Shown here: positions 1 to 34,700 of the stretch, in pieces
Layout of the letters: every line of letters starts with the position of its first letter
How positions within the stretch are numbered: the stretch's first letter is position 1
Assembly (NCBI GenBank): GCA_024225195.1
Contig: JAAEMV010000680.1
Span: 1 to 34,700 of the forward strand
Direction of reading: 5' to 3'
Length of the DNA stretch: 34,700 nucleotides
DNA from: Planctomycetaceae bacterium
GTDB taxonomy: Bacteria > Planctomycetota > Planctomycetia > Pirellulales > Pirellulaceae
Made by a program: the position numbers and the translations under genes
The notes under the pieces: model-generated
Databases searched by the model: none
The model's input: the letters and a program-made list of their open reading frames with translations, nothing else
Told to the model about the DNA's origin: nothing

Positions 1-1226
1 CATTCTTGAACCGAAGAATCGGCAGCGATGTAGTTTCGGATTTTGAAAAAGTAGCCATCGACCTGCACCAATTGGTTTACGTCAATGAATTCATTGCCAA
101 GTTCAGGGAAGCTCGCCGGAATATTTTGGCAGTAAACACAATACGGGCCAAGTTTGGATTCTCGGGGGCGAACCCACAGAATGTAGTAGTGGTCGATCCC
201 CAGAGCGGTGTCTGCGGGTAATTTCTTTTTTCGCGCTGATCGAACCCAGCCTTCGATGGCAATTGGTTTTCCGCGGTATATATCGGGTTGTCCCATGAGT
301 TCGATTCGATTGACGGAAGTCGCGTTGCTTAAATCAGCATCGGTGTCTGTTGGCGAAATGACCTTCTCCCAGGTGCGAATCCAGCTGCCCGAATCGCCCG
401 TCCAACCAAGCGAGGTGTGGTCTTGTACTTGTAGAAGTAAAAGGTCGTCAATCACCGCTTGTAATCGAATGATCGCATTTTGCTGGCTCAGTGTCGTGTC
501 TCTACCTGAGGACGATTCTGACAATGCGGGGAAGATCTTGTCGGCCCAGATATTCTGCGACTCGTTTAGCTGATTCAGAAGAACTATTTTTTCGGGTGTT
601 CCATCGGTTGCAACGGCGAGTTCATCAAATAGGGACTGCTCAAAGGAATCGTGTTTTTGTTTGATCAATTGAACGATGCGTTTAGTTTCGGCCTGTTGGT
701 CTGTGGGAGTCGTGATCCCATTTCGAATTCGAGAAATTAGTTTAAGAAAGCAAGTTTGTGAATCGGGAGAAAATTTGCGGAACATTTCTTCCCAGAATTG
801 AACGGCAGCAGTCGGGTAATCCCCTTGGTAGGTCCCGACGACGACCGACTTGGGTTGGCCTGCCGTGGGGCTGACTGAAAATGTTGAATTCGATTTTTTC
901 AGATTTGAGTTGTTGGGAGGGGCAGTTCGATTTGGAAGCGGACTCCCAACTCCAGCGTTATTTTCGAATTCGACTTTGGCTGAGGGTGCATCTGCATTGT
1001 TGTCTAATTCGATTGTTTTGACTGAGGTAGGCGGTTGATCAAACCCCATCCATTCCCAACGTTCAGGCTTTCCCGCTTCGTTCATTGCGACGATGATCAA
1101 GATCAGCATAGAGAAAAGCATCAAAAGCCTTGTCCGAATCGCCTTTGAGGTTTTGTCAATTGGCGGCACAATCGAATCAGGGCGAGTCACTTGCTTGTCC
1201 TCTCCAGAAGATTGGTCGAATCTCAT
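1..1226 (-). CDS. Membrane-anchored hypothetical protein, 3' end beyond the left edge
   Basis: This gene is not in the ORF track because it has no stop inside the window. I translated the reverse complement by hand. From ATG at 1226 the frame stays open for 408 codons to the edge. An in-frame TAA lies four codons upstream of the ATG, so this is the only ATG start, and AAGG sits about 9 nt before it. The protein begins MRFDQSSGED. It has one hydrophobic segment at about residues 34-47 (LLMLFSMLILIIVA), then a Ser/Asn/Pro-rich linker, a helical stretch, and a beta-rich part with GKPIAIEGWVRSA and a CVYC pair (residues about 370-380). That suggests an inner-membrane anchor with an extracytoplasmic soluble part. 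I do not recognise the family. The + strand ORFs at 6-221, 208-573 and 850-1038 are its shadows. Confidence 0.85.
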   Translation of the reverse strand, partial: MRFDQSSGEDKQVTRPDSIVPPIDKTSKAIRTRLLMLFSMLILIIVAMNEAGKPERWEWMGFDQPPTSVKTIELDNNADAPSAKVEFENNAGVGSPLPNRTAPPNNSNLKKSNSTFSVSPTAGQPKSVVVGTYQGDYPTAAVQFWEEMFRKFSPDSQTCFLKLISRIRNGITTPTDQQAETKRIVQLIKQKHDSFEQSLFDELAVATDGTPEKIVLLNQLNESQNIWADKIFPALSESSSGRDTTLSQQNAIIRLQAVIDDLLLLQVQDHTSLGWTGDSGSWIRTWEKVISPTDTDADLSNATSVNRIELMGQPDIYRGKPIAIEGWVRSARKKKLPADTALGIDHYYILWVRPRESKLGPYCVYCQNIPASFPELGNEFIDVNQLVQVDGYFFKIRNYIAADSSVQE

Positions 1227-1717
1227 CGATTTGCCTTGTTAGTTGAGAGTTTTACAATAATTAATGATTCGGTCAGGAAAGCCGCAGCTTGGCGATGCCA
1301 ACGGATTAAATTATTGCAAAAATTCATGGTCCGAGAAGGTGGACATGGAGCAGATGTTGTTTTTGGTAAACGGATTGGTGCTTCGAATCGACAACACTTA
1401 AGAACGATAAACCCGTAGCGACCCCAATCTTTGGATCGACATTGTCCGAAAAATTGAAATCTGACTACTGAATTGTTTGATTTTGCGTGTGAATTGTCGA
1501 CGATTAGGGTTGGAAGCAAGCTAAGCGGTGCTTGAGAGTGACTCCGTTTGTTATGAGGTACATTCATTGTTGTTTGCAGAATGGCAACTTCGTATGATTG
1601 CTTCGTGACGTTAAGTAGTAGAAACTAGAGTTCCCGTTTGGTGGCATTGGTGATTCATCGGGTGTTTCGATTTGTAACTGGTTAAATTATAGCCAACTAA
1701 TTTAAGGATTTCGGGCT
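1227..1717. other. Intergenic region between divergent genes
   Basis: These 491 bases separate the left-edge minus-strand gene from the plus-strand TPR gene. They should hold both promoters, but I could not find a convincing -35/-10 pair for either. The two track ORFs here (1191-1418 + and 1223-1567 -) overlap the start of the minus-strand gene and have no recognisable features, so I treat them as chance. No RNA gene or repeat was seen. Confidence 0.6.
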
Positions 1718-4700
1718 GTGAAGAGAATTGCGTTACCTGTGAAGAGCATTGCGTTGATTGTCGTAATTGTGACGGGATTCTTTAGTTCGGCGGGGCGTGC
1801 GGATGAACCCGCGCAAGCATTTTTAAATGCCCTTCGTGATAATAATTATTACGATGTCGCGATCGACTACCTTGAGGGGTTGAAAAATAGCAATGCGATC
1901 TCCAAAGAGTTCAAAGATGCGTTGCCGTTTGAGATGGCTCAAACATTGATTGGAAGCACTGCTCGGATGCGAGATCTTGCCTCGGTCGAGTCGCGTCTAG
2001 ATCAAGCACAGCAATTGTTGACCAACTATGCCGCCAACAACCAATCACTCGAAGTCTCCGCAAAGACGTTGCATTACCAAGGTAATCTTCTCTATCGCCG
2101 CTCCAATATCTATTTGAAGCAATCGGAATCGGATCGCTTAACATCAGCCGAACGTGAAGTGTTGTTTGGCAAGGCAAGAGAGAATTTAAAAGGAGCACTT
2201 GCGAGTTACCAAAAAGCGAGGAAGCAAGTTCGCCGTTTGATCGATCCTCAGAGTGAAGATGCAATTCAAATTGACCCGGAGGATCCGACAACGCTGCGCC
2301 GTCGAGACCAGTTCCAGGCGACTTACACCCAGGTGCGTGTGAGTATCCCCAAGGTAACCGAGCAACTTGCCGATACCTATCTGGAAAGTGATGATGAACA
2401 GAAGAAGCTTTTGGTAGAAGCACGAGATGAATATGAAAAGGTGTGGGAGGCCTATCCCAAATTTATTGCCGGCCTTAAATCTTGCGTTTATGCCGCACGT
2501 TGTAGTCACAAGCTTGGGGAAAACAAGAAAGCCTTAGACTTACTAAGTGAAGTGTTTATTCTTGGCGACAACAGTGTTCTTAAACCGATCAAATTAGAAT
2601 CGTTTCTGTTGGCATCGGATTGTTGGGCGGCCTCCAAGAAATATCCTTATAAGCAGGTCATTGAAATTCTCGAGCCTGCAGTTAATTCGTTGAATAAAGT
2701 CGAAGTGCGGCAGCAGGATTGGTTGAGAGTCCAGTTGGAGTACTCGATTGCGAAGCACAAAAAGGCCGAAGAAGTAAAGGCTGCTGGCGGTCCTCGGGCA
2801 ACGAGTGATTCAAACCGAATCGACCGGGCGGCGGCTAAAGTTCTTCGCAATGTAGCTCGTGTCGCAAGCCCCTATCGTGACCGCGCGAAAGAGTTACTTG
2901 CGGAGTGGAATGTCAATTTCTCCGAAGTTGCTGAAGGAGAGGCAGGTCCTCCCGGGTCATTTGATGACGCTCGGCAAAAGGGAAAAGACTTTGTGACAGA
3001 CCTTGAGTCCTTCGTGGGCGAAGCAAGCTCAGCTCGCAAGAAAGCAGCTGCTGCTGAGGGAATCGCAAAGGTCGAGCTGGAGGCAAAATACAAGGAGGCG
3101 GCTGAGGCTGCGTTGCAGCAGAGTGCTGAGGCGCTGGGAATGTTTGATCTGGCGTTGCAGTTGGCTGACAAATCCACGTTGCGAGCTGACATTAATAATG
3201 TGCGTTATCTACAGTGCTATTGTTACTTTGCAACTGAGCGGTACATCGAATCAGCATTGATTGGCGAGTTCCTGCTCAAGAAGTATCCGAATGTCGATGG
3301 CACGCGATCGGCGATGACTTTGATGATTCAAAGCTATTCGATTTTGCTGGACAAAGCCGCTGAAAGCGACAAAGAGTTTGAGCGATCAAGGCTGAACGAC
3401 GCGTGTGATGCTGTTTTGCGACGTTGGCCGGGAACAACCGAAGCCGGGGTCGCTGCCAGTACCATGACTCGGTTAGCGCTGAACGACAAGAATTTTGACA
3501 GCGCGAGGAAGTATTTCTCTCAGATTCCTAAGGATGCGGTGTACCAACCGATCATGAGCATCAAGTTAGGGCAGCGGCTCTGGTTTGACTATAAAGCCAA
3601 GGCAAGAGTGGCAGGGGCAGATCCACAGCAGCTAAAATTGCTCATGGACGAAGCCACGCAATTGATGGCGGACGGAGTGAATCAGACTTTGTTCGATGAG
3701 CTTAATTATGAAGTTGCCTTGGGAGCCTTGTTACTGGTCGATGCGAGATTGAAGTCAGGAGAGGTTGATAAAGCGATTGATCGTCTTGAGTCTAAAGAGA
3801 TTGCACCGTTGGATCTTTTAAAGCAGCAGCACCCTTCGATTACTGGAACGGAGACGGGTGAGATTTATCGCCGTGAGGTTTATAAAACAGCGATTAAGGC
3901 ATATCTTGCGGCGATGAAAGAGGCGGACGATCAGCAACAGTGGATTGACAAATCCCGTGGTATAATTGATGCAATGAAAGCTGACATCAAGGGGAGTAAT
4001 GATCCGAAAGATGCGGCACGAGTTGCGGCGATTTACCAGCTAATAGCGATCCAGCTCAAAGAACAGTTTCAGTTACTGAAAGAACCTGAAAAGAAGCTGA
4101 AATTCGCTAATTCACTGTCAGGTTTCTTGAGCGGCATTCAATCCGAATCGAATGATTCTAAAACTATCTTGTGGGCCGGTTCTACGCTGCTTTCGGTTGC
4201 AGATTCATTGGCACAATCAGGGTTAGATGATTCGTCGAAAGCGATGGCCAAAGAAGCTCAGGTGGCGCTGACCCGGGCTCAGGAAATGGGGTTTGCCGGT
4301 GATCCCAAGGAAGCGGTCATGGTCGCTGAGTTGAAGCGCCAGCGAGCACTTGCCTCTCGGCGAAGTGGTAACTTTGAATCCGCAATGAACGAGTTTTTAG
4401 AAATACTTAAAGCGTCTCCGAACTCGTTGAATGTCCAAATTGATTCGGCTGAGACGTTGCAAATGTGGGCCAAGGTTGGGAAGAATCAAAAGCGATACAT
4501 TGAGGCAGTCAAAGGCCGAGATCCTTACAAGAACCCCAAAACAAAGCGAACTCAAAAGCGTATTTGGGGATGGGAGAAGATTGCTCTGGCGACGCGTAGT
4601 AATGAGAAGTTCCGCAGCACTTTTTACAACGCCCTTTACCATGTTGTCGAATGTCGACTTGAGTACGGGATCCTTGCCGGAAATCAATCTGCTATTAAGG

Positions 4701-4816
4701 CTGCGGGCAGCGAAATTGCCAAGGAAAGAAAGCGAGATGCTACCTTTAGCGGTAACGAGATGTGGAAGCAAAAGTTTTCTGAATTGGAAGCAAGAGTACA
4801 GCAGAACATCAACTAG
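1718..4816 (+). CDS. Large secreted TPR-repeat protein
   Basis: The 1032-residue protein starts at GTG with AAGGA nine bases upstream. Residues 1-28 form a signal peptide: basic start, hydrophobic core IALIVVIVTGFF, and a GRA/D cleavage-like site. The rest is almost wholly helical and Ala/Leu/Lys/Glu-rich, with degenerate tetratricopeptide-like pairs such as AYPKFIAGLKSCVYAARCSHKLGENKKALDLL (cut here to a pattern description: A-x-S-H-K-L-G then K-A-L-D-L-L). A Lys/Glu/Ala-rich, possibly coiled region lies near residues 430-470. It is probably a periplasmic scaffold. Gene order links it to the following TPR protein (72-bp gap) and to the ExbB/ExbD genes. In planctomycetes, long TPR proteins often sit beside such motor genes; a role in driving an envelope process is inferred. 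No catalytic motif was seen. Confidence 0.85.
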   Translation: MKRIALPVKSIALIVVIVTGFFSSAGRADEPAQAFLNALRDNNYYDVAIDYLEGLKNSNAISKEFKDALPFEMAQTLIGSTARMRDLASVESRLDQAQQLLTNYAANNQSLEVSAKTLHYQGNLLYRRSNIYLKQSESDRLTSAEREVLFGKARENLKGALASYQKARKQVRRLIDPQSEDAIQIDPEDPTTLRRRDQFQATYTQVRVSIPKVTEQLADTYLESDDEQKKLLVEARDEYEKVWEAYPKFIAGLKSCVYAARCSHKLGENKKALDLLSEVFILGDNSVLKPIKLESFLLASDCWAASKKYPYKQVIEILEPAVNSLNKVEVRQQDWLRVQLEYSIAKHKKAEEVKAAGGPRATSDSNRIDRAAAKVLRNVARVASPYRDRAKELLAEWNVNFSEVAEGEAGPPGSFDDARQKGKDFVTDLESFVGEASSARKKAAAAEGIAKVELEAKYKEAAEAALQQSAEALGMFDLALQLADKSTLRADINNVRYLQCYCYFATERYIESALIGEFLLKKYPNVDGTRSAMTLMIQSYSILLDKAAESDKEFERSRLNDACDAVLRRWPGTTEAGVAASTMTRLALNDKNFDSARKYFSQIPKDAVYQPIMSIKLGQRLWFDYKAKARVAGADPQQLKLLMDEATQLMADGVNQTLFDELNYEVALGALLLVDARLKSGEVDKAIDRLESKEIAPLDLLKQQHPSITGTETGEIYRREVYKTAIKAYLAAMKEADDQQQWIDKSRGIIDAMKADIKGSNDPKDAARVAAIYQLIAIQLKEQFQLLKEPEKKLKFANSLSGFLSGIQSESNDSKTILWAGSTLLSVADSLAQSGLDDSSKAMAKEAQVALTRAQEMGFAGDPKEAVMVAELKRQRALASRRSGNFESAMNEFLEILKASPNSLNVQIDSAETLQMWAKVGKNQKRYIEAVKGRDPYKNPKTKRTQKRIWGWEKIALATRSNEKFRSTFYNALYHVVECRLEYGILAGNQSAIKAAGSEIAKERKRDATFSGNEMWKQKFSELEARVQQNIN

Positions 4817-4888
4817 TGTTTTTGAAGAGTGCCCTGCGGTTTCCGTGGGTGAAAAGAACGATAAGAAATTCGAGGTCAGAGTTTTTCA

Positions 4889-5953
4889 ATGAAGCAAATT
4901 AAAAAGACGATCGTTAGTCGAATTAAATTGATCCTTGTGGTCTTCCTGTTTGTGGGAGCCGTAAACATTGCTGATAGTCAGCGACTATCAGCTCAAGATG
5001 GCGTTTATCAATTTAAAGCGTCTGGCGGCAATTCAAAAACTAGTGGGAAGATTGAGAAGATATCGCCCGATGGTGTGACCATTGCCGGTAAACTCGTGCC
5101 GGCGAGCAAAATCGATCGGGTTTCGTTTTCAAGGGAACCTAGCGATATTAATCGAGCCAGAGATCAGATGGAAACCGGACGGTATTCCGATGCAATTGAG
5201 TCGCTGGGGAAAATTGATGCGACGAAGGTGACGCCACAAATGAAGGCAGAGGTCGACTTTATCCGAGCTTTTTCAATGGCCCAAAATTCACTTCGTGGAG
5301 GCGGCACGACGCCTCAAGAGGCGGGGGGAGTGGTGGCTACGTTTATCAGCGAGCATCCGACGAGTTGGCATCTTTACCCGGCAATCGAACAGTTGGGGAA
5401 ATTGTATTTCGCAATTGATCGAACTGATTTAGCGATGGGACAGTTTGCCAAACTAAGTCAATCCTCGTGGCCAAAGTATCAGCTGAATGGCACGCTTCAG
5501 TTGGGAATGTTAACAATGGACAACGCCGCCGATGCAAACGCGGCGTTCGATACGATTCTCAATAACAATTCTAATGACGACGTGACGCAACTTTACAAAT
5601 TGCTTGCCAAATGCGAAAAGGCACGCGTTGCAGGAATGGGGGGCGATGCCGCCGGCGGTCTTTCTGAACTAAATAAAATGATTGCGACGGAAAACTCGGA
5701 TAACAAATTGTTGTTTGCCCATCTTTACAATGCTTTGGGTGCTGTCCATCAAAAGAATTCGAATTGGAAAGAGGCGAGAACAGCCTATCTTCACACGGAT
5801 CTATTGTTTGCAACCGAGGCCGAGCTACATGCAGAGGCTTTGTTTCATTTGTCTAAGATTTGGGCTCAATTGGATGAAACCGATCGAGCGGCAACTGCGC
5901 GAGACACACTTAAGTCTCGATATCGCAACTCTTATTGGGCGGGAAAATTATAA
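4889..5953 (+). CDS. Secreted TPR-repeat protein
   Basis: This 354-residue protein has a signal peptide of about 35 residues (basic MKQIKK start, core LILVVFLFVGAV, possible cleavage near LSAQD). A short beta-rich segment at residues about 38-80 (GKIEKISPDGVTIAGKLVPASKIDRVSF) resembles a small SH3-like barrel. Helical TPR-type repeats follow from about residue 87 to the end, for example ALFHLSKIWAQLDETDRAATA. It starts 72 bp after the larger TPR gene and shares its predicted location, so the two are probably co-transcribed. A GAGG lies about 13 nt before the ATG. The exact partner or ligand is unknown. Confidence 0.85.
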   Translation: MKQIKKTIVSRIKLILVVFLFVGAVNIADSQRLSAQDGVYQFKASGGNSKTSGKIEKISPDGVTIAGKLVPASKIDRVSFSREPSDINRARDQMETGRYSDAIESLGKIDATKVTPQMKAEVDFIRAFSMAQNSLRGGGTTPQEAGGVVATFISEHPTSWHLYPAIEQLGKLYFAIDRTDLAMGQFAKLSQSSWPKYQLNGTLQLGMLTMDNAADANAAFDTILNNNSNDDVTQLYKLLAKCEKARVAGMGGDAAGGLSELNKMIATENSDNKLLFAHLYNALGAVHQKNSNWKEARTAYLHTDLLFATEAELHAEALFHLSKIWAQLDETDRAATARDTLKSRYRNSYWAGKL

Positions 5954-5984
5954 AGCCCTAATTGGCGAGGGCTTAGCTCGTTTT
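5953..5984 (+). terminator. Weak hairpin / attenuator after the TPR gene pair
   Basis: AAGCCCT (5953-5959) and AGGGCTT (5968-5974) form a 7-bp stem with an 8-nt loop. TTTT follows after a 6-nt spacer (5981-5984). The T-run is short and displaced, so this is at best a partial terminator or a processing stem. It lies directly before a good extended -10, which fits a boundary between two transcription units. Confidence 0.4.
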
Positions 5985-5987
5985 GTG

Positions 5988-5996
5988 TGATATACT
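5988..5996 (+). promoter_or_regulatory. Candidate extended -10 promoter for the ExbB/ExbD genes
   Basis: The sequence TGATATACT is an extended -10 element (TGn followed by TATACT, five of six matches to TATAAT). No good -35 was found, which extended -10 promoters often lack. Predicted transcription would start about 50 nt before the ExbB-type ATG at 6058. Confidence 0.4.
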
Positions 5997-6057
5997 TAGC
6001 ACAACTGAGTTACCACATCAGACCTTTCATTGACATGATTTTTGGAGATAGGACGCT

Positions 6058-6897
6058 ATGCAGTTTATTAAGGGGTCGAAAGCCAGTCGTGGTGTCCTAG
6101 CTTGGATGCCCCAGGTACTACTTTTTTCGATCGTATTTTCGGTATTCGCGTTTCAACCGCTATTGTCCGTTTCGTCGTCACAGGTGTTTGCTCAGGACGT
6201 ACCTGCGCCAGCCGCTGACGCTCCCGCCCCTGAGGCGGCTGCAGCGAAACCGGCGCCAGCAGAGGAATCGCTCCTGGGTTGGTTAACGGATTCGTTAGGC
6301 TGGACCTACATTCTTGTCTTCCTTTCACTGTCGTTCATTTTGGTCGCCTTGTTCATTATGAACTTGCTGTCGGCAAGACGAGAGTATGTTTGTCCTCAAC
6401 ATTTAATTGACGGGTTTGAAGCACATCTCGAGGAGAAGCAATACCAGGAAGCCTATGAGTTAGCCAAGACAGACGAATCGTTCCTAGGGAACGTTCTCTC
6501 AGCTGGACTGGCAAAGCTTTCAAGTAGTTACTCGGCTTCGGTTGCAGCAATGCAAGAAGTTGGGGCCGATGAAAACATGAAACTGGATCACCGTTTGAGT
6601 TATCTGGCCTTGATCGGAACGATTAGCCCCATGATTGGTCTTTTTGGAACGGTTCATGGAATGATTAACTCTTTTTATGTGATTGCCAATGGCGGCGGTA
6701 CACCCGATCCTAACAAGCTTGCCGAAGGTATCTCAACTGCTTTGTTGACGACCTTGATTGGACTGGCGATCGCGATTCCGGCGATTGCTGCCTACAATAT
6801 TCTGCGAAATAGAGTTCAGCGACTTGTGCTCGAAGTTGGGATCACAAGTGAAAATTTGATGGGTCGATTCGAAAAAGTTGGAAAGAAAAAAGACTAG
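6058..6897 (+). CDS. MotA/TolQ/ExbB-family proton channel protein
   Basis: This 279-residue protein is the motor-stator part of an ExbB/ExbD (TolQ/TolR)-type complex, which uses the proton motive force to drive envelope work. A signal-like hydrophobic segment (about 16-38) ends near SSSQVFAQD, followed by an Ala/Pro linker (about 48-70). Three membrane helices follow the family pattern: about 81-104, about 180-203 (IGTISPMIGLFGTVHGMI, the family hallmark) and about 226-246 (ALLTTLIGLAIAIPAIAAYNIL). The N-terminal signal plus Pro/Ala linker is an extra seen in many planctomycete members. GGAG lies about 11 nt before ATG. Two ExbD genes follow immediately, but no TonB or TolA gene is nearby, so the force-transmitting partner is not evident here. 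Confidence 0.93.
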   Translation: MQFIKGSKASRGVLAWMPQVLLFSIVFSVFAFQPLLSVSSSQVFAQDVPAPAADAPAPEAAAAKPAPAEESLLGWLTDSLGWTYILVFLSLSFILVALFIMNLLSARREYVCPQHLIDGFEAHLEEKQYQEAYELAKTDESFLGNVLSAGLAKLSSSYSASVAAMQEVGADENMKLDHRLSYLALIGTISPMIGLFGTVHGMINSFYVIANGGGTPDPNKLAEGISTALLTTLIGLAIAIPAIAAYNILRNRVQRLVLEVGITSENLMGRFEKVGKKKD

Positions 6898-6929
6898 TCT
6901 GATTCCTTTTCTGTTTTTTTGGTGGTGCC

Positions 6930-7370
6930 ATGAGATTATTTAAGAAAAAAAGTACTGAGATTCTTGAAGGCGATTTAACGCCCATGATCGATATGACTTT
7001 TCAGTTGATCGCATTTTTCATGCTTCTGATTAACTTTTCGGAAGTGGATCGAGCTGAAGAGATCCTACTGCCGAGCAGTGTGCTTGCAGTTCCGCCAGTC
7101 GTTCGTCCGGACTACCAAATTATTTTGAATTTGGAGCCAAATGGCGTAGTGGTTTTCGAGGGTCAAAAGAATGGGATTGATTTGCTGAACCCGTTGTTGT
7201 CACGCCAGGTTGACGCGGCTGCACGAGAAGGCATTCGCGACCCTGCTGACATCGCCGTGATCATTCGGTCGCATGAAGATACTCCGACAGGAGTCGTTCA
7301 AGAGTTGATGGCAAAGTGTCAGGAATCTGAACTGCAGAGCTTTAGTCTGCGCGTCAAAAATCAAAAGTAA
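6930..7370 (+). CDS. ExbD/TolR-family protein (first copy)
   Basis: This is a 146-residue single-pass protein. A short cytoplasmic N-terminus leads into LTPMIDMTFQLIAFFMLLIN, the ExbD hallmark; Asp21 is the expected proton-carrying residue of the channel. The periplasmic part (about 45-146) ends in a domain like that of ExbD/TolR (AVIIRSHEDTPTGVVQELMAKCQE). It sits 32 bp after the ExbB-type gene and 17 bp before a second ExbD, so the three are surely co-transcribed. Paired, non-identical ExbDs suggest a heteromeric stator, which is an inference. Confidence 0.92.
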   Translation: MRLFKKKSTEILEGDLTPMIDMTFQLIAFFMLLINFSEVDRAEEILLPSSVLAVPPVVRPDYQIILNLEPNGVVVFEGQKNGIDLLNPLLSRQVDAAAREGIRDPADIAVIIRSHEDTPTGVVQELMAKCQESELQSFSLRVKNQK

Positions 7371-7387
7371 ACCAGTAGAGTACGTCC

Positions 7388-7876
7388 ATGCAGATGTCAA
7401 TTTCGGAACCGGAAGAAATCAAAATCAACATGACCGCGATGATTGATATCGTGTTCCAGTTGCTTGTTTTCTTTATCATGACATTCAAAGTTGTGGCGAT
7501 GGAAGGCGACTTTAACATCAAGATGCCACTCGCCTCTGAATCCGCCGATTCGCTTGATGAAGAGTTGCCCGACCTAATTACGGTGCGACTTGAAGCCGGT
7601 GAGAATGGAAACATTTCGAGCATCATTGTTGATGACAGCGAAACGCTCCGAGAAGCAACAATGTTTCCGGATCTTACGAACATCGTTGAAGAACGGTTGG
7701 CGGCTGAAGGGAATCCAGAGCAGGACTCTGAAACAGAAGTTGAGTTCGATATCGATTACAATTTGAAGTATTTGTATACGGTAAAGGCGATCGGAGCAGT
7801 TTCTGGGAGAGCATTGCCAGACGGTAAGATGAAAACGTTGATCAAAAAAGTCAAATTCAAAGACGTTGGGAATTGA
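7388..7876 (+). CDS. ExbD/TolR-family protein (second copy)
   Basis: The 162-residue protein has the layout of its neighbour: a short N-terminus, one membrane helix with MTAMIDIVFQLLVFFIMTF, then a periplasmic domain. Asp20 is the expected proton-carrying residue. The usual Pro in the T-P-x-x-D motif is Ala here (TAMID), unlike the first copy. An acidic insert (PEQDSETEVEFDID, about residues 110-123) precedes the last periplasmic segment. It is the last gene before the terminator at 7999-8034. Confidence 0.92.
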   Translation: MQMSISEPEEIKINMTAMIDIVFQLLVFFIMTFKVVAMEGDFNIKMPLASESADSLDEELPDLITVRLEAGENGNISSIIVDDSETLREATMFPDLTNIVEERLAAEGNPEQDSETEVEFDIDYNLKYLYTVKAIGAVSGRALPDGKMKTLIKKVKFKDVGN

Positions 7877-7998
7877 TTTTGAGCCAGACTAGGCCGATTC
7901 CCAATGCTGTCTCGGCTGGTTTCGGGGTTATGTCGTTTGGGTAGCCTATGCCACCGCAAAATCGCTCTTTTTTATTCCACTGCGATGTTTGTCAAAAG

Positions 7999-8040
7999 CA
8001 AAGCCGAAAATACCAATAGGTGTTTTCGGCTTTGTTTTTG
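7999..8040 (+). terminator. Strong intrinsic terminator of the ExbB/ExbD operon
   Basis: CAAAGCCGAAAATACC (7999-8014) pairs with GGTGTTTTCGGCTTTG (8019-8034) through a 16-bp stem containing one T-G wobble, closed by an AATA loop. GTTTTTG-type T-rich sequence follows directly. It lies about 120 nt after the second ExbD stop. It also covers the first codons of the track's TTG-started xerD ORF, which argues that the real xerD start is downstream. Confidence 0.85.
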
Positions 8041-8048
8041 TTTGTGAA

Positions 8049-8999
8049 ATGAAAAAACTAAAAAAGGGTAAACTTCGACGATTGATCAAGGCGACAGACC
8101 CTGACGTCAATGCCACGGTCCGTCACGCGGAAGCATTTACGGTTTATCTGAGAACTGAATGCCATTTGGCGGAAAATACAGTCGCGGCGTATTCAAGGGA
8201 TATGCGGCGATTCATTGGATGGCTTGAAGATCGCAAGGTAGCTGATTTGACGATCACGGAGCTATCTGATTTTGTGGGTTTCTTGAATAGCCAGCAATTG
8301 GCACCGGCTTCGATTGCGCGACACATCGTAGCGGTCAAAATGTTCTTTCGTTACCTGCAGCTCGAAGGCTTGTTGGTTGATAACAAAGTCGAGTTATTGG
8401 GCAGTCAGAAATTATGGCACCGAGTTCCGTCGGTTTTGTCGCCCAGAGAAGTTGAGCGATTTCTAAACGGGCCACGACGGATCGAAATTTATTATTTCCG
8501 AGATCGTGCGTTGTTGGAAATGTTGTATGCCACAGGTTGTCGAGCTTCGGAAGTTTCCAATTTGCGACTCCGTGATTTACATCTTGAGGAGCGGTACTGT
8601 AAGTGTGAGGGAAAGGGGAACAAGCAGCGGATGGTGCCTCTCGGAGATGCTGCGATCGAGGCAGTAACCGATTATCTTGATAGGCAACGCCCACGGTTGG
8701 AAGCAGTTCGGTCTAATGAAGTGGATTGGTTGTTTCTTTCACGAGGGGGCCGTCGCTTAAGGCGGGAGGCTATCTGGGAATTGGTCAAGAAATACGCGTT
8801 GATCGCGGACGTTTCTGTGTCTATTAGCCCCCACACGTTGAGGCATAGTTTCGCGACACACCTTCTTGCGGGGGGGGCAGATTTGCGACAGGTTCAGGAA
8901 ATGCTCGGGCATGCGAGTATTGCGACAACGCAAATTTACACTCATGTCGACCAGTCACGACTGAAGAAAGTGCACCAGCAGTACCATCCACGTGCCTGA
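8049..8999 (+). CDS. xerD: Tyrosine recombinase XerD
   Basis: Xer recombinases resolve chromosome dimers at dif before cell division. Taken from ATG at 8049, the protein has 316 residues. The N-terminal SAM-like DNA-binding domain spans about 23-107 and the catalytic domain about 118-303. All catalytic residues are present: Arg165 (ATGCRASE), Lys189 (GKGNKQR), His262 and Arg265 (SPHTLRHSFATH), His288 (LGHAS) and nucleophile Tyr297 (QIYTHV). The ending HQQYHPRA closely matches the remembered E. coli XerD tail, which favours XerD over XerC. The track begins at TTG 7989, but those 20 codons encode the upstream terminator hairpin, so I prefer 8049. A TTG at 8082 after AAAGGG is a further possibility. 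Confidence 0.93.
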   Translation: MKKLKKGKLRRLIKATDPDVNATVRHAEAFTVYLRTECHLAENTVAAYSRDMRRFIGWLEDRKVADLTITELSDFVGFLNSQQLAPASIARHIVAVKMFFRYLQLEGLLVDNKVELLGSQKLWHRVPSVLSPREVERFLNGPRRIEIYYFRDRALLEMLYATGCRASEVSNLRLRDLHLEERYCKCEGKGNKQRMVPLGDAAIEAVTDYLDRQRPRLEAVRSNEVDWLFLSRGGRRLRREAIWELVKKYALIADVSVSISPHTLRHSFATHLLAGGADLRQVQEMLGHASIATTQIYTHVDQSRLKKVHQQYHPRA

Positions 9000-9071
9000 G
9001 AGTTTTAGGTACCAGGGGCTGACGAAAGCGTCTGAGAGTCGTTGAGTTGACGAGGTGATTCAGCGTTCGGG

Positions 9072-9962
9072 TTAATTACTGCTTCGAGTGGCTACGACGA
9101 TTCGATCATGGCCGCTGTAATCTTTTATCACTCGCACGTCTGAATAGGCCGCGTTGTTTCGCACGAAATCAACACAGCGGTCCATGATGATCGGGCTGGT
9201 CTCGAACATCAATGCTCCATTGGGGAGCAAGAATTGTGCGGCGTCGTCGACTAGCCTTTGGATGATCTCGGTTCCATGATCACCAGAAAATAGTGCAATG
9301 TCCGGTTCATGATTTTTGACTTGATCGTCCACTGTGGATATTTCGAGTTGGCCGATATAGGGAGGGTTGCTGACAATCAAATGGACTGGGCTACTGCCCT
9401 GCGGTAACGCATCCAGGAGATCGCCTGCGAAGAAGTGTATTTTGGAATCGACAGCGTGAAGAGCCGCGTTGGATTTCGCAATTTCGAGTGCGGGTTCGGA
9501 AATGTCAGTAGCAGCAATTTTGCAATTTTCGATTAGCGTTGCTAACGTAACGGCGATGCACCCACTGCCGGTTCCTACGTCGATGATGCGAATAGGATCG
9601 CTCTCTAAGTTCTTTGTGAATTCCACAGCGGCGACAACCAGATGTTCGGTTTCCGGTCTCGGAATAAGGACATTGGAGTCGACTTGAAATCGAAGGGAGT
9701 AGAACTCGCGGTATCCGGCAAGATAGGCAACCGGTTCTCCAGCCGCCCTGCGTTTAACCCATGCGCGAAATTCAGTTAATTGTTGAGTAGGAGGTTGTTC
9801 GTCGAACCGGGTATAGAGCTCAATTCGCTGGCAGTCTAAAGCTTCGGCCAGCAAAACCTCAGCTTCCAGGCGCGCATTTCCAATCGTCGATTTTGAGAAA
9901 AAATCGGTCGTCCAGTCTAGTAACTGTTTAATGTTCCACGTTTGTTCAGGTGTTTCGGACAT
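9072..9962 (-). CDS. prmC: Release factor glutamine methyltransferase PrmC (HemK)
   Basis: PrmC N5-methylates the glutamine of the GGQ motif of class-1 release factors using S-adenosylmethionine. The 296-residue protein has the helical N-terminal domain (about 1-95), the SAM-binding motif DVGTGSG (128-134) and the active-site motif SNPPYIG (NPPY at 199-202), at normal family length. It follows prfA by 53 bp on the same strand, so the enzyme and its substrate are made from one unit, the classical bacterial arrangement. The 72-bp region to xerD is convergent and shows no clear terminator. Confidence 0.95.
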   Translation of the reverse strand: MSETPEQTWNIKQLLDWTTDFFSKSTIGNARLEAEVLLAEALDCQRIELYTRFDEQPPTQQLTEFRAWVKRRAAGEPVAYLAGYREFYSLRFQVDSNVLIPRPETEHLVVAAVEFTKNLESDPIRIIDVGTGSGCIAVTLATLIENCKIAATDISEPALEIAKSNAALHAVDSKIHFFAGDLLDALPQGSSPVHLIVSNPPYIGQLEISTVDDQVKNHEPDIALFSGDHGTEIIQRLVDDAAQFLLPNGALMFETSPIIMDRCVDFVRNNAAYSDVRVIKDYSGHDRIVVATRSSN

Positions 9963-10015
9963 GCGTATTTCATATGAAAAATCTAATTGCCGTTGCGACA
10001 GTTCGGCTTCCGCAA

Positions 10016-11089
10016 TTATTCCAAGGACATCGACGATCGGAGGGTTTGTCGATCGTGATCGATCAACGCATCCGTCAAATATTGGACGGACCCTGAGATG
10101 ATCTGATCAAGTTTGTAGAGTGTTAAATTGATTCGATGGTCGCTGACTCTGTTTTCGGGGAAGTTGTAAGTGCGAATCCGCTGGCTACGATCTCCAGAGC
10201 CGACAAGACTTTTACGTTGATCGGCTCGCTGTTGATTTTCTTGTTGCTGGAGATGGTCGTATAGCTTCGACTTTAAAATTCGCATTCCCTTGGCAAGGTT
10301 TTTGTGTTGAGAACGTTCTTCAAAACACTTGACGACGACACCAGTTTCGTGGTGAGTGATTCTTACCGCGGAGGCAGTTTTGTTGACGTGTTGGCCGCCA
10401 GGTCCGCTACTCGCAGCGTATCTTTCTACGGTGTAGTCTTCTGGCTTTAATTCGATTTCAACATCTTCGGGTTCTGGAAGCACAGCGACGGTAGCGGCTG
10501 AGGTATGAACACGTCCTTTTGTTTCTGTGTCAGGAACGCGTTGAACACGGTGACCACCACTCTCATACTGAAGTTCCCGATAACACCCCTCCCCTTCAAT
10601 GGAGATGGTAACTTCTTTGAAGCCTCCCAGTTCGGTGGTACTCGATTCAAGGGCGGAAAATTTCCAGCCCTTCACTTCGCAATGCTTACTGTACATCTCG
10701 TAAAGATTGCGAGCGAATAAGGCAGCCTCGTCTCCGCCTGTTCCAGCTCGGATTTCCATCACACACCGGGAGCGGTTGGCATCTTCACCGCCAATTGTCA
10801 TTTCTAACAATTCATCCCAGTAGGTTTCGCGAGTCGCTAGTGTGGTCTTGAGTTCTTCTTCAGCCATTTCTCGTTCTTCGAGATCGCTGGAATTTGCCAT
10901 CTCCCGGAGTTCTTCAATCTCGTTGAGGAGGTCCGTGAAGCGTCGGTATCTCGTCGCGAGTTTCGCGAGTGAGCCATGTTCGCGAGCCACGGCAGCCATC
11001 TTGGAGGAATTGGATTGGACTTCCGGATCACTCAGTTGTTGTTCGAGTTCTTCAAATCGCTTCAGTTTTTCATCGAGCATTTCGCGCAT
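10016..11089 (-). CDS. prfA: Peptide chain release factor 1
   Basis: RF1 reads UAA and UAG stop codons and triggers peptide release. From ATG at 11089 the protein has 357 residues, the usual length. The track start (TTG 11161) adds 24 residues ([10 protein letters not shown]...) without family support, while [10 protein letters not shown] matches the normal N-terminus and has AAGG about 9 nt upstream. Domain hallmarks are the [11 protein letters not shown] segment (from about 116), the stop-codon-reading P-x-T tripeptide as PDT at 186-188 (RVQRVPDTE), and the catalytic GGQ at 231-233 ([12 protein letters not shown]). The P-x-T form marks RF1 rather than RF2 (SPF). prmC lies just downstream. 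A promoter and a possible leader ORF lie upstream. Confidence 0.96.
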
Positions 11090-11184
11090 TTTGTTTGCCT
11101 TGTTAGAAGGTGCATTGCGAAATCGAAGTGGTAGGTTCGCAGTGCGAGGGGGTTGGGTCAACGACGGTGCAACTTGCTCGCTGG

Positions 11185-11256
11185 CTAAGACTCGAGCAGC
11201 GATTCAACAGCAGTGGCGGATGAGCGACGAATGGATTTGGATTTGTTGCGTGGCAT
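11185..11256 (-). CDS. Candidate 23-residue leader peptide before prfA
   Basis: An ATG at 11256 opens a 23-codon frame, [23 protein letters not shown], ending in TAG 95 nt before the prfA ATG. It begins about 20 nt after the start predicted from the promoter at 11282-11310. The peptide is basic and Ser-rich. No good Shine-Dalgarno precedes it, and a short chance ORF cannot be excluded. Its stop is UAG, the codon read only by RF1, the product of the next gene. Confidence 0.25.
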
Positions 11257-11281
11257 ATTTCTGACCGTTTAAGACAGTAAA

Positions 11282-11310
11282 AATATATCAATCGGGAAAA
11301 ATAAGAACAA
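11282..11310 (-). promoter_or_regulatory. Candidate sigma70-type promoter for prfA-prmC
   Basis: On the minus strand, TTGTTC (11310-11305) and TATATT (11287-11282) are separated by exactly 17 bp, and TGA precedes the -10 (extended -10). The -10 matches five of six consensus bases; the -35 only three of six. Transcription would start near 11275, giving a 5' leader of about 185 nt. Confidence 0.5.
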
Positions 11311-11345
11311 GCCGAGGGAGCTGAGATTGGTGCTGTCGTAGGAAA

Positions 11346-12299
11346 TCACCGCTCTGGTGTTTCGTTTTCCCTGAGTCTTTCTGCAAATACGGCATCTACA
11401 ATCAATTGTAATGAGTGGTACATCACAATGGGGATGATGTTGAATCCTAAATTGACTGCCGTGGAGAGCCCGATCATGAGTGTCTTTTGGCTACCCGAAA
11501 AGCCTATCGCAATTTGTTTTGGGCGGGGAAGTCCGATTGTTTTGGCCGTGAAAATACCCAGCCAGAAAACGGTTACGTGGACGGAAACCAGGATGACAAC
11601 AGTTGTCAAAAGGTCATAAATCGAAATTGGCGAATCGGTTTGATTTTCAAATCGAAGCCCCATTTTTACCGCTCCAAGAAAAACCATTGCGAGAACGCCA
11701 ATGAGTGCAAGCCTGCTAAGTAAGGGTTTTGCCTGAGTGGCCCACGCGGCCGACGAGCGGTGGCGGCGGGTAAGCTGTGCCAGAGCGATTGGAACCACGA
11801 CATAAAAGAACAATTTGTAAATGGTGCCTACGAGTTGGGTCGAATCAATTTGATCGCCGGTCTGCAAGAAAATCCAGAATGGCATCACGAAGAAACAGGT
11901 TGCATTGGTGAGGATGGTAACCATCACGGCCACGCTGTCGTCTCCGCCGGCCGCACGCGTGAGAACGGCTGCCGATGCGAGCGTGCTTGGAGTGGCAGCG
12001 GTAATGATGATACCGGGACCCAGTTCGGCTCCAGCCAGTGCCGCCAGCGGCCAGACCAGTAGCGGAATTAGGATCAAATTGAATGCGGCTCCCAATAACG
12101 GTGCGGTGGGCCGCGCCAACGATTGCTGCAGTTTTCCAAATTCCAAGGGCCAAGCCATCAAAAACATGGTTGCTGAGACAACTGACCACTTTAGCCATTC
12201 GATCTCTGCAAGCGTTTCAAAAGGGTTGGCAAACTGAAATCCCATCGCCATTAGTAGAAGAAGGGAAGCTAAAAACCAATGTTTTTGAATAAACTGCAT
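11346..12299 (-). CDS. SBF-like (bile acid:sodium symporter family) membrane transporter
   Basis: The chosen start is ATG at 12299 (MQFIQKHWFLASLLLL), giving 317 residues, the normal length for the SBF-like family. The track start at 12569 would add 90 polar residues and overlap the aroC coding region. About nine to ten hydrophobic helices run through the protein. The family-type segments TPSTLASAAVLTRAAGGDDSVAV (about 102-124) and GFSGSQKTLMIGLSTA are visible; the first carries the crossover-helix region expected for substrate and cation binding. The substrate is unknown; family members move organic anions with sodium. It diverges from aroC with a 154-bp gap and is separated from prfA, so it is probably a single-gene unit. 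Confidence 0.85.
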   Translation of the reverse strand: MQFIQKHWFLASLLLLMAMGFQFANPFETLAEIEWLKWSVVSATMFLMAWPLEFGKLQQSLARPTAPLLGAAFNLILIPLLVWPLAALAGAELGPGIIITAATPSTLASAAVLTRAAGGDDSVAVMVTILTNATCFFVMPFWIFLQTGDQIDSTQLVGTIYKLFFYVVVPIALAQLTRRHRSSAAWATQAKPLLSRLALIGVLAMVFLGAVKMGLRFENQTDSPISIYDLLTTVVILVSVHVTVFWLGIFTAKTIGLPRPKQIAIGFSGSQKTLMIGLSTAVNLGFNIIPIVMYHSLQLIVDAVFAERLRENETPER

Positions 12300-12335
12300 G
12301 GATAGGTCGATGTAGATGTTTGTGACAGCGGCTCT

Positions 12336-12364
12336 ATTCGAACGATTGTAATCCCTGCTGCCAA
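12336..12364 (-). promoter_or_regulatory. Candidate promoter for the SBF-like transporter
   Basis: On the minus strand TTGGCA (12364-12359) lies 17 bp from TCGAAT (12341-12336). The -35 matches five of six bases and the -10 four of six. Transcription would start about 30 nt before the ATG at 12299, a sensible leader length that also supports the shortened start. Confidence 0.4.
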
Positions 12365-12453
12365 CCACACTTGATTGGTTTAGAATAGAAGCGGCTCGGG
12401 AATCATAAGATTCGAGCAATATTTTCTCCCTCCTCAGAAACGCAAACAAGATC

Positions 12454-13593
12454 ATGCTTCGATACTGGACTGCCGGCGAATCCCACGGAAAGTGCCTTTT
12501 GGCGTTAATTGACGGATTTCCTGCTGGATTTGAGATAGACACCGACAAAATCGATGAATTGCTGGTCATGAGACAGGGCGGCTATGGCCGTGGTAAACGT
12601 CAGACTCTTGAGCAGGATCATGTCGATGTTCTTACCGGTGTCTGGAATAACGTAACCCTTGGAGCGCCGATCACGCTTAAGGTGCCTAACAATGATTACA
12701 AGCTGGAGCGGCTCAAGGAATTGCCTCGCCCCCGTCCCGGGCATGGTGATTTGAGTGGTTCGCTAAAGTACTTAAGTTCGATGAGGGGAATTTTAGAGCG
12801 GGCGAGTGCGAGGGAAACTTGTGTTCGCGTTGCAGCGGGAGCCCTGTGTCAGCAGCTGTTGGAGTCTTTTGGAATTCAAACACTCGGCTATGTCGTGCAG
12901 CTTGGCGGGCTGAAAATTCCTGCGAAGAAAGGAACCCTTGTTCAGAGAAAAGCCTGGCGGAATGAGAGTGAGATTTATTCGCTCAATCCCGATCTCGATG
13001 GTGAGGCCAGATCCTTGGTTGATGAGACCAAAAAAGCGGGTGACACCCTTGGGGGGATCATCGAAGTCGTGGTTGAGGGATTGCCGTTTGGGCTTGGTAC
13101 CCATGCCCAGTGGGATCGAAAACTCGATGGGAAACTTGCCCAGGCAGTGATGGCCGTTCAGGCAATCAAAGGTGTTGAAATTGGGATGGGATTTGAAGCG
13201 GCTGGGTTACCCGGCAGCCAAGTCCATGATGGAATTCAATTCGAGTCGAGTGAGAAATCGAGTGCAAATTTGGGGTATGTTAGGCCGACTAATAACGCTG
13301 GAGGGCTGGAGGCGGGGATGACCAATGGTCAACCGTTGGTCATTCGGGCTGCTAAAAAACCGATTAGCACGCTGCAAACGCCACTTGAGTCCATCAATAT
13401 GGAAACCAAGGAACCGAGCAAGGCGAGCTATGAGCGAAGCGACGTCTGTGCTCTGTCTGCTGCCAGTATCATTATTGAGAGCGTGGTTGCATTTGAGATT
13501 GCCGCGGCAATGGTGGACAAGTTCGGAGGTGATAGCATTCAAGAAATGAAGGCAAGATGGGACCTTTTTCATGAAATGGCTGGGGAAAAGTGA
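12454..13593 (+). CDS. aroC: Chorismate synthase
   Basis: AroC converts 5-enolpyruvylshikimate-3-phosphate to chorismate, the last step of the shikimate pathway, with reduced FMN. The 379-residue protein shows the family signatures in order: GESHGKCLLALIDGFPAG (residues 8-25), GRGKRQTLEQD (about 47-57), RPGHGDLSG (about 94-102), and RASARETCVRVAAGAL (about 114-129), followed by the late NNAGGLEAGMTNGQP segment. Length and motifs are standard. It diverges from the transporter gene, and no other aromatic-pathway gene is adjacent. GAGG-like purines are absent before the ATG; TCCTCAG is present instead, so initiation is probably Shine-Dalgarno-independent. Confidence 0.96.
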   Translation: MLRYWTAGESHGKCLLALIDGFPAGFEIDTDKIDELLVMRQGGYGRGKRQTLEQDHVDVLTGVWNNVTLGAPITLKVPNNDYKLERLKELPRPRPGHGDLSGSLKYLSSMRGILERASARETCVRVAAGALCQQLLESFGIQTLGYVVQLGGLKIPAKKGTLVQRKAWRNESEIYSLNPDLDGEARSLVDETKKAGDTLGGIIEVVVEGLPFGLGTHAQWDRKLDGKLAQAVMAVQAIKGVEIGMGFEAAGLPGSQVHDGIQFESSEKSSANLGYVRPTNNAGGLEAGMTNGQPLVIRAAKKPISTLQTPLESINMETKEPSKASYERSDVCALSAASIIIESVVAFEIAAAMVDKFGGDSIQEMKARWDLFHEMAGEK

Positions 13594-13760
13594 CAAATCG
13601 TTATTGGTGTTTTCAGTGAAAAACATCAAGATTATGAAGACAGAGGCGGCCGACTTTCGGTGGGGGCCAGCTCCTGTTTTACGGTCGCGGTCGATCGGAT
13701 CATTTTTCGCGTAGGCCGTCATCAATCAACTATCAATTAGCTGGCAAGGAAGTCAGGAAA

Positions 13761-14831
13761 ATGAGCGACAATCAGCGAAGAGCTGTGTGCCGAATTCTGT
13801 TCCTGATTCTGTGCGCGTTTCCCACTGCCTCCGTCGGGTATTGGATTTTTCACCCGCAAACTGCAGTGACGTGGGAGCGTGAGATACAAGCCAATTTAGG
13901 CCTGACGACACGGATTGATTCGGTCGAAACGCCCGGTCCGTACACGGTCATTTTGAGAGGCGTAGAGTTTCTGAATGTTGACGGTGAGCCGATTTTGGAA
14001 ACCGTCGAAGCCAGGGTCGAATTCGGCAAACAATTTGACCGTGTGGTGATCCCTAATAAAGTGACGGGAGTTTCCGACAAGGGAATCGCATTGTTCATTG
14101 AAAATGTTCGTCAGAATATCGTCCGAAAACGCTCAATTGAGAAACGGTTGTTAATTGAATTTGAACAGGACCTTGTGATCAAGAAACAATTAGCGGTCGA
14201 GGCGGATCGGTTGTTTGCGAGAACGAGCTCATTTCAACTGAATCCCTCCGTCCGATTGGGAGAGCAGATCGTTCTAGCGGATTTTCGGATTGAATTTGGT
14301 AAGTCAGATACGACCAATCCTGAAGCTTTTGCGGCAGCAACTTTTAGTATCGGAAATGAAGGGGAAGTCCGCGGGAACGGCAAGTTCGTCGAGTTGGAAA
14401 TCAATCGAAAAGATGCGGACGGCCTTGGCTTTAATTTGAATACCAACGGCTTGGCTATTCCCTGCTGGTTGTTGAAAAATAGTTTTGTCGATCTTCCAGC
14501 GACCCTTGGTCCCGACGCTCTATTCAAAGGTGAAGTTCTTTCTCAACCCCAGGCGAGTATTTCAAATGTGTCGCTGCGAGGGTGGTTTGAACAAGTTAGT
14601 TTGGCGGCATCGGTGTCGCAGGGAAGCGTTGAGTCGGCGATGGTTCAGTTGGTCGAGTGTGAATTCGAAGGAGGCCTTTTATCTCGCTGGCAAGCTAATC
14701 TTTTTCCCAACTCTGAATCTGCTCCACGTCCGATCGACGGTGAGTACTTGTTCACCTATACCCGCAATCTGGACATTGCGGGCGCGATCAATAAGGCATG
14801 GAGCGATTACTCTACTGACCTTGAACAGTAA
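13761..14831 (+). CDS. Membrane-anchored hypothetical protein, beta-rich
   Basis: The 356-residue protein starts at ATG with AGGAA five bases upstream. One membrane helix at about residues 11-30 (ILFLILCAFPTASVGYWIF) precedes a soluble part that appears rich in beta strands (TRIDSVETPGPYTVILRGVEFL, FRIEFGKSDT, WFEQVSLAASVSQGSV). The order of a short anchor, a segment like 'new axis of inner-membrane AsmA-type proteins' (RIDSVETPGPYTVILRGVEF), and repeated beta elements loosely recalls AsmA/DUF748-type envelope proteins, but I cannot assign it. It ends 30 bp from the end of the convergent ResB-CcsA gene. No partner is obvious. Confidence 0.8.
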   Translation: MSDNQRRAVCRILFLILCAFPTASVGYWIFHPQTAVTWEREIQANLGLTTRIDSVETPGPYTVILRGVEFLNVDGEPILETVEARVEFGKQFDRVVIPNKVTGVSDKGIALFIENVRQNIVRKRSIEKRLLIEFEQDLVIKKQLAVEADRLFARTSSFQLNPSVRLGEQIVLADFRIEFGKSDTTNPEAFAAATFSIGNEGEVRGNGKFVELEINRKDADGLGFNLNTNGLAIPCWLLKNSFVDLPATLGPDALFKGEVLSQPQASISNVSLRGWFEQVSLAASVSQGSVESAMVQLVECEFEGGLLSRWQANLFPNSESAPRPIDGEYLFTYTRNLDIAGAINKAWSDYSTDLEQ

Positions 14832-14861
14832 TCGCGAAATTTCAAAGGTTAGGGTGGGTGC

Positions 14862-17800
14862 TTAGCTGAGAATTTTCTTGTCGGCAGCTTCCCGGGCGTA
14901 ACTCATCCAGAATTTAACTGGAATGAAAACGAAGGCCGCAACGACGACGTGTGCGACTGCAACCATGATGATTTTCTGAATGGTGTTATCCTCTGTCCCC
15001 GCATACGCGTGTAATCCGACTCCCATCGAATTGACGCCTTTCCAGGACCAAAGAACAATCACGTTGCCAAGTACCGCCAGAGCAGCGATGCCACGATCCT
15101 TTACGAGGCCGCCCCAGCGAGCATGAAGAACAACGGCATTCCAGAGCACGATCATCAGTGCGCCATTTTCTTTCGGGTCCCAGCCCCAGAACCTTCCCCA
15201 CGAATCGTCACCCCAGAGGCCACCTAAAACGGTGCCAAAAAAGCTGCAGAACAGGCCGAAACAAACAATCCCATAGATCAAATTGACGAAGGAACGACGT
15301 CTTTGAACCGTTGCAAATGCGGGCGTTACCAGTAATCCAATCAAGTAGGCGAATCCGAGCAAGCCCGCCGCAAACGTCGCACTGTATCCAAGTGAAATGC
15401 AAATCACATGAGTGGAAAGCCAGAATTGAGTGTCTAGAACTGCGACCATCACGGTAAACGTATCACCATCTACAATGGTCATTGTCCAAGCCCAAATTAA
15501 AGCGAGTAATGCGCCGAGCGAAGCGACGACATTTCCGATTCCCAGTTTGGTGATCCGTTCAACGATCAACATGAGTACGACCAATCCCATCGAAACAAAT
15601 AGAGCCGATGAATAGAGGTTGGTAACTGGAGGGCGACCGGAGATGATTACACGGAAAACTAAGCCCGTTATTTGCCATCCCAACCCTAAGAGAATTAACG
15701 AACTCGATACGCGATTCCAGAGTTGGTGCAGTCCAATCCAGCCAAAGCAAGCTGTGATAAATGCGAGCAGATAGATTGCTGTGGCAAAGTAAAACGGTGG
15801 ATAACTATTGTAAATCTTCTCAACGCTAAATTTCCGACTGCTAAAACCGGTTGGCTGCGTTGCTTCAATTTCCGCCAAATAGTCGTCCACCACGGTGTTG
15901 AACGTTGCTGAGTCCTGAGCGAGATAGGCTGGGCGAAGTTTCGACAAAAGTTCGAAGAACTTGTTTTCGTCTGGTTCGATCTCTGCATTGCCGTTGTTAA
16001 GTTCCAAAATCTTACCGGCCATATCTTTCTCTGCGAAGGCGACGTTTTGGGCAAGAATCGAGTCGATTAATGGATTGTCATTGTTTTCAATCGACTTTCG
16101 AATAGCCTCGGGGATCTGATCCCAATTGTCCATAAGAGACTTTGCAATTTGCTCTTTATCGGTCGTTCCAAAAGCTGCTCCCAGTTGCTGGCGAATGATG
16201 GGATCTTCCAGCAAGAAACCGATATTAGCGGCACGAATGACGCGAGGCTTAATGATGGGAACGATCTCTCGTTCCACAATTGCTTTGGCCAGTTCCGTCG
16301 TGGTCTTGCAATCAAGTTTCACGGCGAGGTCAGCTAACCATGCACTTGTTCGACTGGAATAGAAGGATGTCCACGGAAGATCAGGATCTGATGTCGGGAT
16401 CAGAAGAGGAATCAAGGGTGACTCGATGTTACGGTCTGCTAATTCAAGCCCTTCAAGGATGGTGAGTTCATCCAGATCGCGGGCGCCCACCGGTCCAAGC
16501 ATCAGTTTCAGGCCGTAAACTTGTTGCAAGGCATCCCGGACACTCAAGAGTCGTTTTTGAAAAACAGTCCAATCTTCATCTCTCGCCTCACGGTTGGGTA
16601 AAAGTTTACTGAGTTCGCTTTCTGCTGCCAGTATTTCTTCAAGCGTGTATTTAAACTTTCTTGCTCTTGATTCGGCTAATGTTGATGGAAGACTAAGGGC
16701 GTTAATGATGCTTAAGTCTTCGATTCGAAAAATCCGATACTGTTCGAATCCATCTGCCTCAAACAGGTTGTCTGCCAGCCAGCGAATTGCCGGTTGGTTT
16801 TCATTTTTACCGTCAGAGACTGTTTCCCGCTTACTCAATTGTCTTGCGGTGTTTCGTGCGAAAGAATCGAGAGGTTGAACCCGGCCGTTAATCGTGATTG
16901 GAATTTCGCCGAACCGATCGAGTTTCATCTCTTCCACAACAGCCTTTTTAGAGTCGGAGGCTCCCTCTTTGAGAGTCCAGCCAGCCATCAGTAGGCAAAA
17001 AGCAATGGGGATCACCCATTTTCGTTTTCCTGTGGTATAGGCTGCGAAGCGACCAGTACTAGTCTCGGTGGAAGCAATGTCAGTTGTGAGTTCCGGGGAT
17101 TTGGCCGATCTCGGTGATTTTCGACTTTTTTCTAGAAACCCAAGGAGCGAACTACCAAACTGCGCCATCAATCCAACGACTGAGAACATGCAGCAAACGT
17201 AGGGGATCATCCAGCCTTCGTTTTTCACAATCTGCAGGACGGAGATTTGGTCGCCGTTGGGAAGTGCACTCATTGAACTTTGATAAAACGTCTCGCCGGA
17301 GTAACGGAGCGGATTGTTCATCCAGATGAGTTGCTCACTCGAAACTCCTGATTCGAAATCTTCCAGTTGGATCTCCGATCCGAAAAATCGAGGCGTATTT
17401 GTCCCGATATAGTTCTCACGTTGAGCGTCGTCGAGGGTGATCGCGTACGGCTTGTATTCAGTTTTAAAACGCAGCGCTATTTGATAAGTTTTGTCGCCTA
17501 CGGTTACTGAGTTGTCCCGACTCGGGTCGAGAAGTTGGGTGATCAAATAGGTGCCGAGTGATTTGCCATCTTTCAATAATTCAACGTAAGCGGATGCGAA
17601 ATCGACCGACTGGTCGGTATCTGTTCCTGTCGAAATGGGAATGGGAGTTGCTGCCCATTCCAAGCCGATGCCCGCACTACTGACTGGATCGGCGGTATTG
17701 ATTCTGGTGATGTCGGAGTTTGGAATGTACTGGAGGCACTTCACGTCAAACGGGAGTTCTTCGGAAACAATTAAATTCTGCTTCTCCAGTAACTTTCCTG

Positions 17801-18755
17801 GAATGGCGACGATACTATCGAACTCGGGATCTGAGACATCAATAATGGCCATCTCGGTTGCTCGAATGTCAAACGCATAGCTCATCGTCTGTCCCTCGGT
17901 GATCGACATTCGCTGCTCTTCATTGGTCGTCGTGACGTAGATTTCATTGAGCATCAAGCCGGCAACGCCAAGATGAAGAAGGACGATCCCGGCCTTGCGG
18001 CGAAATAGGATTACACAAGCGGCGTAAGCTACCAAGGAAGCGACGGTGGCTTGGATGAGTTGCCATAAAATACGCATGGCAGAGTCGCCGATGAACGCAT
18101 CCTCACCCAGCAACATCGTACCTCCAAAAACGGCGATTAACGTGGCGGCAGAAACGCCCAACAGAATCCGCTCAAGCTTCCGCTCTTTTCCGATCGTCAC
18201 GCAGGCGTAAACGCATCCCAATCCGAGCAGCAGCACTCCCAACTGCATCGTGATCCAAAGTTGTTGCCAAGAAAGTGGCGGGCTGTTCTGCAGGCCGTCT
18301 CCACCCTGACCGCTAAAAATGATAGCCCAAGTCAAGAATGTGGCGAATGCTGTAGCGAGTAGCCCGATCAGTAATTGTTTCCCTTTGGCCTGAAGGCGGA
18401 ACCGCAGAATATGTGCTGCGGAGAGATTCATCAGCATTAGGACAAGTACGGTCAGGCCACTGGGAAGGTAAAAGCTGCCAGGGATGTTTTGATGATCCGG
18501 GAACCAACGAGGCACGAAGAATGTTTGAAAGGGGACGTCGACGAAGAGGTTGTTAAAGTGTTTCATCTTGACGATGTAAACGTCACTCCGCGTCTGATCC
18601 AAAGTTGCCACGAACGTAATAAAGACGGCGAGAACCAACAAAAACACGGTCAGTTTCAAAGAAGCCAGCGGCATAATGACAGCCTTGGCGATGTCGATGA
18701 AAGAGATCGATTTGTTGGTGGCGGATGCCTTACTGCTGACGGAATTCGTAGCCAT
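14862..18755 (-). CDS. Fused cytochrome c biogenesis protein ResB-CcsA (system II)
   Basis: System II cytochrome c maturation moves haem across the membrane and attaches it to apocytochromes at CXXCH. This 1297-residue protein fuses both subunits. The ResB part fills about the first 600 residues: helices near 28-52, 99-117 and 128-147 with the SLKLTVFLL motif, then a long extracytoplasmic domain and a closing helix. A further soluble segment (about 605-975, from VEEMKLDRFGEIPITINGRV) precedes the CcsA part. That contains the tryptophan-rich haem motif WGRFWGWDPK (1186-1195) and candidate haem-ligand histidines His1116 (STHVIC) and His1249 (VGLHAY). Fused CcsBA proteins are known, but the extra soluble domain makes this one long. 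The lipoprotein gene 47 bp upstream may be co-transcribed. Confidence 0.92.
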   Translation of the reverse strand: MATNSVSSKASATNKSISFIDIAKAVIMPLASLKLTVFLLVLAVFITFVATLDQTRSDVYIVKMKHFNNLFVDVPFQTFFVPRWFPDHQNIPGSFYLPSGLTVLVLMLMNLSAAHILRFRLQAKGKQLLIGLLATAFATFLTWAIIFSGQGGDGLQNSPPLSWQQLWITMQLGVLLLGLGCVYACVTIGKERKLERILLGVSAATLIAVFGGTMLLGEDAFIGDSAMRILWQLIQATVASLVAYAACVILFRRKAGIVLLHLGVAGLMLNEIYVTTTNEEQRMSITEGQTMSYAFDIRATEMAIIDVSDPEFDSIVAIPGKLLEKQNLIVSEELPFDVKCLQYIPNSDITRINTADPVSSAGIGLEWAATPIPISTGTDTDQSVDFASAYVELLKDGKSLGTYLITQLLDPSRDNSVTVGDKTYQIALRFKTEYKPYAITLDDAQRENYIGTNTPRFFGSEIQLEDFESGVSSEQLIWMNNPLRYSGETFYQSSMSALPNGDQISVLQIVKNEGWMIPYVCCMFSVVGLMAQFGSSLLGFLEKSRKSPRSAKSPELTTDIASTETSTGRFAAYTTGKRKWVIPIAFCLLMAGWTLKEGASDSKKAVVEEMKLDRFGEIPITINGRVQPLDSFARNTARQLSKRETVSDGKNENQPAIRWLADNLFEADGFEQYRIFRIEDLSIINALSLPSTLAESRARKFKYTLEEILAAESELSKLLPNREARDEDWTVFQKRLLSVRDALQQVYGLKLMLGPVGARDLDELTILEGLELADRNIESPLIPLLIPTSDPDLPWTSFYSSRTSAWLADLAVKLDCKTTTELAKAIVEREIVPIIKPRVIRAANIGFLLEDPIIRQQLGAAFGTTDKEQIAKSLMDNWDQIPEAIRKSIENNDNPLIDSILAQNVAFAEKDMAGKILELNNGNAEIEPDENKFFELLSKLRPAYLAQDSATFNTVVDDYLAEIEATQPTGFSSRKFSVEKIYNSYPPFYFATAIYLLAFITACFGWIGLHQLWNRVSSSLILLGLGWQITGLVFRVIISGRPPVTNLYSSALFVSMGLVVLMLIVERITKLGIGNVVASLGALLALIWAWTMTIVDGDTFTVMVAVLDTQFWLSTHVICISLGYSATFAAGLLGFAYLIGLLVTPAFATVQRRRSFVNLIYGIVCFGLFCSFFGTVLGGLWGDDSWGRFWGWDPKENGALMIVLWNAVVLHARWGGLVKDRGIAALAVLGNVIVLWSWKGVNSMGVGLHAYAGTEDNTIQKIIMVAVAHVVVAAFVFIPVKFWMSYAREAADKKILS

Positions 18756-18802
18756 GGGGACGCTCTATTTCTGATTCAGATTTGAAAGCTGAATTTAAAA
18801 AA

Positions 18803-19891
18803 TTACTTTAACTTTAAGGTTTCGAGAAACGACTTAAATGAGTCGCGGTTTGCATCGACTAAGTTTTTGTCGCCAGATAATTTCAGGAACCACGCCGAGT
18901 CTCCGAGTTTGACCATCGCAGCGATGGTGGCATCGTCCGAATCAGAGTCCATATCGATAAGGTCAACCATCTTTCCTGCGACGCCGTCCACGCTGATGGC
19001 TGAGACGCGGTCACTGAGTTCGGATTCAGAAAGTCCGCCGAGGCCAACTTGTTGCTGCCAACGCAGTACATTGGGCTCCCATGTGTTAGCCGATGCCGGC
19101 ATTTCGATGACGGAGATTTGCGCTTTTTTGCCATCGGACTCTTTGAGAAGCCTGACCTTTACCATTGAATTAGTCGGCCCAGCATCCCAACCTGCGGGAG
19201 TTTCAAATTTAACGTTTTGAGCGGGAGGTTGTGCAGTAGGCGGCGACGGTTGCCGCGGTGGGCGTGCACCTCCGGCAAACGGAGGAGTCATTTTTCCCGA
19301 ACCGCGTCCCGTTCTATCGAACAAGAGGAAATTGGATTTTTCATTTTTAATAGGCTCGATTGTCGCATCCAAACTTTCAGAGTTGGTTGGCGGTAGTCCA
19401 ATTTGCCCAAGCCAGCGGTTGGCGTTGAGAAGTAGATCCTGGTTGGGACCTAGACTTGAGATCGACATTTCCAGTGGAGGCGAAAATGAACCAATCTTGA
19501 GCGTCGCGTAACGCATTGGCTTTTCAGCACCCGTAGCCCAGTCGCTGGGCATTTCCCAAGAAGGAGTGTTGCCGTCAAATGAGATTGTTTCAAAGAAGGA
19601 TTTCCATGACTTTTCGGTGGCGGCAACTTGCTCTGTCGGTCCGGAAACTTTGAAGAACCAAGTTGCTTCAGGGTTTTGGAAAATTGCGACAACCATTCGA
19701 GTCGACTGACTGACGCTCGCCGAGGCTGCGTTGAGAGGCGTCTTTGAGTCTTGTCGAAGCTTGGTCAGCCCTGATCGTCCTTTGGGAATCGTACTCACTC
19801 TTATGTCGTCGTCTTGGGAGCACCCCACGTGGAGCGAAAGTAGAAAGACTGTCAACGAGCCAAGGATGATTAATCTATTCAATTTATTCAC
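18803..19891 (-). CDS. Putative lipoprotein with two internal repeats
   Basis: The start chosen is GTG at 19891, giving 362 residues with a compact signal (NKLNRLIILGSLTVFLLSLHVGC) and a lipobox-like LHVGC; His at -3 is unusual. The track start is TTG at 19939 inside a 14-bp direct repeat and adds 16 polar residues before the signal. The mature protein contains two copies of one module: about 60-160 with WFFKVSGPTEQV and KSFFETISF, and about 230-362 with WFLKLSGDKNLV and KSFLETLKL, each also carrying a W-x-x-Q-x-G-L motif (LGQIGLPP, QQQVGLGG). A Pro-rich linker joins them. It precedes the ResB-CcsA gene by 47 bp, so a role in cytochrome assembly is possible but is only inferred. Confidence 0.8.
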   Translation of the reverse strand: MNKLNRLIILGSLTVFLLSLHVGCSQDDDIRVSTIPKGRSGLTKLRQDSKTPLNAASASVSQSTRMVVAIFQNPEATWFFKVSGPTEQVAATEKSWKSFFETISFDGNTPSWEMPSDWATGAEKPMRYATLKIGSFSPPLEMSISSLGPNQDLLLNANRWLGQIGLPPTNSESLDATIEPIKNEKSNFLLFDRTGRGSGKMTPPFAGGARPPRQPSPPTAQPPAQNVKFETPAGWDAGPTNSMVKVRLLKESDGKKAQISVIEMPASANTWEPNVLRWQQQVGLGGLSESELSDRVSAISVDGVAGKMVDLIDMDSDSDDATIAAMVKLGDSAWFLKLSGDKNLVDANRDSFKSFLETLKLK

Positions 19892-20381
19892 GCGATAACC
19901 GATTGTTCCTTCAGTATTTTCGAGTTGTTCACTGCCCAATGTTCACTGCCCAACAAAGGGCATTTTGAGTCAAACTGAATTACTGCTTGATCCTAAGTAA
20001 GATGTGTCAAACCAAAGTCTAATTGTTTAAAAAACCGGTTTATCGATTATATTAACCGAGTAACTGGCCCTCTATATCACGAGTTTTGAAAAATGCGGTT
20101 GTGGTCAATTTGTCACACCGGCCGGCCGTGGCTGCCTAGTCTGTTCAGGTGTTCTAAGTTTCTGCTTCGCCGCCAGCGAGGCCTCGGAGAGTCGCTTGAG
20201 AAGCTTCAAATTGCCCCTCCGTATCAGTGGTCTCATCCCAGTCTATTTGCCTCGTTCAAAAGCGGGCAGGATCGATGGTTTTGGTATGTATCGATCTGTT
20301 TTATCGCATTTAATAAAAGGGAGTTTGGCGAAGCGGTTGAACTCGTATTGAACGATTTTCAGGTGCAAGTTGTGGGATGGG
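19892..20381. other. Intergenic region between the lipoprotein and fumarylacetoacetase genes
   Basis: About 490 bases lie between two minus-strand genes. The lipoprotein promoter should be here; a perfect TTGACA occurs at 20010-20005 (minus) but no matching -10 follows at normal spacing. The track ORFs 20093-20452 (+) and 20243-20467 (-) overlap the fumarylacetoacetase 3' end and show no protein-like features. No terminator with a T-run, RNA gene or other repeat was recognised. Confidence 0.6.
19927..19953. repeat. 14-bp tandem direct repeat at the lipoprotein 5' end
   Basis: GTTCACTGCCCAAT occurs at 19927-19940 and GTTCACTGCCCAAc at 19941-19954, identical over 13 bases with a 14-bp period. 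It lies upstream of the preferred GTG start and looks like a small slippage duplication. Confidence 0.8.
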
Positions 20382-21728
20382 TTACGTTGATTGAGTCGCT
20401 GGTAGAACCTGCCCCATGCAAATTCCAAAGCCAATGCGTCGATGGTCACTAGTTTCACAGAATCCACGGAAAATTACACTATCGCCGTCGGCTAGGAATT
20501 TTCGTTTCTCACCCGTCGGAAGCTCGATCGGGGTTCTTTGGCTTCCCGGTAGTGCATTTTGTTGATCGCCGTCCCAGGTAAGTTCAAGCATGCATCCTCT
20601 TGAGTCGCGGGTCAATCCACTGACCGTGCCGCTTCCCAGCATGTCTCCCGGTCGCAGATTGCAACCGTTACTGCTGTGGTGCGTTAGCATTTGAGCGAAC
20701 GTCCAGTATAGATTCGTGAAACTACCACGAGTTAGGAGTTGGGGTTCAAGTCCCTGTTGCTGCATTTGCTCGGTTGAGAGGAAGACCTCAAGTTGCAGAT
20801 CAATTCCTCCGAATTGCGAATTGGAGTCGCTTGCGAGGTAATCCAACGGACGTGGATCTTCAGCGTCTCTCTGGAATTCGGGGCAACGGAAAGGCGCGAG
20901 TGCTTCCATGGTTACAACCCACGGAGAGATCGTGCTCGCGAATGATTTCGCGAGGAAGGGCCCGAGGGGTTGGTATTCCCATTTTTGAATGTCTCGAGCT
21001 GACCAGTCGTTGAGTAACGTCAGTCCGAACATATGAGATTCGGCATCATCGATGGAAACAGATTCGCCAAGTTGGTTCCCTTGTCCCACGAGACACCCAA
21101 CCTCCAGCTCGTAGTCGAACAATTTACAGGCATCGCGAGTCGGGGCAGCGCCGGGTTCTGCGGGAGTAAGTTGGCCAACAGGGCGGCGAATAGGTGTGCC
21201 GCTGACAACAATACTTGAGGCTCTTCCGTGGTAACCGATTGGAATATGCTTGTAATTGGGGAGCAGAGGATTGTCGGGTCGGAACATGCTGCCAACGTTG
21301 GTGGCGTGATAAACCGAAGCGTAAAAGTCTGAATAGTCACCGATGTTACAAGGCATCAAGAAATCAACGTTAGTCTGCGCGACCAGGGCAACGCTCGCAA
21401 TTTTATCTGCTTCAGGTGAGCCTTCGCTGAGTAATTCGACAATTCTCGCTCGCAATTGACTTTGTTGCGCGGGGGGGAAAGCCATCAGTTGATTAAGTGT
21501 CGATTGTTGGCTGGCTGATGCAAAGTCAGGACTCAACAGTCCCGCCTCGCCACATGCCCGCAGATTTAGGATTTGGTCGCCAATCCCAATTCCAATCGAC
21601 GCAGGGTTGTCGGGAGTCTGGAATACGCAATACGGTAAATTTTGAATTGGAAAATCAGTGTCAGGTTGATTAGCGCTTTCAACCCAGGAAACCAAATCAC
21701 GGGAGTGGGTTGCATTAAGGGCGTACAT
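20382..21728 (-). CDS. fahA: Fumarylacetoacetase
   Basis: The enzyme hydrolyses 4-fumarylacetoacetate to fumarate and acetoacetate, the last step of tyrosine and homogentisate degradation. From ATG at 21728 (MYALNATHSRDLVSW) the protein has 448 residues; the track's 36-residue extension from 21836 overlaps the upstream gene. Hallmarks are the N-terminal SH3-like domain (about 1-110), DYSDFYASVYHATNVG with the catalytic His, the YHGRASS motif, the metal ligands in the ELEVG segment, and LLNDWSARDIQKWEYQPLGPFLAKSF. All expected catalytic features of the FAH family are present. An uncharacterised gene ends 43 bp upstream on the same strand, so the two form an operon. Other genes of the pathway (hmgA, hppD) are not in the window. 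Confidence 0.95.
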   Translation of the reverse strand: MYALNATHSRDLVSWVESANQPDTDFPIQNLPYCVFQTPDNPASIGIGIGDQILNLRACGEAGLLSPDFASASQQSTLNQLMAFPPAQQSQLRARIVELLSEGSPEADKIASVALVAQTNVDFLMPCNIGDYSDFYASVYHATNVGSMFRPDNPLLPNYKHIPIGYHGRASSIVVSGTPIRRPVGQLTPAEPGAAPTRDACKLFDYELEVGCLVGQGNQLGESVSIDDAESHMFGLTLLNDWSARDIQKWEYQPLGPFLAKSFASTISPWVVTMEALAPFRCPEFQRDAEDPRPLDYLASDSNSQFGGIDLQLEVFLSTEQMQQQGLEPQLLTRGSFTNLYWTFAQMLTHHSSNGCNLRPGDMLGSGTVSGLTRDSRGCMLELTWDGDQQNALPGSQRTPIELPTGEKRKFLADGDSVIFRGFCETSDHRRIGFGICMGQVLPATQST

Positions 21729-21771
21729 AAGATGTTGCTCTTTCTTGTTAGTGAGGCAAATCGGTTTGGTT

Positions 21772-22746
21772 TTAAGCTGGGAAGAGAGACTGGTGGCTCT
21801 GCCCGGGAATATCTTGAAGTTCGGTTGTAGGTTCAAGGAACGAACATGACCCGAAAGAGATTATTGATTGACTGCGTAGCGTTTTGATACGATCGGCTTG
21901 GACCTTAAAGTCGCCCCAGAAAATTTCATTCTCGCTGGCTCCAAATAGAGTTGGTTCTGTTGCTGACAAAATCTTTATTAGCTCGTCGATACCAAGGGAG
22001 TGTTCCCAACTCATCATGGTGGCGTAAAAGACATTTAGGAAGCCAAACATCGTTGCGGTTTGTGAATCTGGTTCATAGGTTAACCGATAGTCGTTGCGAA
22101 TGGGATGATGAAGCCCTGCGGTTGCTTTAAACGCCACTCCTGCTTTGCCACAATTCCAGATGAATCTGGCCACTTCTTCGGGGGTAGGAATTAAATTAGG
22201 GACTGTGCCACCGGTGCGGATTTTTGCATAGAGATTTTTGTTCGAAGTGTCGCTTTTAATTCGCTGAATTAAGTCGCCGGGATCTTCGCCGTGTGGGAGT
22301 TCCAGAAAGGAATGAATGCCCAAGGGGAGCCGGTCGATGGTGGCTTCCATGATTGTTAGGTCGGGTGTTTTAACCTCAATTGCATCGACTAAATCGTTGG
22401 CGACATTTTCCAAGTTGTCGGGAGCGTTGAAATTTTGAATGAGGTCTATAGCCGATTCGAATTTGTTAAATCTCTCTTTTGCATCGGAGCTTTCAATTGG
22501 CGGTACGAGTGCACTGATTCGCCACGGTTGAGCGGGTGACGAGTTATCGCTCGAGTGGGACTGTCTGATCTCGCTGAATTCGCCGAGTCGTGAGGCGGGA
22601 ATAATTAACCGGCCTAACATCGAATGTTCCGTAGAATTGACGTACTGGTGGTAGTTGGCAACCACAACGTCCAGAGCCAGAGATGCGGGTGGAAATAGCC
22701 CGGCATAGTCTACCGATTCGCGCATCAATTCAGACATTTGACTCAT
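21772..22746 (-). CDS. Uncharacterised conserved-type protein in the fumarylacetoacetase operon
   Basis: This 324-residue protein has no signal or membrane helix and is probably cytosolic. It alternates strands and helices, compatible with a beta/alpha barrel. Distinct motifs are VDYAGLFPPAS (12-22), LPLGIHSFLELP (about 140-151), YAKIRTGG (173-180), and AFKATAGLHHPIR (205-217) with Lys207 and a His-His pair at 213-214. The clustered Arg/Thr/Gly and Lys/His motifs look like an active site, but I do not recognise a named enzyme. It lies 43 bp upstream of fumarylacetoacetase, so a step in aromatic degradation or maleylacetoacetate handling is possible by inference only. No Shine-Dalgarno precedes the ATG; ATG at 22737 is an alternative start. 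Confidence 0.85.
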   Translation of the reverse strand: MSQMSELMRESVDYAGLFPPASLALDVVVANYHQYVNSTEHSMLGRLIIPASRLGEFSEIRQSHSSDNSSPAQPWRISALVPPIESSDAKERFNKFESAIDLIQNFNAPDNLENVANDLVDAIEVKTPDLTIMEATIDRLPLGIHSFLELPHGEDPGDLIQRIKSDTSNKNLYAKIRTGGTVPNLIPTPEEVARFIWNCGKAGVAFKATAGLHHPIRNDYRLTYEPDSQTATMFGFLNVFYATMMSWEHSLGIDELIKILSATEPTLFGASENEIFWGDFKVQADRIKTLRSQSIISFGSCSFLEPTTELQDIPGQSHQSLFPA

Positions 22747-22785
22747 GAGGAGCTACTCGCTTCGAAAGGGAATTTACTAGTCGAA

Positions 22786-22814
22786 ATCGTACTATTGATG
22801 ATGCTGTTGGACAA
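22786..22814 (-). promoter_or_regulatory. Candidate promoter of the fumarylacetoacetase operon
   Basis: On the minus strand TTGTCC (22814-22809) and TACGAT (22791-22786) are 17 bp apart, each matching four of six consensus bases. Transcription would start about 33 nt before the ATG at 22746. A perfect palindrome lies just upstream. Confidence 0.4.
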
Positions 22815-22827
22815 CGACCGACAGCCC

Positions 22828-22841
22828 TTTGTCGCGACAAA
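22828..22841. promoter_or_regulatory. Perfect 14-bp palindrome, candidate operator
   Basis: TTTGTCGCGACAAA reads the same on both strands. It lies 14 bp upstream of the -35 of the proposed operon promoter, a normal position for an activator or repressor site. Further TTGTCG (22859-22864) and GACAA (22810-22814) half-sites flank it. No regulator gene is adjacent, so its binding protein is unknown. Confidence 0.45.
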
Positions 22842-22898
22842 ACAATGGCTAATAGCGGTTGTCGAAAACGAAGGGGGGCGTTTTTCGGATACCGCATG

Positions 22899-22925
22899 AA
22901 AAAACCCCCGGAATTAGCCGGGGGT
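22899..22925 (-). terminator. Intrinsic terminator of the HTH/membrane protein gene
   Basis: On the minus strand ACCCCCGG and CCGGGGGT (+ positions 22925-22918 and 22911-22904) form an 8-bp GC-rich stem with a 6-nt loop, followed by TTTTTT (22904-22899). It ends transcription about 46 nt after the stop of the gene at 22971-24110 and isolates it from the fumarylacetoacetase operon. Confidence 0.88.
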
Positions 22926-22970
22926 CATTTGAGATGGTTCGTAAGAGCCCACGATATGGACTCAAGTTGT

Positions 22971-24110
22971 TTAGCCGTTTTGGCCAACTAATCCGAGGAA
23001 GAAGTTCATGACGCTTCCGTTAACGACTTCGTCATTGGGAAGTCCAAGGTTTTGAATCAGGCCGTAAGCGATCATTCCGCCCGTTATTAGCAGAAAGGCA
23101 ACGAGGCCAAGACTAAGAACCTGCCAGATTGTGTATGGAGCTTCAGGGAGAGCTGCAGGACCAACCGCTGCAGGCATCATTCCGCCGTCAGGGTACTGCA
23201 TTCCGTTGTCAAATCCGCCGTCATCCACCATCATTGGTTGAGCAGGGAATGCATCGCTGTCGCCAAGACCAGTCGAAGCTGATTCTTCGGCGTAGATTTC
23301 GGAATCTTCAAGAGCAATGACTTGCGATCCACTTGAGTCATCTTCATCCATCGACGCTTCGAGAGGCGTCAGGTTGAAATCGTCCTCCTGCATCATGGTT
23401 GCTGCTTCAGAGTCGGCAGCACTGTCGAGGACGATCATGTCATCGTCTTCAGGAAGTTCGAGAGAGTCAATGTCGGACCCGCCCAGTTCCAAAGGTTCGT
23501 CACCTAAGCCAATCCCACTGGCGCTGGAATCGAGCATGATTTCGGAATTTGAATCACTATCGTCCAGAATCAAATCACTTTCTTCGAAGTCGCTATCTAG
23601 CTCGGCACTCTCTTCGAACGACGTACTGTCGGCCAGCGAAAGCTCATCGGAGAACAGGTCGTCTTCGGATAGGAGTAGATCTTCTTCTTTTTCGGCTCCC
23701 AGCATCTTTCCTGTGTCCGACGGACTGTCTGCTTTTTCGGGGTCATCATCAAGAAGGTTGGCTGAATCACCTGCACTCTTGCTGCTTTCCGATGCAAGGC
23801 TGAGACTGCTGCTGCCGAAAGACAGTTCGTCATCCAAAACCTCACCACTTTCCTCAAGCTTGATCGAGCCGCTTAATTCGCTTGCTGGCAAATCGAGCTC
23901 GACGGAAGAGTCCTCTTCGTAGGGAGCACTGCCTGGCTTGAGGGTGATATTTAATTCACCTGCAACTCGCTCGAGTTCTGCCTGCTTGAACTTCCAGTTC
24001 GCACCGTCTTTATATCCGAAAATTTCGTTGTTTGAACGAAGTTCAGTCAGCTGCTCAACAGTCATACCGAGCATGCTTGCGGCTTCGTCCATCGGAATAA
24101 GATTTGACAT
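22971..24110 (-). CDS. Excisionase-type HTH protein with acidic region and C-terminal membrane anchor
   Basis: The 379-residue protein begins with a MerR/excisionase-like (HTH_17-type) domain: IPMDEAASMLGMTVEQLTELRSNNEIFGYKDGANWKF with a following helix (about residues 5-52). Residues about 60-290 are low complexity, very rich in Ser, Asp, Glu and Leu with no basic patches. A Met/Pro/Gly-rich stretch follows, then a membrane helix at about 335-360 (WQVLSLGLVAFLLITGGMIAYGLI) and a short hydrophobic tail. The HTH should face the cytosol, tethered to the membrane by a highly charged spacer. GGAG lies about 10 nt before ATG. The long + strand ORF 23317-23922 is a codon-bias shadow of the acidic region. 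Its target, DNA or otherwise, is unknown. Confidence 0.85.
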   Translation of the reverse strand: MSNLIPMDEAASMLGMTVEQLTELRSNNEIFGYKDGANWKFKQAELERVAGELNITLKPGSAPYEEDSSVELDLPASELSGSIKLEESGEVLDDELSFGSSSLSLASESSKSAGDSANLLDDDPEKADSPSDTGKMLGAEKEEDLLLSEDDLFSDELSLADSTSFEESAELDSDFEESDLILDDSDSNSEIMLDSSASGIGLGDEPLELGGSDIDSLELPEDDDMIVLDSAADSEAATMMQEDDFNLTPLEASMDEDDSSGSQVIALEDSEIYAEESASTGLGDSDAFPAQPMMVDDGGFDNGMQYPDGGMMPAAVGPAALPEAPYTIWQVLSLGLVAFLLITGGMIAYGLIQNLGLPNDEVVNGSVMNFFLGLVGQNG

Positions 24111-24129
24111 GTGGTTACAGCTCCATTAG

Positions 24130-24142
24130 TTGGCAATGCCAA
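24130..24142. promoter_or_regulatory. Inverted repeat in the HTH gene leader
   Basis: TTGGCAATGCCAA has perfect 6-bp arms around a single central base and lies 20 nt before the HTH gene ATG, next to its ribosome-binding region. It could be an operator or an mRNA hairpin acting on translation. Confidence 0.35.
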
Positions 24143-24209
24143 TCAATTTTTGGGGTCTATCTCTAGGTTGTATCTTGCCCAGTCTTCTTAACCGGGTTGA
24201 TTTATTGTC

Positions 24210-24224
24210 CCAAGTATAACTTGG
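24210..24224 (-). promoter_or_regulatory. Inverted repeat overlapping a candidate -10
   Basis: On the minus strand CCAAGTTATACTTGG has perfect 6-bp arms and contains TATACT, five of six matches to a -10. No acceptable -35 lies 17 bp upstream, so the promoter call is weak. If right, the leader of the HTH gene would be near 95 nt. Confidence 0.3.
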
Positions 24225-24335
24225 TAAACGGTCGGCGGTCGAATCTCGTCAACCGAAACCCATAAATTTCCATATTTTTGGGTGAATCCACCGGTCAGTG
24301 CTGGAATCGGGAAACGGCGCTACCTTTTAAAAGTA

Positions 24336-24361
24336 GATTCATGCAAATCCGAACATGAATC
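24336..24361 (-). terminator. Possible weak terminator or stem-loop after the ABC exporter operon
   Basis: GATTCATG and CATGAATC form perfect 8-bp arms with a 10-nt loop, followed on the minus strand by TACTTTT. It lies about 225 nt after the last permease gene. The stem is AT-rich and the T-run short, so termination is uncertain. Confidence 0.3.
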
Positions 24362-24584
24362 CCTTTGTTCTTCGGCATTGCGGCTAAATAAGATTGAGAA
24401 ATGATAGGCTGCCGCGCTATTCGGCACAGACGGCGGATTGACTTACTCATAAGAACTGAATCATTGTGGCAGTCGATATAATCCGAAGGCTTTGTGGATT
24501 TGGCAGACTGATCTTAATCGCTGCAAGCTGACCTTTGTCCGCCTATCAACCGGTTGCGGCGGGAATGAATTGGCAGGGGTTAGT

Positions 24585-25433
24585 CTAGCTACTAGCGCTT
24601 CGATAACTCTTTAAAGCTCGTTTGAATACCCAGCGGCTTGCCATCAGACTCCAGATGGAACCGATAATTGCATAGGCTGCCAATCCCCATTCCCATGATT
24701 TCCAGGGAGTCCCCAGGGGTTGGGCTAAAATGCGAGCTGGGATGTTGGAAACAACCAGAATGGGAACGACAAAAGTGAATGTCCCCCACAGTGCCATGCC
24801 GACGCCGCTTCGCTGATAAATTTCCATCGGGTAGCGATAGAAATTGGTGATGTAAAACCAAAAGTTATATAGGTTTTGGTTTCTGCCAAACCAGATGCTG
24901 GTTGAAGCGAGGCAGATCATCACGCTGTACATGACGACTGCACCGCAGCCTATGAAAAACAGAAACGCGGGGAGACTGAAGACTGAAAAATAGATCTCTC
25001 GTTCTTGCATCAGTTCGCTTAGTGAATGTGCGATTAGCATAACTCCCAGGATGCCGTTGGGCAGTTGGGACCAGTTGATCCTCGGAAAAGAAATCAAAAA
25101 CTGGGTATCAATTGGTTTGAGTAAGGCGAAATCAAGATTGCCGGTGCGAATCAACTCGCTGAACTCAGCGGCATTCGCCATGAATAAGGTCTGAATCAAA
25201 CTATTGATGATCCAGATGGTGCCAAGGAATATAAAGAATTCATGCTCATGCCAACCGGAGTCCAATCCAATTTCACCGGTATGCCGGTAAATGATTTTAA
25301 ATAAACCCCAGTTCATGCCAGCCCACGCCATCGATGAGAGACACTGCAAGATAAAATTCAGGCGAAACGACATGTCTCGCACCAGCGAATTTCTTGCGAA
25401 GGTCAAAAATACTTTTAGGTAAGAGGGGTGCAC
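24585..25433 (-). CDS. ABC-2 type transporter permease (second permease)
   Basis: The 282-residue protein has six hydrophobic segments (near 20-45, 60-85, 118-140, 148-172, 190-215 and 245-268) with the sequence style of the ABC2_membrane_6/DUF990 permease family, including FRLNFILQCLSSMAWAGMNWGLF at the start and AEFSELIRTGNLDFALLKPID before the middle helices. It ends the operon and is 95 bp from the preceding permease, whose related segment reads GEVKKFLIQPVDMQG. Two such permeases plus one ATPase make a complete exporter. The substrate is unknown. The start at ATG 25433 is used. Confidence 0.88.
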   Translation of the reverse strand: MHPSYLKVFLTFARNSLVRDMSFRLNFILQCLSSMAWAGMNWGLFKIIYRHTGEIGLDSGWHEHEFFIFLGTIWIINSLIQTLFMANAAEFSELIRTGNLDFALLKPIDTQFLISFPRINWSQLPNGILGVMLIAHSLSELMQEREIYFSVFSLPAFLFFIGCGAVVMYSVMICLASTSIWFGRNQNLYNFWFYITNFYRYPMEIYQRSGVGMALWGTFTFVVPILVVSNIPARILAQPLGTPWKSWEWGLAAYAIIGSIWSLMASRWVFKRALKSYRSASS

Positions 25434-25528
25434 TGTTGATTATTGATTAATTGGACTTGGTTTTCGGTAATTTGATGTTGGGTAACGTTTGCGAATTCAA
25501 TGGAAGCAGTTTGGTTTTAGTTCGTGAT

Positions 25529-26389
25529 TTAACCACCGTATCCACTGTATCGCTTAATGCCGCGGTGCCACAAAATCCGAGAGAGGACGATAAAGAAAAC
25601 GACCCAGCCAATCTCAGCCAGCAGACCACGGTACAATTCGGGGCCTTCTATTTTTCCAAGAAATACAGCCGCCGGGAAATAGGCTAAGTATTTAAAGGGA
25701 AGGTACTCTACCAGTTGCCGAATGTTAAACGGTTCGGCCGGTAACAATTCCAAGGGAAACATGTGACCGGAGAGTAAAAAGTTCATCAGCATATAGATGA
25801 AAGTTAGGGAAGTAACTTCTAAAAACCAGAAACCGATTAGTCCAATGCAGCACTCGAGGTAAAAACCAAGAAGAAAGGAGAGAATCAGCGATGCGAAAAA
25901 CACGGCGAGTGCATCTGGCGGCGGCCATCCTTCGATGAAAAAATCACGGCAGAGGAAAAAGACTAATGCGAACGGCAAGGTTGCAATTAGGTAATAAACG
26001 AGTTTGTGGGCGATTCGCTGCATTAATAAACAGCCTTGCATATCGACCGGCTGAATTAAAAACTTTTTGACTTCTCCATTGCGGATTTGATTAGCAATTC
26101 CACCGGTAAGCCCCGGCATACTCGAAAAAGCACGGCTGATTATGACCAGCAGGTAATAAGCAACCATATCTCCGTATTTATAACCGGCGATATTTCCATC
26201 CGGTTCAGCCCCGGTGTTGTTAGGTTCATTATTGGAGATGACGTCGTAAATTGCCCACCACAGGAAGATTTGCGTTAGTGTTGGAAGAAACCGCATTAGT
26301 GTTCCGAGCATAAAATCTGCGCGGTAAATCAAACGCTCGTTAATCGAGATTTTGAAAAACGTCCACCAGATTACTGCGGATTCGAGCAT
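25529..26389 (-). CDS. ABC-2 type transporter permease (first permease)
   Basis: The start chosen is ATG at 26389 (MLESAVIWWTFFKISINERLIYRADFM), 287 residues; the track uses a TTG five codons earlier. Neither has a clear Shine-Dalgarno. Six hydrophobic helices and the motif ANQIRNGEVKKFLIQPVDM place it in the same ABC2_membrane_6/DUF990-type family as the next gene. It lies between the ATPase gene (about 145 bp upstream) and the second permease, so it likely forms a heterodimeric exporter with the latter. Confidence 0.87.
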   Translation of the reverse strand: MLESAVIWWTFFKISINERLIYRADFMLGTLMRFLPTLTQIFLWWAIYDVISNNEPNNTGAEPDGNIAGYKYGDMVAYYLLVIISRAFSSMPGLTGGIANQIRNGEVKKFLIQPVDMQGCLLMQRIAHKLVYYLIATLPFALVFFLCRDFFIEGWPPPDALAVFFASLILSFLLGFYLECCIGLIGFWFLEVTSLTFIYMLMNFLLSGHMFPLELLPAEPFNIRQLVEYLPFKYLAYFPAAVFLGKIEGPELYRGLLAEIGWVVFFIVLSRILWHRGIKRYSGYGG

Positions 26390-26533
26390 TCGTGCTGAGT
26401 TCAATTTAAGAGGATGGAATTTAACAAAAGGGGAAAAAACAACATGGAATGACTGGCATTAAAACTGCCGTTCATCGAAGACTCTATCGCCGTGGAGCAT
26501 GCGTCGGCCAAGTCCAGTCGGGGTTTCAATGAG

Positions 26534-27544
26534 CTAGGAATGTGTCTCTACCTCGCGCCGACCTTTTTCTTCCGCCTGCGAAAATACATTTGAAATCACT
26601 TCCTCGAGAGGCGGATCTTCGACAACGATGTCATCAACGGCATGTTCGGACAGGATCTGGCTGAGCACCCGCCCTACCCCGTCCCGGTCAACCCGAAATT
26701 TAATCTTAGGTGCGTCGATTTCAATTAGATTAGGGATTTTTGAAATTGCTTCGAGTGAACGGTCATCGTGAAGTTGCAGCGTGACTATTTTGTCTCCACT
26801 GAACTGGTCCACAATATCTTCGAGTGAGCCATCGTGATAAATCGAGCCGTTGGCAATAATGACAACTCGCTTACACAGTGCTTCAATATCTTTCATGTAG
26901 TGACTGGTAAGCAAAATCGTATTGTTTTGCTCTTGTTGATATGCTTTCAAAAATTCTTGAATTTTGTGCTGCGCTACGACGTCTAACCCAATGGTCGGTT
27001 CATCTAAAAAAAGAACATCTGGTTTGTGAATCAACGCAGCGATTAATTCCATTTTCATTCGTTCGCCGAGAGATAACTCACGAACGGGACGTCCCAGTAA
27101 GCTTGTCACGTTGAGCATTTCGCACAGTTCGTCACGTGTTCGCTCGAATTCATCTTTGGGAACGCAGTAGATATGTTGGTTGAGGCGGAAGGATTCCATC
27201 GCTGGCAAGTCCCACCACAGCTGATTTTTTTGCCCCATCACCAGTGCAAATTTACGGCGGTATTCATTTTCTCGCTCCCACGGAACGTGCCCTAATACCT
27301 CGACTGAGCCCTGATCGGGATTAATGACTCCGGACAGGAGTTTAAGTGTTGTCGTTTTGCCCGCTCCATTGGGCCCGAGAAAAGCGACGAATTCACCTTC
27401 TTCTACCGTGAGGTTGATATCATTGACAGCGTGGACCTCCCGATATTCACGGTGAAAAAGACCGCGGACCGAGGCGATCAAGCCCTCTTGTTTTTGATAA
27501 ACTCGGTAGGTTTTTGACAAGTTTTTTATTTCGATGGTTGGCAT
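26534..27544 (-). CDS. ABC transporter ATP-binding protein
   Basis: From ATG at 27544 (MPTIEIKNLSKTYRV) the protein has 336 residues; the track's extra 26 residues lack support. Nucleotide-binding motifs are Walker A GPNGAGKT (57-64), signature LSLGE (157-161), Walker B VLFLDEP (177-183) and H-loop LLTSHY. The C-terminal 80 residues form an extra domain. The arrangement with two DUF990-type permeases matches ABC-2 exporters. The insert after strand 1 (VRGLFHREYREVHAVNDI) is typical of this ATPase subfamily. A TATAAT sits only six bases before the ATG, so the transcript may be leaderless. Confidence 0.93.
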   Translation of the reverse strand: MPTIEIKNLSKTYRVYQKQEGLIASVRGLFHREYREVHAVNDINLTVEEGEFVAFLGPNGAGKTTTLKLLSGVINPDQGSVEVLGHVPWERENEYRRKFALVMGQKNQLWWDLPAMESFRLNQHIYCVPKDEFERTRDELCEMLNVTSLLGRPVRELSLGERMKMELIAALIHKPDVLFLDEPTIGLDVVAQHKIQEFLKAYQQEQNNTILLTSHYMKDIEALCKRVVIIANGSIYHDGSLEDIVDQFSGDKIVTLQLHDDRSLEAISKIPNLIEIDAPKIKFRVDRDGVGRVLSQILSEHAVDDIVVEDPPLEEVISNVFSQAEEKGRREVETHS

Positions 27545-27550
27545 AGCCGG

Positions 27551-27579
27551 ATTATAAAACGGTTTGTCGGCAACCAAAA
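27551..27579 (-). promoter_or_regulatory. Candidate promoter with perfect -10 next to the ATPase start
   Basis: On the minus strand TATAAT (27556-27551) matches the consensus perfectly and is followed by CCGGCT and then ATG. The -35 is weak (TTTTGG at 17-bp spacing). Transcription would begin at or next to the A of ATG. Confidence 0.45.
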
Positions 27580-27819
27580 GGCGACTAAAATCTGCGATGA
27601 ATGTTTTCCCTCTGATAGGCAATGACCCCTCTGTCGCTTACGAATGGTCAGCCAGACGCATCTTAAGGGGAATATTCGCCTGAATAAGGCATCTTTGGTT
27701 TTTTTCCGTTGAAAGAATCACCCAGCCTGATTCAGATTTGTGAAATTAGATTGAGGTTTTCGTTTATTCATCGGCGGGTTACATTTTTACCGACGACACT
27801 TTACTGCAGGATAGCCAGC

Positions 27820-28311
27820 GTGAATCAAGATACCCTTCGAATCGGAATCGGCCACGATACGCATCGCTTGAAACCGGGCGGGCCGCTGCGAATTGGTGGG
27901 ATCGACATTGAACACAGTCACTCTCTTGAGGGGCACAGCGACGCCGATGTGCTTCTCCACGCGGTCACTGATGCGATTCTCGGTGCAGCGGCGATGGGTG
28001 ACATTGGCGAGTTGTTTCCCGATACTGATCCTCAGAATAGGATGAAGGATTCGGGGGAAATGTTGCAAGCTGCATTTTCAAAAGTGGTCAGTGCTGGTTT
28101 TCAAATCAATAATCTTGATTGCATTATCTTTGCTCAGAAACCAAAGATGTCTCCGGTCAAAAGGAAGATTGCAAAACGAATCGCGGAGCTTTTGGAGATT
28201 GACGCCGATCAAGTTGGAGTCAAAGCAAAAACTGGCGAAGGAGTGGGAACCGTTGGACATCATGAGGTGATCATGGCGGAGTGTATTGTGCTTTTGCGTA
28301 AGACGGAGTAA
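27820..28311 (+). CDS. ispF: 2-C-methyl-D-erythritol 2,4-cyclodiphosphate synthase
   Basis: IspF makes the cyclic diphosphate in the MEP route to isoprenoids. From GTG at 27820 (with GCAGGA about 9 nt upstream) it has 163 residues, the usual length; the track start at 27709 adds 37 residues lacking family features. Metal ligands are in GHDTHRL (Asp13, His15) and LLHAVTDA (His47), with HSDADV and DIGELFPDTD in the expected order and a C-terminal TTGEG-like segment (KTGEGVGTVG). It is the first gene of an ispF-ruvC-ruvA series; ruvC begins 3 bp after its stop. Confidence 0.94.
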   Translation: MNQDTLRIGIGHDTHRLKPGGPLRIGGIDIEHSHSLEGHSDADVLLHAVTDAILGAAAMGDIGELFPDTDPQNRMKDSGEMLQAAFSKVVSAGFQINNLDCIIFAQKPKMSPVKRKIAKRIAELLEIDADQVGVKAKTGEGVGTVGHHEVIMAECIVLLRKTE

Positions 28312-28314
28312 CCA

Positions 28315-28824
28315 ATGGCGGGCTCTCAAGAAACACGCGTTCTCGGAATTGATCCGGGATTGAACATCACCGGTTACGGCGTGATCTCAATTTGTGATAA
28401 AGAAATATCCGTTGTGGAGGCCGGTGTGGTTCGCAGCAAACGCAACGATAGTTTTCCGACTCGATTGAACAGTATCCACCAGGGCATCACTGACGTGATT
28501 GAACAGCTCAAGCCGGACTGTGTTGGGCTAGAGGACCTTTACAGTCATTACGAACGCCCCCAAACGGCGATCATTATGGGGCATGCACGGGGAGTGATCA
28601 GTTTGGCTGTCGGGCAAAACGAGTTGCCTTTGCATGGTTATGCTGCGACGCAAATAAAAAAAGTGCTTACAGGGAACGGTCGTGCTCCTAAAGTGCAGGT
28701 TCAACATGCGGTTGCACGACAATTAAATCTAAGGGAAATTCCCGAACCGGCTGACGTTGCTGATGCGTTAGCGATTGCGCTTTGTCATTACTTCTTAACA
28801 TTGCGCACAGCCACTCTTACTTAA
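28315..28824 (+). CDS. ruvC: Holliday junction resolvase RuvC
   Basis: RuvC cuts Holliday junctions bound by RuvAB. The 169-residue protein has the RNase-H-like acidic residues: Asp13 (LGIDPGLN), Glu in GLEDLYSHYE (about 70), and the C-terminal pair in PADVADALAIALCH. Length is normal. It begins 3 bp after ispF and precedes ruvA by 24 bp, so the genes are co-transcribed; ruvB is not in the window. Confidence 0.95.
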   Translation: MAGSQETRVLGIDPGLNITGYGVISICDKEISVVEAGVVRSKRNDSFPTRLNSIHQGITDVIEQLKPDCVGLEDLYSHYERPQTAIIMGHARGVISLAVGQNELPLHGYAATQIKKVLTGNGRAPKVQVQHAVARQLNLREIPEPADVADALAIALCHYFLTLRTATLT

Positions 28825-28848
28825 AATCTAAGTTATGAAAGCGACCTC

Positions 28849-29478
28849 TTGATTACCAAACTAACTGGCCAGCTTCTGGCGTTGCAGGAAACAACGGTTT
28901 CAATCGGCATCGAGCCCTTTGAATACGAAGTCGCCGTTCCCGATTTTACCCGCAGGCATCTTCAATTAAGTGTAGGTGAAAAGGTAAACCTCTACACGAT
29001 TCAATATATTGACGGCAATCCGCAAAAAGGTGGGCGGATGACGCCTCGATTGATTGGATTCAATAGCCAAATCGAGCGTCAGTTTTTTGAGTTGTTTTGC
29101 TCAGTGCCCGGGCTCGGTGTAAAGAAAGCATTGAAGGCGATGGTTCGACCCGTCCAGGATATTGCGAAGTCCATCGAAGAGCAGGATGTTAAGTCACTGA
29201 CAACGTTGCCGGGGATCGGGCCAGCGATGGCTGAAAAAATAGTGGCTCAATTACGGCGAAAAATGGCTAAGTTCGCGTTACTGGTGCAGCAGGATCCGAC
29301 ACAGCAAGCAAGTGAGGTTGAACGGAGTATCGTGGACGAAACCTTCCAAGTATTGTTAGCGCTCGGGCACAGTGAGTCGGACGCGCGAAAACTACTTGAA
29401 GAGCCACTTTCAGGAAAGCAAAATTTCAAAGATGTCGAAGCATTGTTGCAGGCAGTTTATGAGCAAGCGAACCGGTGA
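28849..29478 (+). CDS. ruvA: Holliday junction DNA helicase subunit RuvA
   Basis: RuvA binds the four-way junction and loads the RuvB motor. The 209-residue protein starts at TTG (MITKLTGQL matches the family start). Domain I is an OB-like barrel (1-65), domain II contains two helix-hairpin-helix motifs ([12 protein letters not shown] about 85-96 and [14 protein letters not shown] about 120-133), and domain III (about 160-209) is the RuvB-binding tail ([20 protein letters not shown]). It follows ruvC and is ended by the hairpin at 29572-29601. RBS is weak. Confidence 0.94.
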
Positions 29479-29571
29479 TGGCTCATGATTGAGTAGAGCA
29501 ACGTTTGAATTTGTCAATTCAATACGGGTCTTCGCAAACCTGCTGGACTTTGCCAGTGATTAAAACAGCAA

Positions 29572-29605
29572 AAAAGCCATCGAAGAAATTCGATGGCTTT
29601 TGAGT
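29572..29605 (+). terminator. Bidirectional intrinsic terminator between ruvA and the small secreted protein
   Basis: AAAAGCCATCGAA (29572-29584) pairs perfectly with TTCGATGGCTTTT (29589-29601), giving 13 bp closed by a GAAA loop. The 5' arm continues an A-run (29570-29575) and the 3' arm ends in T4, so it can end ruvA transcription on the plus strand and the gene at 29649 on the minus strand. Confidence 0.88.
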
Positions 29606-29648
29606 TTTGTTCGTAGAACATCATTTAAGCGTTTGTTAAAAGTTTGGC

Positions 29649-29972
29649 TTAAAATACATCCGTCAAGAAGTGGTGACCGAAGTGGTAACGTCGAGGTGAC
29701 GGATAGTAGTTGTGCCACTGCTTGTTGTAAACCGGCACTCGCATTTCAGCGGGATAGCGATGGTACAGGCTGTCAGCACTTCGGAAGTACTCATTTCCCC
29801 AGTAGTTCTGTGGGTAAGTAACATACGGGTAGTGATAGAACCGGTCCATGTTACGTGAACCTTGCTGGCCCCAACTGGCACCGTAGGCGGGTTGTTGAGC
29901 TTGTGCGGTTGACTGACCGATTACTGCGAAAGCACATACGCAAATTGCAACGGCGAATAGACGACGGATCAT
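29649..29972 (-). CDS. Small secreted Tyr/His/Pro-rich protein
   Basis: The start is ATG at 29972, placed by a perfect AGGAGG at 29987-29982 with 9-nt spacing; the track start 14 codons upstream has no such signal. The 107-residue product has a signal peptide (MIRRLFAVAICVCAFAVIG, AQA cleavage-like site near residue 24) and a mature chain of about 83 residues very rich in Tyr, His, Pro, Arg and Asn (HYPYVTYPQNYW, PVYNKQWHNYYPSPRRYHFGHHF). No Cys or enzyme motif is in the mature part. Similar short Tyr/His-rich secreted proteins occur in planctomycetes by my recollection, but the function is unknown. Strong translation signals suggest high expression. Confidence 0.85.
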   Translation of the reverse strand: MIRRLFAVAICVCAFAVIGQSTAQAQQPAYGASWGQQGSRNMDRFYHYPYVTYPQNYWGNEYFRSADSLYHRYPAEMRVPVYNKQWHNYYPSPRRYHFGHHFLTDVF

Positions 29973-30368
29973 GGAGTTCTTCCTCCTCAATGGCACTGTC
30001 AACGAACAGTGCAAATGGACGGGTTTTGGCTGACTGAGGTTTTACGGTAAATGTGTTGTCTTGTTGAATCGAAAGCGGCTAGTCGTTCGAATCAAGAATC
30101 TGTTTCCCACGGGGTAAACCGCTTGTGAAACTGATACCAGCTAAAAAAGCTGCATTAACCGTATGTTCGACATTATCAATACATAAATGTCAGCAAGAAA
30201 TGATTAGCCCGTAAAGTTTACCTAGGTTGGTGCTGCCATTTTTGAAAGTCCTCCCTTTGGCGGGGGAATAGACCCTTGCATCCCGGCACTCGCGGTTCAT
30301 CGACTAGCTAAATGTCATGGTGAGAGGCAATCACCAGACTTTTAATCACTTTAGGCACACAAACACAC
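29973..30368. other. Intergenic and leader region of the small secreted protein
   Basis: These 396 bases lie between the RND transporter stop and the small protein start, both minus. They contain the leader hairpin and Shine-Dalgarno described above. I could not identify a promoter with confidence, and no further ORF or RNA gene was seen. Confidence 0.6.
29993..30012 (-). promoter_or_regulatory. 5'-leader hairpin before a strong Shine-Dalgarno
   Basis: On the minus strand GCACTGT and ACAGTGC form a 7-bp stem with a TCGTTG loop. It ends five bases before AGGAGG, which stays unpaired. Such a hairpin could protect the leader from decay without hiding the ribosome site. Confidence 0.5.
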
Positions 30369-32675
30369 TTAGGCCCGCTTTTTACCAGAAAAAGTTTTCA
30401 GGATCGCTGGTAGGAAAACCAAATCGCCAAAGAGTGCCGAAGCAACAGTGATGGCGCCCATCGAAGCAAAAATACGGTGCTCTCTCGCTTCGCTGAGCAT
30501 GACCGTCATAAACCCGCAGACGAGCACTAGCGTGGTCATGATAAGAGCGGTGCCAACAGAGGTAAACGCTTTCCGGATCGCTTCGGATTCATCACTGGTC
30601 TCCTTTTTCTCTTCGACGTAACGTGTCAGGAAATGAATCGTGTCATCCACGGCAATACCCAAACAGCAGGTAAACGCGCAGACAGTTACAATTTCCAGTG
30701 CTTGCCCCGTCAGTGCTAAGTAGGTGCCCGCAACACAGAGAGGGAACAGATTCGGGAGAATGGAAATGATTCCAATTCTCAGTGATCGGTAAACACACGC
30801 AAGAATAAAGAAAATGATGATCGCTGCGGTTCCAAGGCTGGTAACTAAATCGACGACGATTTGATAGATATTCTCCCACCGCCAAATTGGTGCCCCGCCG
30901 AGACTCATCGAAAAACCGGCGTGGTTGGAGATGATTTGATTGGTGCCATCTTGAATTCGTTGAAAGACTGGACCGTAGGTTGCAATGCCTAGATCTTGTA
31001 CACGAAATTTGACCTGAGCGAATCGGTTTTCAGGAGTGTAGTAGCTTCTCTTTAGCGACGGCGGTAAGAGGTCGAGCATAGAGATCCGGGTCGCTGGAGG
31101 TCCCGATCCGGGTAACGCCTCGAGAAGATTGTAAATTGAGATGGGGTGGCCGATCAATTTTTCTGCTGTCAGCAATTCGTCAATTTCTTGAAGGATCTGG
31201 AATAGTTCAATGTTCTTCGCCTGTTCATCGTCATTGGAATCCCAATTGATGGTGATTGAGGCTTGGCTTAGCCCACCCATGGCGACGTCCATCTTCTGGT
31301 TGGCGATTGCCGGTTCAGTGTAGGTGGGTAGTAGATCTCCTAAACGATCATCTGGCCGCAAGGTAAGAGAAATCGAAAACAGAACCAGCGATAATATAAT
31401 TCCCACGGCGCTCATTCGACGCGGGTAACGCAGAACTAAATCAACGATGCCGCTGATTCGATTGATGTTGCGGTCGACGTACCCTTTCCCGTAACCGATG
31501 TGAATTCTCTGGCCGAGCCAGGTGGAGCAAGCTAGTGGAATCGCTAAGACGACTGAAAGAAATGCCAAGCCGACCCCGAAAACGCAGCAGTATCCAAAGT
31601 CGCGGACCAGTTCATGGTTGGCTAAGGCTAGAGAACCAAAGCCGACAGCAGTTGTAAGAGAAGTCAAAAAACAGGCGAGTCCGACTTTACGAACGCCTTC
31701 CCGGGCGGCATCCAAGCCTTTTAATCCGGTTGCTCGCTCATGTCGTATTTGAACCATGAGGTGAACCCCATCGGTAAATGCGACGAGCGCGACCAGAATC
31801 GGTAAGACGACGTCAATGAACGGATTCATTTGCAAGCCAAGGTAGCGCACAAACCCAAGCGTCCAGAAAACTCCCAGAAATGGCGCTGCGGCAACAATTC
31901 CAACGGCGACAATACCTCTGAAAAGCACCATGCTCATGAGGATGATCATTCCGTAGGCAATGGACTGATACTTCAATTGATTATCTTGTTGAGAACTTTG
32001 GGCGGTTAGGCGAAACGGAACCCGCCCAGTGACAAAGAAGTCCATATCAACATTAGGGTGGTTCGCCAGTTCCTGCTCTGCGGTCTCACGGATCCCGGAC
32101 ATGAAAATACTTTCGTCATCGACGAATAAGTAGTTGAAGCGAACCATCAGAAGTAATGTGTTGCCGTCGTCTGAGAGAAACTGCCCGTTGATAAGCGGAT
32201 GTTCCCTCGCGTTTTGCTTCGACTTCGCGAATCGCTCGGGGGCAGCCTCTTGATTGGGTAGCAGCGGTTCGTTGAGTCCAAAAATGTTGAGGCTGGGAAT
32301 CTTATCCATCCAGAGAATGCTGTCGACATAATCTTGTGCCTCAAGGTTTTGGACGATCGAGCGGATAGCCTCCGACCCCTCGCTTGTGAAAAATTGCTCG
32401 GATTCCACAACAATCACCACGTCAAATCCGGAAGTCGGGATCGTCTCGACCTCTGGCGGTCTCTCGGAATCGGAATCGGAATCCTCGCTGGTATCGCCCA
32501 AATCATCAGTAGGCGATTCAAGTGAGCGGTCTGTCGTGATCCCGAGTGCCCTAGTGATTTTTTCCGGTGCAACGTAACCGCCGATGGCGATTAAACTGAG
32601 CGTGACAACTAGCAGCGAAGATAGCCATCGCCGGTCGACAATCCATGAGGTTGCTAAACTAAATCTCGTAGACAA
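30369..32675 (-). CDS. MMPL/RND-family transporter
   Basis: The 768-residue protein has the two-fold RND plan: a first helix (about 14-33), a large external loop, five helices, then a second helix, loop and five more helices. The conserved acidic residues of the fourth and tenth helices are visible as TDGVHL (near 290) and AVDDTIHFL (Asp677, Asp678), the proton-relay positions of the family. The N-terminal loop includes an acidic stretch (DDLGDTSEDSDSDSE). It is closer in size to MMPL or HAE-3-type (lipid or hopanoid) transporters than to tripartite drug pumps. The start is TTG at 32675. No adaptor or outer-membrane channel gene is adjacent. It lies 66 bp after the redox-fusion gene. Confidence 0.9.
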   Translation of the reverse strand: MSTRFSLATSWIVDRRWLSSLLVVTLSLIAIGGYVAPEKITRALGITTDRSLESPTDDLGDTSEDSDSDSERPPEVETIPTSGFDVVIVVESEQFFTSEGSEAIRSIVQNLEAQDYVDSILWMDKIPSLNIFGLNEPLLPNQEAAPERFAKSKQNAREHPLINGQFLSDDGNTLLLMVRFNYLFVDDESIFMSGIRETAEQELANHPNVDMDFFVTGRVPFRLTAQSSQQDNQLKYQSIAYGMIILMSMVLFRGIVAVGIVAAAPFLGVFWTLGFVRYLGLQMNPFIDVVLPILVALVAFTDGVHLMVQIRHERATGLKGLDAAREGVRKVGLACFLTSLTTAVGFGSLALANHELVRDFGYCCVFGVGLAFLSVVLAIPLACSTWLGQRIHIGYGKGYVDRNINRISGIVDLVLRYPRRMSAVGIILSLVLFSISLTLRPDDRLGDLLPTYTEPAIANQKMDVAMGGLSQASITINWDSNDDEQAKNIELFQILQEIDELLTAEKLIGHPISIYNLLEALPGSGPPATRISMLDLLPPSLKRSYYTPENRFAQVKFRVQDLGIATYGPVFQRIQDGTNQIISNHAGFSMSLGGAPIWRWENIYQIVVDLVTSLGTAAIIIFFILACVYRSLRIGIISILPNLFPLCVAGTYLALTGQALEIVTVCAFTCCLGIAVDDTIHFLTRYVEEKKETSDESEAIRKAFTSVGTALIMTTLVLVCGFMTVMLSEAREHRIFASMGAITVASALFGDLVFLPAILKTFSGKKRA

Positions 32676-32741
32676 AACAAGACGCTCTTTTGTTGGCTGG
32701 CAGTGGAATTGGAATCGGCAATCTAACGTGTGGCCACTTTT

Positions 32742-34700
32742 TTAGTTACCGGTTGGTTTATTTCGAAGGTGTTTGAGCATCAGTCGCCGGATTTCTTCCG
32801 TGGAAAGCTCGCCGTTTCTATCGAGGTCAAGAGTTCGAAACCCATTTTCACGGACGACGCGAGGTAGTTCAGCGCGAGAGATAATTCCATTTTTGTCGGC
32901 ATCATATTTTTTAAGATACTCATCAACGCCGGTTTGAGCTCGACTCGATAACTGCGGCGAATCCCTGCGTTTCTGAGCATTGGCGTCTGCCTGTCGGGTT
33001 CTCGGGATCGCTACAAAGGCGAAGGCAACGGCCATCTCTTCGTCCGTCTGATCGCCCCACATTACGGCTTTTGTAGGGTCAGGATTCGCGGGGTTCGCAC
33101 TGGAATTGTCGAACGTAACTTGGAAATCGAGAGAGTCTATTTCTTGGAGGGGAATCGGGTCTTTGAGTTCGTAGATATGTTGCCAGTTAAAATCGTAATT
33201 GGGTACTTTCAGCACGGTTGGGTCTCGTTTTGTTTCGCCGGATTGTGAGAATTCCGCGTCGAGAGTGAACGACTTGCCACGAAAATGCATGTGTGGCGAA
33301 ATACCGAGAAACTCTCCTACTTTCGGGAGTTGCTTAAACTTTCCAGAAACGTTGGCGTTTGCTTCGCCTGCCTCAATCACAAAACTCTGATCCATGGCAA
33401 TGATGGTCAGAAGCTGTTTTTCGATTTCGGCCTCTTCCCCAAGGACCAAGCCAATTCGCGTAATGTCCTCGGTAGCTTGGCCGTTGGTCGTGTAGTGTTG
33501 TTGGAAAACGAGCGTTGACCCGGCTGGAATTAGTCTACCCTGCCGAGGATCGTAACTGGGCGGTTTTTGTCCCGGCACGTAGGCCGCCAGCCAACCGCCT
33601 AGCCTCATGTCGGCGCCATCGGGAGGCCGGACAAAACAAATCGAGTGATGAACGACGCCGCGATCGCCTGGAATGATTTCAGCTGCGGTGACCCACGTAT
33701 CTTTTTTGAATCCCGGATCAGCCACGAAGTATTGATAATCTATGACTCCGTCGCTCGGGATTTTCAAAGCTTCGGTCGACATATCGACGATCAAGTCGGG
33801 TTCACGAGGAAGTCTCCACTCGCTCCCCGAACCGTAGTCCTTCGCCTTTGGGAGATCTTTAGGATTACCCTCTGGAGATCCAGCGGCAACCCAATCGCGA
33901 ATCATTTGCTTTTCATCGCTCGTCATCCGCCTTTCGTTTTTGAATTCTCCGTGTGCGGGGTCGGCGTGCCACGGTGGCATTCGCTGATCGTCGATCACTT
34001 CCACTATCATGTCTGACCAGCCGACGACCTCTTCGAAGCTCGACAATTCCATTGGGGCGAGTTCACCTTGGCGGTGACACTCCATGCAGTGATTCTGCAG
34101 TATTCGAGAAATTTGGTTTGAAAAATTGACGTTTGATTTCAGATCGATCTTCGTAATTCGTCCGATCAGACAACCGTCTACTTCGGTCTCCGGAACCGAT
34201 ACTTTTCCCTCGGCTAAGCACTCGGAAATCGCGATCGTCAGGTCATCGCGAGTGGGCTTGCGTTTCGCTATGCCTGGCTGATACTGGTCGTCGATTCGAC
34301 CGCGGTAGAGAATCTCCAGATCTTCGTTGACTAAAAAAACTTCGGGAGTTCGTTCGGCTTCGAACTGGTCGGCAACGAGGTTGGCGACGTCTTTCACGAT
34401 TGGAATCGAAACATTGAATCGTTCACGGAACGCCTTGAGATCTTCGATTGAATCCTGCTGGTTACTTGAAACCGCAATGAATTCGACCTTAGGGAATTTT
34501 TCGGCCAGATTGTCTAAGCTGCCGGAATAGAGTTTGGCAAGTGGACACTCCGTTCCGATGAAGCAAACTACCGTCAAATGTGAGCCCAGGCTTCTTTCCA
34601 GAACTACTGAATTTCCGTCTAGATCTTTAAGGCGAAAATCAAGTTCATCGCACTGGACTGCTGACGGAATTGCAAAAGCGGCGAAAAAAACGATCAAAGC
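32742..34700 (-). CDS. Redoxin / c-type haem / PHM-like copper monooxygenase / EF-hand fusion, probably 5'-truncated
   Basis: The track starts at TTG 34697 at the window edge. The frame is open through the edge (codon GCT), and the signal-like segment MIVFFAAFAIPSAVQC is short, so the true start is probably outside. Domains in order (numbering from the track): redoxin/thioredoxin fold about 17-150 with Cys51 in TECPLAK (one Cys, not CxxC); one c-type haem site CMECH at 204-208 with possible Met240 ligand (RMPPWH); a PHM/DBM-type copper domain about 310-565 with His350-His351, His401, His469, His471 and Met555; then two EF-hand loops at 599-610 and 624-635, each with canonical Asp, Asn and Glu positions. 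Predicted as secreted and periplasmic. The RND transporter lies 66 bp downstream. Confidence 0.88.
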   Translation of the reverse strand, partial: ALIVFFAAFAIPSAVQCDELDFRLKDLDGNSVVLERSLGSHLTVVCFIGTECPLAKLYSGSLDNLAEKFPKVEFIAVSSNQQDSIEDLKAFRERFNVSIPIVKDVANLVADQFEAERTPEVFLVNEDLEILYRGRIDDQYQPGIAKRKPTRDDLTIAISECLAEGKVSVPETEVDGCLIGRITKIDLKSNVNFSNQISRILQNHCMECHRQGELAPMELSSFEEVVGWSDMIVEVIDDQRMPPWHADPAHGEFKNERRMTSDEKQMIRDWVAAGSPEGNPKDLPKAKDYGSGSEWRLPREPDLIVDMSTEALKIPSDGVIDYQYFVADPGFKKDTWVTAAEIIPGDRGVVHHSICFVRPPDGADMRLGGWLAAYVPGQKPPSYDPRQGRLIPAGSTLVFQQHYTTNGQATEDITRIGLVLGEEAEIEKQLLTIIAMDQSFVIEAGEANANVSGKFKQLPKVGEFLGISPHMHFRGKSFTLDAEFSQSGETKRDPTVLKVPNYDFNWQHIYELKDPIPLQEIDSLDFQVTFDNSSANPANPDPTKAVMWGDQTDEEMAVAFAFVAIPRTRQADANAQKRRDSPQLSSRAQTGVDEYLKKYDADKNGIISRAELPRVVRENGFRTLDLDRNGELSTEEIRRLMLKHLRNKPTGN

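Follow-up and report, generated by a model that had tools for sequence, protein, structure and literature searches.

The protein encoded at the edge of the window (the whole stretch of 34,700 nucleotides analysed here) is best explained, as a whole, as an exported copper monooxygenase with several cofactors and the PHM/DBM fold, fed by a haem, a reading to which we give a probability of about 0.6. Its copper domain, as shown computationally, belongs to that fold and carries the full ligand sets of both metal sites, CuH (H351, H352 and H402) and CuM (H470, H472 and M556). The domain is invariably coupled to a c-type haem domain, and in most members of the family this pair is preceded by a redoxin; in two relatives, selenocysteine is likely to stand in for one of its cysteines. 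The family is large, common in Planctomycetota and also present in Acidobacteriota.

Layout of the protein

The window comprises one entire contig, and the reading frame is cut at its 5′ end by the end of that contig (Table 1). A relative that is 95% identical, L003, is complete at 659 amino acids and its frame opens with MNAFRYLAFIAFFAAFAIPSAVQC, so that about seven residues of the signal peptide have been lost from the N-terminus of the window protein. Residues are numbered here as in P0001. This is one above the count of an earlier sequence-only reading, which started from the TTG at 34697; with this offset of one, the residue positions given there agree exactly with ours. The layout, from N- to C-terminus, is redoxin, c-type haem domain, PHM/DBM-type copper domain and a pair of EF-hands (residues 600–636). 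The sequence-only reading had proposed this four-part architecture and a secreted location; Pfam, family profiles, ligand register and fold bear out the former, and the latter is supported as well. It had also placed a thioredoxin-like fold at the front, a haem site at CMECH and two EF-hand loops at the rear, all of which stand on the evidence given below.

The EF-hands are the simplest case. Pfam EF-hand_1 recognizes two stretches (1.8e-9, 36.9 bits against a cut-off of 25.4), and both 12-residue loops fit the Ca2+ pattern, with Asp or Asn at positions 1, 3 and 5, Gly at 6 and Glu at 12. A search of PHROGs returned no match for the protein. The copper domain of a relative recorded as ‘Mariniblastus sp.’ (L070) is 81% identical to that of the window. 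The window's own genome holds a second redoxin-haem-copper paralogue (G000:C50:36830-38452; L041, L067), 43% identical, in which no EF-hand was found.

Table 1. Features of the redoxin-haem-copper protein and of the adjacent exporter gene (window coordinates; residues numbered as in P0001).
Feature	Residues	Window position	Strand	Basis or remark
Whole protein ORF		32742..34700	−	652 codons + stop; 5′ end cut by contig end
Redoxin/thioredoxin-like domain	21–180 (approximate)	34161..34640	−	Pfam AhpC-TSA, profiles, Foldseek
Cys52 (TECPL), active-site Cys at start of thioredoxin helix	52	34545..34547	−	65/67 aligned relatives
Cys177 (DGC), second conserved Cys	177	34170..34172	−	70/74 aligned relatives; codon TGA in L152, L153
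c-type haem domain	190–282	33855..34133	−	CxxCH and M241 invariant; weak profile matches
CMECH haem-attachment motif	205–209	34074..34088	−	CxxCH in 141/141
Met241 (RMPPW), probable distal haem ligand	241	33978..33980	−	141/141; ligand role inferred
PHM/DBM-type double jelly-roll copper domain	290–566	33003..33833	−	Profile, Foldseek, conservation
His351-His352 (PHM H107/H108, CuH)	351–352	33645..33650	−	143/143; aligned with PHM and DBH
His402 (PHM H172, CuH)	402	33495..33497	−	143/143; aligned with PHM and DBH
His470-Met-His472 (PHM H242/H244, CuM)	470–472	33285..33293	−	143/143; in register with PHM
Met556 (PHM M314, CuM), in invariant Glu-Met	556	33033..33035	−	143/143
EF-hand loop 1, DADKNGIISRAE	600–611	32868..32903	−	Pfam above cut-off; canonical positions 1, 3, 5, 6, 8, 12
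EF-hand loop 2, DLDRNGELSTEE	625–636	32793..32828	−	Pfam EF-hand above cut-off
MMPL/HAE3-type RND exporter gene, next downstream	768 aa	30369..32675	−	Pfam MMPL 1.8e-25

The copper domain

That the six copper ligands of PHM appear in order had been claimed from the letters of the DNA, together with a check by alignment of whether they are indeed the PHM ligands. Run with a family profile against PHM and DBH, this alignment places them in register: HH, QxH and HxH fall on PHM H107/H108, H172 and H242/H244, while the ‘sdEM’ of PHM meets the Glu-Met of the window protein in a second, low-scoring profile segment. All six are invariant in the 143 non-redundant relatives. The Gln that lies two residues before H402, a feature shared with PHM, is kept in 131 of the 143, and the Glu before M556, shared likewise, in every one. 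The profile of the copper domain finds DBH (4zel) as its best match in the PDB, at 1.2e-8, and PHM at 1.8e-7 to 2e-7; that of the whole protein matches DBH at 3e-9. Structure prediction leads to the same place. The AlphaFold model (52 sequences; pLDDT 90.0, pTM 0.80) retrieves with Foldseek many entries of PHM, with E-values between 1e-12 and 1e-9 (best 2.6e-12, TMt about 0.5–0.64), and DBH at 5e-11, and the double jelly-roll matches that of PHM (1phm, 1sdw, 1opm) at a TMt of about 0.6. It might be argued that these are coincidental matches, and that we have here an ordinary redoxin and cytochrome followed by an unrelated beta domain at the C-terminus. Pfam gives some ground for this: on the single window sequence Cu2_monoox_C (PF03712) stays below its curated cut-off (0.0087, 16 bits against 23), and PF01082 finds no match there, although the best family member reaches 8.6e-7 with PF03712 and 2.1e-4 with PF01082. 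Yet a profile match at 1e-8, a fold match at 1e-12 and ligands both in register and identical in 143 of 143 sequences contradict coincidence, the chance of which we put at next to nil.

Likeness to PHM has its limits, with identity at about 13%. R240, N316 and Y318 of PHM hold the carboxylate of the peptide. In the relatives the corresponding columns are occupied by S/M/T/F, I/V/L and F/Y/W, so that the PHM residues are not conserved and peptide amidation is unlikely. PHM has five disulfides; the copper domain here, with C355 as its only cysteine in the window protein, cannot form them. Finally, PHM lacks the fusion to haem, redoxin and EF-hands. DBH, too, is made of a PHM-like core with an extra front domain, DOMON. 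Here, by contrast, the front domains are a c-type haem and a redoxin, the organisms are bacteria, and there is no catecholamine context.

The haem domain and its pairing with copper

Conservation of the haem domain was counted over the 141 relatives, among 143, that span it, and the CxxCH motif and M241 are present in all. Known profiles see the domain poorly: on the window sequence alone, Pfam Haem_bd (9.5e-5) and Cytochrome_CBB3 (0.036) are below cut-off, and the latter matches 51 of 52 family members with weak E-values. The model of the isolated domain gave no significant Foldseek match. A weak profile match (0.0028) links it, through the haem motif and a C-terminal helix, to the haem domain of hydrazine synthase alpha (5c2v), which is another enzyme, the resemblance being confined to this domain.

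Among the complete copper-domain reading frames retrieved, the copper domain never occurs without the haem domain. The haem-less frames that were examined are all fragments, two lying at a contig edge (L106, L150), one split or frame-broken (L073) and one a disrupted gene (L151), and haem and copper thus form the invariant core of the family, to which redoxin and EF-hands are add-ons. This invariable pairing, across very divergent homologues, is the strongest argument in favour of a transfer of electrons from haem to copper.

The redoxin and a candidate selenocysteine

The first domain is recognized by Pfam AhpC-TSA on the window sequence (1.4e-11, 44.8 bits, above cut-off). Its family profile matches 2cvb, 3u5r and 2ywi in the PDB at about 1e-31, as well as ResA, a protein that serves cytochrome c maturation, and Foldseek, on the redoxin part of the model, finds 2cvb at 2.6e-12 with a TMt of 0.73. 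The closest solved relatives are thus thioredoxin-like proteins from Thermus, Sinorhizobium and Geobacillus (2cvb, 2ywo, 3u5r, 2ywi), which differ in being stand-alone, without fused haem or copper domains. A peroxiredoxin identity was considered and set aside: PxxxTxxC is absent, VCFIGTEC lacking both the Pro and the Thr where the motif requires them, and the closest structures are thioredoxin-like. The domain had been described as a single-Cys redoxin. This has to be corrected: two cysteines, C52 and C177, are nearly invariant, and the latter, which aligns with the C-terminal Gly-Cys of 2cvb and 3u5r, is seemingly selenocysteine in two relatives.

In these two, L152 (genome G304, C42 near 1162-1164) and L153 (genome G044, C70), the codon for C177 is an in-frame TGA. 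They come from different classes and are 45% identical in the C177 region of the redoxin, while 13 close relatives of G304 carry TGC or TGT at this codon. In both, the frame after the TGA runs on into the haem and copper domains with all ligands intact. Both genomes have a tRNA-Sec with anticodon TCA and a SelB above its curated cut-off. A sequencing error or a pseudogene is less likely: both TGA codons fall at the same conserved Cys codon and the frame resumes, the space available would not hold a second signal peptide, the selenocysteine machinery is encoded in both genomes, and among the roughly 100 matches listed internal stops occur in L152 and L153 only. Hairpins whose shape and spacing would suit a SECIS follow both TGA codons. 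They are no more stable than shuffled sequences (z of 0.42 and −0.82) or than the counterparts in Cys-containing relatives, and this evidence is therefore only compatible with a SECIS; fold energy was dropped as a proof. We consider that selenocysteine is likely at the C177 position of L152 and L153, judging from codon, frame and gene content, and this would mark the position as that of a redox-active cysteine.

In the AhpC-TSA (pfam00578) selenoproteins the domain family is the same and selenocysteine likewise stands in place of a redox cysteine; the motifs named in the accessible part of PMC9312934 are UxxC, UxxU and UGC, with different selenocysteine sites defining different subfamilies. 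The site of L152 and L153 differs in being the C-terminal cysteine (PG-U), in a redoxin fused to haem and copper domains, and it is not among the AhpC-TSA motifs in that part of PMC9312934. The two proteins make a candidate new selenoprotein subfamily, a redoxin-haem-copper fusion. As for the window's own genome, it encodes SelB and tRNA-Sec above cut-off (G000:C406:5937-7832 and G000:C21:12284-12379), yet the protein has Cys at 177.

Neighbouring genes

The gene immediately downstream codes for an exporter closest to the HAE3 type (TIGR00921 at 3.1e-45, below its cut-off). In a FastTree of the haem-copper region with 143 rows, the window falls in a supported clade of 40 rows (97). The exporter gene lies directly downstream in 32 of 38 members of this clade, against none of 61 outside it; these counts take in only members with enough downstream sequence (32 with the exporter, 67 without), split by clade on the tree. 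Six members of the window's subfamily therefore have no exporter next door. Clustering of the neighbours found no other gene conserved to the same extent. The pairing suggests a hydrophobic substrate or product.

Two further observations concern the surroundings of the family. At 29652-29975 (minus strand) the window encodes a small protein, rich in Tyr and His, that has a signal-like N-terminus and no Pfam match; 39 of 40 relatives carry one copy of it. Its conservation is unusually strong: it is 99–100% identical in seven congeners, where the neighbouring redoxin-copper protein is only 74–95% identical. A sulfatase-like gene turns up repeatedly beside members of another clade of the family (seven loci, among them L096, L105, L114, L115, L116 and L123).

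Spread and modularity of the family

All 40 nearest genomes match, one of them at up to 23 places when partial and redoxin-only matches are included. Farther afield, the profile of the copper domain finds matches in 122 of 294 sampled genomes of Planctomycetota and in 23 of 119 of Acidobacteriota, where one genome gave as many as 21; one Gemmatimonadetes record also holds the family. The redoxin is fused in 115 of the 143 sequences. Members from Planctomycetota follow the order redoxin-haem-copper, with or without EF-hands. Those from Acidobacteriota, of about 430 amino acids and often in tandem, comprise haem and copper domains alone, which tells us that a fused redoxin is dispensable in some lineages. 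In several planctomycetes the haem-copper gene adjoins a separate redoxin gene, which argues that the parts are functionally tied.

Some Acidobacteriota have a second gene by the haem-copper gene (L117:4884-5567, L119:4824-5540, L133:3004-3690 and L135:4930-5631), made of the same haem domain and a remnant of the CuM-side jelly-roll. Read directly in L117 and L135, it is missing the His-x-His copper ligands. Its product may be a cytochrome partner, or a subunit without a catalytic role.

PHM and DBM are viewed as enzymes of animals or eukaryotes. PHM has been called widespread in eukaryotes (PMC8812541). A search of the freely available literature found no published account of the bacterial family, be it the fusion architecture, the spread in bacteria, the gene pair or the candidate selenocysteine variant; the ‘pHMM’ matches in PMC10036551 have no bearing on it. 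The fold and the copper ligands are, of course, already known, and automatic names in databases may already flag parts of the family.

A possible function

If the protein is a monooxygenase of this kind, electrons would be delivered singly to CuH, by the covalent haem and not by free ascorbate, and the haem would itself be fed by the thiol or selenol of the redoxin or by a cytochrome pool. Oxygen would then be activated at CuM and used to hydroxylate an extracytoplasmic substrate other than a glycine-extended peptide. With C52 and C177 (or selenocysteine) as its working residues, the redoxin would pass reducing equivalents to the haem, or keep the metal sites both loaded and reduced; the EF-hands, by binding Ca2+, would lend the protein stability. 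The neighbouring HAE3-type RND exporter of the window's subfamily may handle a hydrophobic molecule that is the substrate or the product. One may go farther and see here a large bacterial class of self-sufficient haem-copper monooxygenases with an obligatory covalent haem and, in Planctomycetota, a thiol or selenol redoxin as built-in reductase, one subfamily of which would act, together with an RND exporter, on a hydrophobic molecule of the envelope. This extended version we hold to be rather unlikely in all its parts.

Alternatively, the copper-haem core might be a monooxygenase that draws its electrons from the cytochrome pool of the periplasm, with the redoxin as a built-in maturation or repair domain, in charge of loading Cu(I), reducing thiols so that haem can be attached, or clearing peroxide, and not as a donor. 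The redoxin is absent in Acidobacteriota and a separate gene elsewhere, when haem and copper are never split, and its profile also matches ResA; all this would be expected of a helper. But fusion in 115 of 143 sequences and a likely selenocysteine at C177 suggest steady turnover, not a one-off maturation, and we lean against the helper role without dismissing it. More radically, the PHM-like domain might be no oxygenase at all and use its two sites as a copper or oxygen sensor, a copper store or a module that handles peroxide. The loss of the substrate contacts R240, N316 and Y318 does remove the direct link to peptide hydroxylation. The weak Met ligand of CuM defines the catalytic copper, however, and it is invariant with the five other ligands across very divergent homologues; copy numbers that reach about 20 in some genomes also fit diversification of substrates better than sensing. 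A function other than oxygenation is thus improbable, and the haem-fed monooxygenase remains the explanation that we prefer.

The passage of electrons from CuH to CuM, and the source of these electrons, are long-discussed questions. A dicopper core that comes in every case with a covalent haem attached would offer a natural, spectroscopically visible electron donor with which to test them. The candidate selenocysteine singles out C177 as the first residue of the redoxin to mutate. More generally, the family marks an uncharacterized group of predicted secreted oxygenases in Planctomycetota and Acidobacteriota.
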